A stretch of DNA of 64,000 nt. Source: Acidihalobacter aeolianus (GTDB lineage Bacteria; Pseudomonadota; Gammaproteobacteria; DSM-5130; Acidihalobacteraceae). Below are positions 1 through 64,000 of this stretch, piece by piece. Under the pieces are notes generated by a model. That model saw only the letters and a program-made list of their open reading frames with translations, searched no databases and was not told where the DNA came from. The stretch is from the NCBI RefSeq assembly GCF_001753165.1, contig NZ_CP017448.1, positions 186,001-250,000 on the forward strand. The letters are read 5' to 3'. Each line of letters starts with the position of its first letter. Within the stretch, counting starts at the first letter, position 1. Made by a program: the position numbers and the translations under genes.

Positions 1-2023
1 CGATGCCGATCCGTACGTCCAGTTCGGTAAATTCGTTTTCCAGAGGGACCGGTCTGGCCAGATTGTTGCGTATCGTTTGTGCGAGTTCGTGGAGCTCGCC
101 GGGTGAATTTGCGATCCCGATGATGATGGCGAAATCGTTGTTGCCGATCCGTGCAATATGGTCTGCGAGTCCATCCGTCGGAATGCCAGCCATGCTGAGC
201 GAGGCAAGGCGTGCGGATACCTCTATGAGTATCTTGTCTCCCGCGGCACGGCCTCTGCGGTCGCTGATCGACGGATAGTTGGCGATGCTGATGGCCACAA
301 TGGCGCCCTGTTTTCCCAGATCCTCACTGCGCCGAAGTTCCTGACGTGCCCGATCCTCGAACAGGGTGCGGTTAGGGAGCCGGGTCAGTGTGTCCCAGTT
401 CGCCAGGAAACTGATCTGCTGGTCCTTTTCGATGTTTTCGAGGACCAGCGAGCAGTCGGCTGCCAGTTCGTCGAGCAGGGTCAGCTCCTGGTCGTCAAAG
501 TAGTCGTGTTCGTGGGCGTACAAGGCAATCGCGCCGATACATGAGCCACGCACCTTGAGCGGAAAGGCAGCGGCCGAATGGATGTCGGCTGCAAGCAGGC
601 CTTCGCGCCAGGGCTGCAGGCGTGGATCGTGATCGACGTCGTTGGACACCTGATGTTCGCCGGTGCGGATGGCATTGCCGACAAGTCCTCGGCCCTCGGT
701 GTCGTCGGGATCGAAGCTGACCCGGATCGAACGCACGAATGCTTCGGCCTCACCTTCATGCGCCTTGAGTCGGACGACATTGCTGGACGGCTCGATCATG
801 CCGACCCATGCGAAGCGCAGCTGTCCCTGCTCAATCACGATACGGCAGGCTTCATGTAGCAGATCTTCACGGTCGCGGATGCGGATGATGGCGCCGTTGA
901 TGGCGCTGAGTAAGCGGTAGATGCGGTTGAGCCTGGCGATGCGTTGCTGCTGTCTTGCTTGGTCGTGCGTGCGTTTCTCCAGCGCAGTGGCCATGCCGTC
1001 GAAGGTCTGGCCGAGGAATGCGATTTCGCTGGGACCACGCCTGATTCCGCTCCGCACGCTGTAATCGCCGGAGGCAATCCGTGAGGCGCTGTTCGCCAAT
1101 CGTCGAACGGGGCGCAGGATGAGCAGATCGCCGCCATACCACGCAAGCAGCAGGGTTATGAGCGCAAAAATGACCAGTGCGGCGATGTTCCAGTAAAGAG
1201 CGTGTTGCAGGGTGAGCATCTGAGTTGCCATCGGGATAGCGACGATGACGTGCAGTCCGTGTTCATCAACGCGCGTGTCCAAAGGACTCGACGTGACCGC
1301 CCAGTCATGTCCCCTGAGGTGGGTGCGGCCTACCCATGAAGTGGTTTGGAGATGTGTGCGGATGTGCCTAAGCAGCGTCTGCTCCGCATCCGCGGCATCC
1401 TGGGTTTGCGGGTAACTGGCGAGAATGTGCCCGGCTGCATTGACCAGGGTAAGGAATGCGCCATGGGGCAGGTGATCATGCGCTGCGTCGGCTACGAACT
1501 AGGCTGTGGGCATGACGGCGAACAGTATGTGAGACACAGAACCGCTCGCCCCCATGACGGGATAGGTTTCGATCAGAGAAGGTCTGCCCCGCGAAGATCG
1601 GGCGGCACGGTCATTTAGCGTGAATTGCCAGTCTGCACTTACGAGTCTTGCCAGCGGCGTTTCGGCCGCGCCGACCGTGCGCCGGTGCACGGGTAGGGCG
1701 CTGCATAGCAACCTGCCGTTGGGATTGGTGATACCGATATTGGCGAGGCGAGGTTCCTGATCCACAAAGTGACGCAGGTAGCGATCGCAGTGATGCGGCG
1801 AACTGGGCAGTTGGCGTAATCCGGCTAACAGGATCAGGGCCGTGCGCGCCTCTTCGATGGTCTTGAGTTGATTGAGGGCCTCGGTCTGACTGAGTGTGAG
1901 CGCATAGCGTTCGGCTTCGTTACGTACCGCGCTGCGCTCGATCCGGGTGCTGACGAGCATCAGCCCGAAGGCAGGTAGTAGGGCGAGACCCATGAGGGTC
2001 AGCAGGCGACCGCGTAAGCCCAT
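1..2023 (-). pseudogene. Sensor GGDEF (diguanylate cyclase-like) gene split by an in-frame amber stop; 3' end outside window
   Basis: The gene starts at an ATG at 2023 and reads 174 codons to a TAG at 1499-1501. The same frame then stays open for about 499 codons to the window edge with no other stop, so the TAG is the only interruption. Encoded order: N-terminal membrane segment, an extracytoplasmic double-Cache-like sensor region (cut by the stop), a second membrane segment near 1135-1195, HAMP near 980-1130, GAF near 440-940, and a GGDEF-type domain beginning DTLTRLPNRTLFEDR near 355-400. The signature loop reads GNNDF instead of GGDEF and the RxxD inhibitory site is absent, so cyclase activity is doubtful even if full-length protein is made. 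An EAL domain could follow outside the window. Pseudogene, sequencing error and amber readthrough are all possible. Confidence 0.75.
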
Positions 2024-2384
2024 TACCGACTCCCGGATGATGTGGCGGATTCAGTGCCCTGCTGGGCGAATCGCCATGGGAGGGGCGCAAACGGACCAAT
2101 GTTGGGCATATCTGCCATGTGTGCTGCCTCATGGGTCAATCATGGGTACTCAGCCACCGAGTGATGGGTGTAAACCCGGATTATTTTTTGTGCCTTTGGG
2201 TAAAGCGACCGCATGGGAAAATAATAGTTCATAAGTATGACTTTTCCTGGCATCCGTGGATTCTAGAATCCTGTTCGGCGGACTTTAGCCGGCTGTGGTG
2301 GTGAATCCGTGGCATACAGCAAGCAGGGTCAAGCCGTGGGCGGCGAACGTTGGCATAGTAGCGCCAGAATCGAGGGGGCAGGAC
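2024..2384. other. Intergenic region between divergent GGDEF and AraC-type genes
   Basis: No gene is supported here. The stretch around 2160-2260 is notably A+T-rich compared with its surroundings and contains a small GGGT-GTAA-ACCC hairpin followed by a T-rich run. It probably carries the divergent promoters, but no convincing -35/-10 pair was identified. Confidence 0.4.
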
Positions 2385-3254
2385 GTGAACGATGCCAAAC
2401 CAGCGGCGTACGCCGAACGTTTAGGGCGGGTGTTCGATTACATCGCCGAGCATCTGGCAGAGGAGCTGTCGGTGGAACGCCTGAGCCGGGTGGCGAATTT
2501 CTCGAAGTTTCATTTCCACCGGCAGTTTTCGCTGTACGCCGGCATCAGCGTCGCGCGCTACATCCAGTTGATGCGGTTGAGGCAGGCCTCTTACCGCCTG
2601 GCGTTCGGTGCGGATTCGCGCATTACCGACATCGCCCTTGATGCGGGTTTCGAGAATCCGGAGTCGTTCTGCCGTGCGTTCAAGCAGGCCTTCGGCCAGA
2701 CGCCCTCGCAATTCAGGAAGAGCCCGGCCTGGCAGCCGTGGAACGAGCGTTACCGTTTGCCGATCAGACAGAGGACACAGACCATGGACGTGAATATCGT
2801 CGAGTTCCCACAAACCCTGCTGGCCACCGTGGAGCATCGCGGCCACCCCGACAGCGTCAACGACGCCGCGATGCGACTCATCGAGTGGCGTAAGACGAGT
2901 GGGCTGTCGCCGGTCGGGAGCAGCGGGACCTTCGGCATCGCCTACGATGATCCCCACACGACGCCGCCCGAGGATTTCCGCTTCGACGTATGCGGTTCGG
3001 TGGCGCAACCCATTCCCGAGGACAATCCGCAGGACGTGGTGAACCGGGAGATTCCGGGCGGGCGCTGTGCCGTGGTGCGCCATCACGGTTCGCACCAGGG
3101 GATCGGGGAGGTCGCCTACTACCTCTATCGCGACTGGCTGCCGGCAAGCGGTGAGGAACTGCGCGATTTCCCGTTGTTCTTCCGCTACCGCAATCTGCTG
3201 CCGGAGACGCCGGAGCACGCACTGGTCACGGACGTGTATCTGCCGCTGAAGTGA
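2385..3254 (+). CDS. AraC-family regulator with C-terminal GyrI-like effector domain
   Basis: The product is 289 aa from the GTG at 2385, which has an AGGGGG ribosome-binding site just upstream; the frame also opens earlier, but without a good site. Residues about 12-115 form two helix-turn-helix units of AraC type (LSVERLSRVANFSKFHFHR and ITDIALDAGFENPESFCRAFK). Residues about 130-289 match the GyrI/SbmC-like small-molecule-binding fold (MDVNIVEFPQTLLATVEHRG at its start). This Rob/BmrR-like architecture is typical of regulators that sense hydrophobic or drug-like ligands. The ligand and targets are unknown. The gene is convergent with the pirin gene. Confidence 0.88.
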   Translation: MNDAKPAAYAERLGRVFDYIAEHLAEELSVERLSRVANFSKFHFHRQFSLYAGISVARYIQLMRLRQASYRLAFGADSRITDIALDAGFENPESFCRAFKQAFGQTPSQFRKSPAWQPWNERYRLPIRQRTQTMDVNIVEFPQTLLATVEHRGHPDSVNDAAMRLIEWRKTSGLSPVGSSGTFGIAYDDPHTTPPEDFRFDVCGSVAQPIPEDNPQDVVNREIPGGRCAVVRHHGSHQGIGEVAYYLYRDWLPASGEELRDFPLFFRYRNLLPETPEHALVTDVYLPLK

Positions 3255-3295
3255 GCGGCGTTCGGGGAGCCTGCGAAAGCAGTGCGGAAAGGTGT

Positions 3296-3313
3296 GGCGC
3301 CCCTGGGGGCGCC
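3296..3313. terminator. GC-rich hairpin between convergent genes
   Basis: A near-perfect GGCGCCCC/GGGGCGCC hairpin lies between the AraC-type gene and the convergent pirin gene. It has no T-tract on either strand, so it is only a weak candidate bidirectional terminator. Confidence 0.3.
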
Positions 3314-3323
3314 GCGGAACGGC

Positions 3324-4199
3324 TCAGCCCATCGCGCCGAAACGGCCGCGGTTGAAGTCGTCGATGGCGTGCATGATCTCCTCGCGCGAGTTCATCACGA
3401 AGGGTCCGTAACCCACCACCGGCTCGTCGATCGGCTCGCCGGCGAGCAGCAGCAGCTTGGCCTCGTCGTCGGCAGAGATATCGAGGCCGCTGCCGGCCGT
3501 GGACAGGGTCGCCATCTCGGCGTGGCGCAACACTTTGTCGCCGTTGATGCGTACCGTGCCGGCCATCACTACCACGATCACGCTCCAGCCCTCCGGCTGC
3601 GGCAGTTCGGCCGTGGCGCCGGCTTGCAGGCGCACGTCCCACACGTTCATCGCCGTGTAGGTCACGGCCGGACCGCGCTGGCCGGAGAATTCGCCGGCGA
3701 TGACGCGGACGAGTCCGGCATCGTCGGGCAATGGCACCGCGGGGATCTGGGCGGCGGTGATGCCCTGGTAATGCGCCGGAGTCATCTTGTCCTTGGCCGG
3801 CAGGTTGACCCATAGCTGCGCGACCTCGAAACGTCCGCCGGTCCGGCTGTACGCCGCGGAGTGGAATTCCTCGTGCAGGATGCCGCCGCCGGCGGTCATC
3901 CACTGCACGTCGCCGGGGCCGATGATGCCGCCGGCGCCGGTCGAATCGCGGTGCTCCACCTCGCCGTCGTAGACGATGGTCACGGTCTCGAAGCCGCGGT
4001 GTGGGTGTTCGCCCACGCCGCGCCGACCGCCCGGGTTGGGGCTGAATTCATAGGGAGCTGCGTAGTCGAGCATCAGGAACGGGCTGCGTCGGGACACTTC
4101 GGGGCCGTTGTAGCCGAACATGCCGTGTACCGGAAAGCCGTCGCCAACCCAGTGGCGGTCGGGTGCGCTGCTGGTGTCGAGAATGGTTTTCGTGCTCAT
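3324..4199 (-). CDS. Pirin family protein
   Basis: The product is 291 aa from the ATG at 4199, preceded by GGAG at good spacing; an upstream extension would run into the divergent LysR promoter. It is a bicupin pirin: the N-terminal cupin carries the family signature HPHRGFETVTIVYDGEVEHRD with HPHRG and H.D metal ligands, followed by GDVQWMTAGGGILHEE. The C-terminal cupin is more degenerate. Family members bind iron and some act as quercetin dioxygenases. The gene is divergent from a LysR regulator only about 140 bp away, an arrangement often seen for pirins, so that regulator probably controls it. Confidence 0.92.
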   Translation of the reverse strand: MSTKTILDTSSAPDRHWVGDGFPVHGMFGYNGPEVSRRSPFLMLDYAAPYEFSPNPGGRRGVGEHPHRGFETVTIVYDGEVEHRDSTGAGGIIGPGDVQWMTAGGGILHEEFHSAAYSRTGGRFEVAQLWVNLPAKDKMTPAHYQGITAAQIPAVPLPDDAGLVRVIAGEFSGQRGPAVTYTAMNVWDVRLQAGATAELPQPEGWSVIVVVMAGTVRINGDKVLRHAEMATLSTAGSGLDISADDEAKLLLLAGEPIDEPVVGYGPFVMNSREEIMHAIDDFNRGRFGAMG

Positions 4200-4338
4200 G
4201 GCGAAGCTCCTGGCTAAGTGCTGGGAGCCGAGTGGCTCCAATGCAATGCATAATGAAGCCGGGACGATGCCAAGAAAAGTTGGCAAAATCGGGTTTCATC
4301 GTTCCATTGGCGGGACAATGAGGCGAGGTGCATATCGC

Positions 4339-5268
4339 ATGAAGGATCTCAATGATCTGGCCTATTTCGCCGCCGTCGCCGAACACGGCGGCTTCGCCCC
4401 GGCTGGGCGCGCGCTGCGCGTGCCGAAGTCCAAGCTCAGCCGACGCGTCGCGCAGCTGGAGGAGCGCCTCGGCGTGCGCCTGCTGCAGCGCACCACGCGG
4501 CGCTTCGCCCTCACCGAGGTCGGTGCCGCGTATCTGCGCCATTGTCGCGCCATGTTGGCCGAGGCCGAGCAGGCCGAGGCGGTGATCGCGGAGCAGACCT
4601 CGGAGCCGAGTGGCTGCGTGCGTCTCAGTTGCCCGCCGACCCTGCTGCACTCGGCAGTGGGGGACATGCTGACTCGGTTCCTGAATGCCTGGCCCAAGGT
4701 GTCGCTGCACGTGCAGGCCAGCAACCGCAGCGTCGACGTCTGGCAGGACGGGGTGGATTTTGCGCTACGGGTGCGTAGCGCCGAGGCCGAGTTGCCCGGT
4801 GATGAGGTGATCAGGCCACTGGCCGTCAGCCCTCACGTCCTTGTCTGTGCGCCCGCGTTGCTGACCAATGCGCCGCCACCGGCCGTGCCGCGAGACCTGG
4901 CACGCCTGCCTTCGCTTGGTCTCGGCAATGCGCCGGAACAGAATGTCTGGACGCTGCTCGGACCGGATGGCGAGCGGGAGGAGGTGGCGCACCGACCGCG
5001 CCTGGTGGTAGACGATATGAACGCGCTGCTCAATGCGGCGGTCAGTGGCGTGGGCTGCGCGGAACTGCCCTTGCTTACGGTACATGAGGCACTGCAACGG
5101 GGTGAATTGCAGCGACTGCTACCCGGTTGGACCTCGCCAGAAGGGCATATCCATGCCGCCTACGCCAGTCGCCGGGGCATGCGACCCGCGGTGCGCAAGG
5201 TATTGGACGCTCTGGTGGAGGGTTTCGCACGTCTTGCCGACGAGGGGCGTTGCTTGTCTGCGCCATGA
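4339..5268 (+). CDS. LysR-family transcriptional regulator
   Basis: The product is 309 aa from the ATG at 4339, with GAGGTG 8 bp upstream. The N-terminal winged helix is typical (MKDLNDLAYFAAVAEHGGFAPAGRALRVPKSKLSRRVAQLEERLGVRLL), followed by a linker helix and a periplasmic-binding-like effector domain from about residue 90. It belongs to the large group of LysR regulators that sit divergently to oxidoreductase, pirin or quinone-related genes. The shared 140 bp region with the pirin gene makes the pirin its likely target. The inducer is unknown. Confidence 0.92.
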   Translation: MKDLNDLAYFAAVAEHGGFAPAGRALRVPKSKLSRRVAQLEERLGVRLLQRTTRRFALTEVGAAYLRHCRAMLAEAEQAEAVIAEQTSEPSGCVRLSCPPTLLHSAVGDMLTRFLNAWPKVSLHVQASNRSVDVWQDGVDFALRVRSAEAELPGDEVIRPLAVSPHVLVCAPALLTNAPPPAVPRDLARLPSLGLGNAPEQNVWTLLGPDGEREEVAHRPRLVVDDMNALLNAAVSGVGCAELPLLTVHEALQRGELQRLLPGWTSPEGHIHAAYASRRGMRPAVRKVLDALVEGFARLADEGRCLSAP

Positions 5269-5403
5269 AGTGTGGACACGCTCAAGCTGTATGTGGGGTT
5301 TTCATTGCCGCGATAAGGTCACACAATGCAGTGAAAATGGAACCGACGTGGTTTTGTTGTAAGGATTTAGAACTATAAATCACGACAGATCTGGAGCTTT
5401 CGC

Positions 5404-6918
5404 ATGAAGAAAGCCTTTGCAACGCTGGTTGTGCTTGTCGCACTCATTGCGGCTGCCGCAGGCCTGGGCCCGCTCTACACCAGCCGGCTGGTCGATCGCC
5501 AGCTCACGACCCTGGTTGCGCAAATCGACCATGAGGGTGTGTTCGCCGCAAGCTATGCGCCAGGGGCGAAAGGTTGGTTCTCGCAGCAGGACACGATTAC
5601 GCTCACCCCGGTCGACAAGCGTCTGACCCAGCTGGAGCAGGGCCGGCAGCAACCAATCGTGTTGCATTTGCATGTCGCCTACGGGCCTTTGCCGTTCGCC
5701 GCCTGGAGACGCGATGGTGTCAGCCTGATGCCGGTTGGTGCCGTTGTGGATACCCGGGTTGCCGGGCTTGACCGGCTGCTGAGTCAGGCGGGTAGCAGCT
5801 ATCAGGTACGCGATGTAGTGACATTGACCGGTGGTAATACCTTCACGCTACGGGTGAGCCCCGGTCACATGACCGACCAGCAGGGTGCCGTGCTGAACTG
5901 GGCCGGTTCCGAGCTTATTCTTAACGCGACAGGGAGTCGTCTGAACGGACACGGGCGCAGCGGCGTGATTACGGTTTCCGCTGCAGGGGCGTCGCAGGCG
6001 AAGATCGTTATCGATCCGGTGGCGGTGGACATCCCGCATCTGCGCATGGTCAATGGGCAGGCCGTCGGCAAGGTCAGTGTGAGATGGGGCGGAATGCACG
6101 CCAATAACCTGCCAGAAAAGAACCGACCGCCCATGGATGTCGCGCTCGAAGGCATGGCCATGTCGCTCGATACCCACATGGTGCAGGGTATCGCTGCCGG
6201 CAAGGGCACCCTGACGTTGGCCGGATTGACCGTTCGTCCTGCTGCCGCGGACGCTGGGCCTGCCTTCTCGCTGCACCGGCTTTCGCTGAGTAGTTCGACC
6301 ACCGACCCCAGCCAGGGCTATACGGATTCCAGTGTGGTGTGGAACGTGCAACGTATCGACGTGGGCGGGAGTGAATACAGCCCGGCGCTGCTGGCGGTGC
6401 GTCTGGACCATCTTTACGTGCCCGCGCTGATCGATGCGATGCGGACGTTGCGCGAGGCGCAACCGGCATTGCAGGCGCAAAACGGCGAACCGCCCAGGCT
6501 GGCGATGCAACGGCTGCTGGGGCTCATTACTCCCTCGGCGCAGTCGATGCTCGCGCACCGTCCGGTGCTCCATCTGGTCGGACTGCATCTGGGCACACCG
6601 CAGGGCGCGTTGGACGGTTCGGGCGATGCCGAGCTCGAACCCAGTGGTGGGGCGACTCCCTCGCTGACCACCTTGCCGGATGATTTGGTCGCGCATCTAA
6701 CACTGAACTTGCCGACATCGCTGGCACGCGAGCTGGCCGCGATGATGTTGGCCCGTCAAGGCGTACCGGCAGACCAGCTCGCGCAAGATGCGCAGCAATA
6801 TCTCGGCGCCCTTGCGGCTCAGGGGCTGCTGCGCAGCGAGAGCGCGGGGTATGCAGTCGACCTCGTCTACCGCCATGGACAGGTCACGGTGAACGGACGG
6901 CCGCTCGGGGCGCATTGA
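5404..6918 (+). CDS. YdgA-like DUF945 family protein
   Basis: The product is 504 aa, with GGAG upstream of the ATG. An N-terminal hydrophobic segment (MKKAFATLVVLVALIAAAAGLG) acts as a signal anchor. The rest resembles the DUF945/YdgA family: YTSRLVDRQL near the N-terminus, long amphipathic beta-rich repeats, and a C-terminal region ending in VDLVYRHGQVTVNGRPL. Such proteins are periplasmic and anchored in the inner membrane; their function is not well defined. The gene stands alone between the LysR regulator and an EamA transporter. Confidence 0.8.
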   Translation: MKKAFATLVVLVALIAAAAGLGPLYTSRLVDRQLTTLVAQIDHEGVFAASYAPGAKGWFSQQDTITLTPVDKRLTQLEQGRQQPIVLHLHVAYGPLPFAAWRRDGVSLMPVGAVVDTRVAGLDRLLSQAGSSYQVRDVVTLTGGNTFTLRVSPGHMTDQQGAVLNWAGSELILNATGSRLNGHGRSGVITVSAAGASQAKIVIDPVAVDIPHLRMVNGQAVGKVSVRWGGMHANNLPEKNRPPMDVALEGMAMSLDTHMVQGIAAGKGTLTLAGLTVRPAAADAGPAFSLHRLSLSSSTTDPSQGYTDSSVVWNVQRIDVGGSEYSPALLAVRLDHLYVPALIDAMRTLREAQPALQAQNGEPPRLAMQRLLGLITPSAQSMLAHRPVLHLVGLHLGTPQGALDGSGDAELEPSGGATPSLTTLPDDLVAHLTLNLPTSLARELAAMMLARQGVPADQLAQDAQQYLGALAAQGLLRSESAGYAVDLVYRHGQVTVNGRPLGAH

Positions 6919-6996
6919 GCCGACCCTAGCAAGAAACGGAGTGCGTGGCGGGGGCCATGGGCGCAGAATACGCGCCTCACACACCGGCCCGCCCGC

Positions 6997-7914
6997 ATGC
7001 CCCTCAACAGTCTGCTGCGCCTGCTGCTGCTTGCCGCCCTGTGGGGTGGGAGTTTTCTGTTCCTGCGAATTTCGGCGCCGGTGCTCGGCATCGTCACCAC
7101 GGCCTTCGGCCGCGTGATGCTCGGCGCACTCGGGTTGCTGGTCTGGTTGGCGATCATGCGCGTGCCGCTGCGCTTCTCCGGCCGTTTCTGGGTGGTGGCG
7201 GCTATCGGTACGTTGACCTCGGGCCTGCCCTTCCTGCTCTACTCGGCCGCCGCGCAAGTCCTGCCCGCGGCGTACAGCTCGATACTCAATGCGATGACGC
7301 CGCTCATGGGCGTGCTTATCGGCGGTACCTTTTTCGGCGAGCAGGTGACGCCGAAAAAGGTGTTGGGCGTATTCATGGGGCTGGGCGGCGTGGTGGTGCT
7401 GAGCGAAACCGGACCGGTGGCGCTGAACGCGACCACGGCCCTGGCCGTGGCGGCGTGTCTGATGGCAACGGTGTGCTATGCCTTGTCGGGCTTCCTCACC
7501 AAGCGATTGATCTCGGACCACGGTACCATCGACAACCGCGCCGTGGCCTTCGGCAGCCAGGTCGGCGGCGTCATCGTACTGGCGCCCTTCATGCTGTGGC
7601 AGAGCTACGCCGCGCCGCTGGCGTGGTCGCAGGTCGGAGCCGAGGTCTGGGTGTCGATGCTGGGACTGGGCCTGCTATGCACCTCGTTCGCCTACATCCT
7701 GTTCTTCCGCTTGATTTCCGAGATTGGGGCGCTGAGTACGCTGACGGTGACCTTTCTCATTCCGCTGTTTGGCGTGTTGTGGGGCTGGCTGCTGCTGCAC
7801 GAGCGGCTGTCGCTCGGCTACGCCCTCGGCGGGGGGTTGATCATGCTTGCGCTGCTGCTGGTGCTGCCGGTGTTCGGTCGGCTGGGCCGCTCGCTTGCGC
7901 CGCGACCTGACTGA
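6997..7914 (+). CDS. EamA/DMT-family transporter
   Basis: The product is 305 aa with about ten hydrophobic helices arranged as two EamA repeats (residues about 6-140 and 150-290). The N-terminal ALWGGSFLFLRISAPV segment and the central P-containing helices are typical of the drug/metabolite transporter superfamily. The substrate cannot be told from sequence. The intergenic gap to the DUF945 gene is short, about 78 bp, but no operon is established. Confidence 0.88.
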   Translation: MPLNSLLRLLLLAALWGGSFLFLRISAPVLGIVTTAFGRVMLGALGLLVWLAIMRVPLRFSGRFWVVAAIGTLTSGLPFLLYSAAAQVLPAAYSSILNAMTPLMGVLIGGTFFGEQVTPKKVLGVFMGLGGVVVLSETGPVALNATTALAVAACLMATVCYALSGFLTKRLISDHGTIDNRAVAFGSQVGGVIVLAPFMLWQSYAAPLAWSQVGAEVWVSMLGLGLLCTSFAYILFFRLISEIGALSTLTVTFLIPLFGVLWGWLLLHERLSLGYALGGGLIMLALLLVLPVFGRLGRSLAPRPD

Positions 7915-8044
7915 AGCTGCGCCCTTGTCGCATTGCCGACAAATCCGCTTGTCGACGACGATTAAAATTCCTTGTAATTCAATGGTCACGCTACCGGCGC
8001 GGTACTTGCTTGGTTAGTCCGCGCACCCCAAGCTCGGACTGGTC

Positions 8045-8407
8045 ATGCTGCAAAACCGGATCGCCCAGTGGGCGGCGCATACGCCGCTCAAGCCCATCGA
8101 GGTGGACTGCGTCACCGCGGTGATGCTCAAAATCCTCGATGGCAAATGCAAGATGGACCTACAGGAAAAGGCCGTCATGGCATGGCTCTACGAAGCCGTC
8201 CGTAGACAGTCCGGTGAGGTGCTCAACCCGGCCCTGCATACGCTGATCGCCAAGGCGCGCGATCGTCTGGATGAAACACTGCGAGAGACGATTTACGAGC
8301 AGCGGGTGCTGGCCGAAACGATGATCTCGCGACCGACGATGAAGGCCTTCAAGGCGATGCTGCGCGAGCGGGGTTTGTTCGAACTGGCGGCGGAGGCCGA
8401 GGCATGA
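8045..8407 (+). CDS. Conserved hypothetical protein, first gene of a GST operon
   Basis: The product is 120 aa, soluble and mostly helical, with charged helices and no signal peptide or known motif that I recognise. Its stop codon overlaps the ATG of the glutathione S-transferase gene by 4 bp, so the two are translationally coupled. No function can be proposed beyond the link to the following genes. Confidence 0.75.
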   Translation: MLQNRIAQWAAHTPLKPIEVDCVTAVMLKILDGKCKMDLQEKAVMAWLYEAVRRQSGEVLNPALHTLIAKARDRLDETLRETIYEQRVLAETMISRPTMKAFKAMLRERGLFELAAEAEA

Positions 8408-9063
8408 ATATGCGTTTCTACATGACGCCGGGCTCCTGCAGCACCGGCATCCACATCCTGTTGGAAGAGATCGGACTGGTGTTCGAGGCCTATACGGTTA
8501 ACCTGCTTGCGGGTGACCAGCACGCTCCGGCTTACCGCGCACTGAATCCCAAGGGCACCATCCCTACCCTGGTGCGCACGGACGGTACGGCGCTGACCGA
8601 TTTCCAGGCCATCGCCTGGTGGCTGGCGCGTAACCATCCTCGGCGCGGCTTGCTCCCGGATACGCCCGATGACGAAGCACGGGTGCTGGAGGTGATGAAC
8701 TATGCCGTCGGCACCCTACATGCCCAGGGCTTCGCGCGCATTTTCACGGCCGATACCTTCGCGCCGGATGCGGCGGGTCAGGAGGAAGTGGCGGCTCGGG
8801 GCCGGCGGATCGTCGAACAGGGTTTTACCCTGATCGAGGCGCTCCTGGCCGGGCACGAATATGTGGTCGGGCGCTTCGGCATCGCAGATGCTGCGCTGTT
8901 CTACAACGAATTCTGGGCCGATCGCATCGGCATTCCCCTGCCATACCATTGCCGTGCGCACTATCAACGGCTGCTCGAGCGCCCTGCGGTCCGTCAGGTG
9001 CTGGTGGAGGAAGGGTATGGCTCAATCTATCGCGAACAGGAGCGGGTCGATGCAATTGCGTGA
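8404..9063 (+). CDS. Glutathione S-transferase family protein
   Basis: The product is 219 aa. The N-terminal thioredoxin-like domain has the GST pattern: MRFYMTPGSCSTGIHILLEEIGL with SCS near the usual catalytic Ser/Cys, NPKGTIPTLV with the cis-proline, and TDFQAIAWWLA. The C-terminal all-helical domain includes VGRFGIADAALFYNEFW, where the N-capping GIADA motif is clear. It overlaps both flanking genes (4 bp upstream, 14 bp downstream), so all three probably form one transcript. The substrate is unknown. Confidence 0.9.
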   Translation: MNMRFYMTPGSCSTGIHILLEEIGLVFEAYTVNLLAGDQHAPAYRALNPKGTIPTLVRTDGTALTDFQAIAWWLARNHPRRGLLPDTPDDEARVLEVMNYAVGTLHAQGFARIFTADTFAPDAAGQEEVAARGRRIVEQGFTLIEALLAGHEYVVGRFGIADAALFYNEFWADRIGIPLPYHCRAHYQRLLERPAVRQVLVEEGYGSIYREQERVDAIA

Positions 9064-9562
9064 TCTGTTCGGCGACGTCCCCGTCAGCGGCGAGGGCGTG
9101 GTTCCCATGGAACTACAGAAACTACTGCGCGAGCCGTTGGACGTGTATGCCGACCCGGCGCGCACCGAACGTCTGCTCCTCGCCGCGCGCGCTCAGTTTC
9201 CCGAGCGTCTGGAACTGGCCGTGGCGCTGTATAAGATGTACGCGTACTCGAACCGATTCGAGGCATCGCGCGCATTGATCGCGGAGGTGCTGGAGCGCTC
9301 TGCCGCGGAGGCCGGTTTTTCAGCCGATTGGCGCCAGCTCGGGCCTGACAGCGCTGCGTGGCATCCCGCACGGGGGGCGGTGCGCTGCTATCTCTACACC
9401 CTCAAGGCCCTCGGCTTCGTCAGCCTGCGCCAAGGCGAGGCCGAGGCTGCGCACGCCGTGTTGAGCCACCTGCGCACGCTCGATCCGCAGGATCAGGTCG
9501 GCGGCAACGTGGTCTACGAAATGGCGGTGCGCCTGCTCGACGACGAGGAAGACGCGGCCTGA
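9050..9562 (+). CDS. TPR-like helical hypothetical protein, third gene of the GST operon
   Basis: The product is 170 aa from the ATG at 9050, which overlaps the end of the GST gene; an AGGAG-type site lies inside that gene. The protein is soluble and helical, with two helix-turn-helix pairs reminiscent of tetratricopeptide repeats (around LAVALYKMYAYSNRFEASRALI and YLYTLKALGFVSLRQGEAEAAHAVL). The family is not one I recognise. Tight coupling suggests it works with the GST and the 120 aa protein. Confidence 0.75.
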   Translation: MQLRDLFGDVPVSGEGVVPMELQKLLREPLDVYADPARTERLLLAARAQFPERLELAVALYKMYAYSNRFEASRALIAEVLERSAAEAGFSADWRQLGPDSAAWHPARGAVRCYLYTLKALGFVSLRQGEAEAAHAVLSHLRTLDPQDQVGGNVVYEMAVRLLDDEEDAA

Positions 9563-9669
9563 CGCCCCCGCGTACGCCGCCACAATTGATACCGGTCAAT
9601 GCGCCCACCGTCCATTAGCCAGAAAATGCTCCTGGGTACAATTCGGCCTGTGCGGTAAGGGCGAAGACG

Positions 9670-9876
9670 GTGGCTAAAAAATTCCCAATGCACCCCAAAT
9701 ATCCCGAGCGCATCTGTTGGGGGTGCGACAAATACTGCCCCGCCGATTCCTTGTGCTGCGGCAACGGCACGGAGCGTACCCCGCATCCGGCAGAACTATT
9801 CGGCGACGACTGGTACGAGTGGGGACTTGCGGCGTGGGAGCCGGCATCCGCCGGCCAGACGCCAACGCCAGAATAG
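9670..9876 (+). CDS. DUF3079 cysteine-rich small protein
   Basis: The product is 68 aa from a GTG start. The core reads FPMHPKYPERICWGCDKYCPADSLCCGNG followed by RTPHPAELFGDDW, which matches the DUF3079 family closely. Four or five conserved cysteines (CWGC, YCP, CC) suggest a small zinc- or metal-binding fold. No function is known. The gene stands alone and is followed by a GC-rich hairpin. Confidence 0.85.
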   Translation: MAKKFPMHPKYPERICWGCDKYCPADSLCCGNGTERTPHPAELFGDDWYEWGLAAWEPASAGQTPTPE

Positions 9877-9916
9877 CCGACCGGTACCATCCACCAGCAG
9901 TCTGGATGGCGGCTTG

Positions 9917-9945
9917 CGCGCGCCGTTCCACAGGAGCGGCGCGCG
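9917..9945 (+). terminator. Candidate terminator after the DUF3079 gene
   Basis: A 9-bp perfect stem CGCGCGCCG/CGGCGCGCG with an 11-nt loop lies about 40 bp after the stop codon. The following TGTCTT is only weakly U-rich, so intrinsic termination is plausible but not certain. Confidence 0.45.
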
Positions 9946-10082
9946 TGTCTTGATGACGCCGGGACCCGGTTTTCGTGAGGCGGGCGAAGTCTGCCGCGCC
10001 CGCGCCTATCGTGTAGAATCCGCGGCTTCGTCGGCACCGGCATTCCCCTCATCCCCGCACGTCAAGGCCGAAGGAGTCGCGC

Positions 10083-10859
10083 TTGACCCTGATGCATTCC
10101 CATCTCGATGCGGCCGTGCTCACCGGTCATCCCGTCGTCTGGCTGTTCGCCGGCGCCATCGTGTTCGTTTCGGCCTACGTGCGCGCGACCATCGGCTTCG
10201 GTTCCGGCCTGATCATGGTCGGCCTGCTGACCTTCCTGTTCCCGATCAAGCTGGTGGTGCCTGTGGTCCTCCTGCTCGACATCCTGGGATCTGTGCTGCT
10301 CAGCGGCTACGACTTCAAGCAGGTGCGCTGGCGCGAACTGAGCTGGCTGTTTCCGGGTAGCGTGCTCGGGCTCACCATCGGCGCCTGGGTGCTGCGCAGC
10401 ACGCCAGCGCAGCATCTGACCCTGTTTCTCGGCGTGTTCCTGCTCGCCTACGTCCTCTATGCGGTGTGGGTCAAGCCTGAGCGCCTGCCGCGCGTCGGCC
10501 GTGGCTGGGGGCTTCCGCTCGGCACCTTCGGCGGCGTCATTGGCAGCCTGTACGGCGGCGGCGGGCCGCCGTTGGTGGCGTACTTCCAGATGCGCAAGCT
10601 GGACAAACGGGCCTTTCGCGCCAGCTTTCAGGCCATCGCGCTGTTCGACAATGCGGTGCGCATGGGGCTGTACATCTATCTTGGTCTGCTGACGCTGCAG
10701 CTCGGTGCCGCCTTCGCGCTGCTGGCCCCGGCGATGGCACTGGGGCTGTGGTTCGGCAACCGCCTGCATCTACGCATCAGCGAACAGGCCTTTCTGCGCG
10801 GCACGTTGATCCTGTTGGCTGTCATTTCGGCGAAATACCTGCTGTCCGCCGCTGTCTAG
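10083..10859 (+). CDS. TauE/SafE-family sulfite/anion exporter-like permease
   Basis: The product is 258 aa if translation starts at the TTG at 10083, which follows AAGGAG with good spacing; an ATG at 10092 is the alternative. About eight hydrophobic segments are present in two related halves. The first half carries VRATIGFGSGLIMVGLLTFLFP and the second GGVIGSLYGGGGPPLVAYFQ, the paired glycine-rich motifs of the TauE/SafE (DUF81) family. Members export sulfite, sulfoacetate or related organic anions. The substrate here is unknown. Confidence 0.85.
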   Translation: MTLMHSHLDAAVLTGHPVVWLFAGAIVFVSAYVRATIGFGSGLIMVGLLTFLFPIKLVVPVVLLLDILGSVLLSGYDFKQVRWRELSWLFPGSVLGLTIGAWVLRSTPAQHLTLFLGVFLLAYVLYAVWVKPERLPRVGRGWGLPLGTFGGVIGSLYGGGGPPLVAYFQMRKLDKRAFRASFQAIALFDNAVRMGLYIYLGLLTLQLGAAFALLAPAMALGLWFGNRLHLRISEQAFLRGTLILLAVISAKYLLSAAV

Positions 10860-10939
10860 AAGCTATCACCCCTGGATTGCCGGCAAATACACGCCGTGCG
10901 TCTCGCGGCTAACTAATCCATCCCAGAGGACGGATACCC

Positions 10940-11305
10940 ATGGATATGACGCTGGAGCTGCTCAGCCCGATACAGTTTTTTTTGCGCCTGTTGCGACACC
11001 TCGGGCTGTCAATCATCTTGACGGTCTTTGCGCTTTCCGTGGGAGCGGTGGGCTATCATTTCACGGATTCGCTGAATTGGCTGGACAGTTTCTTCAACGC
11101 CAGCATGATCCTCACCGGGATGGGGCCCGTCGCCGAGATGCACACGGCGTCGGCGAAGATTTTCGCCATGTGTTATGCCCTGTTCAGCGGCATCTATTTC
11201 GTCTCGGTGTCGGCGATTCTCGTTTTTCCGGTGGCGCACCGGTTGCTCAAGCACGTCACCCTGCAGGCCATGCACCGGCAGAAAACGCCGCAGAACCCGG
11301 ACTGA
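10940..11305 (+). CDS. Small membrane protein with two helices flanking a pore-loop-like segment
   Basis: The product is 121 aa. Two hydrophobic helices (about 22-44 and 80-103) flank a re-entrant-like segment LDSFFNASMILTGMGPVAE, where TGMGP sits at the place of a K+-channel selectivity filter. The topology resembles a minimal two-helix channel subunit, but the canonical filter TVGYG is absent. This is a widespread small family with no established role; a channel function is inferred only from topology. Confidence 0.75.
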   Translation: MDMTLELLSPIQFFLRLLRHLGLSIILTVFALSVGAVGYHFTDSLNWLDSFFNASMILTGMGPVAEMHTASAKIFAMCYALFSGIYFVSVSAILVFPVAHRLLKHVTLQAMHRQKTPQNPD

Positions 11306-11371
11306 GGACATGCCGTACGCGGCCGTCGGGGTTTCACGAGAACTTCATCGTCGCGCGCTTAAGCTTGCCGC

Positions 11372-13267
11372 ATGAGGGACATCAAGGATACCGGCACCAC
11401 GGCGCTGACGCTGATTCTCGTTGCGGTCAGACGGCTGCGCGACGAGGTGCTCAAGGACGGCGAGCGTTATCTGCAGGGCCGCACGCATCCCACGCGGGAC
11501 AAGGCGCGACGCAGTGCCGCCAATCTGGCGCACTATCTCGCCCTGCGTCGCCACGATCTGCGCGACCTGCAGGATCAGCTCGCCCTGCACGGTCTGTCCT
11601 CGCTCGGACGCAGCGAGGGGCACGTCCTGCATACGCTCAACGCCGTGTACGACGCGCTCACGCGGATGGCCGGCATCGTCGCTACCGAACCGCCGCCGTC
11701 CGCTGCGCCGGCCATCGCCCCCGCTGAGGCGCGCGGGCTGCTCGAACAGCGCACGCGGGCCCTGTTCGGCGAACACCCGGGGCGGCGGCACACGCGCATC
11801 ATGGTGACCCTGCCCAGTGAAGCGGCGGACGATCGCGAACTGTGCGCACGCTTGATCGCCGACGGCATGGACAGTGCGCGCATCAACTGTGCGCACGATG
11901 ACGCGGAAGCCTGGCAGCGCATGATCGACAACGTGCGCGCCGCGGCCCGCGCGGCGGGTCGCCCTTGCCCGATCCTGATGGACCTGGCGGGGCGCAAGCC
12001 ACGCACGGGGCCGATCGCGCCGGCGCCGAGGGTGGCGCATCTGCGCCCGCCGCGCGATGCACTGGGGCGCCCGGTCGGTCCGCTCGAAGTCCTGTTGCTC
12101 GCCCCGGGTGCGCAACCGCCCGTTGGCACGCCGCGCGACCGCTTCAACCTGCCGGCCGAGCTGGCCGAGGCGTTGCAGATGGGCGACCGGCTCGGTTTCG
12201 ACGACACCCGCGGGCGCAGCCGCGAGCTGCTGATCATCGCGCAGCCGAGCGAGGGCGCCTGGTTGGCGCATGCCTTCCAGGCGGCCTGGCTGACTCCGGA
12301 AACGCCCGTCTATCTGCTGCGGCGGACCAACAAGGGGGCATTGCGGGCACAGCCCGGCGAATATCGCCTGGGAGGTTTCGCGGTGCGCGAGCAGCGCATC
12401 CGCGTGCAGGCGGGCGACCTGCTGCTGCTGGCCTTCGGCGAGGCGTCCGGCGAGCCGGCGCGCTACGACGCCAACGGCCGCTGCCTGCGCCCGGCGCGTT
12501 TCCGCTGCGTGGAATGCGGCGGTCTGGAAAACGTGGCCGTCGGCGATCCGATCTGGATCGACGACGGGCGCATCGGAACCGAGGTGGTCGAACGCCGCGA
12601 CGACGGCCTGCTGTTGCGCGCCACCCACGTGCGCGCCGGAGGCGTCACCTTGAAGTCGGACAAGGGACTGAATTTCCCTCTTTCGGCACTGCAACTGCCG
12701 ACCCTCACCGACAAGGATCTGGCCGACCTCGACTTCGTCGCCGGCCATGCCGACATGGTCGGCCTGTCGTTCGTCGAGCGTGCGGAGGACCTGGAACGCC
12801 TGTTCGACGAGCTGCGCGCGCGTCACGCCGAGCACCTGCCGGTGATCGCCAAGATCGAGAACGCGCAGGGCGTGCATGCCCTGCCCGAGCTGCTGCTCGC
12901 CGCGTTGGGAAGGCATCCCTTCGGGCTGATGATCGCGCGCGGGGACCTCGCGGTGGAACTCGGTGGCGAGCGGTTGTCGGAAATCCAGGAAGAGATCCTG
13001 TGGCTGGCCGAGGCGGCGCACACGCCGGTCGTCTGGGCCACCCAGGTGCTGGAAACCCTGGCCAAGCAGGGGGCGGTGTCGCGCCCGGAATTGAGCGATG
13101 CGGTGCTCGGACAGCGCGCCGACTGCGTGATGCTCAACAAGGGGCCGTACATCGCCGACGCGCTGCACACGCTCAACGAGGTGCTGCGCAGGACCGAGTT
13201 GCGCTGGTGGAAGAACTCGCCGCGGCTGCGTGCCCTGGCGATCGCCGGACGCACCGGTCCAGAATGA
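11372..13267 (+). CDS. Divergent pyruvate kinase-like protein with N-terminal extension
   Basis: The product is 631 aa. After a helical N-terminal domain of about 130 residues it carries pyruvate kinase A-domain motifs: RIMVTLPSEA, DSARINCAH, PILMDLAGRKPRTG, then LSFVERAEDL, VIAKIENAQGV, GLMIARGDLAVELG and VVWATQVLE. The catalytic Lys and Glu of AKIEN and the ARGDL loop are kept. The C-terminal allosteric domain is missing: the protein ends soon after VMLNKG, where VMLSGET is usual. The B-domain region is enlarged to roughly 250 residues and seems to contain two B-like segments, GDRLGFDD and GDPIWIDDGRIG. Activity as a pyruvate kinase is plausible but unproven. Confidence 0.82.
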   Translation: MRDIKDTGTTALTLILVAVRRLRDEVLKDGERYLQGRTHPTRDKARRSAANLAHYLALRRHDLRDLQDQLALHGLSSLGRSEGHVLHTLNAVYDALTRMAGIVATEPPPSAAPAIAPAEARGLLEQRTRALFGEHPGRRHTRIMVTLPSEAADDRELCARLIADGMDSARINCAHDDAEAWQRMIDNVRAAARAAGRPCPILMDLAGRKPRTGPIAPAPRVAHLRPPRDALGRPVGPLEVLLLAPGAQPPVGTPRDRFNLPAELAEALQMGDRLGFDDTRGRSRELLIIAQPSEGAWLAHAFQAAWLTPETPVYLLRRTNKGALRAQPGEYRLGGFAVREQRIRVQAGDLLLLAFGEASGEPARYDANGRCLRPARFRCVECGGLENVAVGDPIWIDDGRIGTEVVERRDDGLLLRATHVRAGGVTLKSDKGLNFPLSALQLPTLTDKDLADLDFVAGHADMVGLSFVERAEDLERLFDELRARHAEHLPVIAKIENAQGVHALPELLLAALGRHPFGLMIARGDLAVELGGERLSEIQEEILWLAEAAHTPVVWATQVLETLAKQGAVSRPELSDAVLGQRADCVMLNKGPYIADALHTLNEVLRRTELRWWKNSPRLRALAIAGRTGPE

Positions 13268-13316
13268 GCCTGGGTTACGTTTGGATGGCGCCTGGCATCG
13301 CTTCGATCAGCCGAGT

Positions 13317-16300
13317 CTAGTCGGACCTACTTAGCCGACGGTCGACCTGCTCCACGGTGGCATCCAGCGCGTCTACGAAATTCCGCCAAGTCTCGTCTAG
13401 TTCGAGTAAACCATCCGTGGACCGGATTGGCGCTGTCAGCAAGGTGACAGCAGTTTGGTGCAGCCGATGGTGCGCCTGATTGAGCGGAGCGGTATCGAGC
13501 GCGGCAGCATGCGGGCTTGCCAACCATTCGGTCAGAGGACAAGGCATCAACCAGGCGGCATGCAGTTCGGCACTTTCCGTGTCTGGTGGGATATCGTCGC
13601 GCAACATGGTGCGCAGTCGGTACACCAGCTGATTGTGATGCGGTAGTGCCTGCAATAGGCTGAGCGTTTCCTGTGTCGGTCGCCAACGAGGAATTGTGGG
13701 TTGGCGTACGGTTGGCTCATAGCCTTGGAGCCACGCCAACCAGTCCTGTTCGGATAACGGTTTCGCGAACAGGTAGCCTTGCACCGCATGCCCTCCCAGC
13801 CTGCGCCATAAATCTGCCGTGCGCTGGTTCTCCACACCTTCGGCGACGACCGTGGCGCCGCGGATCTCGGCCAGCGTCAGCGCAGCGTAGCCCACCGCGA
13901 ATGCCTCGGTGTCGCGTTCCAGGTTTTGCACGAACTGCAGGTCCAGCTTGATGACGTCCAGCGGTAACTCCCGCACGTACTGCAAAGAGGCGTAGCCGCT
14001 ACCGAAATCGTCAAGTGCGACGCGGATGCCGCGGTTACGAACTTCCGAGAGGATACGTGCGCTCTTGTCGAGGTCGCTCAGAGCATTGGTTTCCGTCAGT
14101 TCAAGGGTTAAGTGGGATGCCGCCTCGGGGTAGCGTTCCAACACCTCGTCCAGATCGTCGAGAAAGCAGGAGTGCTGCAGATGTCGGGCACAGATGTTGA
14201 CGCTCAAGCGGCCAAAATCGTGGCCGTCTGCATGCCAGCGCGTGATGTGGTGTGCAGTTGATTGAAGCAGGAATATGCCCAGCTGCCGGGCAAGCCCGAC
14301 GTCGGCTTCCACCGTGGGAATGAATGCCTGCGGTGACCAAAGCCCCATGGACGGGTGCTGCCATCGGACCAGCGCCTCGGCACCGATAATTGAACCGTCG
14401 GACAGGTCGATCTGTGGCTGGAAGTGAAGAAATATCTCACTCCCGGAAATCGCTGTGGGCAACTGCTGATGGATCAGGTATTCGCGCTTGGCCAGACGGG
14501 CCATTTCTCGGCCGAACAGCCGCCAATGGTGGCGCCCTGCACCCTTGGCCGCGTAAAGCGCGGCGTCGGCATGGCGCAGCAGGTCTGCCGGCGAGCCCTC
14601 GTCCAGCGGGTAGAGGGTGAAGCCCAGACTGGCGTCCGACTGTAATTCGTGATCGAGTCCGGTAAGCATGAAAGGCTTGCGGACGGCGCTCAGTAGGCGG
14701 TTGGCAATGGTTTCGAGTTCTTCCGTGCCGGCGACGTTTTCCAGCAGAATGCCGAATTCGTCGCCACCCAGCCGAGCAACGGTATCGCCCTGGCGGACGG
14801 CTCCGACGAGTGTGTCAGCAAGATGCTTGAGCATCTGATCGCCAACCAGATGACCAAGGCTGTCGTTGACCTGTTTGAAGTAATCAAGGTCGAGGATGCC
14901 GATCGCCGTTAGCCGCTCGGCACGATCTCCCCGCGCAAGCGCCTGACCCAGGGCGTGCATGAAGTAGGCGCGGTTGGGTAGCCCGGTCAACGGGTCCTGC
15001 TGACTCAGGCGTGTGACTTCAGCGACTCGATCGAACTGATTGAGCCCGAGTTCGATGTTGCTTACGAGTTCTTCCATGAGCTGAATCAGCGCCGGGGTGA
15101 AGAAGTTGCGGACGCGCGCGTAGGCGATGAGCACACCACGCACTCCGCTGTTACTGGTGAACGGGACCGCGACCAAGCTACTCAGTGCATAACGTGTTGC
15201 GCGTTCCCGCCAGTTGGCAAAGCGGGCATCGTTCTGCAGGTCTGACAGTACGACGGTGGTGCGTTCGCGTAATGCTTGTCCCACGGGGCCATGGATAGAC
15301 GGGCTGTCAGGGTGGAGATCGAGTTCCAGGTCATCAACGTAACCGCGAGCGGCACCGGATACCGCCCGCGCGCCGACTACACCGTCAAGCTCTGTTCCGA
15401 TCCAAGCCAATGGAAGATGTGCGCCGTTGACCAAGTGCGTACAAACGGTGTTATAGAGCGCTGTCGGATCGGGGGTGGACACCAGTGCCTGGTTGATGTC
15501 CTTGAGCGTGCTGTAGTAGCGGCGCAGCTGCGCTTCGGTTTGTGCCAGTGCTGAAGAGCGTCGTGCATTCACGCCCAGCGCACCGGCCAGCAACATCAGC
15601 AGCACGAAACCCTCGCCTGCGCCCCCGTGCAGCAACCACTCATGCCAAACGGCCTTCTGGGAAACGCTGGCTTCAACCACGAAGGGGAAATCAGCGATTT
15701 GGCACCAGGCCATCATGCGGCCATGGGTCAATTCACTCCCCTGTTCCAGGTGGTCGGGCATTAGCCGCATGCCAGCGGGAAGGAGGGAGCCGGTAGTGTC
15801 GGGTTTCTGCCAGAGCAGCTTGAATACTGGGGATTCTCCTGCGATCTGAGTGCTGAAATCCCTGCGCGGATGGCGCATTGGCCAGGGCAGTAGAGCGACG
15901 ATGTCGAGCATGCTGTCGCCTCCTGCGTCACGAATGCTCACGCACATGGGGAGCGCCTTGCGTTCCCCGCGGAAGACCTTGTCAGGTAACGGTCGAGGTG
16001 GCGTGATCATCAGGTTTTGACCTGCGTTGAAATGGCAGGTTTGCACAGCGAGTTTGCGGTAAACGGCTTTTCTGGCGAACAGTGCGGGCGAGGCGCCCAG
16101 CAGACGATGATCCTGTGCCTGGAAAATGAACAAGGGTAGTGGGGTGTTCGGATAGGCCGACTGGAAAAGCACGATGCGGGTGTCCAGCTGCGTCGCACGG
16201 GTGTCGTTGTCTAGCATGAGCAGATTGCCGAAGGCCTGTAGCGTAGAGGCCCAATGTTCCAATGAACGCATTTCTGCATCGGCGTACTGCTGGGCGCGGT

Positions 16301-16442
16301 TCGTGAGGTCCCGGGCTATGGTCTGCCGGGTGGCAAGCCATGAAAGCGCTCCATAGGCTACGATCACCGCCGCAAGCGCGATGATCAACGCGGTCATGCG
16401 GAGCGGGCGGGTGGAAGTTGAATTGCGGTTCGACATGGTCAC
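13317..16442 (-). CDS. GAF-GGDEF-EAL c-di-GMP protein with C-terminal CZB-like zinc-binding domain
   Basis: The product is 1041 aa from a GTG at 16442, or 1039 aa from the ATG six bases in. Domains in order: TM1 (about 17-37), extracytoplasmic sensor region, TM2 (about 285-305), GAF (about 325-480), GGDEF (about 490-650) with an intact RLGGDEFG loop and RQGD inhibitory site, and EAL (about 665-915) with EALVRWQHP, LTLELTET and DDFGSGYASLQY. Both enzyme domains look competent. Residues about 932-1005 show the spaced His/Cys pattern of a chemoreceptor zinc-binding (CZB) domain: HHNQL, CPLTEWL and AHHRLH. CZB domains control diguanylate cyclases such as DgcZ through zinc. The gene is convergent with the pyruvate kinase-like gene. 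Confidence 0.9.
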   Translation of the reverse strand: MTMSNRNSTSTRPLRMTALIIALAAVIVAYGALSWLATRQTIARDLTNRAQQYADAEMRSLEHWASTLQAFGNLLMLDNDTRATQLDTRIVLFQSAYPNTPLPLFIFQAQDHRLLGASPALFARKAVYRKLAVQTCHFNAGQNLMITPPRPLPDKVFRGERKALPMCVSIRDAGGDSMLDIVALLPWPMRHPRRDFSTQIAGESPVFKLLWQKPDTTGSLLPAGMRLMPDHLEQGSELTHGRMMAWCQIADFPFVVEASVSQKAVWHEWLLHGGAGEGFVLLMLLAGALGVNARRSSALAQTEAQLRRYYSTLKDINQALVSTPDPTALYNTVCTHLVNGAHLPLAWIGTELDGVVGARAVSGAARGYVDDLELDLHPDSPSIHGPVGQALRERTTVVLSDLQNDARFANWRERATRYALSSLVAVPFTSNSGVRGVLIAYARVRNFFTPALIQLMEELVSNIELGLNQFDRVAEVTRLSQQDPLTGLPNRAYFMHALGQALARGDRAERLTAIGILDLDYFKQVNDSLGHLVGDQMLKHLADTLVGAVRQGDTVARLGGDEFGILLENVAGTEELETIANRLLSAVRKPFMLTGLDHELQSDASLGFTLYPLDEGSPADLLRHADAALYAAKGAGRHHWRLFGREMARLAKREYLIHQQLPTAISGSEIFLHFQPQIDLSDGSIIGAEALVRWQHPSMGLWSPQAFIPTVEADVGLARQLGIFLLQSTAHHITRWHADGHDFGRLSVNICARHLQHSCFLDDLDEVLERYPEAASHLTLELTETNALSDLDKSARILSEVRNRGIRVALDDFGSGYASLQYVRELPLDVIKLDLQFVQNLERDTEAFAVGYAALTLAEIRGATVVAEGVENQRTADLWRRLGGHAVQGYLFAKPLSEQDWLAWLQGYEPTVRQPTIPRWRPTQETLSLLQALPHHNQLVYRLRTMLRDDIPPDTESAELHAAWLMPCPLTEWLASPHAAALDTAPLNQAHHRLHQTAVTLLTAPIRSTDGLLELDETWRNFVDALDATVEQVDRRLSRSD

Positions 16443-16617
16443 CCCAACTGCTGCTCGTCCTTGCCGGTCGGACTGCTCGGGTGGCGTCCTGGAGCAAGCG
16501 ATGACCGCGTCGGCTTATAGTTGCTTTATGGAAAAACCCAGATGGTGAGTGTATGAAATCGCCGCGGTTACGGGTAGCCGCTGAATGAGCCGAACTTGAT
16601 CTTGAGAGGGGTGGTGT

Positions 16618-17121
16618 CTGGAAGAACTGATCTATTTCGCCTATGGCTCCAACATGTCCAGCGCGCGTTTGCGCGCGCGGGTGCAAACAGCGAGAAGTCT
16701 CGGCATGGGATCGCTGGCGGGGCATCGGTTGGAATTCCATTTGCACAGCCGCAACGACGGCTCGGCCAAATGCGACGCCTTCCATACGGGACGGTCCGAA
16801 GACGTTCTGCATGGGGTTTTGTTCGGCCTTTCGGCAGACGAGTTGTCGGTGTTGGATCGCTATGAAGGCCGGGGTCAGGCCTATGCGCGAGTCGAGGTGG
16901 AGATCATCCGTGCCGACGGCGTCCGCGTGCTGGCGCAGACCTATCGCGCATTGCACGTCGAACCCGGCTTGCTGCCCTACGACTGGTACAAGGCGCACGT
17001 GGTGAACGGCGCGCGCGAACACGGCCTTCCGCCCGACTATGTAGCCCAACTGGAGGCCGTCCCGGAAGTGGTCGACCGGGACGTCTTGCGGCGAGCGCGG
17101 GAGCTCGCTATCTACGCCTAG
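16618..17121 (+). CDS. Gamma-glutamylcyclotransferase (AIG2/GGCT-fold) family protein, probable CTG start
   Basis: The conserved first strand LIYFAYGSNM of the GGCT fold is encoded from 16627. The first ATG, at 16654, would remove it. In the open frame an upstream TGA at 16603-16605 leaves only the CTG at 16618 as a start-like codon, and it has a GAGAGGGG site 7-8 bp upstream, so I place the start there (167 aa). The catalytic Glu region LDRYEG is present in place. Family members release 5-oxoproline from gamma-glutamyl peptides. A sequencing error creating the TGA is the other explanation for the odd start. Confidence 0.82.
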   Translation: MEELIYFAYGSNMSSARLRARVQTARSLGMGSLAGHRLEFHLHSRNDGSAKCDAFHTGRSEDVLHGVLFGLSADELSVLDRYEGRGQAYARVEVEIIRADGVRVLAQTYRALHVEPGLLPYDWYKAHVVNGAREHGLPPDYVAQLEAVPEVVDRDVLRRARELAIYA

Positions 17122-17126
17122 GGCGT

Positions 17127-17300
17127 TTAGCCCATCAGTTTCGATTTGTTGGTGTCGAGAAATTCGGCGGTCACCTTGACCTCACCCGCCTCCTTGGCGG
17201 CACGCTCGATCTTGGCCTTGGCCATGTTGCGTACGAACGAGGGGATTTTTTCCAGGCGTTGCAGCGCGTCCTCATCCCAGGGCAGCGTCTGTTCGCTCAT
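17127..17300 (-). CDS. PCP_red-type small protein
   Basis: The product is 57 aa, missed by length-limited gene finding; AAGGAG lies 7 bp before the ATG. The sequence begins MSEQTLPWDEDALQRLEKIP and contains RNMAKAKIERAAKEAGEVKVTAEFL, matching the PCP_red domain found at the C-terminus of the light-independent protochlorophyllide reductase B subunit. Free-standing copies occur in non-phototrophs and have no known role. Being convergent with the GGCT gene, it is likely transcribed alone. Confidence 0.8.
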   Translation of the reverse strand: MSEQTLPWDEDALQRLEKIPSFVRNMAKAKIERAAKEAGEVKVTAEFLDTNKSKLMG

Positions 17301-17466
17301 CTGTCGGCTCCTTCAGCAGTAGAATCGATTGCGCCGTAGCGCGTCGGGTCAGACGCAATATTCGAGCCAACGGCCGGGCCGCATTGCGCCACGTCAGGCG
17401 AGGGCGCAGGCTGTCAGGAATGCGACGCTCGAGGGCTTTTGTGAGCTTGACGACAGTGTCGCGGGG

Positions 17467-17492
17467 AAAAAAAGAGCCCCCGTGCGGGGGCT
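17467..17492 (-). terminator. Strong intrinsic terminator with no obvious minus-strand gene before it
   Basis: On the minus strand an AGCCCCC/GGGGGCT stem with a 4-nt GCAC loop is followed by CTTTTTTT. There is no convincing protein gene between it and the divergent cpxR start, so it likely ends a noncoding transcript. Confidence 0.8.
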
Positions 17493-17612
17493 GAAACAGG
17501 AGGAGAGCTAGGGGTCTCGCCTTGAGGTGTTCGCTTGAGCTGGCGCATGGCTGGCTGCTGGCCGGGCTTGCGTTCCCGGGAGAGCCGCTGCGGGATGTCG
17601 TCCCGCGATGGA
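17467..17612 (-). ncRNA. Candidate Cpx-linked small RNA of about 145 nt
   Basis: The minus strand from about 17612 to the terminator at 17467 has the layout of a small RNA. A GATACT -10-like element is at 17618-17623, with an exact CpxR box centred about 50 bp upstream of the implied start. The 5' part can fold into a perfect GCGGGA-TGTCG-TCCCGC hairpin (17591-17607). The transcript then carries the anti-Shine-Dalgarno run CTCTCCTCCTG (17497-17507) just before the terminator. No conserved reading frame is seen. The -35 element is poor, as expected only if an activator is used. The 5' end is an estimate. Confidence 0.4.
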
Positions 17613-17654
17613 TGCAGTATCCGCGCGTGCCATGCAAAGGTGGTCGGCGAATGG

Positions 17655-17669
17655 GTAAAGCTATGTAAA
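17655..17669. promoter_or_regulatory. CpxR box upstream of cpxRA
   Basis: The sequence GTAAA-GCTAT-GTAAA is an exact match to the CpxR consensus GTAAA-N5-GTAAA. It lies about 85 bp upstream of the cpxR start and could also serve the divergent small-RNA candidate. It implies autoregulation. Confidence 0.8.
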
Positions 17670-17751
17670 GCGACCGTTTCCTTTGCTGCCGCAGGCCGCG
17701 CGCTGTGGCAGCATGCGGGCGAATTCATGGTACGGGTGGGCTACAACGACG

Positions 17752-18429
17752 ATGAATCGGGTATTGCTGATCGACGACGACGAGGAGCTGTGCGAGATGC
17801 TGGCGGAGTATCTCGAGGCCGAAGGTTTCGAGGTGCTGGCCGCGCACAACGGCGAGGAGGGTGTGCAGCGGGCGCTGGCCGGCGATGCCGACGCGGCGGT
17901 GCTGGACATCATGATGCCCGGGCAGAGCGGTCTTGAGTCGCTGCGCCAGATACGCCAGCAGTCGCTGATGCCGGTGATCATGCTCACGGCCAAGGGCGAC
18001 GACGTGGACCGTATCGTCGGGCTGGAGCTGGGTGCCGACGACTATCTGCCGAAACCCTGCAACCCGCGCGAACTGGTCGCCCGCTTGCGCGCGGTGCTGC
18101 GCCGCGCCTCGCCGGGGGCGACACGCGAGATGCTGCGCGTGGGCGACGTCACCATCCGCTCCGCCGAGCGCGTGGCCGAATGGGCCGGCGAGCGCATTGC
18201 GCTCACCAGCACGGAATTCAACCTGCTGGAGACCCTGGCCCGCCAGGCCGGACGGGTGGTCAGCAAGGAGGAGATTTCCGAGCGCGTGCTGGGCCATCCG
18301 CTGTCGCGCTACGACCGCAGCGTGGACGTGCACGTGAGCAATCTGCGACGCAAGCTCGGCCAGCTGCCTGACGGGCGTTCGCCGATCCAGACGGTGCGCG
18401 GCATCGGTTACCAGCTCGTGGCGGTGTAG
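17752..18429 (+). CDS. cpxR: CpxR-like OmpR-family response regulator
   Basis: The product is 225 aa from the ATG at 17752, directly before RVLLIDDDEEL; longer readings only add non-conserved sequence. The receiver domain (1-115) has the acidic pocket DDD, the phosphoacceptor Asp in AAVLDIMMPG, and the Lys of LPKP. The OmpR-type winged helix (about 130-225) includes LTSTEFNLLETLARQAGRVVSKEE and RSVDVHVSNLRRKLG. The neighbouring sensor kinase and the upstream CpxR box support the Cpx assignment, the envelope stress system. No cpxP gene is seen on either side. Confidence 0.93.
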   Translation: MNRVLLIDDDEELCEMLAEYLEAEGFEVLAAHNGEEGVQRALAGDADAAVLDIMMPGQSGLESLRQIRQQSLMPVIMLTAKGDDVDRIVGLELGADDYLPKPCNPRELVARLRAVLRRASPGATREMLRVGDVTIRSAERVAEWAGERIALTSTEFNLLETLARQAGRVVSKEEISERVLGHPLSRYDRSVDVHVSNLRRKLGQLPDGRSPIQTVRGIGYQLVAV

Positions 18430-18432
18430 TTC

Positions 18433-19809
18433 GTGGGGCGTCTGTTCTGGAAGATTTTCCTCGGTTTCTGGCTCGTGCAGATTGCCATCGGCGCCGCGGT
18501 CGGCGCCGCGGTGTATCTGCACAACCAGGCCCGCATGCGCGAGATCACCGATGTCGCCGGTGGGCCGCAGGTGGACTTCGCGGTGACCTCGGCGGCCACT
18601 GTGCTGCACTTGAGCGGCACTTCGGCGCTGCGCGAATTGTTCACCAGTTCGAGCTTCTGGCAGCACTTCCCGGTGCTGGTAGTCAACGACAAGGGTGAGG
18701 ATATTTTCGGTCGCGCGGTGCCTGCGGGGGCGTTGAGCAAGGCCAAGGCCGCCCTTGCCGCGGGGGAGACCGGCCCGGGGCTGCGCTTGGTCTCCGCTCC
18801 GGACGGCAAGCGCTACCTCATGTTCATTCCCATCGAGCTGCGCGTGCATCCGAGCGCGGCCACGCGCGAGGTGCTGGTGCGCGACGAACTTTTCATCCGC
18901 CTGGGGGCTGCGGTTGCCGCCAGTCTGCTGTTCAGTCTCGGCCTCGCCTGGTACCTGACCCGGCCGGTGCGCCACCTGCAACGCGCCACGCGGGCCCTCG
19001 CCGCCGGTTCGCTGGATACCCGGGTGTTGCCACGCATGGGCACAAGGCGTGACGAGATCGCCGACCTCGGGCGCGACTTCGACCACATGGCTACCCGCCT
19101 GCAGGCCCTGGTGACGGCGCAGCAGCGCCTGCTGCACGACGTGTCGCACGAACTGCGCTCGCCGCTGGCGCGCCTCGGCGTCGCCGTGGCGCTGGCGCGC
19201 CAGCAGCCGGACAAGCTGGAGACGGCGCTGGCACGCATCGAGCGCGAGAGCGGCCGCCTCGACGAACTGGTCGGCGAACTGCTGACCCTGTCGCGCATGG
19301 ACGCCGGCGTGGACATGGGGCCGGAGGAGGAGGTCGATCTAGAGGCATTGGTGCGCGAGGTCGTCGCCGACGCCAACTTCGAGGCCTCGGAAGGGCGCCA
19401 GGTGGTGCTCGAATGCGCCGGTGCGCCGCAGCTGCTGGGACGCGAGGAGCTGTTGCGCCGCGCGCTGGAGAACGTGGTACGCAACGCCCTGCGCTTCTCG
19501 CCGCCGAACGGGCGCGTGTCGGTGACCCTGGCGCGTGCCGGGAGCGAGGTCGTGGCTCGGATCTGCGACCGTGGGCCGGGCATGCCGGACGAGTTGCTTG
19601 CCAGCGTGTTCGAACCCTTTGTCCGTGGTTCGCAGGCGCCGACCGGCGCGCGCGCCGGCTACGGACTGGGGCTGGCGATTGCCAAGCACGCGATGGAGAA
19701 GCACAAGGGCAGCATCCTGGCGGAAAACCGGCCGGACGGCGGCCTGTGCGTCACCCTGCGCCTGCCGGCGCAGCCGCTCGCCTTGCCCGCCCCCGCCAAG
19801 CCGGCCTGA
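18433..19809 (+). CDS. cpxA: CpxA-like sensor histidine kinase
   Basis: The product is 458 aa from a GTG 3 bp after the cpxR stop. Order: TM1 (about 7-28), a periplasmic sensor of about 130 residues, TM2 (about 155-178), HAMP (about 179-232), a dimerisation helix with LLHDVSHELRSPLARL carrying the phosphoacceptor His, and an ATPase domain with NVVRNALRFSP (N box), DRGPGMP (G1) and GYGLGLAIAKHAME (G2). All catalytic motifs are intact. It should phosphorylate the adjacent regulator in response to envelope stress. Confidence 0.93.
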   Translation: MGRLFWKIFLGFWLVQIAIGAAVGAAVYLHNQARMREITDVAGGPQVDFAVTSAATVLHLSGTSALRELFTSSSFWQHFPVLVVNDKGEDIFGRAVPAGALSKAKAALAAGETGPGLRLVSAPDGKRYLMFIPIELRVHPSAATREVLVRDELFIRLGAAVAASLLFSLGLAWYLTRPVRHLQRATRALAAGSLDTRVLPRMGTRRDEIADLGRDFDHMATRLQALVTAQQRLLHDVSHELRSPLARLGVAVALARQQPDKLETALARIERESGRLDELVGELLTLSRMDAGVDMGPEEEVDLEALVREVVADANFEASEGRQVVLECAGAPQLLGREELLRRALENVVRNALRFSPPNGRVSVTLARAGSEVVARICDRGPGMPDELLASVFEPFVRGSQAPTGARAGYGLGLAIAKHAMEKHKGSILAENRPDGGLCVTLRLPAQPLALPAPAKPA

Positions 19810-19828
19810 CTGAGCGTTTCTGCGACCT

Positions 19829-20734
19829 TCAGGCGCGTCGCGCGAACGGCAGGCGCCCCGCGGCCACGAACAGGCCGGCCAGAATCAGCGCCAGTCCGCC
19901 GAGGTCGGCCGGGCTGATGCGTTCGCCGAGCAGGGTCGCCGACAGGATCAGCCCGAAGGCGGGCATCAGATGGATGAACACCCCGGCCCGCTCCGCGCCG
20001 ACCATCCCCACTGCCTTGTTCCAGAACATGTAGGCGAGGATCGAGGCGAACACGGCAAGGTAGGCGACGCTGATCAGCAGGGTCCCGCTCGGGTGCACGG
20101 GGCGATGCTGCACGAAGGTCTCGAACAGGTAGAAGGGCAGCAGTACGGCGAGACCGACGAGCACCGTCGCCGCGAACAGTCCGCGCCCGCCGATGCCCTG
20201 CGGCAGCCGTCGCAGTAGCACCGAATACAGCGCCCAGCTGAACACTCCCGCAAGCACCCACAGGCTGCCCACATGCTGCAGCAGGCTGCCGAAGGCGGCC
20301 AGCCGCCCATGGCTGAGCACCAGCAGCACGCCGGCGGCGGAGATGATCACGCCCAGGGTCTGCCGCGGCAGCAGCGGGTTGCCGAGCAGTGGCGGTGCGA
20401 GCAGCAGGATGAACACGGGAATCGCCGAGATCAGCAGCAGCGCGTTGACCGCGGTGGTGGTCTGCACGCCGACGTAGATCAGGGTATTGAACGCGCCCAC
20501 GCTGAGCAGGCCGAGTATCAGCATCAACCGAGGGTGGCGGCGCATCAGGGGCCATTGTGCGCGCAGTTCCGGCAGGCCCCAGGGCACCACGAACGCGGCC
20601 ACCGCGAACCAGCGCCAGAAGGCCAGACCCACCGGCGGCACGCTGTTGTGCACGGCGCGGGCGAGCACGAAGTTGCCGGCCCAGAACAGCGCGGTGAGGG
20701 TCAGCAGGAGATAGGCCGCACGATGCGAGTTCAT
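19829..20734 (-). CDS. EamA/DMT-family transporter
   Basis: The product is 301 aa with about ten hydrophobic helices in two EamA repeats. The N-terminus LTALFWAGNFVLARAVHNSVPPVGLAFWRW is the classical RhaT/YdcZ-like DMT start. It follows the SDR gene on the same strand with a 25-bp gap and is probably cotranscribed with it. The substrate is unknown. It is convergent with cpxA, 19 bp away. Confidence 0.9.
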   Translation of the reverse strand: MNSHRAAYLLLTLTALFWAGNFVLARAVHNSVPPVGLAFWRWFAVAAFVVPWGLPELRAQWPLMRRHPRLMLILGLLSVGAFNTLIYVGVQTTTAVNALLLISAIPVFILLLAPPLLGNPLLPRQTLGVIISAAGVLLVLSHGRLAAFGSLLQHVGSLWVLAGVFSWALYSVLLRRLPQGIGGRGLFAATVLVGLAVLLPFYLFETFVQHRPVHPSGTLLISVAYLAVFASILAYMFWNKAVGMVGAERAGVFIHLMPAFGLILSATLLGERISPADLGGLALILAGLFVAAGRLPFARRA

Positions 20735-20759
20735 CCTTGAGTCATCCCGGTCGCGGCGG

Positions 20760-21527
20760 TCAGTCGCGGTAGATCATGCGGCGGGTCATGCCGCCGTCGA
20801 CGACGAAATTCTGGCCGGTGATGAAACCGGCCTCGGCGGACAGCAGAAAGGCGGCGAGCGAGGCCACGTCGGCGGGTACGCCGACCCGCCCGGCCGGGTG
20901 CTGGGCATGATCTTCGGGGCTGAGCGCCGGTGTTTTCGCGCGCGAGGGCTTGCGCCAGTCGCGCACCTCGATCCAGCCCGGCGAGATGCAGTTGACGCGG
21001 ATCTCGGGGCCGAGGCTGACGGCGAGTGCATGGGTCAGCGCGACCACGCCGCCCTTGGAGGCGGCGTAGGCATCGGTGTCCGGTTCGGACTGCAGCGCGC
21101 GGGTCGAGGCGATGTTGACCACCGCGCCGCGGGCGGTGCGCAGCGACGGCACGGCATGCTTGACGGTGAGGAAGTAGCCGGTCAGGTTGACCGCGATCCA
21201 GCGGTTCCAGGCGGCCAGTTCGAGATTTTCCACCGGGCCGCTTGCAGGGCCGGCGATGCCGGCGTTGTTGATCAGCGCATCGAGGCGGCCGTGCCGTCCG
21301 ATCACCGCGGCGATGGCGCGCGCCACGGCTTCCTCGTCGGCGGTATCCGCCGGCTCGAATTCCAGGTCGAAGCGCGCGCAGGCCGCACCGGCTTCCGCAT
21401 CGATGTCGAGCACGGCGACGCGATAGCCGTCGTCGTGCAGACGCCGGGCGATGCCGAGGCCGATACCCTGGGCGCCGCCGGTGACCAACGCTACGGGTGC
21501 GGGGTTTTCGTCAGTGGCGGGTTGCAA
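20760..21527 (-). CDS. SDR-family oxidoreductase
   Basis: The product is 255 aa. The Rossmann motif TGGAQGIG is near the N-terminus, NNAG is present, the catalytic Ser is in NIASTRALQ, and the YAASKGG (YxxxK) pair follows. The C-terminus has the usual RMIYRD end of classical short-chain dehydrogenases. It is likely NAD(P)-dependent; the ending and the WIEV segment after NCISPG do not reveal a substrate. The EamA transporter downstream may be its operon partner. Confidence 0.92.
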   Translation of the reverse strand: MQPATDENPAPVALVTGGAQGIGLGIARRLHDDGYRVAVLDIDAEAGAACARFDLEFEPADTADEEAVARAIAAVIGRHGRLDALINNAGIAGPASGPVENLELAAWNRWIAVNLTGYFLTVKHAVPSLRTARGAVVNIASTRALQSEPDTDAYAASKGGVVALTHALAVSLGPEIRVNCISPGWIEVRDWRKPSRAKTPALSPEDHAQHPAGRVGVPADVASLAAFLLSAEAGFITGQNFVVDGGMTRRMIYRD

Positions 21528-21749
21528 GCAGCCTCCGGGTACGGGTCGCAGCGGCGAGCCGGCATTATCGGGAAATCCGCGGGCTCTGTCAGGGTCGCTA
21601 GTGGGACTCGATGCATTCTTCGGGGTTCAGTCCGAAGTTTGCTCAGGGTCTACTAAACTCAGGTCGGGTGCACGTCGTGCGGGGCCGAAACCGGGGGGCG
21701 GGTCGCTGAGAAAGAGCCGACATAGATCGGTCTGGTTCAGGAGCAATAC
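21528..21749. other. Intergenic region, no gene seen
   Basis: This stretch lies between the SDR start and the GGDEF remnant. Six-frame reading gives no coding pattern. It probably includes the SDR promoter and degraded sequence belonging to the lost part of the GGDEF gene. Confidence 0.4.
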
Positions 21750-21920
21750 CTGGGCGTTGGCCTATATCCGGGCGACGGCAATACCGCCGAAGTCTTGATC
21801 AATATGGCTAATCGGGCCATGTACCGCGTCAAGCACGACCGCAAGGATGGTTATGCTTTTGCTCGCTCCGATGATGATGGCGATGACAACGATTTTTCCA
21901 GTGCCCTGCATCGGCTGTGA
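21750..21920 (+). pseudogene. C-terminal remnant of a GGDEF domain
   Basis: The frame ending at the TGA at 21918-21920 encodes LGVGLYPGDGNTAEVLINMANRAMYRVK followed by KDGYAFA, which is the end of a GGDEF domain (compare GISLYPEDG, ADxAMYxAK and G-N-x-Y). Nothing upstream in frame continues the domain and there is no plausible start. It ends in an acidic tail. The remnant overlaps, on the opposite strand, the 3' end of the peptidase C26 gene. It marks a past deletion or insertion at this spot. Confidence 0.78.
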
Positions 21921-22612
21921 ACGTCCGCAGCTTCAACCAGCCGGTCGAACAGTCGCTGTTGGACAGGGTCTTTGTCAGCATTGAGTTCGGGGTGCCATTG
22001 CACGCCCACGAGATACGGGTGGGTCTCGTGCTCGAAGGCCTCGATCACGCCGTCCGGCGCCCAGGCGTTGGCGTGTAGCCCGCGACCTAGCGTCGAAATG
22101 GCCTGATGGTGGCCTGACAGCGAGGAGAACTGGTCGGTACCTAGCCAGCCATGCAACCTGCTGTCTGCGTCCACGCGGATTTCGTGCAACAGCACGGCCC
22201 ATTCCTCGCCCACGTGCGTGACCAGATCGCCGAACACGTCAGGCAGGTGGCTATGGATGCCTCCGCCTAGGGCGACGTTGACGATCTGCATGCCGCGGCA
22301 GATCGCCAGTGTCGGTAGCTCGCGTTCGACCGCAGCTCGGGTCAGGGCCATCTCGGCGCGGTCGCGGTACGGATTTAGGCGCGACAGTGGCTTGCGCGGC
22401 GCGACGCCGTAGGCGGTAGGGTCGATATCCTCGCCGCCGATCAGGATCAGCCCGTCGATGAGTTCCAGGTATTCGGGGATGCGCTCGGGAATGGCTGGTA
22501 TCGGTAGAGGCAGTCCGCCAGCACGATGGACGGCGTTCGGATAACCCTGCGGGCATTCGTAGCGTCCGCGCGGGGTGGGGCCGAAGGTGGAGATGCCGAT
22601 GACGATGCTCAC
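21851..22612 (-). CDS. Peptidase C26 / gamma-glutamyl-gamma-aminobutyrate hydrolase-like (PuuD family)
   Basis: The product is 253 aa from the GTG at 22612 (SIVIGIST at the N-terminus), with an ATG at 22645 as the alternative. Class I glutamine amidotransferase-like motifs: IGGEDIDPTAYG, PTLAICRGMQIVNVALGG with the nucleophile Cys, and VGVQWHPE with the catalytic His and Glu. The family cleaves gamma-glutamyl compounds such as gamma-glutamyl-GABA. The last 20 or so residues (from about the ALEKSL segment) come from antisense sequence of the GGDEF remnant and are not family-like. No other puu genes are nearby. Confidence 0.88.
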   Translation of the reverse strand: MSIVIGISTFGPTPRGRYECPQGYPNAVHRAGGLPLPIPAIPERIPEYLELIDGLILIGGEDIDPTAYGVAPRKPLSRLNPYRDRAEMALTRAAVERELPTLAICRGMQIVNVALGGGIHSHLPDVFGDLVTHVGEEWAVLLHEIRVDADSRLHGWLGTDQFSSLSGHHQAISTLGRGLHANAWAPDGVIEAFEHETHPYLVGVQWHPELNADKDPVQQRLFDRLVEAADVHSRCRALEKSLSSPSSSERAKA

Positions 22613-22819
22613 GGAGATCCGGGACTGTGGGTTCGCTGCTTGCATTCTACGACCGTTCGCCGAGATGTGGTCGCAAACTGTGCATAAGTTTGGTTTTGCT
22701 CCTGGAGTACGTCCAAGGGTTGGCCAAACGACGGTGGAGGACCATACTCTGTGCCCACTGTCAGTCGCCGTCTGTAGACCGACAGGCACGATAACAAGAG
22801 CAGTACTGATAACCTCAAA

Positions 22820-22847
22820 TTGTTCGCTGATTAAATGCGATTATAAA
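22820..22847 (+). promoter_or_regulatory. Candidate sigma-70 promoter of the ABC transporter operon
   Basis: TTGTTC (22820-22825) and TATAAA (22842-22847) are 16 bp apart, about 60 bp before the binding-protein start and inside an A+T-rich patch. No sigma-54 element was found in this 296-bp gap. Confidence 0.4.
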
Positions 22848-22908
22848 CTCGGGCTGCCGGTGCAAGCCGGGCCCGCCAAAACGAAAGAACTCTTGAGGAG
22901 GAGAAGTC

Positions 22909-24198
22909 ATGACCGATCGCAAGACGTCGGACTCCGACGGCTTTGGCAGCACTGGGCGCGGCGGAATCACGCGGCGCGACTTTCTCAAGGCCGGTGCCAC
23001 GGTGGCTGCCGCCCAGACCCTGGGCCTGGGCTCGCCCAGCGCTTGGGCGGCAGGCGATGCGGTGCGCATCGGCGTGCTCAATCCATCTACGGGTACGTAT
23101 GCCGAACTGGGCCGCAACCAGACCCGCGGTGCCGAGATGGCGGCCGCCGAGATCAACGCACGTGGCGGCGTCCTCGGGCGCAAGCTCGATCTGATCGTCA
23201 CCGACACCGCGTCGAAAACGGGGCTGGCGGTATCCAAGGCACATCAGCTGGTCAAGCAGCACGGCGCGCACTTTCTCCAGGGCACCGTGTCCTCGGCCGT
23301 GTCCGAGGCGATCGAGCAGGCCAGCCGCGAAATGGGCGTGCTGTTCGTCGATTCCGGCGGACACGCCACCCCGGTGACCGGCAAGCAGTGCACCTGGAGT
23401 ACCTTCCGCGTGTGCACCACCACCTACATGCTGGCCGCGGGCATCGCCGAGACCCTGATGCAGAAGTACGGCAAGCGCTGGTACTTCCTGACCCCGAACT
23501 ATGCCTTCGGTCTGACCGAGCAGGCGGCCTTCGAGCGCATCCTCAAGGCGCACGGCGGTACCGTCCTCGGCGCCGCGCTGGCGCCGCTCGGCACCACCGA
23601 CTTCTCCGCCTACCTGATCCAGGCGCAGGCCGCCAAGCCCGACTGCCTGATCATCCTGCAGGCCGGCGACGATCTGGTGCATGCACTGACCCAGGTGAAC
23701 CAGTTCGGTCTGCAGAAGAAGTTCGGCGTGGCCGGCGGCATGATGGAGCTCGAGGTGCTGCAGGCCCTGCCCGCGGCCGCCCGCGTCGGCGACTGGAGCT
23801 TCGAGTGGTGGTGGGATCAGCCCAACGTGCCCGAGGTGAAGTCCTTCGTCGAGCGTTACCGCAAGCGTAACGGCGGCAAGTACCCGACGGCGCGCAGCTG
23901 GTTCGGCTATGTGGCCACGCATGCCATCGCGCAAGCCGCGGACGAGGCCAAGTCGCTCGATTCGGTGAAGGTCTCGCGTGCCCTGGCCGGTCTCACCCTG
24001 CCGGTCGATGTCGGCCTGCAGCCGGCCAAGCTGCAGTTCCGCGCCTCCGATCACCAGCTGATGTCCGGCATCTTCGCCGGCGGGGTGAAGGCCGGTGGCC
24101 ATTATCCAGACCTGTTCCAGGTCGAGAAGTATGAACCGGGGGCGAGCATTGCGCAGAGCGCCACCGAGAAGGGTTGCCATATGACCTACCCCAGCTGA
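22909..24198 (+). CDS. Tat-exported ABC transporter substrate-binding protein (branched-chain amino acid/amide type)
   Basis: The product is 429 aa, with a strong GAGGAGGAG site before the ATG. The N-terminus carries a twin-arginine signal, TRRDFLKAGATVAAAQTLGL, with cleavage probably after AWA (about residue 48). The mature part is a type I periplasmic-binding fold: VRIGVLNPSTGTYAELGRNQTRGAEMAAAEINARGG. It is the first gene of a five-gene operon. The LivJ/UrtA/FmdD-like family binds amino acids, urea or short amides; the ligand is not clear. Confidence 0.92.
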   Translation: MTDRKTSDSDGFGSTGRGGITRRDFLKAGATVAAAQTLGLGSPSAWAAGDAVRIGVLNPSTGTYAELGRNQTRGAEMAAAEINARGGVLGRKLDLIVTDTASKTGLAVSKAHQLVKQHGAHFLQGTVSSAVSEAIEQASREMGVLFVDSGGHATPVTGKQCTWSTFRVCTTTYMLAAGIAETLMQKYGKRWYFLTPNYAFGLTEQAAFERILKAHGGTVLGAALAPLGTTDFSAYLIQAQAAKPDCLIILQAGDDLVHALTQVNQFGLQKKFGVAGGMMELEVLQALPAAARVGDWSFEWWWDQPNVPEVKSFVERYRKRNGGKYPTARSWFGYVATHAIAQAADEAKSLDSVKVSRALAGLTLPVDVGLQPAKLQFRASDHQLMSGIFAGGVKAGGHYPDLFQVEKYEPGASIAQSATEKGCHMTYPS

Positions 24199-24208
24199 GG
24201 GTAGGCCG

Positions 24209-25075
24209 GTGGAACTGATCCTTTTCGATGTGCTCAACGGCCTGCTGCTGGGCGTGTTCTATGCACTGATGGCGCTGGGGCTGTCGTTGATCCTCGGGCT
24301 CAACCGGGTGATCAACTTCGCCCACGGCGGCTTCCTCGCACTGGCCGGCTACCTCGCCTACAGCCTGCTGCCGTATCTCGGCTTCGCCGGCGTGCTCATC
24401 GTGGCGCCGCTGCTCGCGGCGCTGCTCGGGGTGCTGGTGGAGCGGGTGCTGATCCGGCCGCTGTACGGCAGGGACCCGCTGTTCAGCCTGCTGCTGACCT
24501 TCGGGCTGGTGCTGGTGATGCAGGATCTGATCCGCACCATCTGGGGGGCGCAGGGCCTGCCCCTGCAAACCCCGGCATTCCTGCAGAGCGCGCTCAGCCA
24601 GACCTACTTCTTCATCACCGGCTACCGGGTACTGATCCTGGTGATCGCAGTGGCGTTCGCGCTGGGACTGCTGGCCTTCCTGCGCTACACCCGCGTGGGA
24701 CTCCGCATCCTGGCAGGGGCATCGGACCTGGATACGGTGTCCGCGCTCGGGGTGAGCATCTACCAGCTGCGCGCCCTGAGCTTCGCCGCCGGCATCTTTC
24801 TCGCCGGCGTGGCCGGGGTGCTCGCCGCCGGCTGGCAGGGGCTCAGCCCGCAGATGGGCGACAGCCTGATCATGCCGAGCTTCGTCGCCATCATCGTCGG
24901 CGGCGTCGGCAGCCTGCTCGGCAGCCTGTTGGGCGGCCTGCTGATCGGCGTGGCTTCGGGCATCACCTCCGCCTTCTATCCGCAGGCCAGCGAGCTGGTC
25001 ATCTACGTGATCATGGCGGTGGTACTGGCGATTCGCCCGCGCGGGCTGTTGGGCAAGGAGAGTATCTTCGGATGA
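24209..25075 (+). CDS. Branched-chain amino acid/amide ABC transporter permease, LivH type
   Basis: The product is 288 aa from a GTG start with about eight hydrophobic helices. Characteristic segments are NGLLLGVFYALMALGLSLILGLNRVINFAHGGFLALAGY near the N-terminus and FVAIIVGGVGSLLGSLLGGLLIG near the C-terminus. It would form half of the membrane channel with the next gene, which it overlaps by 4 bp. Confidence 0.93.
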   Translation: MELILFDVLNGLLLGVFYALMALGLSLILGLNRVINFAHGGFLALAGYLAYSLLPYLGFAGVLIVAPLLAALLGVLVERVLIRPLYGRDPLFSLLLTFGLVLVMQDLIRTIWGAQGLPLQTPAFLQSALSQTYFFITGYRVLILVIAVAFALGLLAFLRYTRVGLRILAGASDLDTVSALGVSIYQLRALSFAAGIFLAGVAGVLAAGWQGLSPQMGDSLIMPSFVAIIVGGVGSLLGSLLGGLLIGVASGITSAFYPQASELVIYVIMAVVLAIRPRGLLGKESIFG

Positions 25076-26073
25076 GCGCGACGCAGAGTGTGAACCGGGC
25101 AACGAATCCCGGAAACGCGGGCGGGGAATCCGCCGCCAACCGTCGGCTCGCGGTACCGGCGATCATCTGGGTAGCCCTGCTCACGGTGCCGGTCTGGTTT
25201 CCCTGGCTAGGCGGTTACAATCTGCTCGCCACGCGTGCGCTGACCCTGGGGCTCGCGGCCATGGGCCTGAACCTGCTGCTCGGTACCTCCGGGGCGCTGT
25301 CCTTCGGTCAGGCGGCGTTCTTCGGACTCGGCGGCTATGCCGCCGGCGAGACGCTGATGCATCTCGCGCCGAGCACGCCGCTCGCGATCCTCATGGGCAT
25401 CGTGGTCGGCGGGCTGGCCGCCGGCCTGCTGGGGCCGATCGCAGTGCGTCTGCGCGGCATCTACTTCTCGATGATCACCATCGCCTTCGGGCAGGCCTTC
25501 TATTTCATCGTGGTGAACTGGAACGGTTTCACCGGCGGCGAGGACGGCCTGCTCGGCTTCAACCGCCAGCCGATCGACCTCGGAAATTTCGCGCTCAAGC
25601 TCGACAGCGTGCAGTACTACTACCTCGTTCTGCTGTGTTTCGCGGTGGTGGCCGGACTGATCGCGCTGCTGCTGCGCTCGCCGTTGGGGCATGCGTTCAT
25701 CGCCGTGCGCGAGAACGAGCGACGGCTGAACTTCCTCGGCGTCGGCGCTCGCAACCTGTTGTGGATCGCCTTCACCCTGTCCGGCATGATCGGCGGGCTG
25801 GCCGGCGCGCTCTATGCCCTGCTCAACAACTTCATCTCGCCGGCCGCGCTGCATTGGACCCTCTCCGGCGACTTCGTGATGATGTGCGTGCTCGGCGGCA
25901 TGCGCAGTTTCTGGGGCCCCTTGCTCGGCGCGATCGTCTACGTGCTGGCCGAAAACTTCCTCAGCTCCTACACCGACAACTGGATGACGGCGCTGGGCAT
26001 CATGTTCATCCTCATCGTGCTGTTCTTCCCCAAGGGCCTGCTCGGCATGCTGCGCACGCAGGTGAAGTCGTGA
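25072..26073 (+). CDS. Branched-chain amino acid/amide ABC transporter permease, LivM type
   Basis: The product is 333 aa with about nine helices. Signature segments: MGLNLLLGTSGALSFGQAAFFGLGGYAAG, ITIAFGQAFYFIVV and FVMMCVLGGMRSFWGPLLGA. A polar N-terminal tail of about 25 residues precedes the first helix. It overlaps both the LivH-type gene and the LivG-type gene by 4 bp, so the genes are translationally coupled. Confidence 0.93.
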   Translation: MSATQSVNRATNPGNAGGESAANRRLAVPAIIWVALLTVPVWFPWLGGYNLLATRALTLGLAAMGLNLLLGTSGALSFGQAAFFGLGGYAAGETLMHLAPSTPLAILMGIVVGGLAAGLLGPIAVRLRGIYFSMITIAFGQAFYFIVVNWNGFTGGEDGLLGFNRQPIDLGNFALKLDSVQYYYLVLLCFAVVAGLIALLLRSPLGHAFIAVRENERRLNFLGVGARNLLWIAFTLSGMIGGLAGALYALLNNFISPAALHWTLSGDFVMMCVLGGMRSFWGPLLGAIVYVLAENFLSSYTDNWMTALGIMFILIVLFFPKGLLGMLRTQVKS

Positions 26074-26825
26074 GCGCCCTGCTCAACGTCCACGAGGTGT
26101 CCAAGCGCTTCGGCCAGCTGCAGGCACTCGGCGGGATCAACCTCAAGGTCGACAAGGGCGAGATCCGCGCCCTGCTCGGCCCCAACGGTGCGGGCAAGAC
26201 GACCCTGTTCAATCTGATCAGCGGCATGTTCGTGCCCAGCGAGGGGTCGATTCACTTCGACGGCGTCGAAATCAGCCACCAGAGCGTCGAGCAGCGCGTG
26301 CGTACCGGCATCGTGCGTACCTTCCAGATCACCGAGGTGTTCAAGGAACTGAACGTCTACGAGAACCTGCGCATCGCAGTGGAGGCGGAAATGGGCACCA
26401 GTCTGCGGCCCTGGATTTCGCGTGCGCAGCGACAGGATGTCCGGCGCCGGCTCGACGAGCTGCTCGAGGCCACCCAGTTGGGAGGCAAGGCCGAGCGCGA
26501 GGTGGGCGAACTGGCGCACGGCGATCAGCGCGTGGTCGAGGTAGCGATGGCGTTGGCCATGGACCCGCGCCTGTTGTTGCTGGACGAACCGACCGCGGGC
26601 ATGAGCGACCATGAGACCGATCACATGGTCGAGCTGATCAAGCGCCTGCACCAGACCTTCGATCTCACCGTGCTGTTCGTCGAGCACGACATGCATCTGG
26701 TGTTCAATCTTGCGCACCGCATCACCGTGCTCGACAACGGCTGTCTGCTCGCCGAAGGCACGCCGCGCGAGATCGCGGACAACGAGCGCGTGCAGGAAGC
26801 CTATCTGGGAAGCAGCACGATATGA
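26070..26825 (+). CDS. ABC transporter ATP-binding protein, LivG type
   Basis: The product is 251 aa from the GTG at 26070 that overlaps the upstream stop. Walker A is GPNGAGKTT, the signature region is modified to VGELAHGDQRVVEVAMAL (LAHGDQR replaces LSGGQ, as is usual for LivG-type proteins), Walker B is LLLLDEPTAGMS and the switch His is in EHDM. It energises the transporter together with the LivF-type ATPase downstream. Confidence 0.93.
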   Translation: MSALLNVHEVSKRFGQLQALGGINLKVDKGEIRALLGPNGAGKTTLFNLISGMFVPSEGSIHFDGVEISHQSVEQRVRTGIVRTFQITEVFKELNVYENLRIAVEAEMGTSLRPWISRAQRQDVRRRLDELLEATQLGGKAEREVGELAHGDQRVVEVAMALAMDPRLLLLDEPTAGMSDHETDHMVELIKRLHQTFDLTVLFVEHDMHLVFNLAHRITVLDNGCLLAEGTPREIADNERVQEAYLGSSTI

Positions 26826-27532
26826 GCGAACAGAACCTACTGCGGACCGAGGGTCTGCACGTCTTCTACGGCAAGAGCCACATCCTCCACGGCGTGTCCC
26901 TGGAGGTGAATCGCGGCGAGGTGGTGTGCCTGCTGGGCCGCAACGGCGCCGGCAAGACCACCACCATCAAGGGGATCATGGGGCTTGCGGCGCGTGCTCA
27001 GGGCAGCGTCACCATCGCCGGCAAGCGCGCCGAGCGCCTGCCGCCGCACGGCGTGGCGAGGCTCGGCGTCGGCTACGTCCCGGAGGGGCGCAAGATATTC
27101 CCCCATCTGACCGTGGAGGAAAACCTCGCGGTGCCGGTGGGTCGCCCGGGGCGCTGGAATCTGAACGAGATCTACAAGTTCTTTCCGCGCCTGCACGAGC
27201 GGCGGCGTCACCCTGGCGGCATGCTTTCAGGAGGCGAGCAGGAGATGCTCGCGGTCGGCCGCGCGCTGATCACCAACCCCGATCTGTTCATCATGGACGA
27301 ACCCTCGCAGGGCCTCGCGCCCAAGATCGTGCAGGAGATCTATGGGCTGATCCGCGACATGGTGCAGGAAGGGCAGGCGGTGCTGCTGGCCGAGCAGAAC
27401 GCCTTCATGGCGCTCGAAGTATCGAGTCGCGCCTATGTCATCGACAATGGCCGCATCGTATTCGACGGGGCTGCCGGCGAGCTGCTGGCGGACCGCGAGC
27501 GGGTCCGCGCCCTGGCCGGCGCCTCAATTTGA
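26822..27532 (+). CDS. ABC transporter ATP-binding protein, LivF type
   Basis: The product is 236 aa, overlapping the LivG-type gene by 4 bp. Walker A is GRNGAGKTT, the signature is MLSGGEQEMLAVGRAL, Walker B is LFIMDEPSQGLAP, and the H-loop is replaced by Gln in LLAEQN, which is normal for LivF. The ending is soluble. It completes the five-gene import system. Confidence 0.93.
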   Translation: MSEQNLLRTEGLHVFYGKSHILHGVSLEVNRGEVVCLLGRNGAGKTTTIKGIMGLAARAQGSVTIAGKRAERLPPHGVARLGVGYVPEGRKIFPHLTVEENLAVPVGRPGRWNLNEIYKFFPRLHERRRHPGGMLSGGEQEMLAVGRALITNPDLFIMDEPSQGLAPKIVQEIYGLIRDMVQEGQAVLLAEQNAFMALEVSSRAYVIDNGRIVFDGAAGELLADRERVRALAGASI

Positions 27533-27639
27533 GCGAACGAGCGTCAACGGAATTTCCTATTACATGAACTGCTTGAGCGCATAAAAGCCTATATTGTCTG
27601 GGGCTGAATGATGTAGGTCGGTCAGCAGACGAGGGTTTC

Positions 27640-28935
27640 ATGGGCGGGCTTAACAACAAAATGCATCTGAAGGTCGACGTAATGTCCCTGCGCAAGGGCA
27701 TGTTTGTCGCCGATCTGGACCGGGACTGGCGGGAGACGTCCTTCCTGCTGCAGGGCTTCCTGATCCAGAACACCACCCAGCTGGCGCAGCTGCGCGAGAG
27801 CTGCGAGTACGTCTATGTCGATCCGGCCAAATCCACGATCCCGGTAGGTTTACCGGCACAACCAGAGCGCGCACCAGCCGTGGAGACACCGCGCCGCGTG
27901 GTGCGTCGTATTCGCCGTGGCCCTTTGCCCGATCTGCGCGGCCACTCAGATCCTGCGGCTTTCCGCCAGGAGCTAGGTCGGGCCACGCAAGTACAGATAC
28001 GAACCCATGCCTATCTCAGACGCGCCTTCGAGGATGTTCGCATGGGTGCCAGTGTCAATACCGAGGAGGCGCGTGCGGTGGTGACCGCGCTGGTCGATAC
28101 CATCAGCGTCAACGTCAATGCTTCGCTGTGGCTCACCAATCTCAGGAACAAGGACGAATACACCTCGATCCACAGCATGAACGTATGCATCCTGGCGATC
28201 GCATTCGGTCGCCATCTGGGACTGGGTAACGAGGAGCTCAAGACCCTTGGTCTGGGTGCGTTGCTGCACGATATCGGCAAGATCAAGACACCGCTCGAGG
28301 TGTTGAACAAGCCCGGCAAGCTCACCCCGGAGGAGTTCGAGATCATGAAACGCCATCCGGTTGAGGGCCATGACCTTGTGCTCTCTTCTGGTGACCGATT
28401 GCCCCCCATGACGCTGAGCATTATTCGCCACCATCATGAGCGGCTCGCGGGTAACGGTTATCCGGATCGGTGGTCGGACGAGCGTATCCCGTTGCCGGTG
28501 CTGATCACCTCTGTTGTCGACGTTTACGATGCGGTAACCAGCGACCGTTGCTACCACGATGGCATGCCGGCACACCGTGGCCTGCAACTGCTGTATGACA
28601 TCGCACCCGATAGCTTTGGACGGGAACTTGTCGAAGAATTCATTCGTTGCGTCGGCATTTATCCGGTAGGTAGCCTGGTCGAATTGACCACCGGAGAAAT
28701 TGGCATCGTCCTGTCGGCGGATACGCGCCATCGACTCAAGCCGCTGATCCGTCTGTTGCGCGCGCCAGACGGCACACCTTATGGCGAGAAACAACTGATA
28801 AATCTGAGCGATTTGGCGGACACCGAAGCCAATTGGCGTCAATGGGGCATCAAGAAAGTGCTGGAGCCGGCGGATTACGGCATCGACATCAAGGGTTTGG
28901 TGGCAGAGGATTTCAGCCTGCAGTCACTGAACTGA
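27640..28935 (+). CDS. HD-GYP domain cyclic-di-GMP phosphodiesterase with DUF3391
   Basis: The product is 431 aa. The N-terminal DUF3391 region (about 1-150) starts MHLKVDVMSLRKGMFVADLDRDWRET. The HD-GYP domain (about 165-350) has HSMNVCILA, LLHDIGKIKTP, RHPVEGHDL, IIRHHHERLAGNGYP and SVVDVYDAVTSDR, that is, all metal ligands and the HHE...GYP signature. It should hydrolyse c-di-GMP. The gene is monocistronic, with its own terminator, about 100 bp after the ABC transporter operon. Confidence 0.93.
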   Translation: MGGLNNKMHLKVDVMSLRKGMFVADLDRDWRETSFLLQGFLIQNTTQLAQLRESCEYVYVDPAKSTIPVGLPAQPERAPAVETPRRVVRRIRRGPLPDLRGHSDPAAFRQELGRATQVQIRTHAYLRRAFEDVRMGASVNTEEARAVVTALVDTISVNVNASLWLTNLRNKDEYTSIHSMNVCILAIAFGRHLGLGNEELKTLGLGALLHDIGKIKTPLEVLNKPGKLTPEEFEIMKRHPVEGHDLVLSSGDRLPPMTLSIIRHHHERLAGNGYPDRWSDERIPLPVLITSVVDVYDAVTSDRCYHDGMPAHRGLQLLYDIAPDSFGRELVEEFIRCVGIYPVGSLVELTTGEIGIVLSADTRHRLKPLIRLLRAPDGTPYGEKQLINLSDLADTEANWRQWGIKKVLEPADYGIDIKGLVAEDFSLQSLN

Positions 28936-28951
28936 GAGCGCGAAAATGAAA

Positions 28952-28988
28952 GCCGCCGGTCCGTATGAAGCGACCGGCGGCTTTATTT
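28952..28988 (+). terminator. Intrinsic terminator, possibly bidirectional
   Basis: The 10-bp stem GCCGCCGGTC/GACCGGCGGC with a 10-nt loop is followed by TTTATTT on the plus strand. On the minus strand the same stem is followed by TTTCATTTT, so it can serve both the HD-GYP gene and the convergent Cyc2-like gene. Confidence 0.85.
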
Positions 28989-29014
28989 GCTGCCGATAGG
29001 CAGTCGTCAGAACA

Positions 29015-30370
29015 TCAATACGCGTACCACATACCCAGCATCACATAGTTGTTGTATGAGGCGTCTGTGGTCGTGCCGTTGACCTTGTTGAAGGCCATAT
29101 ACTGCAGGTTGAATTGCATGTTGTACCAGGGCATGTAATCCAGCTGTGCAATGTAGGCCGCTGCGCCCTTGTCACTGGGGGCATAGGTGGTCGGGATGTT
29201 GGGGTTCAGCGAGGTACCACCAGCCGGACCTCCCAAGGCACCCTGATCCACGGCATTAGCTGACGAACTGGCACCGAGATATGCCAGCGTGGCGCCATAC
29301 ATGCGGTTGTAGTAGTACGTCGCGCTTACGTTGTAGGTGTCGAGGTGCTGCGATCCGTACGAGCTGCCGGTCAGCGCATTGGTTCCGTTGAGCTTCTGCT
29401 GCTCGTGATAGTAGGCACCGTGTACCGTCAGCGTGTTCTTGCCGGCCAACCACTGATATTGCCCATCGAAACCGATATCGGTGAACTTGTCGGTGGGACC
29501 GGTTGGACCGTCCACCGGCACATCGGCGATCAGACCCAGGGTGCCGACCTCCCAGTTGTTGTTACCGGACTGCCCTGTGTAGGCGAGACGCCAGTAGGGG
29601 GCCATGCCCTTGATCAGCTGTCCACCGTTGGCCGGGGTGTCGGTGGATGGGTTGTTCATGCCGTGATAGACACCGGCTTCAGCGTAATAGGTGTTGTCAA
29701 AGAATCCGTACGCCGTCAGACCCACGACCGACTGTGCCAGAGCCCCTTCGACCACGGTGGCCGGCATGGCCGCGCCGCCGGCGGTGGTGAAGGTATCGCC
29801 CGGTGTGAAGTAGGGAAACTGCCAGGCAGGGGTGCTGTTCCACACGTCTTGCACAGTCGGGTTGTTGTTGAGGTCGATACCGTAGATTACCGAGGTGTTG
29901 CCCAGCATGGTCTGGTTCGCATAGCGGACGTCGGTGTTGTCGAGTCCGAAGCTACCGCCGTCGCCCGCGGTGTACTGTAGGAACGTGCCCACGTGGTTGG
30001 TGATCGCACCGGCGTAGAAGAAGCTAAGCTGATTGGGGAATTCGACCTGGCTGGCGTCGACACCCGGGCCTGGGTGCTGGGGTAGCGAATCGCTGACCAT
30101 CACCATCAGCGAAATCGGTGCCCAGCGGTCGATGTCCAGACGCTTGCCATTGTCGGCCTTGACCTCGGGCTCGTTCTGCATGGTGTAGCCGAGCAGTTTG
30201 AACTGACGGCCAAAGGGTGTGAGCTGTGGGAAAGCCGTATGACAGGCGGCGCAGGAAACGCCGAGCTGGCGGGCAAACGAAGGCACCGCATGTGCCGGGG
30301 CTAGTGGCAGCAACAGGCTGATGGCGCCGGCGGGCACGGCCCAACGTCGGAAAAGGGATGATGCTGGCAT
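29015..30370 (-). CDS. Cyc2-like monohaem cytochrome/outer-membrane porin fusion protein
   Basis: The product is 451 aa from the ATG at 30370 with a strong GGAGG site. A signal peptide (about 1-28, ending APAHA) is followed at once by VPSFARQLGVSCAACHTAFP and LTPFGRQFKLLGYTM. The CAACH haem c motif is at residues 40-44. The other 370 residues are beta-barrel-like, with alternating aromatic strands and a terminal aromatic residue (MLGMWYAY). The haem motif followed by P-x-L-x-x-FGR-x-FK-x-x-GYT resembles the Cyc2 family of outer-membrane iron oxidases. Related single-haem porins of unknown role exist, so electron transfer across the outer membrane is an inference. Confidence 0.72.
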   Translation of the reverse strand: MPASSLFRRWAVPAGAISLLLPLAPAHAVPSFARQLGVSCAACHTAFPQLTPFGRQFKLLGYTMQNEPEVKADNGKRLDIDRWAPISLMVMVSDSLPQHPGPGVDASQVEFPNQLSFFYAGAITNHVGTFLQYTAGDGGSFGLDNTDVRYANQTMLGNTSVIYGIDLNNNPTVQDVWNSTPAWQFPYFTPGDTFTTAGGAAMPATVVEGALAQSVVGLTAYGFFDNTYYAEAGVYHGMNNPSTDTPANGGQLIKGMAPYWRLAYTGQSGNNNWEVGTLGLIADVPVDGPTGPTDKFTDIGFDGQYQWLAGKNTLTVHGAYYHEQQKLNGTNALTGSSYGSQHLDTYNVSATYYYNRMYGATLAYLGASSSANAVDQGALGGPAGGTSLNPNIPTTYAPSDKGAAAYIAQLDYMPWYNMQFNLQYMAFNKVNGTTTDASYNNYVMLGMWYAY

Positions 30371-30541
30371 GGCAGACCTCCTGGAATCATTCTGAGCAAG
30401 ATCGAAAAGCCCTTCGCGCCTCTTGCGCGGTTCGGGTGCGGCATTCCCGCCGAGGCGCCATCCAGATCGCCGTCGGCCGGTGCATCGGTGTATATGAGTA
30501 TGCTGATATTCCGGTTGAGTAAAGGTCATGGCAGCGACTGC

Positions 30542-30555
30542 TTGACCTGCGTCAA
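30542..30555. promoter_or_regulatory. FNR/CRP-family-type dyad 1
   Basis: TTGAC-CTGC-GTCAA is a perfect dyad of the type bound by CRP/FNR-family regulators (TTGAT/C-N4-A/GTCAA). It sits between the divergent Cyc2-like and DsrE genes. Confidence 0.55.
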
Positions 30556-30591
30556 GCAGGCAGATGGGCGGGTGGGGTGCCGGCCACGGGA

Positions 30592-30605
30592 ATGACCCGG
30601 GTCAA
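30592..30605. promoter_or_regulatory. FNR/CRP-family-type dyad 2
   Basis: ATGAC-CCGG-GTCAA matches dyad 1 in all but the first base of the half-sites and the spacer. Its centre is exactly 50 bp from that of dyad 1. The 307-bp intergenic region holds no gene. Confidence 0.5.
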
Positions 30606-30677
30606 TATTCAATGATCCTGGGGTTCCAATAATGCTGGCGAATGACAGGCTCGGGACAGTCCGTCAGGGGGCAACTG

Positions 30678-31118
30678 ATGAACACACTAAAACTTCGGTG
30701 GCAGCGTCTTGCGGTAACGCTGCTGTTTGGTTTCATGCTCACCGCTGGGACGGCCGCTGCATCAAGTGGACCCGTCGACGTACACATGCTGATCATGGTC
30801 GACCGCACCTCTCCGCAAAGCGAGATGGTGGCGATGAATCTAATCCGCCACGTGATTCGTTTCCAGGGCATCGATCATGCACACCTGGATCTGTTGGCCA
30901 TCGGACCCGGCATGAAGATGCTGCTCAAGGGCACGCCCTATGCCGAGGATATCGAGAGCTTCACCGACTACGGGGTGAAGTTCGTGCTCTGCCGGCGCAA
31001 TCTCGAAGCGGCACATATTCCGTTTTCCCGTCGAGCCGACGATGTGGGTTTGGTGCCGGATGCGGTGCTGGAAATGCAAAAGCGCAAGAACGAAGGCTGG
31101 ATGGTCGTCTGGCCCTGA
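30678..31118 (+). CDS. Exported DsrE-family protein
   Basis: The product is 146 aa from the ATG at 30678 with a GGGG-type site; an in-frame ATG at 30642 is less likely. A signal peptide covers about residues 1-28 (LLFGFMLTAGTAAAS). The rest is DsrE/DsrF-like: VDVHMLIMVDRTSPQSEMVAMNLIRHVIRFQG and VKFVLCRRNLEA, with a single conserved Cys at the usual active-site position. DsrE proteins carry sulfane sulfur or act as sulfur relays; a periplasmic form is less common. The gene is divergent from the Cyc2-like gene. Confidence 0.82.
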   Translation: MNTLKLRWQRLAVTLLFGFMLTAGTAAASSGPVDVHMLIMVDRTSPQSEMVAMNLIRHVIRFQGIDHAHLDLLAIGPGMKMLLKGTPYAEDIESFTDYGVKFVLCRRNLEAAHIPFSRRADDVGLVPDAVLEMQKRKNEGWMVVWP

Positions 31119-31128
31119 TCTCGTCGGA

Positions 31129-31869
31129 CTAGCCGCGCGCGCGTCCGCCTAAGAGCAGCCGTAGGCGCGGCAGCATGAGTCGGGGATCGAGCAGCATCCG
31201 CGCCACGGCGAGCGTGATCTGCGTGGTGTCGTGGACAGCGCGATAGTGGCTGGGCCTGGCGGCCTGCGGATAGAGGCTGTCGATGGGGACGTAGCGCAGC
31301 GGATAGCCGAGATAGGCTGCCGCCACCAGCAGCTCGGTTTCGAGCACGAACCCCTCGGCGGATCTGCTCAGCGGAAAGCGGCCGTCGCGCAACAGCTCCG
31401 CAGGGTAGACGCGGAACCCCGACTGGCTGTCGCGGATGCGTCTGCCGGCGGCCAGAGAGATCCAAAAGTCGGCGAAGTGATTGGCCATGCGGCGCGCGGC
31501 GGGGGCCGCGCTACGCTTGTCTTGGCGTTCGCCGATGACGACCGCAGGCGGGTCGTCGGCTGCTGCGGCGAGCAGGCGCGGTATGTCCTCCGGCCGGTGC
31601 TGGCCGTCCGCATCCAGCGTGACGACATGGGTCGCGCCGAGCTCCAGGGCATGGCGAAAGCCGGTCGCGAGGGCTGCCGCCTTGCCGCGGTTGTGTTCGT
31701 GCCGCAGGACGCAGACGTTCTCCGGCATCGATCCCAGGCAGTCTCCCGTGCCGTCGGTGGAGCCGTCGTCCACCACGATGACTGCGTCCACCCAGGGCTG
31801 CGCGCCGGCAACGACGCCATGGAGCGTCGATGCCTCGTTATAGGCCGGGATCACCGCAACGGGCTTCAT
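31129..31869 (-). CDS. GT2-family glycosyltransferase of the aryl-polyene-type cluster
   Basis: The product is 246 aa. GT-A motifs: VAVIPAYNEASTL, VVDDGSTDGT, HNRGKAAALATGF and VVTLDADGQH (DxD-type metal site). It resembles the polyprenol/dolichol-phosphate sugar transferase branch and ends with a basic C-terminal tail. It is the last gene of the ten-gene operon and overlaps the ApeP-like gene by 4 bp. In aryl-polyene and xanthomonadin clusters a GT2 enzyme helps attach the polyene to its lipid carrier. Confidence 0.88.
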   Translation of the reverse strand: MKPVAVIPAYNEASTLHGVVAGAQPWVDAVIVVDDGSTDGTGDCLGSMPENVCVLRHEHNRGKAAALATGFRHALELGATHVVTLDADGQHRPEDIPRLLAAAADDPPAVVIGERQDKRSAAPAARRMANHFADFWISLAAGRRIRDSQSGFRVYPAELLRDGRFPLSRSAEGFVLETELLVAAAYLGYPLRYVPIDSLYPQAARPSHYRAVHDTTQITLAVARMLLDPRLMLPRLRLLLGGRARG

Positions 31870-32312
31870 GCCGGCGGGCTTCCGCCGAGCACGCTGAGTC
31901 GACCGTGCAACAGCTCGCGCCCGCCAGCGCCGACGCTGAAGCGGTAGATCACGCCCTCCCCGCTCGCGATCAGGCGCTCTGCCTCGATCACGAGTGTCTG
32001 CGCAAGCTCGTCAAGGCGTACAGCCGAGAAGACGACGTCGCGTACCGCGACCAGCCGGCCGGGGGTTGCGGCGGGCGTGTTCCGGCGGTGGCCCGTCAGC
32101 AGCGCGCCGTGCAGGGCCGCCGCCTGGGCGGCGTACTCGATGCCGTGTACCGCATGCAGCCGTCCTGCCCGACGCAGCGGATGCCGCGGATCGAGATGGG
32201 TGTTGCTGAGGCAGCGGATGCGCTTGTCGTCCCATTCGGCGACGCGCTCGATCAGGCACATGTCGCCGGCGTGCGGAATCAGCGCGCACAGCGCCTCCCG
32301 ATCTTTCAGCAT
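31866..32312 (-). CDS. ApeP-like 3-hydroxyacyl-ACP dehydratase (hotdog fold)
   Basis: The product is 148 aa. The N-terminal IPHAGDMCLIERVAEWDD (H-x-x-x-M and L motif) and the central HAVHGIEYAAQAAALHGAL are typical of the ApeP/FabA-Z-like dehydratases of aryl-polyene synthesis. The conserved His of PHAG and the GIEYAAQA helix are present. It would act on 3-hydroxyacyl-ACP with the ApeI-like partner encoded earlier in the operon. It overlaps the chain-length-factor gene by 7 bp. Confidence 0.86.
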   Translation of the reverse strand: MLKDREALCALIPHAGDMCLIERVAEWDDKRIRCLSNTHLDPRHPLRRAGRLHAVHGIEYAAQAAALHGALLTGHRRNTPAATPGRLVAVRDVVFSAVRLDELAQTLVIEAERLIASGEGVIYRFSVGAGGRELLHGRLSVLGGSPPA

Positions 32313-33109
32313 GGCTGCAGCGAGACCAGTAGATAGGTTTCGGCGGTCATCGGCAGCGCCGTCCGCCCGGCCTGCCTCGTCGCGAGCAAGGCGAGCAGCG
32401 GCAAGGCGGCCGCGGCGGGATTGTCCCGGTGCAGGGCTTCCAGGCCCGGGTCGGCGAACGGACGCGCATCGGCCGCATCGCTTCGGGGGCCGGCCAGCCT
32501 CAGCCGCGCCAAGCCGTCTGCGTCGGAATCGTCCGCCGCCAGCACGAGTGCGCAGGCGAACGGCTGGCGCATCGCGACGCAGGCGTCGAGGGGAAACGGC
32601 GGCGGGACTTCGTAGGCGACCAGCAGGACGGGGCCGCCCTCGCAGTGCAGCTGCGTCAGCGCCTCGGTCAGGCCGGCGGCGAAACTAAAGGTCTGCGCGG
32701 AGATGGCCGTGTAGGGTGCCCGCGCGCCCGTGGCGATCGACCAGTAGCCGGCCGGCGCGTTGTGCACGGAATTGTGGAAAACGGTGGGCGACAGCGCCGG
32801 TTCCGGGCGGGACAGGGTCTCGCATACCGCGTGCATGAGATGCAGGTCGCCGCTGGCGGAGGCGAAGACGCTGGCGGCGTGCACAGGATCGATACCCGCC
32901 ATGCGGACGGCCTCGTCCGCCACTGCCAATGCCAGGCGGGTCGAGGCGCCGGCGCGTCGGCGCTCGTTCGGCGGCAGGCGCACGGCGTTGGGCCTGGGAG
33001 GCTCCCCGGCGGCGTAGGCCGCGCGGCCGGAGAGGATCTCGCGCGCCGTGTCCCAGTCCGGCAGGCCGGGTGCGGCGATGCCGGCACCGAGGATGCGACA
33101 GGGCATCAT
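32306..33109 (-). CDS. Beta-ketoacyl synthase chain-length factor (KS-beta)
   Basis: The product is 267 aa, shorter than a full ketosynthase. The start codon overlaps the ketosynthase stop by 4 bp. It keeps the KS fold (TVFHNSVHNAPAGYWSIATG, then the helix region AISAQTFSFAAGLTEAL). A Gln, around residue 139, replaces the nucleophilic Cys, which is the mark of chain-length factors that pair with a catalytic ketosynthase. The partner is the gene just upstream. Together they should set the polyene length. Confidence 0.86.
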   Translation of the reverse strand: MMPCRILGAGIAAPGLPDWDTAREILSGRAAYAAGEPPRPNAVRLPPNERRRAGASTRLALAVADEAVRMAGIDPVHAASVFASASGDLHLMHAVCETLSRPEPALSPTVFHNSVHNAPAGYWSIATGARAPYTAISAQTFSFAAGLTEALTQLHCEGGPVLLVAYEVPPPFPLDACVAMRQPFACALVLAADDSDADGLARLRLAGPRSDAADARPFADPGLEALHRDNPAAAALPLLALLATRQAGRTALPMTAETYLLVSLQPC

Positions 33110-34287
33110 GCGGGATACCCGAGAACCAGGCTGGCGTTGCTGCCCCCGAAACCGAAGGCGTTGCTGACGACGCGCCGCAGGGGCGTTTCGCTGCCCGCGA
33201 TGCGCACGTCGGAGGCGAATGCAGGGTCGACCGAGGCGGTGTTCAGGCTGCCGGGAATCAGGCCGTGTTCTATGCACAGGGCGCCGATCAGGGCATTGGC
33301 GGCACCGGCGGCGCCCAGGGTGTGGCCGGTCCAGCCCTTCGTCGAGGCGCAGGGCACCGCATTGCCGAAGACTTCGGAGACGGCCCGATCTTCTGCCGTG
33401 TCGTTCGCGGGTGTGGCGGTGCCGTGCAGGTGAATGAAGTCGACGTCCGCGGCTTCCAGACCGGCGCGGTGTAGCGCGCTCCGCATGGCGAGGGCCGCGC
33501 CGGCTCCCGTGGGGTCGGGCGAGGACATGTGGTAGGCGTCGTTGCTTTCGCCGTAACCCAGCAGATGGATGCCCGCGCCGTCCGCAGATTCGAGCAGGGC
33601 GAAGGCGGCCGCCTCGCCGATGCTGATGCGGTCGCGCGTGGGATCGGCCGGCCGGCAGGGCCGCTCGGAGACGAGCTGCAGCGCGGCGAAGCCGTGCAGG
33701 GTCATGCGGCAGAGGCTGTCGACGCCGCCGACCACGGCCGCCGTGCACAGGCCTGCCTCGATGTGGCGCCAGGCGGTGGCGAAGGCCTTGGCGCTGGACG
33801 AGCAGGCGGTGGAAAGGGTCTGCGTGGGCCCGTTCAGACCGAGTCGGTCGCGCACGTAGGCGGCCAGCGAGAACAGGTCGCCGGTGTGCGCATAGTCGAA
33901 CCAGTCAGGCAGGGGCGCCTGGGCATCCTCGCGCGCGAGGTAGGCGAGTTCGGTCTGCTCCACGCCGGAGGTGCTGGTGCCCATGAACACGCCGATGTTG
34001 CCGGCGCCGTGACGTTCGCGAGCGCGTCGGCAATGATCGATGAAAGCGTCTGCGGCGAGGCCGATCTCAGCCAGGCGGTTGTTGCGGCAGTCGTAGGGCG
34101 CGAAGGCCCCGGTCAAGGGGGCGTCTTCCACGCCGTCGACGCGCCCGATCCAGGTGTTCGGGCCGCGCGGATCGAAGTCGTTGGGGCGCAGTCCGCCGCG
34201 CCGCGCGCGCAGGGCGTCGAGGGTGGCCTCGCGGCCGACGCCGAGGGCGCTGGTCAGGGTATAGGCCGTGATCTTCAGGGCGGGCAT
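33106..34287 (-). CDS. Beta-ketoacyl-ACP synthase II-type ketosynthase
   Basis: The product is 393 aa. The catalytic triad is complete: Cys162 in LSTACSSSAKAF, His288 in IHLHGTATPANDTAED and His322 in KGWTGHTLGAAG, followed by NAFGFGGSNASLVLG. It belongs to the FabF/ApeO type that condenses malonyl-ACP onto the growing polyene. It is followed directly by the chain-length factor gene. No acyltransferase domain for malonyl loading is present, so the housekeeping FabD is presumably used. Confidence 0.92.
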   Translation of the reverse strand: MPALKITAYTLTSALGVGREATLDALRARRGGLRPNDFDPRGPNTWIGRVDGVEDAPLTGAFAPYDCRNNRLAEIGLAADAFIDHCRRARERHGAGNIGVFMGTSTSGVEQTELAYLAREDAQAPLPDWFDYAHTGDLFSLAAYVRDRLGLNGPTQTLSTACSSSAKAFATAWRHIEAGLCTAAVVGGVDSLCRMTLHGFAALQLVSERPCRPADPTRDRISIGEAAAFALLESADGAGIHLLGYGESNDAYHMSSPDPTGAGAALAMRSALHRAGLEAADVDFIHLHGTATPANDTAEDRAVSEVFGNAVPCASTKGWTGHTLGAAGAANALIGALCIEHGLIPGSLNTASVDPAFASDVRIAGSETPLRRVVSNAFGFGGSNASLVLGYPA

Positions 34288-34315
34288 GTCAGGTCCAGCG
34301 GTGCGATTCCGGCGG

Positions 34316-36667
34316 TCAGGGCCGGCTCAGACCCGCGCGTTGCGCCAGCAGCATGGCCAGCGGATAGGCCGTGCCGACCCCGATGGCCGCGGTCAGACCC
34401 AGGGCGCGCAGGACGGGCAGCGGCGAAACGGCAAGGATAGCAAATACGCCGACGGTGGAAACGGCGCACAGCGTGAGGGCATGCAGGGTCCTGCGGCGCC
34501 CGGCGGGATCGCTTTCGGGGCGGGCAAAGAACAGCGCGTAGTCGATGCTGATGCCCGCCACCATGAGCAGGGCGACGAGATGGAACAGGGTGAGCCGTTC
34601 GCCCAGGGCGACGAGTGCCGCCACGTCGATGAGTTCCGCGAGGGCCAGCGGCACGAGGACGCGCGCCACTTCGCGCGGGCGCCGCAGGCCGGCGAACAGC
34701 ACCAGCAGGACCGCGGCGGCGACCGCGCCGAGACGACCCACGGTCTGTTCGCGAAAGTCGCGCATCAGCCGCGTCGATTCGTCGTGCATGTCGAGGTAGG
34801 TGGCCCCGGGCGTGGGGTGTGCCGCGAACCAGGCGGCAAGCGCCTGCGGCTCGCGCACGCCGATCAGCGGCACCAAGGCGTACCAGCGCCTGGCGTGCGC
34901 GTAGAGCAGATTGTCGATGCGCGCACCGAGCAGGGTGCCGCGCGCCTCATCCGGGGTTATGGGAGAAAGGTGGCGGGCCGCTTCGGCATCCCGCAGGAAG
35001 GGCGCGAACACGCCGGGCCGGAACGGCAGACCGTGCAGTGCCGTCTGCAGGCGTACTGCAAGTACCGGTGCCGGCGGGATGGCCTCCTGGCGCTGCCGCT
35101 GCACGGCGGCGTCCGGTAGATAGCGCGCGGCGAGTTCGTAACCGTGTAGCCAGCCTTTCGCGACCTGTGTGCGCAGCTCCGTGGCAACCCTCCGGCTGCG
35201 CGCCAGTGCCTGCTGCGCATTGTCGGCTTGAACCACCACCAGCTGGCCGACGTCGGGTGCGCCGAGATCGCTGCGCAGCTGCCGGTCGGTGGCCAGGCTG
35301 GCCGAACTGACCGGGCTGAGTGCGGCAAGGTTGTCCTGCCAGAAGGTATCGCGGTGCTGCCAGATCGCGGCCAGGGCGGTCGTGCCCAGCAGCGCGGCGG
35401 TGGCGATACGGATGCCGGGACGGGTGCGGCGTGCCGCTTCCGCCACGCGCATCAGCCGGTGCAGGCGTAGCCGGGGCGCATAGGCGGCCGGCATCAGGTC
35501 GGGCAGCACCCAGCGGGTGGCGCCCGCGGCCGCCAGCAGGCCTGCGATGGCGAATACTCCGAGTTGCATCAGGCCCGGAAAGCCGGTGCCGAGCAGGCCA
35601 ACATAACCGGCGGCGGTGGTGAGCACGCCGAGCCTGAGCGTGGGCCAGAGGTGCTGCAAACTGCGCCGCGCGCTGATGTCCCGCTCCAGGTGGCTGAACA
35701 GGTGCATGGGGTAGTCGACGGCCACGCCGAGCAGCGTGGAACCGAAGGCCAGGGTGATGCCCTGAACCGAGCCGAAGCCGAGGTTGACGGCCACGGTGCC
35801 GGCGAGCACGGCGCTGAGCAGGGGCAGCGCGGCGAGCAGCAGCAGGCGCACGGAGCGATAGGCGACCAGCAACAGCAGCGCGAGGGCGAGGCTGGCGGCG
35901 GTACTGAATGTCTGTGCATCGCGCTTGATGGTATTGCGCGAGTGCACGGCGATGACCGGCGAGCCGCTGAGCACGAGGCGCAGCCCCTGGTGCCCGGGCA
36001 GGGACCCGAAGCGATGACGCAGTGTGTCGACCGCGTGCTGCATGGCATCCAGGTCGAGGCCCGCTGCGCGCGTCTGCGCCAGCAGCAGGGCCCGCTGGCC
36101 GTCAGGCGAAACCCACACCCCGTCCTGTCGGGCAGGTGCGTGCGCCGGTTTCCAGGATTCCAGCATGGCGAGGTAACTGCCGGTGGGATCGGCCGCGAGA
36201 AAGCGCTGGCTGAGCAGTCCCAGGGGCGAATTCAGGGCGCGGAGCTGCCGTTCCAGGGCGGCGTGCAGCCCGGCTACCGTGAAGTCCGCCGCCTTGACCG
36301 CGGGGCTGAGCAGATAGCGCCAGGCAAACAGGCGCGGATCGTCGAGTGATTGCGGGTCGAAGTCTCCGTTGGCCACCCGCGTGAAAAGCCCGCTGGCCTG
36401 CAGGGCGGCGGCATAGCGGCGGCTAACCTCAGCCCTTTGCGCGGCGGTGCCGCCCGCGATCGCGATGAGCACCGTGCGGTTGGCCGGCGAATCCTCCATC
36501 TGGGTGAGCATGAGCTGCTGGGCCGCGCTGCGACCCGCCGGCATGAAACCGGCCAGGCTGGCGGCGAAGTGCGCCGAGTGGGCGAGATAGAGGCTGCCCG
36601 CCAGGCACAGGGCGAGCCAGAGAAGGGGCGCGAACCAGCGCCGCTCAGGACGCGGGCTTGCGTTCAT
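34316..36667 (-). CDS. MMPL/RND-family exporter of the aryl-polyene-type cluster
   Basis: The product is 783 aa with about twelve hydrophobic helices and two large periplasmic loops (about 35-270 and 420-610), the layout of MMPL transporters. Typical helix sequence is AFGSTLLGVAVDYPMHLFSHLERD and AGISIDYALFFARP, where the ASp in the IDYALFF/VDYPMHLF helices marks proton coupling. Exporters of this kind move aryl-polyene lipids toward the outer membrane. It overlaps the LolA-like gene by 23 bp. Confidence 0.9.
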   Translation of the reverse strand: MNASPRPERRWFAPLLWLALCLAGSLYLAHSAHFAASLAGFMPAGRSAAQQLMLTQMEDSPANRTVLIAIAGGTAAQRAEVSRRYAAALQASGLFTRVANGDFDPQSLDDPRLFAWRYLLSPAVKAADFTVAGLHAALERQLRALNSPLGLLSQRFLAADPTGSYLAMLESWKPAHAPARQDGVWVSPDGQRALLLAQTRAAGLDLDAMQHAVDTLRHRFGSLPGHQGLRLVLSGSPVIAVHSRNTIKRDAQTFSTAASLALALLLLVAYRSVRLLLLAALPLLSAVLAGTVAVNLGFGSVQGITLAFGSTLLGVAVDYPMHLFSHLERDISARRSLQHLWPTLRLGVLTTAAGYVGLLGTGFPGLMQLGVFAIAGLLAAAGATRWVLPDLMPAAYAPRLRLHRLMRVAEAARRTRPGIRIATAALLGTTALAAIWQHRDTFWQDNLAALSPVSSASLATDRQLRSDLGAPDVGQLVVVQADNAQQALARSRRVATELRTQVAKGWLHGYELAARYLPDAAVQRQRQEAIPPAPVLAVRLQTALHGLPFRPGVFAPFLRDAEAARHLSPITPDEARGTLLGARIDNLLYAHARRWYALVPLIGVREPQALAAWFAAHPTPGATYLDMHDESTRLMRDFREQTVGRLGAVAAAVLLVLFAGLRRPREVARVLVPLALAELIDVAALVALGERLTLFHLVALLMVAGISIDYALFFARPESDPAGRRRTLHALTLCAVSTVGVFAILAVSPLPVLRALGLTAAIGVGTAYPLAMLLAQRAGLSRP

Positions 36668-37274
36668 GCACCACGAGGCGGCTGAGCGTCAGGCGGCTGC
36701 GGTCGCCGCCGCTTTGCGCAACCTCGACGCGCCGGAGCCGGTTGCCGCTGCCGTAAAGTTCGATCTGCTCGATGGCCTGGTTCAGCGACGCCTGGAGCGG
36801 CAGCAGTCGCAGACGCCAGGCCGCGGCATCCCCCGAGAGCTCGGGCTTGAAATAGCGATGCAGTACCGCGGCATTGCCGGACAGGGTCGCGCGCAGGGCG
36901 GCGATCAGGGCGGCCAGCGGCGGGTAGTCGTCCAGCTGAACCCTGCGCGGCGGATCGCTGCCGAGAATCTCGGCGACGTTGCCCTGCACCACGTAGCCGC
37001 CGCCCTCGCCGGTCTTGGCGAGGTAGCCGGGCGCACGGTAGACGAGCCGCCCGTGGCTCACCAGCGGGACGTCGACGAAGCTCGAATGCCGCACCTCGGT
37101 GTAATCGGCGCTCGCGTCGGTGACGCGGGAGAAGCCGGCCAGCAGGTCGGTCAGGTTCCAGCCAGTTGCACCCGCAGGTTGGCACGCCAGCAAACCGATC
37201 AGGCCGGCGGCGAACGCCAGCACGGCCAGGACGTGTCGGCGCCCGCGCGCAGGCTCAGGATTGCCAGTAGTCAT
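36645..37274 (-). CDS. LolA-related outer-membrane lipid carrier protein
   Basis: The product is 209 aa. The N-terminal region is an uncleaved or cleavable signal (HVLAVLAFAAGLIGLLACQPAGA). The mature part resembles LolA-like half-barrel proteins: LTDLLAGFSRVTDASADYTEVR, then LVSHGRLVYRAPGYLAKT. It would shuttle a lipid product through the periplasm for the MMPL exporter that follows. LolA-like genes are a standard part of aryl-polyene clusters. It overlaps the flanking genes by 20 and 23 bp. Confidence 0.85.
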   Translation of the reverse strand: MTTGNPEPARGRRHVLAVLAFAAGLIGLLACQPAGATGWNLTDLLAGFSRVTDASADYTEVRHSSFVDVPLVSHGRLVYRAPGYLAKTGEGGGYVVQGNVAEILGSDPPRRVQLDDYPPLAALIAALRATLSGNAAVLHRYFKPELSGDAAAWRLRLLPLQASLNQAIEQIELYGSGNRLRRVEVAQSGGDRSRLTLSRLVVHERKPAS

Positions 37275-38145
37275 AGAAGTTGAACCAGTTGTAGGGCGCC
37301 AACCGGGTGTAGTGCTCCAGGCGGGCGGCGTAGCGTCGGGTCAGCTCAGTGGTGACCGCGTCGCGCTGCGCACGCGGCAGGTCGAGCGCCGGGGTCAGAA
37401 GCTCGAAGTGGATATCGTAACGCCGTCCGCCACGGTACAGCCCGAAGAAAAGCAGCACCGGCACGTGCATCGCCGCCGCGGTGAGCAGAGGGCCGCGCGG
37501 GAAGGCGGCGCGGCCGCCGAGAAAGTCGCAGGTCAGGATCTTGTCGCTCTCGGCCACGCGATCGCCGAGCATGCCGACCAGGTCGCCGGCCTCGAGACGC
37601 TCCTTGACGCGCAACAGGCTGTCGATGCCGCCGAGGGGGATCACGGTGTCGGCGACGGCCGGATTCAGTGCGGCCAGCAGGCGCGTCAGGGTGCCGTTGT
37701 GCTCGGGGTACATGAGCACGCGCAGCGGCAGCCCGAGGCGGTTGACGCCGAGTGCGCGCAGCACCTCGAAGCTGCCGAGGTGCGAACCCAGCAACAGGCC
37801 GCCCTGCCCGCTTTCCGCCTGCGCCTTGAGCAGCTCTTCGCCGTTTACGCGCACGTCCAGCGCCGAGTCGCGACCCGTGAGCAGGAACACGCGATCGAGG
37901 ATGGTGGCCGCGAAACAGTGCATGTGGCGCGCGACGTCGGCGAGGTTCGCGGGTCTGCCGAGCACCCGCGCGAGGTAGGCGCGCGACTGGCGCCGCGCCT
38001 CGCCGGCGCGCAGCAGGTAATAGGCGGTGATTGGAGGCAGCGCAAGCCGTGCGACACGACGCCCCATGCGTCGCGCCAGCCAGAGCACCAGCTGCATGGC
38101 CCAGCGGTTGCCGAACTCGCCCTGAGCGGTCCAGGCGCGGCTCAT
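37255..38145 (-). CDS. LpxL/HtrB-like lipid acyltransferase
   Basis: The product is 296 aa. The acyltransferase motif is SHLGSFEVLRALG (the H-x4-E type of LpxL-like enzymes) and ADLVGMLGDR follows, with FPRGPLLTAAAMHVPV near the end. An N-terminal membrane-associated helix is present. It should acylate the aryl-polyene glycolipid or its lipid anchor rather than lipid A, given its place in the operon. It overlaps the ApeI-like gene by 4 bp and the LolA-like gene by 20 bp. Confidence 0.88.
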   Translation of the reverse strand: MSRAWTAQGEFGNRWAMQLVLWLARRMGRRVARLALPPITAYYLLRAGEARRQSRAYLARVLGRPANLADVARHMHCFAATILDRVFLLTGRDSALDVRVNGEELLKAQAESGQGGLLLGSHLGSFEVLRALGVNRLGLPLRVLMYPEHNGTLTRLLAALNPAVADTVIPLGGIDSLLRVKERLEAGDLVGMLGDRVAESDKILTCDFLGGRAAFPRGPLLTAAAMHVPVLLFFGLYRGGRRYDIHFELLTPALDLPRAQRDAVTTELTRRYAARLEHYTRLAPYNWFNFYDYWQS

Positions 38146-38444
38146 GCGTCGTCGTCTGCGACGGCGAGACTGCCTTCGGCGACGAGCGTGTCTCCATGGC
38201 GTGCGGCAAAGCGCAGTTGACCGGTCGGCGTGCACTCGAACTCGATCCGGCACGCCTCGTCGGGTTTCAGGGGGGTGTGGAATTTGGCCGTGCGCACGCC
38301 GCTGATCCGAAGCTCGGGCCAGGCGGCGCTGGCGGCGGCGATCACCTCGTCGAGGATGACGACCCCGGGCACGATCGGTTCGCCGGGGAAATGTCCGGTC
38401 AGCGCCGGGTGGGATGGCGGAATGTTGAAGCCGGGCTGGTTCAC
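38142..38444 (-). CDS. ApeI-like dehydratase/thioesterase-like hotdog protein
   Basis: The product is 100 aa from the GTG at 38444, which overlaps the ligase TGA (GTGA arrangement); an upstream ATG-start reading of 141 aa would overlap the ligase gene deeply and adds unconserved sequence. The core HPALTGHFPGEPIVPGVVILDEVI contains the HF-PGxPIxPG motif of the ApeI/FabZ hotdog family. It would work with the ApeP-like protein to dehydrate 3-hydroxyacyl-ACP. Confidence 0.84.
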   Translation of the reverse strand: MNQPGFNIPPSHPALTGHFPGEPIVPGVVILDEVIAAASAAWPELRISGVRTAKFHTPLKPDEACRIEFECTPTGQLRFAARHGDTLVAEGSLAVADDDA

Positions 38445-39763
38445 GCGGACAGTCTGGCGTTGCCGATCAGATTGAGCAGGAGCTGGCGGGGCAGCTTGCC
38501 GGTGTCGGTCCGGGGCAGTGTGGCCAGCTTGACCAGCGGTCGGGGCAGGAACACCGGGTCCATGCACAGCGCAAGCTGACGGAGCAGTTCGGCCTCGTCG
38601 AGCGTGGGGGCGACTACCAGTGCGGCAAGTCGCTCGCGCTCGGGATCGGGCTGGACGAAGCAGCCGTCGACCACGCCGGGTATGGCGAGCAGTCGGCGGT
38701 TCAGTTCGCCCAGCGTGGTGCGCTTGCCGGCGATGTTGACGAGGTCGGCCTTGCGTCCGATCAGGTGGAAGCGCCCGCCCGGCGAGACTTCGAGGCGGTC
38801 GGTGATGGTCTGGGCTGCGGCGAGCTGCGGTCCCGTGATCAGCCAGTCGTCGTCGCGGCGCTCGAGCGCCATGCCGTCGTACAGCCGCCAGTTCGCGTCG
38901 CGCAGGGTTTCACGGCTGGCAACCGCGCCGGCCTCGGTAAAGCCGTAGATCTCGTGCAAGGGTGCGCCGAACGCAGCCTCGGACGCGGCGGCCAGTTCAG
39001 TATCCAGCGGCGCGGTGGCGCAGAGCACGAAAGCCGTTTCGGGCCAGGCGAGTCCGGCGCGGGTAAGCGCGCGAAGATGCACGGGGGTGGTGACCAGTAC
39101 CCTGGGTGCTGGCAGCTGCGCCAGCGCCCGGCGCAGATCCTCGGGGTAGAAGGGCTGGCCGGCGTGTACCGCGCTCGGTCCCAGCAGGGCGTAGAGCACG
39201 CTCGATTCCATGCCGTACATGTGCTGCGGCGGTACCGTGGCGAGCAGGTGATGCGTCGCGGCGTCGAGACCGAAGCGGCGCAGCGCGAGTTCGGTGCCGA
39301 GGCTCAGCTGTCCCCAGGTCTTGAGGTTGGGACTGGGTTTGCCCGTGCTGCCGGAGGTGAAGATCACGATGGCCGGCTGGGCGACATCGATTTGCGGTGC
39401 CGCGCCACCGTTCGTCGCGCCGTTCTTGAGCTGCAGACGGTGCATGGGACGGCGCACGCCATCCAGCGGCGCGTCGCACAGGCAGTAGGCGTCGTAGTCG
39501 TCGGCGGTCTCCTGTATCACCTGCGGCGCGCGGCTCGGCGGCAGCAGCGTGATCTGTCCGCGCAGCAGCGCCGCGGCGAAGGCGACCATGAAGTGGTAGC
39601 GGTCGAAACACAGGTTGACCACATGGCGGCCGTCGGGAAGGTTTTCGGCCAGCGCGCGTGCCTGGGCCAGGAAACGCCGGCGGGACACCGCCACGCCATC
39701 GCGCCAGGCGATCGAGCTGTCCGGGTCCCCGAGATGGAGCAGAGGGCGGGTTATGGGGGGCAT
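38441..39763 (-). CDS. AMP-dependent aryl/acyl-ACP ligase
   Basis: The product is 440 aa from the ATG at 39763, about 22 bp after the ACP stop. ANL-superfamily motifs: IVIFTSGSTGKPSPNLKTW (P-loop), EIYGFTEAGAVA, FHLIGRKADLVNIAGKRTTL (hinge) and the C-terminal Lys in TDTGKLPRQ. Aryl-polyene and xanthomonadin ligases of this type load the aromatic starter (for example 3- or 4-hydroxybenzoate) onto the ACP. The neighbouring ACP and the nearby chorismatase fit this role. Confidence 0.9.
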   Translation of the reverse strand: MPPITRPLLHLGDPDSSIAWRDGVAVSRRRFLAQARALAENLPDGRHVVNLCFDRYHFMVAFAAALLRGQITLLPPSRAPQVIQETADDYDAYCLCDAPLDGVRRPMHRLQLKNGATNGGAAPQIDVAQPAIVIFTSGSTGKPSPNLKTWGQLSLGTELALRRFGLDAATHHLLATVPPQHMYGMESSVLYALLGPSAVHAGQPFYPEDLRRALAQLPAPRVLVTTPVHLRALTRAGLAWPETAFVLCATAPLDTELAAASEAAFGAPLHEIYGFTEAGAVASRETLRDANWRLYDGMALERRDDDWLITGPQLAAAQTITDRLEVSPGGRFHLIGRKADLVNIAGKRTTLGELNRRLLAIPGVVDGCFVQPDPERERLAALVVAPTLDEAELLRQLALCMDPVFLPRPLVKLATLPRTDTGKLPRQLLLNLIGNARLSA

Positions 39764-39785
39764 GCGGGCTTCGCCGTCGGTTTGT

Positions 39786-40061
39786 TCAGTTGCCCGGCGA
39801 CTGCTGGCTACTGATGTGTGCAGCAAGGCTGCGCAGCGAGGCGAAGATGGCCGGAGTCTGGTTGTCGTCGGAGCGGATCTGCACGCCGTAGCGCTTGGAT
39901 ATCGCCAGGGCCAGTTCGAGGGCGTCAATCGAGTCGAGCCCCAGCCCTTCGCGAAACAGAGGGGCCTCCGGATCGATTTCGGTGACGCCGATCTCCTCCA
40001 GGTTGAGCGTGCTGATGATCAGCCCGGCCAGCTCCTGCTCGAGCTCCATCGCTTGGTCCAT
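39786..40061 (-). CDS. Acyl carrier protein, first gene of the aryl-polyene-type operon
   Basis: The product is 91 aa with GGGGGCAGG before the ATG. The phosphopantetheine site is Ser44 in GLGLDSIDALELA. The helices and acidic helix 2 are typical ACP, and the sequence LFREGLGLDSIDALELALAISKRYGV is like the ACPs of aryl-polyene clusters. Only one ACP is present, while the E. coli system has two. It would carry the growing polyene. Confidence 0.92.
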   Translation of the reverse strand: MDQAMELEQELAGLIISTLNLEEIGVTEIDPEAPLFREGLGLDSIDALELALAISKRYGVQIRSDDNQTPAIFASLRSLAAHISSQQSPGN

Positions 40062-40220
40062 CCTGCCCCCTGCTGTTATGACTCCCGCGCGCTCTTCCGG
40101 TGGGCCGAGGGAGTCTGAAATAACGGTATGCTATCTTACCAACGGGCCCGAAACGGCAAAAGGGTGCCCCATCCTCAAGCCGCTTGCTGCGGATTTTCAC
40201 AGGACCCGACGGACTTCCCA

Positions 40221-41090
40221 ATGAATGCTTGCCGCAGGATCGATCGGCACGGCGCGCGTGCGCGGCGGTCCCGCCGCATGCCGGGCCTGCTGCTGGCCGG
40301 CGGCATGCTGTCGTGGACCTCGGCCGCATCCGGCGAAATGCGTCCCCTGTGGGAGCTGGGTGCCGGTCTCGGCGTCGCATCCATCCCCGCCTACCGCGGC
40401 GCACGTGGCGCTGACCTGTACCTGCTGCCCCTGCCCTATCTCGTTTACCGCGGCCGATTCCTGCGTTCGGACAGCCAGGGCATCCGCGGCGTGTTCTATC
40501 GGAGCGAGCGTATCCAGCTGAATCTGAGTGGCTACGCCGGCCCACCGGTGCAGAGCGGACAGATCTCGGCGCGTGCCGGGATGCCGAATCTGAACTCGAG
40601 CTTCGAGATCGGTCCGCAGCTGCAGTTCAAGCTGATCGAACGACCGGGTTACTCGCTCGACCTGCGCTGGCCGGTGCGCGCCGCCTTCACGTTTTCGCTG
40701 CAGCCCATCGGCTGGACCAGTACGCCGCATCTGCAGCTCGACCTGCCGGATTTTCGCGGCAGCGGCTGGATGCTGGGCGCCTCGCTCGGCCCGGATTTCG
40801 CGGATCGTCGCTACCACGCCTATTTCTACGATGTGGCGCCCGCCTATGCGCGGCCGGGTCGCCCCGCCTACAGCGCATCGGGCGGTTACAGCGGAAGCAG
40901 CATCTACCTGACCGCCAGCCGGCGTTTCAGGCGCTTCTGGGTCGGTGCCTTCCTGCGCTACGATAATCTCGCCGGCGCGAGTTTCGTGCGCAGCCCGCTG
41001 GTCGAGACACAGCAGTATCTGGTGGCGGGATTCGGGGTCAGCTGGATCTTCGCCACCTCCTCGCGCATGGTCGAATCCGAGGAACCCTGA
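40221..41090 (+). CDS. MipA/OmpV-family outer-membrane protein
   Basis: The product is 289 aa. A signal peptide (about 1-45, [20 protein letters not shown]) precedes a beta-barrel of MipA/OmpV type: [34 protein letters not shown], and a final aromatic-rich strand. The family forms eight-stranded or larger outer-membrane barrels that interact with murein synthases. It is divergent from the aryl-polyene-type operon and its stop overlaps the mutM start by 1 bp (TGATG). Confidence 0.88.
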
Positions 41091-41905
41091 TGCCCGAACT
41101 GCCCGAGGTCGAGACCACGCGGCGCGGCATCGAACCGCATCTGCTGGGGCGGCGCGTGGTCGACGTGGTCGTGCGCCAGCCGCGCCTGCGCTGGCCGGTG
41201 CCCGGCGATCTTGGAACCCGGATCGCCGGACGGCGCATCGAGGCCGTCGGGCGACGCGGCAAGTACCTCTTGCTGCGTACCTCGGTCGGGACCGCGATCG
41301 TGCATCTGGGCATGTCGGGGAGCCTGCGCGTGATTCCGCAGGACAGTCCCGCCGACCGGCACGATCACGTCGATATCCGCCTGGACAACGGACGCGCACT
41401 GCGCCTGCACGACCCGCGCCGCTTCGGCGCCCTGCTGTGGACCGATGCGCCGCCGGAGACCCATCCGCTGCTTGCCGGCCTAGGTCCCGAGCCGCTGTCC
41501 GAGGCCTTCCACGGGGCGCTCCTGCATGCCGTGGCGCAGGGGCGACGCAGTGCGGTCAAGGCATTGCTGATGGACGGCCGGGTGGTGGTCGGCGTCGGCA
41601 ACATCTACGCCAGCGAGTCGCTGTTTCGGGCGGGCATCGACCCACGCCGTGCCGCCGGCCGCATCGCCGCGGCGCGCTACGACCTGCTCGCCGAGCGCGT
41701 GCGCGAGGTGCTGACCGAGGCCATCGCGGCCGGCGGCACGACCCTGCGCGATTTCGTGCGCGAGGACGGTCGGCCCGGGTATTTCCGAATGAGCCTCAAC
41801 GTGTACGGGCGAGCCGGCGAGCCGTGCCCCGTATGCGGTACGGCCATCCGCGAAGCCGTGCTGGCGCAGCGCAATACGTTTTACTGCACACGCTGCCAGC
41901 GTTGA
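41090..41905 (+). CDS. mutM: Formamidopyrimidine-DNA glycosylase
   Basis: The product is 271 aa. The catalytic N-terminus [18 protein letters not shown] is intact after Met removal (Pro1, Glu2), with HLGMSG, HDPRRFG and [13 protein letters not shown] following. The C-terminal zinc finger has CPVCGT and CTRCQR. It excises 8-oxoguanine and other oxidised purines. It is coupled to the mipA/ompV-like gene and followed by the chorismatase gene. Confidence 0.97.
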
Positions 41906-42042
41906 CGGCGCGGCTCGCGCCCGAGCTGTGGCATGCGATAATCTGCGCCTCGCAACGCACCGATACGGAATGGGTTTTCGATGGAAGATTCACACGGCAC
42001 GCTTCGGCAGCGCCGCGTGCGCACAGGCATGACGGGGTTTGC

Positions 42043-43047
42043 ATGAACACGGCCAAGGTACTCGCTCACTCCGGTCCCTTCGGCATGGGTTACGTGCCAC
42101 GCTCCCGGATCGCACAATTTTGCGATGACCCGCATACGCTCGCACTGATCGATTTCGCCGCTGACGGCGAGGCCGCCGGCGCGGCGGGTTTCGTCAGCCA
42201 TCTGCCGCAGCTCGACGGACCGCCGGTTTGCGAATACTGGCGCAGCGACGAGCCGGTCACGCGCTGGCAGGAAGGTGACTTCCACCTCGCGCGTACTTCG
42301 GAATTCATGTTCGCCCGTTTGTCGTTGCCCGATACGGCCGCCGCCGAACGGGATGCGCAGGTTGCCTACGCGGCTCTGTTGCGCATCCTGCGTGAAGGCG
42401 AATTTCCTCATCTGGTGCGGGTGTGGAACTACTTCCCGAGGATCAATGCGGAGGAGGACGGACGCGAGCGTTACCGTTCGTTCTGCGTCGGCCGCGCGGC
42501 GGCGCTCGAATCGCTCGACGCGATGGACGATGCGCGTCTTCCGGCGGCCAGCGCCCTGGGTGCCAGCGGCGGCGGGCTGCAGGTCTATGCCCTGGCCGCG
42601 CGCGAACCCGGCGTGCAGATCGAAAACCCGCGCCAGGTCAGCGCTTTCCGCTATCCCAATGATTACGGTCCGCGCAGTCCGTCGTTTTCACGCGCGACCC
42701 TGGTGCGCTGGCGCAACGGCACGCATTTCTACATCTCGGGCACGGCGAGCATCGTGGGGCATGCCTCGGTGCATCAAAGCCTGGAGGCTCAGCTCGGCGA
42801 GACGCTGGCAAATGTCGAGGCCGTGGTCGCGCAGGCGCATCGCGCCGAGGGGCTCGATATCAGCACGCCCGACGCGCTGAGCCTGCTCAAGGTCTACGTG
42901 CGCCGGGCCAGCGACGCCGGTACGGTGAGGGACTGGTTGCGCGCACGGCTCGGCTCGGCCGTGCCGATGGCCGTGCTACAGGCCGATGTGTGCCGTGCGG
43001 AACTGCTGGTGGAGATCGAGGGCGCCTATTGCGGCGGCGCGGGCTGA
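42043..43047 (+). CDS. Chorismatase of FkbO/Hyg5/XanB2 type
   Basis: The product is 334 aa from the ATG at 42043. The conserved chorismatase core is recognised: VRVWNYFPRIN, RYRSFCVGRAAALES, ALGASGGGLQVYALAA, IENPRQVSAFRYP, YGPRSPSFSRATLV and FYISGTASIVGH, with LLKVYVRR and LLVEIEG at the end. Family members cleave chorismate to 3- or 4-hydroxybenzoate or to dihydroxycyclohexadiene carboxylate. XanB2 supplies the xanthomonadin starter. Location within 2 kb of the start of the aryl-polyene-type operon suggests the same role here. It is followed within 4 bp by the convergent ferredoxin gene. Confidence 0.9.
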   Translation: MNTAKVLAHSGPFGMGYVPRSRIAQFCDDPHTLALIDFAADGEAAGAAGFVSHLPQLDGPPVCEYWRSDEPVTRWQEGDFHLARTSEFMFARLSLPDTAAAERDAQVAYAALLRILREGEFPHLVRVWNYFPRINAEEDGRERYRSFCVGRAAALESLDAMDDARLPAASALGASGGGLQVYALAAREPGVQIENPRQVSAFRYPNDYGPRSPSFSRATLVRWRNGTHFYISGTASIVGHASVHQSLEAQLGETLANVEAVVAQAHRAEGLDISTPDALSLLKVYVRRASDAGTVRDWLRARLGSAVPMAVLQADVCRAELLVEIEGAYCGGAG

Positions 43048-43050
43048 AGC

Positions 43051-43946
<896 letters not shown>

Positions 43947-44750
43947 TCAACGCTTGGCGTAGGTGGCCGGCGCATTCGGAGCGTGCTCCCTGGCGCGGAG
44001 CAGGCCAGCGCTGCGCTGGCGGATCAGGGCGCTGACCTTGACCAGCCGGATGCCGGCCGCGGCCAGTTCCGGCAGGCGCGCGCGCAGCACGGCCATTGTG
44101 GATGGGTAAGGGTGACCGATGGCGATAGCGCTGCCGCGCTCGCGGGCGATGGCAATAGCCTGGTCGAGTTGCTTCTCGATGTAGGCGGGTTCGCGGACGT
44201 CATCCAGAAAGACGTCGCGGGCCGCGCTCGGGATGCCCGCCCGGCGCGCTTCCTCGAGTGCGGCGGAGCGTGGTGTGGTCAGGCTGTCGACGAAGAACAG
44301 TCCGCCCACGGAGCGGATATCCTGCATCAGCCAGGCCATGTCGCCCGCGTTCTGCGTCAACAGGCTGCCCATGTGGTTGTTGACCCCCGCCACGTGCGGG
44401 ATGGCGGCCAGATCGGCGAGAAAGGTGCGGCGGATCTCGCTTTGGGTCATGTCCATGGTGAGTCCGCCGGGACCCAGCGCGTGGGGTTCGAGGCTTTGCA
44501 TCGGCAGATGCAACATGATCTGCTTGCCGTTGCGGTAGGCGAGGCGGGCGAGCGGGACGGCGTAGGGCGTATCCGGCAGAAAGGCCAGGGTCACGGTGCC
44601 GGGCAGAGTGGCTGCCTGCTCCCCTAGCGGCTGGTCGTAGCCGACGTCGTCGATGATGATGGCGAGGTCGGCGGCAACCGCCGCGACTGGCCCGCACAGG
44701 GCCAGCGCGCCGGCGAGTAGGCCAATAAAGAGACGCGCGGCGCCGCGCAT
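43947..44750 (-). CDS. YibQ-like divergent polysaccharide deacetylase family protein
   Basis: The product is 267 aa. A signal peptide (about 1-27, AAVAAD) precedes a NodB-like fold with LAIIIDDVGYDQPLGEQAA, LHLPMQSLEP, NNHMGSLLTQN and DSLTTPRS; metal-binding residues are only partly kept, as is usual for the YibQ group. It follows ctpA and envC in the same transcription unit, an arrangement common in gammaproteobacteria (envC-ctpA-yibQ). Its role is thought to be in cell wall or envelope carbohydrate processing. Confidence 0.9.
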   Translation of the reverse strand: MRGAARLFIGLLAGALALCGPVAAVAADLAIIIDDVGYDQPLGEQAATLPGTVTLAFLPDTPYAVPLARLAYRNGKQIMLHLPMQSLEPHALGPGGLTMDMTQSEIRRTFLADLAAIPHVAGVNNHMGSLLTQNAGDMAWLMQDIRSVGGLFFVDSLTTPRSAALEEARRAGIPSAARDVFLDDVREPAYIEKQLDQAIAIARERGSAIAIGHPYPSTMAVLRARLPELAAAGIRLVKVSALIRQRSAGLLRAREHAPNAPATYAKR

Positions 44751-44761
44751 GGGTTGGCGCC

Positions 44762-46093
44762 CTAGCCGGCCGAACGGCCGTGGAAGCCCGCGCTCAGCAC
44801 CAGGCTTTTCAGTACCGTCAGGGCTTCGTACAACTGGAAGTCGCTGCGTGCCAGCCCAGGATCGCCCTTGCCGTTGGCGCGCGGCTGCACCTTGCCGTCG
44901 GGGTTCGCGAGGTGACCTGAGAGGTCAGCCTCGCGCAGCGCCTTGAATCCTTCGGTCAGCGACTTGCCGACCGCCAGCGGTTCGACCACGATGTTCGGTT
45001 CGATGCCCTCGGCCTGAATCGAGTGCCCGTTGGGCGTGAAATAGAGTGCCGTGGTGAGCTTGACGGCCGTATCGCGCGACAGCGGCAGCACTGTCTGCAC
45101 CGATCCCTTGCCGAAGGTACGGGTGCCGACGATCAGCGCGCGGTGGTTGTCCTTGAGTGCGCCGGAGACGATTTCCGCCGCCGAGGCGGTGCCGCCGTTG
45201 ACCAGCACGACCATCGGGGCGCCATGCAGGATGTCGCCAGGGGTGGCGTCATAACGCAGGTCGGAGCCGGGCATGCGACCCTTGGTGTAGACGATCAGTC
45301 CCTTGTTGAGGAACGTGTCTGAAACGCCTACCGCGGCGTTGAGGACGCCGCCGGGGTTGTTGCGCAGATCGAGCACCAGGCCCTTGAGCGGTCCCTTGTT
45401 GTCGCGATCGAGCTGGTCGATGGCCTTTTTCAGGCTGGCGGGTGTGTTCGCCTGGAAGCTGGTGATGCGCACGTAGCCGTATCCCGGTTCCAGCATGCGG
45501 CTCTTGACGCTGTCGACGCGAATGACCTCGCGTTTGAGGGTGAAGTTGAGCGGCTTGTTCTCGCCCTCGCGCACGACCTCGAGCTTGACCTCGGTGCCGG
45601 GCTTGCCGCGCATCATCTTGACGGCCTTATCCAGTCCGATGCCCTGGACGGATTCGCCATTGATGCGGGTGATGATGTCGCCGGGCTTGATGCCGGCGCG
45701 CTGGGCGGGGGTGTCGTCGATCGGCGATATCACCTGAATGAAGCCGTCCTTGGTGCCGACCACGATGCCGAGACCGCCGAATTCGCCGGTGGTGTCGATC
45801 TGCAGCTGCTTGAAGGCATTGGCGTCGAGGTAGGCTGAGTGCGGATCGAGCCCGGAAAGCATCCCCTGGATGGCGTTATCGAGCAGCTCCTTGTCGCTGA
45901 CCGGTTTCACATAATCCTGCTTGATGCGCTGGAATATCTCGCTAAAGGCTTGTAGTTCCTTGAGCGGCAGGGCGTCCTTCGGTTGCTGCGGTGCGGTGGC
46001 CGCGCTATCCGCCATCGCAGAAGACATGCCAAAGCCTGCACCCAGTGCCAGTGTCAGACACAGGGTGCTCAGGATTCGGGATCTGAACGTCAT
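44762..46093 (-). CDS. ctpA: Carboxyl-terminal processing protease, S41 family
   Basis: The product is 443 aa. A signal peptide (about 1-28) is followed by the S41 N-terminal domain, a PDZ domain (about 95-165, GLGIVVGTKDGFIQVISPI) and the protease domain. The catalytic Ser is in GGTASAAEIVSGALKD and the Lys in RTFGKGSVQTVLPL. It is a periplasmic protease that removes C-terminal tails and acts in wall and envelope maintenance. It lies between envC and yibQ. Confidence 0.93.
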   Translation of the reverse strand: MTFRSRILSTLCLTLALGAGFGMSSAMADSAATAPQQPKDALPLKELQAFSEIFQRIKQDYVKPVSDKELLDNAIQGMLSGLDPHSAYLDANAFKQLQIDTTGEFGGLGIVVGTKDGFIQVISPIDDTPAQRAGIKPGDIITRINGESVQGIGLDKAVKMMRGKPGTEVKLEVVREGENKPLNFTLKREVIRVDSVKSRMLEPGYGYVRITSFQANTPASLKKAIDQLDRDNKGPLKGLVLDLRNNPGGVLNAAVGVSDTFLNKGLIVYTKGRMPGSDLRYDATPGDILHGAPMVVLVNGGTASAAEIVSGALKDNHRALIVGTRTFGKGSVQTVLPLSRDTAVKLTTALYFTPNGHSIQAEGIEPNIVVEPLAVGKSLTEGFKALREADLSGHLANPDGKVQPRANGKGDPGLARSDFQLYEALTVLKSLVLSAGFHGRSAG

Positions 46094-46189
46094 GCGGTCG
46101 CTCCAAGATTGGGTACCCCGGGGCTCGGCGGGGGCACGGTGGATTCTACCATCTAAGTTCTACCGGGAGTTGTCCGTAGACGATGCCAC

Positions 46190-47365
46190 TCAGGGAGAGC
46201 CACTGCACCAGTGGCCCGGATCGAGCGGCCTGCCGTCCCGACGGATGGCAAAGTAGACGCCGCTTGTGCTCGCGCCGCCGCTGTCGCCCACGCTGGCTAC
46301 GACCTCGCCCGCGCGAACCCAGGAGCCAACTGGCCGATAGATTGCCTGGTCGTGGCCGTACAGGGTCATGTAGCCGTGTCCGTGGTCGATGATCAGCAGC
46401 AGGCCGTATCCGCGTAGCCAGTCAGCGAACACCACGCGGCCGGCATCGACTGCTCGTATGGGTGTACCTTGCGCCGCGTGAATGAACGTACCCTGCCACC
46501 TGAGAACGCCGTCGCTGCCGTCTCTGGGCGAGCCGAAGCTGGCAAGGACGTGACCCGCTACCGGCCAGGGTAGCCGACCACGCATGCGGCCGAAGGGGGT
46601 GTGGTTCAGCGCATTGATCGAGGCGCTGTGAGCGACGGCTCTACTGATCGAGTCGACGACGTCCTGCAGGCGCTTGGCGTTCTGTTTAAGGTCCTGCAGG
46701 CGTGCCCGCTTGCTGCTGATCGTCCGGTCCAGGGCCGCCAGGGCCTGACGCCTCTGCGCTTCCGCCTGCGCGAGTTCGTGCTGGTGGCGGCGCTGCTGGT
46801 CCAGGGTGGCGCTCAATACGGCCGTTTCGCGCTTGAGTTCCTGCTGGGTCCGTACCAGTCCGGCGAGATTGCGCTTGGCGCCGGCGATTTCCCGCATGCG
46901 CGCACGGTTGAGGTAGTCGTAATACGTCAGCATGCGACTGAGTTCGCCCGGATCGTGTTGACTGAGTAATAGTTGCAGGCGTGGCTGGCGGCCGGTCCGG
47001 TAAGCCGCGACCACCTGCGCGCTGAGCGCGTCGATCTGGGTTCTGAGCCGGGTTTGCTGGGTCTGCGCGCGGGACATTAGCTGGTTCAGGCGCCCGCGCT
47101 GATCGATCAGCTGGGACTGGGTCTGCCGCAGCGCATCTTCCGCGGCGCCGATCGCCTGCTCGCTGCTGCGCAGCTGTGCCTCGATCCGCCCGCGCTGCCC
47201 CTGTGCGGCCTCGAGTTCACGGGTGACTTTCTGGATACGGTTCTGTATCGACTGCAACTGCTGGCGAGTCGCATCGCCATTGGCCCAGGCGGTATTCAGG
47301 CATAGCACCAGACTGGCCAGGCAGCTGATGAGCCTTGGGGTGGTATAAAAACGACTAGCCCGCAT
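46190..47365 (-). CDS. envC: EnvC-like murein hydrolase activator
   Basis: The product is 391 aa. An N-terminal signal is followed by a long coiled-coil (about 30-250) and a C-terminal LytM/M23-like domain (about 270-391). The metal ligands of active M23 peptidases are not kept: WQGTFIHAAQGTPI replaces the HxxxD motif, and SGVYFAIRRDG replaces HLHFE. That degenerate pattern is normal for EnvC, which activates amidases at the division site rather than cutting murein itself. Confidence 0.92.
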   Translation of the reverse strand: MRASRFYTTPRLISCLASLVLCLNTAWANGDATRQQLQSIQNRIQKVTRELEAAQGQRGRIEAQLRSSEQAIGAAEDALRQTQSQLIDQRGRLNQLMSRAQTQQTRLRTQIDALSAQVVAAYRTGRQPRLQLLLSQHDPGELSRMLTYYDYLNRARMREIAGAKRNLAGLVRTQQELKRETAVLSATLDQQRRHQHELAQAEAQRRQALAALDRTISSKRARLQDLKQNAKRLQDVVDSISRAVAHSASINALNHTPFGRMRGRLPWPVAGHVLASFGSPRDGSDGVLRWQGTFIHAAQGTPIRAVDAGRVVFADWLRGYGLLLIIDHGHGYMTLYGHDQAIYRPVGSWVRAGEVVASVGDSGGASTSGVYFAIRRDGRPLDPGHWCSGSP

Positions 47366-47595
47366 GGTTTATTCAGGGTAATAATTAAGGACTTGGTAAT
47401 TTACCAACGCGACGCGCCCGGCGGGACGCCAGTATAACCGTCCCGGCCGACACCGGATATGGCGTTTTAGGACGCCGAACGCGTGGTGCGATGAAATCCT
47501 TGCGCACTGTGCCAGTTGCAAATCGGATTTATCGGAAGGTGCTAATATTAGATTGCGGTTATGTTGGCTGCCGCGCTACCTCAAAGGTTGGATGC

Positions 47596-47913
47596 ATGGA
47601 AGTCGTAAATCACGAATTAATGACCCTGGACGAGGATATCGACCGCGCCTCACGTTCCCTCAAGGCCATGTCTCACCCGCTGCGTCTCAAGATTCTTTGC
47701 ACCCTGGGCGATCAGGAAATCAGCGTGCAGGACATCGTTGACAGTGTGGGCACCTCGCAAAGCAATATTTCCCAGCATCTCGCGATTCTGCGCGACAAGG
47801 GTATTCTGGCTTCGCGAAAGGACGCTAATAAGGTGTTCTACCGGGTGAGTGATCGTCGGACGCTGAAGCTGATCGGTATGATGCAGGAAGTCTTTTGCAG
47901 TAGTGGCATCTGA
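47596..47913 (+). CDS. ArsR/SmtB regulator of SqrR/BigR/YgaV (persulfide-sensing) type
   Basis: The product is 105 aa from the ATG at 47596. The winged helix is clear (SHPLRLKILCTLGDQEISVQDIVDSVGTSQSNISQHLAILRDKGIL). It has just two cysteines that matter: Cys35 in KILCTLG and Cys101 in EVFCSSG. Their spacing of 66 residues equals that of the paired redox cysteines in SqrR (41/107) and BigR (42/108), which form a tetrasulfide on persulfide exposure. The gene is directly upstream of a rhodanese and glutaredoxin, fitting a sulfur-sensing repressor. It occupies the place where gpmM lies in E. coli. Confidence 0.86.
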   Translation: MEVVNHELMTLDEDIDRASRSLKAMSHPLRLKILCTLGDQEISVQDIVDSVGTSQSNISQHLAILRDKGILASRKDANKVFYRVSDRRTLKLIGMMQEVFCSSGI

Positions 47914-47967
47914 CCACGGTTGCATGGTCTATAGTGACTTCCCTGCCAATCGAGGTTTCACTGTCAT

Positions 47968-48393
47968 ATGCATGAATATCTAGATTTCGTCGTCAGCAAC
48001 CCACTGCCGTTCGCGGTGCTCGTATTCATCCTGGCGATGATTGGGTGGACTGAGTTCTCGCGGATGACCAGCGGCGTCAAGCATCTGAGCGCAAGCGAAG
48101 TGGTGCAGTTGATGAACCGCGATGATGCAGTGATCCTGGACGTGCGTGACGACGCTGAAGTGCGCGAAGGCATGATCGGCAAGTCCAAGCACATTCCGTT
48201 ATCGGCCCTCGGGCAGCGTCTCGCCGAGCTGGATAAACATCGCGAGAAGACGGTCATTGCCTATTGCCGCTCAGGCAATCGCTCCTCACAGGCCTGTCGT
48301 ATGCTACGCAAGGCAGGGTTCCAGCGCGTAGTCAATCTGCGCGGAGGCATGCTGGCTTGGCGCGATGCCAATCTGCCGGTGCGCAAACGGTGA
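47968..48393 (+). CDS. Membrane-anchored rhodanese-like protein
   Basis: The product is 141 aa. An N-terminal helix (about 11-28) anchors a rhodanese domain with the Cys loop CRSGNRSSQ and the ILDVRDDAEVREGMI core. It is the YibN type found next to grxC and secB. It likely handles sulfane sulfur at the inner membrane. It overlaps the glutaredoxin start by 4 bp and probably shares a transcript with the ArsR regulator upstream. Confidence 0.93.
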   Translation: MHEYLDFVVSNPLPFAVLVFILAMIGWTEFSRMTSGVKHLSASEVVQLMNRDDAVILDVRDDAEVREGMIGKSKHIPLSALGQRLAELDKHREKTVIAYCRSGNRSSQACRMLRKAGFQRVVNLRGGMLAWRDANLPVRKR

Positions 48394-48671
48394 GCGCAGT
48401 AGCCGAGGTCATCCTTTATACCACCGAGTATTGCCCGTACTGCGTGCGTGCACGGTATCTGCTCGACGACAAGGGTGTGGCCTACCGAGACATCCGTATC
48501 GATGCGAGCCGCGACCTGCGTGCGGAGATGGAGCGGCGTAGCGGGCGTACCAGCGTACCGCAGATATTCATCGGCGACCGTCACATCGGCGGCTACGATG
48601 ACATGGCGGCGCTTGACATGGCGGGTGAGCTGGACCCACTGCTCGCCGACATCGACGACGCGGCCGAATAG
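48390..48671 (+). CDS. grxC: Glutaredoxin 3
   Basis: The product is 93 aa from the GTG at 48390 overlapping the rhodanese stop. The active site is the dithiol CPYC in YTTEYCPYCVRAR, with TSVPQIFIGDRHIGGYDD (cis-Pro and glutathione-binding GGYDD). It follows the usual grxC-secB order. Confidence 0.94.
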   Translation: MSAVAEVILYTTEYCPYCVRARYLLDDKGVAYRDIRIDASRDLRAEMERRSGRTSVPQIFIGDRHIGGYDDMAALDMAGELDPLLADIDDAAE

Positions 48672-48784
48672 TCTCCGGCGGACATCCGCCACACCTGCCA
48701 GTTGCTCCAATAGACCGTTCGCGGTTCCGCGTGACGTCGCGAGCGATTACCATACGCACCCACACTCTTTGCCCGGGAAGAATC

Positions 48785-49264
48785 ATGACCGACGAAAACA
48801 GCAGCGCCGAAGCCAGCGAACAGCAGTTTGGTATCCAGAAAATCTATCTCAAGGATGTTTCCTTCGAATCGCCTGATGCGCCGCAGGTGTTCACGCGCGA
48901 ATGGCAGCCGGAGGCGGAAGTGCAGCTGAACGTCGGCCATCAGGTGCTGGATGCGGGGGTTTGGGAAGTCGAGCTGCAAGTCACGGTCACAGCCCGTTCC
49001 GGCGAGCGAGTGATCTATCTGGTCGAGATCAAACAGGCAGGCGTGTTTACCGCACAGAACATTCCTGAAGAACACATGGGTCACCTGCTCGGCAGCTACT
49101 GCCCCAACCTGCTCTTCCCGTTCGCACGCGAAGCGGTTTCCGATCTGGTTACCAAGGGTGGTTTCCCGCAGCTGCTGCTCGCGCCGATCAACTTCGACGC
49201 GCTGTACATGCAGCAGCTCGAGCAGCAGGGTGCTGCCAACGAGGCGGCCAGTACCAGCCACTAA
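48785..49264 (+). CDS. secB: Protein-export chaperone SecB
   Basis: The product is 159 aa. Family sequence is clear: IQKIYLKDVSFESPDAPQVFTREWQPEAEV and IPEEHMGHLLGSYCPNLLFPFAREAVSDLV, with GGFPQLLLAPINFDALY near the C-terminus. It forms tetramers that hold preproteins for SecA. It is followed by gpsA within 4 bp. Confidence 0.97.
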   Translation: MTDENSSAEASEQQFGIQKIYLKDVSFESPDAPQVFTREWQPEAEVQLNVGHQVLDAGVWEVELQVTVTARSGERVIYLVEIKQAGVFTAQNIPEEHMGHLLGSYCPNLLFPFAREAVSDLVTKGGFPQLLLAPINFDALYMQQLEQQGAANEAASTSH

Positions 49265-49267
49265 ACG

Positions 49268-50344
49268 GTGCAGGCCTCTTCTAGCCCGATGCGGCAAGAC
49301 GACGCGCCACTCGCGGTACTCGGTGCCGGCTCCTGGGGCACGGCCATCGCCGTGCTGTTGGCCGGTAACGGGCGCGAATGTCTGCTGTGGAGCCGCGACG
49401 CCGCACATGCCGCACGGATGGCGGAAAGCCGCCGAAACGAACGCTATCTGGGCGACGTCATACTCCCGCACGGTCTTCGACCCACGGCGGATCTCGACGC
49501 GGTGCTCGGGGAAGCGGCGGATATCGTGATCGCAGTGCCGAGTGCCGCCTTCACCGATTTCGTCAGTGGCATCGCGCTGCGGCTGCGTGCTTCGGCTCGT
49601 GTCGCCTGGCTGACCAAGGGGTTGGACCGCAGCGGTGCCGATACGCTCGACCAAGTGATTGCCCGGCATCTGGGCGAAGCCCGGCCTCGTGCGGTGATCT
49701 CCGGGCCCAGTTTTGCCGCCGAGGTGGCGCACGGCCAGCCGACTGCGGTTACCGTGGCCTCCCCTGAGCCGGCCTTCGCCGAGGAGGTGGCCGGCTGGTT
49801 GCGCAATCCGCTGTTTCGCGTCTACACCAGCGACGACATCCTCGGCGTGGAGCTCGGTGGCGCGTTGAAGAACGTGCTGGCCATAGCGGTCGGCATTTCC
49901 GACGGGCTGGGTTTCGGTGCCAATGCGCGCGCGGCGCTGATCACGCGCGGGCTGGCGGAACTGATGCGCCTGTTTCATGCCGCCGGCGCCAGGCCGGAAA
50001 CCCTGATGGGGCTATCCGGCCTGGGCGATCTGGTGTTGACCTGCACCGACGACCAGTCGCGCAACCGGCGGCTTGGACTGGCGCTGGGGCGCGGGGAGAC
50101 GCTGGAAGCTGCGCTGGCTGGCATCGGTCGGGTGGTCGAAGGCGTCACAACCTCCCGGACGGTGATGCAGGTGGCCGAACGCTACGGCGTGGAGCTGCCG
50201 ATCTGCGAGCAGGTCTACCGCGTCATCCACCAGGGGCTGCCGGCACAGCGAGCGGTACAGGCGCTGCTTGCGCGCGACCCGAGGCCCGAGCTCGGCGCTT
50301 CTTTCGGCGAACTGCCTCAGAGGCCACCGGCGAAGCCGTTCTGA
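49268..50344 (+). CDS. gpsA: NAD(P)-dependent glycerol-3-phosphate dehydrogenase
   Basis: The product is 358 aa from a GTG at 49268 (ATG at 49289 is the alternative). The dinucleotide motif is [18 protein letters not shown], with [13 protein letters not shown], the catalytic Lys in [14 protein letters not shown], and [23 protein letters not shown]. It makes sn-glycerol-3-phosphate for phospholipids. Its 3' end overlaps the convergent trmL by 28 bp. Confidence 0.96.
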
Positions 50345-50781
50345 CGCCAAGCCTCGAACACGGTTACCGCCACGCTGTTGGATAGGTTCAGGCTGCGGCT
50401 GTGCGGCAGCATGGGCAGGCGCAGCCGGCGTTCAGGTGAGTAGTTGTCGAGTACGTGTTGCGGCAGTCCGCGGGTTTCCGGGCCGAAGACGAAGGCGTCT
50501 CCCGGTTTGAACAGCGTGTCCGCAAGATGGCCTGTGCCGCGCGTGCTCATCGCGAAGCTGCGTGCCGGGCGTGCCGCTTCTGCGAACTCCTCCAGGCTGT
50601 CATACTCGCGGACCTCGGCCCACTCATGGTAATCCAATCCTGCGCGACGCAGGCGGCGGTCGTCGAGGACGAAGCCGAGCGGCCGGATCAGATGCAGATG
50701 GCAGCCGGTGTTGGCGCACAGGCGGATCACATTACCCGTGTTGGGCGGGATTTCGGGTTGATAGAGGACGACGTGGAACAT
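50317..50781 (-). CDS. trmL: tRNA (cytidine/uridine-2'-O-)-methyltransferase TrmL
   Basis: The product is 154 aa from the ATG at 50781 ([26 protein letters not shown]). SPOUT motifs: [31 protein letters not shown] and [22 protein letters not shown] with its knot. It methylates the wobble base of tRNA-Leu. Its ATG shares two bases with the divergent pyrD-like ATG, and its 3' end overlaps gpsA. Confidence 0.95.
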
Positions 50782-51745
50782 GAGCGAGCGTATTAACGAC
50801 CCCAGATTGGCGGTGGATTTTTGCGGCTTGAAGCTGGCCACGCCGTTGGTGCTGCTGTCGGGCTGCGTCGGCTTCGGCGAAGAATACACGCGCGTGTCGG
50901 GCTACTCCAACCGCGACGCCGGGGCGGTCTGCCTGAAGGGCACCACCCAGGCGCCGCGACTGGGCAATCCGGCGCACCGGGTGTACGAGACGCCGGCCGG
51001 CATGCTCAATGCGATCGGGCTGCAGAATCCGGGGGGCGACCGCGTGGTGGACGAAATTCTGCCGACCCTGGATTTCAACGAGACGCGATTTATCGCCAAC
51101 GTCTCGGGTTCCACCGTGGAGGAATACGAGGCGGTGACCCGGCGTTTCGACGACTCGCCCATCGACGCCATCGAGATCAACATTTCCTGCCCCAACGTCA
51201 AGGAAGGCGGCGTCGCCTTCGGCAACGATCCGGACATGTCTGCGCGTGTGGTTGAGGCCTGTCGGCGCGCGACGGACAAGCCGCTCATCACCAAGCTTTC
51301 ACCCAATCAGACGGATATTGCGGAGAACGCGCGCCGCTGTATCGAAGCCGGCACCGATGGCTTCTCCGCCATCAACACGCTGATGGGGATGGCCGTCGAC
51401 ATTCATGCCCGACGTCCCTACATCGGCAACAATCAAGGCGGTCTGTCGGGACCCGCAATCAAGCCGATTGCGTTGCTCAAGGTGAATCAGGTGTATCAGG
51501 TAGCGCGCCGTCACGGCGTGCCGATCATCGGCCAGGGCGGGGTAGCCAGTGCGGAGGACGCGATCGAGTTTCTGCTGGCTGGCGCAACCACCGTGGGCGT
51601 GGGTACCGCCCTCTTCTACGACCCTCTGATACTGCCTAAGATCAATGCCGGTCTGCTGGCTTATCTCGACCGCTATGGACATTCCAGCGTCAGCGAGCTG
51701 ACCGGTGCGATGGTGCCGAATGGGGCGTCCAGCGCCTGCACCTGA
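50780..51745 (+). CDS. pyrD: Dihydroorotate dehydrogenase, class 1B type
   Basis: The product is 321 aa. FMN-barrel motifs are those of class 1[31 protein letters not shown] (catalytic Cys), [26 protein letters not shown] and [31 protein letters not shown]. Class 1B enzymes normally need a PyrK electron-transfer partner; none is in this window. Gammaproteobacteria mostly use class 2 enzymes. Role in pyrimidine synthesis is probable, but a related dehydrogenase role is possible. Confidence 0.85.
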
Positions 51746-51768
51746 GCAGACGCGGACTTGCGGCGTGC

Positions 51769-53204
<1,436 letters not shown>

Positions 53205-53208
<4 letters not shown>

Positions 53209-54287
53209 GTGTCGTTCCCCAGAGGGAGCAGTATGGTGAATTGTGTGTGCCCGGGCCGAGATTGACATTCGATCAATCCTCCGTGCTGGGTGATCAGTGA
53301 TTGCGAGATGGCAAGCCCCAGACCGGTGCCGTCAGGGCGGCCTGAGACCATGGGGTAGAAGATACGGTCGAGCATGCCTTCGGGCACGCCGGGGCCGTCG
53401 TCCACGATATGAATCACAGCGACGAGGCGGTGGCGTTCGTTGCCGATCGTATGGTTGCGGGTGATCCGCGTGCGGAGAAGAATTTCACCCGAGTCGCCTA
53501 CCGCATGCGCGGCGTTCTGCACGATGTTGAGTACCGCCTGGAAGATCATGTCGCGGTCGAAGGTCAGTTCGGGAATGCTGGGGTCGTAATCGGTAGTCAG
53601 CTCGATTCCGGGTGGCAGGTCGACGTTGACCAGTTGCCGTGCACGTTCCAGGACTTCATGTATGTTGCCCAAGCCCATACGCGGCCGGCTGTTGGGGCCC
53701 AGCATGCGGTCGACCAGCGAGCGCAGGCGATCTGCCTCGGCGACGATGATGCGTGTGTACTCGCGCAGATCATCCGCGATGAGCTCGCGCTCCAGCAGCT
53801 GCGCTGCACCGCGCAGACCGCTCAGCGGGTTCTTGATCTCGTGCGCCAGGCCGCGAAGCAGCTCGCGTGCCGTGGATTGTTGGCTGAGTAGCCGCTTCTC
53901 GCGGGTGATGCGCAACTGGCGGTCGATGTGGCTGAGTTCGAGCATCACGCCATCGACCTGCTCACCGATGATCCATGGGGTGATCGTACAGTCGACATTG
54001 GTCTGACGGTGACCAGGCAGATGCAGCAGTTTCTCGCGTTCGGTCAGCGGGTGGGCGGTTGCGACGGCCTCGCGCAGGGCATCGATGAACGTCTCGTCTC
54101 CAGGGAACAGCAATTCTGCCGGACTGCCGATGACGTTCTGTGCGCTGTGTTCGAGCAGCATCTCACCCGCGGGGTTCAGCCTGCGCAGAATCAGCCCGCT
54201 ATCGAAATAGAGAATCGCGGTGGTCAGGTTGTCGAGTATCTCGGCTTCTGTCGGAACCATGCGCAGGGGTAGCTTCAGTATCTTCAT
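53205..54287 (-). CDS. ntrB: Nitrogen sensor histidine kinase NtrB
   Basis: The product is 360 aa from the ATG at 54287 (a TTG 18 bp earlier is possible). PAS domain (about 15-120), then LLRGLAHEIKNPLSGLRGAAQLL with the phosphoacceptor His, NIVQNAAHAVGD (N box), DDGPGVPEGM, GRPDGTGLGLAISQSLITQHGG. No membrane segments; it is cytoplasmic and should be controlled by PII. It pairs with ntrC. An NtrC-like dyad lies upstream. Confidence 0.96.
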
Positions 54288-54368
54288 CAACGCTGTGGTA
54301 AGCAAAAAGTGCGCCGTGGTGCTTCCCGCAAGGCGATGCGGGTCAGCGGTATGCTAGAGGGGCATTAT

Positions 54369-54383
54369 GCACAATGTTGGTGC
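54369..54383. promoter_or_regulatory. NtrC-like dyad upstream of ntrB
   Basis: On the minus strand the sequence GCACCA-ACA-TTGTGC matches the NtrC consensus (GCACCA-N3-TGGTGC) in 11 of the 12 dyad bases. It lies about 85 bp before ntrB and overlaps a CATAAT -10-like element, the position expected for NtrC autorepression, as known for E. coli glnL. Confidence 0.6.
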
Positions 54384-54482
54384 GATTCAGTGCAATCGCT
54401 CGCCTTGGGGGCTTTCGGTGTGCGTATGGGCGTGATGATGGTGCAAAGCGCGACATAGCTTGCCGCGAGGCTGGATGTGAAT

Positions 54483-55034
54483 CTATGGATGAATCGTTGC
54501 CTTGGGCGGATGGAACAGTATGGAATGGCGCAGTACGGTAAAGCTGACACCCTGGGAGCGTATAGCCGTTAACCCCGTCTGGGTGACGACGGCGGCATAG
54601 GCGGTGTGCGTGCCGCGGTTAACGTTATTTAGCGGGATTTGTGTCGAAGTGCCGCTGTAGACCTCTACGCCGTCCATAAACAGATGAATGCGATCGCCTG
54701 GCAGCAATGTCGGGGTCAGGTTGAGCGAGATACTGATGTCACCGTTGTTGGCGCGAATGGCCTGTCCATTGGTAGGCGATGTGATCGTAAGCGATCGATA
54801 GACGGGTGTCTGGCGTTGCGTGCGGGATGTGGCCGGGGGGGCTGATGGCGCTGAAGTCTGCGGTGCTGGGACAGTAATCAGCGAGTTGTTCAGTTGGAGT
54901 ACCTGTGCCTTGCCGTTAGTCGGCGGGGTGTCGGAGAAGACCACGTTGCCTTGGGCATTGATCCAGCGATAGATCGTCGCCTGTGCCGAGGCGGCGAATA
55001 GCAACAGGCACAGCATGACGGCGAGGCGCTTCAT
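54483..55034 (-). CDS. DUF4124 domain periplasmic protein
   Basis: The product is 183 aa. A signal peptide (about 1-19, LLFAASAQA) is followed by the DUF4124 core TIYRWINAQGNVVFSDTPP, then a Thr/Pro-rich linker, and a C-terminal beta-rich domain with GDRIHLFMDGVEVYSGTSTQ. Position between glnA and ntrB is a recurrent gammaproteobacterial arrangement, but no role in nitrogen control is known. Confidence 0.85.
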   Translation of the reverse strand: MKRLAVMLCLLLFAASAQATIYRWINAQGNVVFSDTPPTNGKAQVLQLNNSLITVPAPQTSAPSAPPATSRTQRQTPVYRSLTITSPTNGQAIRANNGDISISLNLTPTLLPGDRIHLFMDGVEVYSGTSTQIPLNNVNRGTHTAYAAVVTQTGLTAIRSQGVSFTVLRHSILFHPPKATIHP

Positions 55035-55097
55035 CGGGCAACAGGATAGGCTGACGCGGGGCTGGCTCGCAAGTGATCCAGGGCCAGTTGGCGGGGA

Positions 55098-55125
55098 TAA
55101 AAAAACGCCCCCGGACCGGGGGCGT
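55098..55125 (-). terminator. Intrinsic terminator of glnA
   Basis: On the minus strand a CGCCCCC/GGGGGCG stem with a GGTCC loop is followed by TTTTTTT, 26 bp after the glnA stop. Confidence 0.88.
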
Positions 55126-55149
55126 TCGCAAGGCGACGAGCGGTGAGGC

Positions 55150-56559
55150 TCAGATGCTGTAGTACATGTCGAACTCGATGGGGTGGGTGGTCATCCGCAG
55201 GCGGGTGACTTCCTCCATCTTGAGTTCAATATAGGCGTCGATGGCGTCGTCCGTGAACACGCCACCTGCCGTCAGGAAGGCGCGATCCTCGTCGAGCGCA
55301 CGCAGCGCCTGATCGAAGGCGTAGCAGACCTGAGGAATCTTCTTCTCCTCTTCGGGCGGCAGGTCGTACAGGTTCTTGTCCATGGCATCGCCAGGATGGA
55401 TCTTGTTCTGGATGCCGTCCAGGCCCGCCATCATCATCGCGGCGAAGGCCAGGTAGGGGTTGCCGGTCGAATCGGGGAAGCGAACCTCGATGCGGCGCGC
55501 CTTCGGGCTGGAGACCCACGGAATACGGATCGAGGCCGAACGGTTGCGGGCCGAGTAGGCGAGCATGACCGGCGCTTCGAAGCCGGGGACCAGGCGCTTG
55601 TAGCTGTTGGTCGAGGCGTTGGTGATGGCGTTGATCGCCTTCGCGTGCTTGATGATGCCGCCGATGTAGAACAGCGCGGTCTCGGATAGGCCGCCGTACA
55701 GATCGCCGGCAAACAGGTTCACACCGTCCTTGGCGAGCGACTGGTGAACGTGCATGCCGTTGCCGTTGTCGCCGACCAGGGGCTTCGGCATGAAGGTGGC
55801 GGTCTTGCCGTAGTTGTGGGCGACGTTATGCACCACGTACTTGAGGACCTGATTCCAGTCGGCGCGCTTGACCAGGGTGTTGAACTGGGTGCCGATCTCG
55901 CACTGACCGGCGGTGGCCACCTCATGGTGGTGTACTTCGGTCGGCACGCCCATTTCCTCGAGGACCAGGCACATGGCCGAACGCAAGTCCTGCAGGGAGT
56001 CGACCGGGGGCACCGGGAAGTAGCCGCCCTTCACGCCGGGACGGTGACCCACGTTGCCTTCCTCGAACACCTTCTCGGAGTTCCAGCCTGCTTCATCGGA
56101 GTCGATCTTGTAGAACGCGCCCTGCATGCTCGCGCCCCAGCGAATATCGTCAAATACGAAGAATTCGGGCTCGGGACCGAAATAGGCGGTGTCGGCGATA
56201 CCGGTGGACTTGAGATAGGCCTCTGCACGCTTGGCGATGGAACGCGGGTCGCGTTCGTAACCCTGCATGGTGGCGGGTTCGATGATGTCGCAGCGCAGGA
56301 TCAGGGTGGTTTCGTTGAAAAAGGGATCGATAACGGCGGTATCGGCCTCGGGCATCAGGATCATGTCGGAGGCCTCGATGCCCTTCCAGCCGGCGATCGA
56401 GGAGCCGTCGAACATCTTGCCATCCTCGAATAGAGACTCGTCGATCGTGTGCGCCGGCACGCTCACGTGCTGTTCCTTGCCTCGGGTGTCGGTAAAGCGG
56501 AAATCGACGTATTTGACGTCGTGTTCCTTCATCATGTTGAGAACGTCATTCGGGGACAT
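55150..56559 (-). CDS. glnA: Glutamine synthetase type I
   Basis: The product is 469 aa. Motifs: [61 protein letters not shown] and [10 protein letters not shown]; the adenylylation site Tyr lies in [15 protein letters not shown]. The enzyme assimilates ammonia as glutamine and is probably controlled by GlnE. Transcription should come from the sigma-54 promoter upstream under NtrC, with ntrBC downstream on the same strand. Confidence 0.98.
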
Positions 56560-56652
56560 GCTGATAGGCTCCTCACGCGTGGTTCGATTAGATGTATTGC
56601 AGACTCATTGCTCTGTTGCCGGCCGAGCGCCCGCCGTTTAATGCGAAATTCA

Positions 56653-56671
56653 TAAGCACAAAAAATGCCAA
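56653..56671 (-). promoter_or_regulatory. Sigma-54 promoter of glnA
   Basis: On the minus strand TTGGCAT (-24) and GTGCTT (-12) are placed so that the GG and GC pairs are 12 bp apart, matching YTGGCA-N8-TGCW. The start of transcription would be near 56645, about 85 bp before the glnA ATG. Confidence 0.82.
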
Positions 56672-56716
56672 ATTCTAGGTGGGTGCATGCGGCCGCCTCG
56701 CCGGCGTAGACACCCT

Positions 56717-57919
56717 TTACGCACTGAAATGGTGCGTATAATTTTGAGTGCGCGCCAAAATAGTGCTTTCGCAGCGAAAGTACACCGTGACTTCGCCAAT
56801 TTCGGGCAGGCGCTTGCTCGCTGTGACGAGTTGCTCCGAAATATCGTTAGCTGTCTCGGACGGTGCATGCAGTGGCATGAACAGTTCGAGGTGAACTCGC
56901 CCGTTCAGGTAGTGCAGATGAACGTTTTCCAGTCTTTCGGCAGCCGGGATATCTTTCCACTGTGCGCGTAGGGCTGCAAGCAATGCCTCACGCAGGGGGA
57001 GGTGGGCGCAGTTTGCCTCTTGCTCGTCATCCTCCGGATCCACGTGGATGGTGACGTCTGCGATGTTTTCGAAGTGCTCGATCAGGTAGTTGCGTACTGT
57101 CTCGCCGATCTGGTGGCCTTCGGAGACGCTGATGCGCGGATTCACCAGGATGTGTACGTCGGCCAGTGCCTCGCCACCCATGCGTCGGGTGCGCAGCATG
57201 TGCAGGTTCTTGACCCCGTCATGCGTCAGAATGGCCTTGCGAATCTCTTCGATTTCCTCGCTGTCGAGACCGGTGTCGATCAGTTCGCTCACCCCGCCGG
57301 ATGCGAGCTGCCAGCCGATGCGCAGGATCATCACGGCCACGACGATCGCCGCGATGGCATCGAGGTGGGCGAAGCCTAACAGGGTGCCGCCGATGCCGGC
57401 GAACACGATCAACGACGACATGACGTCTGAGCGGTGATGCCAGGCGTTGGCCCTGAGCAGGTTGGATTTGACCCGGTTGGCGACGGCGATTGTGTAGTGG
57501 TAGAGCGATTCCTTGGCGATGATCGCGAGTGCCGCGAAGGCCAGCGCAATGGGTTCCGGCCCCGGTCCATGCTGAGGTTGGAGTAGGTGGTCGAAGGCCT
57601 GAGCGGCGATGCCGGCGGCGACGGCCATCAGGGCGAGGCCGACGATCACCGAGCCCAGGGTCTCGATGCGGCGATGCCCGTAGGGGTGTTCGTCGTCGGC
57701 ATCCTGGCTGCCGTGTTTGGCGGCCAGTAATACGACGATGTCGCTCGCGAGGTCGGACAGCGTGTGTAGACCGTCCGCGGTGAGCGCCTGCGAGTGCGTG
57801 AGCAGACCGCCGGCGATCTGCACACACGAAACCGTAAGATTGACCAGGGACCCAACCAGAGTGACTCGGCGCATGGCGCTGAAGCGGGCATCGGCGCTGG
57901 AGACGTCGGTGATTTCCAT
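56717..57919 (-). CDS. Cation diffusion facilitator (CDF) family transporter
   Basis: The product is 400 aa. Six hydrophobic segments lie between about 18 and 215. The first metal site is HTLSDLASDIVVLLA, then DEHPYGHRRIETLGSVIVG, and the second is NAWHHRSDVMSSLIVF. The C-terminal cytoplasmic domain (about 220-300) has RRMGGEALADVHILVNPRISVSEGHQIGE; a further 100 residues form an extra domain not usual in CDFs. It would export Zn, Fe or another divalent cation. The last 50 bp carry NtrC sites for glnA. Confidence 0.92.
   Translation of the reverse strand: MEITDVSSADARFSAMRRVTLVGSLVNLTVSCVQIAGGLLTHSQALTADGLHTLSDLASDIVVLLAAKHGSQDADDEHPYGHRRIETLGSVIVGLALMAVAAGIAAQAFDHLLQPQHGPGPEPIALAFAALAIIAKESLYHYTIAVANRVKSNLLRANAWHHRSDVMSSLIVFAGIGGTLLGFAHLDAIAAIVVAVMILRIGWQLASGGVSELIDTGLDSEEIEEIRKAILTHDGVKNLHMLRTRRMGGEALADVHILVNPRISVSEGHQIGETVRNYLIEHFENIADVTIHVDPEDDEQEANCAHLPLREALLAALRAQWKDIPAAERLENVHLHYLNGRVHLELFMPLHAPSETANDISEQLVTASKRLPEIGEVTVYFRCESTILARTQNYTHHFSA
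56721..56735. promoter_or_regulatory. NtrC enhancer site 1 for glnA
   Basis: The dyad GCACTG-AAA-TGGTGC matches the NtrC consensus with one mismatch in a half-site. It is centred about 83 bp upstream of the predicted glnA start, and lies inside the 3' end of the cation-efflux gene. Confidence 0.7.
56752..56766. promoter_or_regulatory. NtrC enhancer site 2 for glnA
   Basis: The dyad GCGCCA-AAA-TAGTGC is a second NtrC site, 31 bp from site 1 (about three helical turns), close to the 32-bp spacing of the two strong sites upstream of E. coli glnA. It is also inside the cation-efflux gene. Confidence 0.65.
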
Positions 57920-57991
57920 TGTTTTGCCGTCGGTTCTCGGTGAGTGGGGTGATTATGCCAGCAGATGACGCCGACGATGTGGTCTAGGGAG

Positions 57992-58237
57992 TCAGTGCGT
58001 GTCTTCAGCTGGCCCGGATACGGCGATTAGCAACGTGACTTCGCCTGCGTGTTCCCCGCTTTCCAATACGCGATGACCGTGCACCCGGCACCAGGCGGGG
58101 ATGTCGAGCAGAGCGCCGGGGTCTGTGCAGTACACGCGCAGCATGTCTCCGGACTCCAGCTTTGCGATGCGCTCCTGGACCCGAATCACGGGCATCGGAC
58201 ACAGCAGGCGGCGTGCGTCGAGTTCGTGTTCGGCCAC
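57992..58237 (-). CDS. TusA-family sulfur carrier-like protein
   Basis: The product is 81 aa from the GTG at 58237, which sits 2 bp after the stop of the PP-loop gene. The TusA signature LDARRLLCPMPVIRVQERIAKLESGDML is complete, with the sulfur-carrying Cys in CPMP. TusA-type proteins relay persulfide sulfur. The coupling to a PP-loop ATPase suggests it delivers sulfur to that enzyme. Confidence 0.9.
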   Translation of the reverse strand: MAEHELDARRLLCPMPVIRVQERIAKLESGDMLRVYCTDPGALLDIPAWCRVHGHRVLESGEHAGEVTLLIAVSGPAEDTH

Positions 58238-58239
58238 GG

Positions 58240-59286
58240 TCAGACGTACCAGGCGTCGGGGACTGCGTCGGCGGACAGCGGTGCCACTCGCAGGGTGCGC
58301 GCCTCTTCGCCGGGGTGTGCGACGGCAACGTCCACCCAATCCGCGTCGCGACCCTGGCTGAAGCGGGCGACCACTTGTGCGGCCAGGGTCAGATCCTCGG
58401 CATCGAGCGCGTCGACGCCGTCGATCAGGGCCAGCGGTCCGTTGTGGCTGGTCGTCTGCAGGTGCGTGAACTGGCGGCGGTAGCCTTCCAGAAAGCGGGA
58501 TTCGCCCTCTTCCCGCGAGACGATCAGCTTGAAGTGCGGGCGCGGGCGCAGATGGCGGCCGATCTTGAGCAGCATGATGTCGTCGAGGTCGTAGCGTCGC
58601 TCGCCGCGGTGCTCCCACAGGTCGCCGAGCTTACGCGAGTAGCTCTCGTCGGTGAGGAAGCAGCAGCCCCCGGCGGGCTGGGCGTATTCGTCGAAACCAT
58701 AGCTTTCAGCCAGTGCGATCTGCGGCTTGCGCGAGCGTCCGGAGAAATTGAACAGTTGTGCGCGGTCGACCCAGCCTTCGCGCTCCGGGAGCGTCGGTGC
58801 GAGGTTTTTGGCGCACAGCGGGCGCAGCAGGCGGTCCTCGGTACCCGATTCCCGCGCCACAATTGGCAGGGTCGCCTTGCGCTGGGACTTGGGGCGTTGA
58901 CCGATCACTTCGCCGGTGATGATGAAGTCGAAGCCGTGCTCCGCCATCCACTCGCGCGCCTTGCCGAGCATGAAGATCTTGCAGTCGAGGCAAGGGTTCA
59001 TGTGCGCGCCGTAACCGTGTCGCGGATTCAGCACCACATCCTTGTATTCTTCCACGATGTCGATGATATGGAGCTTGATACCGAGCTGCTCGGCCACCCA
59101 CAGGGCGTTGTTGCGCTTGGGTTTTTCAGGGCTGCGTCGGCGAATGGCATGGGTGTGCCCTTCAACGCAGAAACCGGTGAAGAAGTTGATGCCCTCGACA
59201 TGCACGCCCTGCGCCTGGATCGCACGCGACGCGAGCATGGAATCGAGTCCGCCGGAAATGAGGGCTACCGCCTTGCGCTGGGTCAT
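58240..59286 (-). CDS. PP-loop ATPase, MnmA/ThiI-like tRNA thiolation-type protein
   Basis: The product is 348 aa from the ATG at 59286; a TTG start at 59307 is possible. The PP-loop is ALISGGLDSMLA; Cys-containing segments are MNPCLDCKIFML and QPAGGCCFLTD, resembling a sulfur-transfer site. The family is annotated variously as MnmA-like or ThiI-like and its modified base is not certain. A TusA-like gene follows with only 2 bp between stop and start, which supports a thiolation role. Confidence 0.85.
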   Translation of the reverse strand: MTQRKAVALISGGLDSMLASRAIQAQGVHVEGINFFTGFCVEGHTHAIRRRSPEKPKRNNALWVAEQLGIKLHIIDIVEEYKDVVLNPRHGYGAHMNPCLDCKIFMLGKAREWMAEHGFDFIITGEVIGQRPKSQRKATLPIVARESGTEDRLLRPLCAKNLAPTLPEREGWVDRAQLFNFSGRSRKPQIALAESYGFDEYAQPAGGCCFLTDESYSRKLGDLWEHRGERRYDLDDIMLLKIGRHLRPRPHFKLIVSREEGESRFLEGYRRQFTHLQTTSHNGPLALIDGVDALDAEDLTLAAQVVARFSQGRDADWVDVAVAHPGEEARTLRVAPLSADAVPDAWYV

Positions 59287-59327
59287 CGCTGTCTGTGGGT
59301 CGTGCAAGGGGGTGGCATCTTAACAAA

Positions 59328-59357
59328 CCCCCCGCGGGCAGCACAGGCCCGCGGGGT
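59328..59357 (-). terminator. Intrinsic terminator after the 190 aa unknown gene
   Basis: On the minus strand a CCCCGCGGGC/GCCCGCGGGG stem with a 7-nt loop is followed by GGTTTGTT, 20 bp after the stop codon. Confidence 0.65.
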
Positions 59358-59375
59358 GCCGCGGGCCATGTTGGG

Positions 59376-59948
59376 TCAATGCGGCCGGACGGTGGGCTGC
59401 ACCGCGATGGGCGTACCATCGGTGTGCTGCGCGAAAGCCCTGCGTGCCGCCGCGCTGCCGCTGTGTGCCCACAGGTCGAACTGTTCCAGTGCGGTGAGTG
59501 ATTCGAAGGCGGGACGCGCCCGCATCGCGTTGAGCGTATCCATCAGGGCGATGAAACCTGCGGCCAGCGCCTGAAACAACTGCCCGGCCCCCTGGTTCAG
59601 GGCCTGAGCGAGATCGTAATAGGCGGTGCGGCCGAGATCGACGAAATAGGTCACCCCCACGCGGCGGCGTCTTGCCGTGCCGGGAAACAAACCGGCCAGC
59701 AGCAGGCACTGATCGCCGACGTCGCGCAGCCGCTCGACGCGTCGGCCACTGCCCGCATGCTGCGCCTCCAGGTATTCGAGAGCCATGATGCTGCGCGTCA
59801 TCTCCGGCCGTCGGGTAAAGCGTTGCAGCAACATCATCAGGTAGGCCTCCAGGTCGGCATCCAGCGGGTGACCGGTCTCGCCGGCACCTTCGCGGATGAG
59901 TCGCTGCCAGAGCGCGGCTGCGGTGGGTTCAAGGATCAGTTCGTTCAT
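59376..59948 (-). CDS. Conserved hypothetical protein
   Basis: The product is 190 aa with a strong GGAGGTG site 5 bp before the ATG. It is soluble and helical, with no signal peptide or transmembrane segment. Distinctive segments are LEAYLMMLLQRFTRRPEMTRSIMALEYL, LRDVGDQCLLLAGLFPG and VGVTYFVDLGRTAYYDLA. I do not know its function. It is divergent from glyQ and has its own terminator. Confidence 0.85.
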   Translation of the reverse strand: MNELILEPTAAALWQRLIREGAGETGHPLDADLEAYLMMLLQRFTRRPEMTRSIMALEYLEAQHAGSGRRVERLRDVGDQCLLLAGLFPGTARRRRVGVTYFVDLGRTAYYDLAQALNQGAGQLFQALAAGFIALMDTLNAMRARPAFESLTALEQFDLWAHSGSAAARRAFAQHTDGTPIAVQPTVRPH

Positions 59949-60006
59949 GCATCACCTCCTCGCTGGGCCCTGTTTAAATCCCTAGCACACGGCGTGCCGT
60001 CATGCC

Positions 60007-60037
60007 TTGCTGGCCCGAGCCTGCGGCAGGTTATACT
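60007..60037 (+). promoter_or_regulatory. Candidate glyQ promoter
   Basis: TTGCTG (60007-60012) and TATACT (60032-60037) are 19 bp apart, about 33 bp before the glyQ ATG. The -10 is good, the spacing a little long. Confidence 0.35.
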
Positions 60038-60069
60038 TGGCGCCATTTTCCGCCGGCGTCCAAGAAATT

Positions 60070-60990
60070 ATGACCAGCTACGATGTTTCCACGTTTCAGT
60101 CTCTGATCCGGACCTTGCAGGATTACTGGTCCGGCCAGGGCTGCGTGATCCTGCAGCCCTACGACATGGAGATGGGGGCCGGCACCTTCCATCCCGCGAC
60201 CTTCCTGCGCGCGGTCGGGCCCGAGCCCTGGCGTGTCGCCTATGCACAGCCCTCGCGGCGTCCCACCGACGGGCGTTACGGCGAGAACCCCAACCGTCTG
60301 CAGCACTACTATCAGTTCCAGGTCGCGCTCAAGCCCTCGCCCGACGACATTCAGGATATCTACCTCGGTTCCTTGCGCGCCATGGGTGTGGACCCGCTGG
60401 TGCACGACATCCGTTTCGTCGAGGACAACTGGGAATCGCCCACGCTGGGCGCCTGGGGGCTGGGCTGGGAGGTCTGGCTCAACGGCATGGAGGTGAGCCA
60501 GTTCACCTACTTCCAGCAGGTCGGCGGGCTGGACTGTCGGCCGGTGACCGGCGAGATCACCTATGGCCTTGAGCGTATCGCGATGTATCTGCAGGGCGTC
60601 GAGAGTATTTACGACCTGGTCTGGACGCGTGGGCCACAAGGCACGGTCACCTACGGCGACGTGTTCCGTCAGAACGAGGTCGAGCAGTCGTACTACAACT
60701 TCGAGCAGGCCAATGTCGACGCGTTGTTCGCCTGGTTCGACAACTGCGAGGCGGAAAGCACCCGCCTCATCGAGGCCGGACTGCCGCTGCCGGCCTACGA
60801 GCAGATGCTCAAGGCCTCGCACACCTTCAACCTGCTCGACGCGCGGCAGGCGATCTCGGTTACCGAACGCCAGCGCTACATCCTGCGCGTGCGCACCCTG
60901 TCGCGGGCCATCGCCGAGGCCTATTACGCGGCCCGCGAGGCGCTCGGCTTCCCGCTGGCGGCCGACGGTGCGGAGGTGAGCCATGATTGA
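60070..60990 (+). CDS. glyQ: Glycine--tRNA ligase alpha subunit
   Basis: The product is 306 aa from the ATG at 60070. Class II motifs of the alpha2beta2 type are clear: [72 protein letters not shown], and [13 protein letters not shown]. It overlaps glyS by 8 bp. Both subunits are needed. Confidence 0.98.
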
Positions 60991-63067
60991 GGCCCGCGCC
61001 GACCTGCTGATCGAGATCGGCACCGAGGAGCTCCCGCCCGGCTCGCTGCGCACGCTGGCCGACACCCTCGCCGACGAGGTGGCAGCACGGCTTGCCGACG
61101 CCGGCATCGGCGGCGGCGCGCGGCATGTCTATGCGACCCCGCGACGCCTCGCCGTGCACATCGAGGATGTGCCGCTGATGCAGCCCGACCGCCGCATCGA
61201 GCGGCGCGGTCCGGCGCTGGCCGCCGCCTTCGACGGCGAAGGTCGTCCGACCAAGGCGGCCGAGGGCTTCGCCCGTTCGGTCGGCCTCACGGTCGATGCG
61301 CTGGAGCGTCTGGAAACCGACAAGGGCGCCTGGTTGTGCGCCTATCTCGACGAGCCCGGTCGGGCGGCGGTCGAACTGGTGCCCGAAATCCTCACGGCCT
61401 CACTGGGTAAGCTGCCCATCGCCAAGCGCATGCGCTGGGGGGCGGGCGAGGCCGAATTCGTGCGCCCGGTGCACTGGGTCGTATTGCTGCTCGGCGAACA
61501 GCCGATCGAGGCCGAGATTCTCGGCGTGCGCAGCGGTCGGGAGACGCGAGGCCACCGGGCGCACCATCCGGGTGCGCTGTATGTCGCGGACCCGGCCGCC
61601 TATGCACCGCTGCTGCGCAGCGAGGGCCACGTGCTGCCCGATTTCGCCGAGCGGCGCACCGCAATCCGGGCGCAGGTCGAGGCCCTGGCAGCCGAACTCG
61701 GCGGCAGCGCAATGCTCGACGAGGACCTGCTCGACGAAGTCGCCGCACTGGTGGAATGGCCGGTCGCCATCGCCGGCGGCTTCGAGGCGCGCTTCCTCGA
61801 CGTGCCGCAGGAGGCGCTGATCACCACCATGATCGACAACCAGCGCTACTTCCCAGTGCTCGACGCCGACGGTCGCCTGATGGCGCACTTCATCACCGTG
61901 GCCAACATCGAGAGCCGCGACCCGGCGCAGGTGCGTACCGGCAACGAGCGCGTCATCCGCCCGCGCCTGCACGACGCGGAATTCTTCTGGCAGCAGGACC
62001 GACGCACACCGCTGGTCGAGCGCCGCAAGGCGCTCAAGGGCATGGTGTTCCAGAAGCAGTTGGGTACCCTGTACGACAAGAGCGAACGGCTGGCGACCCT
62101 GGCCGGGGCGATCGCCAGCCGACTGGGCGCCGATCCCGAATGCGGCCGGCGCGCTGGCGAGCTGGCCAAGTGCGATCTCGTGACCGCCATGGTGTTCGAA
62201 TTCACCGACCTGCAGGGCGTGATGGGACGCTACTACGCGCGCCACGACGGCGAGCTTCAGGTCGTAGCCGAGGCCATCGAGGATCAGTACCGCCCCGCGC
62301 ACGCCGGCGACAGCCTGCCGGACGGCGCGATCGGCCAGGCCCTGTCGCTGGCCGAGAAGCTCGATACCCTGGTCGGGATCTTCGCGATCGGGCAGCGGCC
62401 GACCGGCACCAAGGACCCCTTCGCCCTGCGTCGCGCCGCCTTCGGCGTGGTGCGCATTCTCATCGAGTGCGACCTTGAGCTAGATCTGTACGAGCTGCTT
62501 ATGCTGGCTGCCGCTGGCCTGGCAGACCGGGTCGATTCGGGACCGGTGGTGGAGGAGGTGTTCGCCTACATCATGGATCGTCTGACCGCCTACTACGCCG
62601 ACCGCGACATTCCGGCCGACGTGGTCGACGCCGTGCTGACCTGTCGGCCGACGCGTCTGGGCGACTTGGACCGCCGCGTGCTCGCCGTGCAGCAGTTCCG
62701 TGCGCTGCCCGAGGCGGAGAGCCTGGCTGCGGCGAACAAGCGCATCCGCAACATCCTGCGACAGTCGGAAACGGAAGCGTCCGGCAAAGTTCGCGTCGAT
62801 ATGCTCGTCGAGCCGGCCGAACGCGCCCTGCACGAAGCACTGACCGCGGCCGAAGCCGTCGTTGAACCGCTGTTCGCGGCTGGTCGCTATGCCCAGGCAT
62901 TGACGCACCTGGCGTCACTGCGCGAACCGGTGGACGCCTTCTTCGACGGCGTCATGGTCATGGCCGAGGACGCCGAGGTACGGAACAACCGCATTGCCCT
63001 GCTCACGCGGTTGTACGATCTGTTCCTGCGCGCTGCCGACATCTCGCGGCTGCAGTCGGCGGGCTGA
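60983..63067 (+). CDS. glyS: Glycine--tRNA ligase beta subunit
   Basis: The product is 694 aa, normal length. It begins [26 protein letters not shown] and contains [24 protein letters not shown] and the HD-type region [20 protein letters not shown], ending in an anticodon-binding-like helical domain. It partners glyQ. Confidence 0.98.
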
Positions 63068-63071
63068 AGCG

Positions 63072-63620
63072 ATGAAACTGATCGTGCTCGACCGCGACGG
63101 CGTCATCAACAAGGACTCGGACGACTACGTGAAGTCACCGGATGAGTGGGTGCCGATTCCGGGTAGCCTGGAGGCCATCGCGAGGCTCAACCGTGCCGGC
63201 TATCAGGTGGTCGTCGCGACCAATCAATCCGGCATCGCACGCGGCCTGTTCGACGTCGAGACCCTCGCTGCGATGCACGAAAAGATGCACCGTCTGCTCG
63301 CCGCTCACGGCGGGCGCATCGACGCAGTGTTCTTCTGCCCCCACGGACCGGATCGCCGCTGCCGCTGCCGCAAGCCCTCGCCCGGTCTGTTCGAGGAAAT
63401 CGGTCGGCGATACGGCGCCGATCTCGGCGGTGTCCCGGCGGTGGGCGATTCGCTGCGCGACATCGAGGCCGCGCTTGCGGTCGGCGCACAGCCGATGCTG
63501 GTGCGTACCGGTAAGGGCGGGCGCACGATCGAGTCCGGCAAGCTGCCGGCGGACGTAGCGATCTTCGACGACCTCGCACAGGTCGCGGAAACCCTGGTCA
63601 GCACGGGAGCGGAGGCATGA
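63072..63620 (+). CDS. gmhB: D-glycero-beta-D-manno-heptose-1,7-bisphosphate 7-phosphatase
   Basis: The product is 182 aa from the ATG at 63072. HAD motifs: LIVLDRDGVINKDSDDYVKSP (DxD nucleophile), VVATNQSGIARG, and the zinc loop CPHGPDRRCRCRKPSPGL, then AVGDSLRDIEAA. It removes the 7-phosphate in LPS heptose synthesis. It follows glyS at 5 bp and overlaps the plsC-like gene by 4 bp. Confidence 0.96.
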   Translation: MKLIVLDRDGVINKDSDDYVKSPDEWVPIPGSLEAIARLNRAGYQVVVATNQSGIARGLFDVETLAAMHEKMHRLLAAHGGRIDAVFFCPHGPDRRCRCRKPSPGLFEEIGRRYGADLGGVPAVGDSLRDIEAALAVGAQPMLVRTGKGGRTIESGKLPADVAIFDDLAQVAETLVSTGAEA

Positions 63621-64000
63621 GCGCGACGGTCGGGCGCTGGCGTTCCTGGCTGTGGCTCGCCCTGGCGGCGCCGACCACGATCATTTTCTCGCTGCTGGGC
63701 ATGGCGCTGTATGCCGCGCCGTTCCAGGTGCGCTATGCGGTAATCACGCGCTGGACGCGTCTGGCGATCTGGTGGCTGCGCGTTACCTGCGGCATCGGTT
63801 TCGCCGTCGAGGGCCGCGAAAACCTGCCCGTAGAGGGTGCGGCCGTGATCCTGGCCAAGCATCAGTCTGCCTGGGAGACCATGGCCTTCCAGCTGATCTT
63901 TCCGCCCCAGGTCTGGGTGCTCAAGCAGGAATTGCTGCGCATACCGTTCTTCGGCTGGGGGCTGCGCATGCTCGAACCCATCGCCATCGACCGAGCGGCC
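63617..64000 (+). CDS. plsC: 1-acyl-sn-glycerol-3-phosphate acyltransferase (partial, runs off window)
   Basis: The first 128 codons are present. An N-terminal membrane helix (about 11-34) precedes the acyltransferase motif KHQSAWETMAF (the H-x4-E form usual in this group of PlsC enzymes) and WGLRMLEPIAIDR. It acylates lysophosphatidic acid to phosphatidic acid. The gmhB-plsC order is common in gammaproteobacteria. Confidence 0.92.
   Translation, partial: MSATVGRWRSWLWLALAAPTTIIFSLLGMALYAAPFQVRYAVITRWTRLAIWWLRVTCGIGFAVEGRENLPVEGAAVILAKHQSAWETMAFQLIFPPQVWVLKQELLRIPFFGWGLRMLEPIAIDRAA

Follow-up and report, generated by a model that had tools for sequence, protein, structure and literature searches.

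Acidihalobacter is a salt- and acid-loving iron-oxidising bacterium. In a 64,000-nucleotide stretch of A. aeolianus DNA (contig NZ_CP017448.1, positions 186,001–250,000; hereafter the window), ORF and junction analysis identified an operon of ten co-directional genes on the minus strand (31129–40061), with seven junctions overlapping by 4–23 bp and two gapped, by 22 and 28 bp. In order of transcription, an acyl carrier protein (ACP, 39786–40061; NF006617/PRK09184 over cut-off, Ser44 in a GLDS motif) is followed by an ApeH/ArcT-like AMP-binding starter ligase (38441–39763), whose start was placed at ATG 39763 in an ORF open to 39928. An ApeI-like hotdog dehydratase (38142–38444) comes next, with a presumptive start at GTG 38444 (ORF open to 38567) that gives a 4-bp overlap with the ligase stop. 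ApeI matched PF07977 over and PF22818 below the cut-off, and also chain A of 6QSR, which we take to be the ApeI–ApeP pair (E 1.2e-4); its His59 (numbering of the 141-aa ORF) was conserved in 52 of 55 aligned rows. The middle genes encode an LpxL-type lipid acyltransferase (37255–38145; PF03279), a LolA-like periplasmic carrier (36645–37274; PF19574) and an MMPL/RND exporter recognized by family scans (34316–36667). An ApeO-type ketosynthase (KS, 33106–34287) scored 487 bits with NF006618 (cut-off 407), and its Cys162-His288-His322 triad was kept in 84/84 aligned rows. The remaining genes encode a truncated chain-length factor of ApeC/ORF16 type (CLF, 32306–33109; PF13723, start at ATG 33109 or ATG 33106), an ApeP-like hotdog dehydratase (31866–32312) and, overlapping it by 4 bp, a GT2 glycosyltransferase (GT, 31129–31869). 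The window's ApeP had no Pfam or NCBIfam match of its own; PF22817 was detected in five of 16 members of its family, this one not among them, and the family profile matched chain B of 6QSR (E 1.9e-12). Promoter and terminator scans gave nothing above chance, and Rfam and tRNA scans of the window were both empty.

A reading of the window made earlier from the sequence only had listed these ten genes with the functions named here, but had overlooked two genes on the plus strand: an ArcC-like MipA (MltA-interacting) outer-membrane protein (ORF limits 40128–41090), divergent from the operon, and a chorismatase of the XanB2/FkbO/Hyg5 family (42043–43047; PF21168, E 6.6e-38; FkbO 4BPS, E 2.3e-48). 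The XanB2-family gene was present in 5/5 genomes of the order examined, lying near the operon in this genome (G000) and in G001 and G002; in G003 it was located in the cluster adjoining MipA, which there stands beside ApeI. The chorismatase is presumably the source of a 3- or 4-hydroxybenzoate starter, which of the two being not readable from sequence.

By its predicted gene content, the operon is a xanthomonadin/arcuflavin-type aryl-polyene lipid cluster, whose product would be a yellow, xanthomonadin-like membrane pigment. It contained an ApeO-type KS with a truncated CLF, the ApeI and ApeP pair, a starter ligase with a dedicated ACP, an acyltransferase, GT, MMPL exporter and LolA-like carrier, together with MipA and the XanB2-type chorismatase; a dedicated ApeQ-type ketoreductase (KR) was absent. 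The second ACP and initiating ketosynthase ApeR of E. coli-type clusters were not found in the genome, whose five PF00109 and three PF00550 matches were FabB, FabF, AcpP, a type I PKS and the operon's own KS, CLF and ACP (FabF and AcpP being identified by position in the fab operon). The operon KS was the only one in the genome over the ApeO-type cut-off, so the second complete cluster that had been named as a refutation was not there. The genome had a single PF01648 match for a PPTase; it was taken as AcpS, by its size and an adjoining recO-like ORF (by eye), and not as a dedicated PPTase. The sequence-only reading had counted the missing second ACP, extra KS and PPTase as anomalies of the cluster. 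None of them is expected in xanthomonadin-type clusters: according to PMC8253772, Xanthomonas xanthomonadin clusters have no second ACP, and a dedicated PPTase is lacking even from the cluster of E. coli CFT073. The sole unusual loss is the KR, and the view of a cluster reduced in several ways is not supported.

To place this loss among relatives, 83 loci were compared (the best 80 of 152 confirmed, plus L041–L043), 78 of them informative for the KR (L046, L050, L058, L110 and L117 were uninformative). Within this set a FabG-like gene was present in 73 of the 78 and adjoined ApeP in 72; in L045, L047, L060, L080, L089 and L109 it stood between ApeP and the GT2 gene. The five loci lacking it included all three other clusters of the same bacterial family, and no KR was found in the window's operon or in the 20-kb loci of G001–G003. 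On a KS tree built without the five truncated loci (the same five as above), the label "no KR" required four changes, at least three of them forced by well-supported branches. Constraining the four KSs of the Acidihalobacter family together was not rejected (p-AU 0.638, likelihood 3.6 above the free tree), and the L055 row represented at least one further loss.

A six-frame search with a profile of cluster reductases (A3) detected no cluster-type KR in G000–G003. The top match in each of five genomes was the FabG adjoining FabF, at 198–207 bits, and the FabGs of control genomes scored 207–214 bits. An independent control KR outside the profile (L086) reached 381 bits; those of L045 and L047 reached 437 bits each, as A3 members that match by construction. 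In a tree of 61 cluster KRs and 16 SDRs of the Acidihalobacter genome, the KRs were separate with support of 100/99 and no own SDR joined their clade, several own SDR rows lying on long branches flagged by the program. Of the 73 loci that have a FabG-like gene, 61 entered this tree and an ORF-length filter removed 12 (L061, L063, L066, L077, L087, L089, L096, L098, L099, L104, L111 and L115); of the 17 own PF13561 matches it held 16, the KR domain of the type I PKS being excluded. Family scans, synteny and the genome-wide search thus agreed on an aryl-polyene/xanthomonadin-type operon without a KR. At the sensitivity used, the gene appears to have been lost and not moved, and the "distant gene" once proposed as a source of reduction is, as one of cluster-KR kind, ruled out by profile and tree. 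There is a precedent for relocation in the L070 genome, where a KR of 277 bits with Arg and Leu at two key sites lies on another contig, and the chromosomes of V6 and V8 have one and four gaps, respectively; but one gene falling in the gaps of four assemblies would be improbable, and a cluster-type KR hidden there or elsewhere in the genome is very improbable overall.

It is also quite unlikely that full polyene synthesis by the cluster has ceased, whether through decay or because its product is unreduced or short. Such a reading would suit the loss of a gene that nearly all informative relatives keep, and the window's CLF carries Thr at a site where 76 of 82 rows have Asp. (Gln139 of this CLF was rejected as the counterpart of the essential Q166 of the Lysobacter CLF, Gln occurring there in only 2/82 rows.) Against it, all ten genes had intact counterparts in G001 and G002, and all ten had counterparts in G003, including the ACP and the ligase (two tandem copies). 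For two genome pairs, dN/dS was 0.07–0.49 for nine of the ten genes, ApeI being left out, versus 0.12–0.21 for the neighbouring Fpg-like gene. The KS and both dehydratases kept their conserved residues. Because both dehydratases need a reduced substrate and keep these residues, and all nine genes analysed had dN/dS below 0.5, ketoreduction is probably still needed; with no cluster-type KR gene found in the genome, something else must do this essential step.

The housekeeping FabG is the most likely candidate to perform it, as the sequence-only reading had offered as one of its two sources, although published in vitro work stands against this. Lysobacter has a FabG of its own. In published work, deletion of the Lysobacter KR gave white cells with pigment abolished (PMC3691225), and FabG could not replace ApeQ of Acinetobacter in vitro, A. 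baumannii FabG giving almost no product and not binding the cluster ACP (PMC8041823). Adaptation of FabG towards ApeQ was not seen at two KR-typical residues: the FabGs of G000–G003 have Phe and Pro where cluster KRs have Ile/Val and Arg/Lys (61/61), and Pro likewise stands at the Arg site in the FabG of G008, although that genome does have a cluster KR. Among 49 ACPs ranked by likeness to AcpP, those of four clusters without a KR were all above the KR-cluster median (L055 2nd, L042 8th, L041 12th, window 19th); the window's ACP was slightly more alike than the median (69 vs 66), L070, with its KR elsewhere in the genome, ranked 32nd and the truncated L117 49th. This leans weakly towards a FabG partner and is confounded by relatedness, so adaptation of the ACP towards AcpP was not accepted.

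A different SDR, or a reductase of unrelated fold, may instead have taken over; we consider this rather unlikely, if less so than decay. The failure of FabG in the published in vitro test cited above speaks for it, and the genome offers 16 PF13561 matches besides FabG, one of them the PKS domain. One lies in the window (20760–21527, minus strand), so the statement that there is no 3-ketoacyl-ACP reductase, borne out for the operon and strengthened by the six-frame search, does not strictly hold for the window, which has this member of the FabG superfamily. In G001 and G002, hits of similar score lie ~11 kb away from the cluster, and a second SDR of G002 reaches 168 bits with the KR profile. 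On the other side, no SDR of G000 except FabG exceeded 155 bits, and no SDR tied to the cluster was found in G003. The window SDR resembles PRK05717, not a cluster-type KR, and by eye its neighbour is a glutamine-amidotransferase-like ORF. A xanthomonadin/arcuflavin-type cluster that has lost its KR, with FabG as its most likely reductase, is on balance the best explanation of the whole, and we hold it to be somewhat probable.

We infer the following pathway, in which the product and all of the catalytic steps are predicted, the part of FabG most of all. XanB2 would convert chorismate to hydroxybenzoate, the ligase would load it onto the ACP, and KS-CLF would extend this starter by malonyl units. 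Reduction of each 3-keto group would most likely fall to the housekeeping FabG encoded in the fatty-acid operon, and the ApeI/ApeP hotdog pair would carry out the dehydration. The acyltransferase and GT2 would join the polyene to lipid, and MMPL, LolA and MipA would transport it to the outer membrane. The dedicated KR gene, which in relatives directly follows ApeP, would have been lost in Acidihalobacter.

Four genomes of one family keep a near-complete aryl-polyene cluster without a dedicated reductase, and so offer a natural test of whether FabG is unable to replace ApeQ, as has been published. Its retention there would mean that the claim is not general or that an unknown enzyme does the step. 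If FabG is used, fatty-acid and pigment synthesis would share one reductase. That an aryl polyene is made without an ApeQ-type reductase, by a new kind of ketoreductase or by FabG through contacts other than those of ApeQ, is a tentative proposal against which we lean. A cell-envelope pigment would be predicted in iron-oxidising, salt-tolerant acidophiles; our literature search found no such pigment for these organisms and no paper linking Acidihalobacter with aryl polyenes.

The cluster resembled three known systems. The arcuflavin (arc) genes of Azoarcus sp. BH72 (PMC3949708) have in common with it the KS, CLF, two dehydratases, AMP ligase, ACP, exporter, LolA, acyltransferase, GT, MipA (arcC) and XanB2-type chorismatase (arcB), but differ in having a KR (arcH), a halogenase and a methyltransferase, in being split between two unlinked loci and in the presence of a dialkylresorcinol cluster too. 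The E. coli CFT073 cluster (PMC8253772) shares ApeC, H, I, L, M, O and P-like genes, acyltransferase and GT functions and one ACP; unlike the Acidihalobacter cluster, it has 18 genes, including ApeQ (KR), ApeR, two ACPs, a methyltransferase and a thioesterase, and no chorismatase, its starter coming from UbiC. The xanthomonadin cluster of Lysobacter enzymogenes and Xanthomonas (PMC3691225) shares a single KS, an ORF16-type CLF, the ACP, two dehydratases, a LolA-like carrier, an acyltransferase, XanB2 and a dolichyl-phosphate-mannose-synthase-like ORF adjoining KS/CLF. A halogenase belongs to the Xanthomonas and Azoarcus clusters and is described in PMC3691225 as absent from Lysobacter. The difference from the cluster described here is the KR (ORF13).

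The source genome of Acidihalobacter aeolianus comprised contigs of 3,363,634 and 162,484 bases, the window being positions 186001–250000 of contig 1. All ten genes that a sequence-only reading had assigned to an aryl-polyene operon (31129–40061, minus strand) were present, with overlaps or short gaps between neighbours. Nine of them had a Pfam match; the exception, ApeP, gave no Pfam or NCBIfam match of its own, and its family profile (16 members) matched chain B of structure 6QSR (E 1.9e-12). The ApeI-like protein matched chain A of 6QSR (E 1.2e-4), with FabZ structures matching slightly better. The G+C content of the operon was 70%, versus 65% for the window and 62.2% published for the genome. 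At 30642–31118, plus strand, lay a gene for a small protein that has a signal-like N-terminus and matched no family (DsrE-like by eye only); two genomes of the family (G001 and G002) keep this gene, again converging on the operon.

Two plus-strand genes beside the operon had been overlooked. One encoded a MipA outer-membrane protein (40128–41090), divergent from the operon, with 66 bases between it (judged by ORF limits) and the start of the ACP gene, and the other a chorismatase of the FkbO/Hyg5/XanB2 family (42043–43047), placed after an Fpg-like gene named by eye. The same pair, arcC and arcB, is described as mutually adjacent in the arcuflavin locus of Azoarcus, in the section of PMC3949708 consulted, indicating that the proper reference for this cluster is the xanthomonadin/arcuflavin type and that the polyene starter is probably hydroxybenzoate made from chorismate. 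The chorismatase gene was found in all five genomes examined of the order; in G001 and G002 it was close to the operon, and in the sister genus (G003) it adjoined MipA and ApeI. Since UbiC (PF04345) had no match in the source genome, the chorismatase may also feed ubiquinone, a second role that has been reported for XanB2. A genome of the same order without the cluster (G004) contained a 48% identical chorismatase, and no ApeO-type ketosynthase (KS) over the cut-off, ligase or operon-type ACP match was found there, a pattern consistent with a second role such as ubiquinone supply.

To the extent that the excerpts of PMC8253772 and PMC3691225 describe it, the xanthomonadin type normally has a single ACP (PMC8253772) and a single KS with a chain-length factor (CLF; PMC3691225), so that the lack of a second ACP and extra KS was not the anomaly it had been taken for; nor was that of a PPTase, as the E. 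coli CFT073 cluster has none of its own either. Against this reference, the ketoreductase (KR) is the only part truly missing. The comparison set comprised 83 loci, namely those of G001–G003 and the best 80 of 152 KS-profile loci in named genomes. It sampled close relatives of this KS, and its counts do not extend to aryl-polyene clusters overall. A FabG-like gene was present in 73/83, 72 of which had it next to ApeP at a median of 42 bases, and five loci were too short to judge. The five without it were three of the Acidihalobacter family (L041, L042 and L043), L055 from an Acidisphaera MAG, and L070 from a gammaproteobacterial MAG, whose KR (L161) was on a different contig. Gene order was KS-CLF-ApeP-KR-GT2 in L045, L047, L060, L080, L089 and L109; in all four family members nothing separated ApeP from GT2, the two overlapping by 4 bases (ATGA). 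The missing KR, the central point of the sequence-only reading, was thus upheld for the operon, but not to the letter for the window, which held an SDR (20760–21527, minus strand) not of the ApeQ type. This SDR was PRK05717-like (318 bits versus that model's cut-off of 384), and in both G001 and G002 KR-profile matches of comparable score were located ~11 kb away from the cluster.

When a profile built from ten cluster KRs was searched against the order's five genomes, the FabG beside FabF came out on top every time (198–207 bits; 203 bits in cluster-free G004). Control genomes gave 437 bits for each of the cluster KRs of L045 and L047, by construction as profile members, 381 bits for that of L086, a non-member, and 207–214 bits for FabGs. 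The L070 genome gave a KR of 277 bits away from the cluster, indicating that a moved gene would be detectable; the L055 MAG gave nothing above 200 bits. A tree combining 61 cluster KRs with 16 SDRs of the source genome placed the cluster KRs in one clade (100/99), the genome's own FabG being the nearest outsider. The best solved structure was AbApeQ (7CAW) for the L045 KR and 1I01, which we take to be E. coli FabG, for the own FabG. As FabG was the top profile match and no own SDR fell inside the cluster-KR clade, relocation was rejected; judged from these comparisons, the dedicated KR is lost, not moved.

By sequence, the cluster is retained despite this absence. All ten genes were intact in the source genome, G001 and G002, and G003 had counterparts of all ten, with the ligase as two tandem copies (inside one long frame). 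dN/dS was 0.07–0.49 for nine operon genes and 0.12–0.21 for the adjoining Fpg-like gene, rough values with synonymous sites near saturation in places. Residues of the KS and of both dehydratases were conserved: KS Cys-His-His in 84/84 aligned rows, ApeP His14/Glu59/Gln63 in 81/81 and ApeI His59 in 52/55. Holding the four family members as one clade in the KS tree was acceptable (p-AU 0.638), so a single loss within the family is possible. CLF residues 139–140 (32306–33109, minus strand) were Gln-Thr, versus Tyr/Phe/His-Asp in most relatives (Asp in 76/82 aligned rows). The G003 cluster (L043 4198–12142; G003:C1:450491–453094) also carried an additional KS and an additional ACP, genes for an ABC ATPase and permease, a protein without Pfam match (KS-like by eye) and, between CLF and ApeP, a UDP-glucose-dehydrogenase-like gene (by eye).

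Read from homology with named systems, XanB2, ligase and ACP would supply and load hydroxybenzoate; KS-CLF, then a reductase, then ApeI/ApeP would act in polyene formation; acyltransferase and GT2 would attach the polyene to lipid, and MMPL, LolA and MipA would export it. The only PPTase match was AcpS-like (L016, G000:C1:2069836–2070183), and the genome also encoded a 2418-aa type I PKS (KS-AT-DH-ER-KR-ACP; L018 8668–15924); a single PPTase may serve three kinds of carrier.

Ketoreduction is most likely done by FabG: the dehydratases require a 3-hydroxy substrate, and FabG, which acts on ACP substrates, is the nearest enzyme present. This runs against the only published test encountered, made with another species' proteins: in the portion of PMC8041823 consulted, A. 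baumannii FabG replacing ApeQ in vitro formed almost no aryl polyene and failed to bind the ACP of the cluster. Lysobacter KR mutants are described as white in the consulted part of PMC3691225. A different reductase could do this step, or the cluster could yield a changed product. Among the contributing ApeQ residues named in the PMC8041823 excerpt (Leu185, Arg148 and Arg174), the Arg148 site was Arg or Lys and the Leu185 site Ile or Val in 61/61 cluster KRs; these were Pro and Phe in FabG of all four family members, and Ala or Pro and Phe in five other FabGs examined. The Arg174 counterpart was common to both groups. In likeness to the fatty-acid ACP, AcpP, the ACPs of KR-less clusters ranked 2, 8, 12 and 19 of 49, appearing to lean slightly towards it, with three of the four from close relatives and the window's ACP near the median. 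These residues and ranks gave no clear sign that FabG or ACP has adapted to the loss, and FabG remains the most likely reductase.

A literature search found no paper joining Acidihalobacter with "aryl polyene", and a looser one (any two of four terms) none with Acidihalobacter among the matches listed. Papers with Acidihalobacter, genome and pigment included none on such a pigment by title or abstract start, and a word search of the main text of an Acidihalobacter oxidative-stress paper (PMC7760498) found neither "polyene" nor "pigment". The cluster should work like the xanthomonadin type, without one defining feature of it, the dedicated KR.
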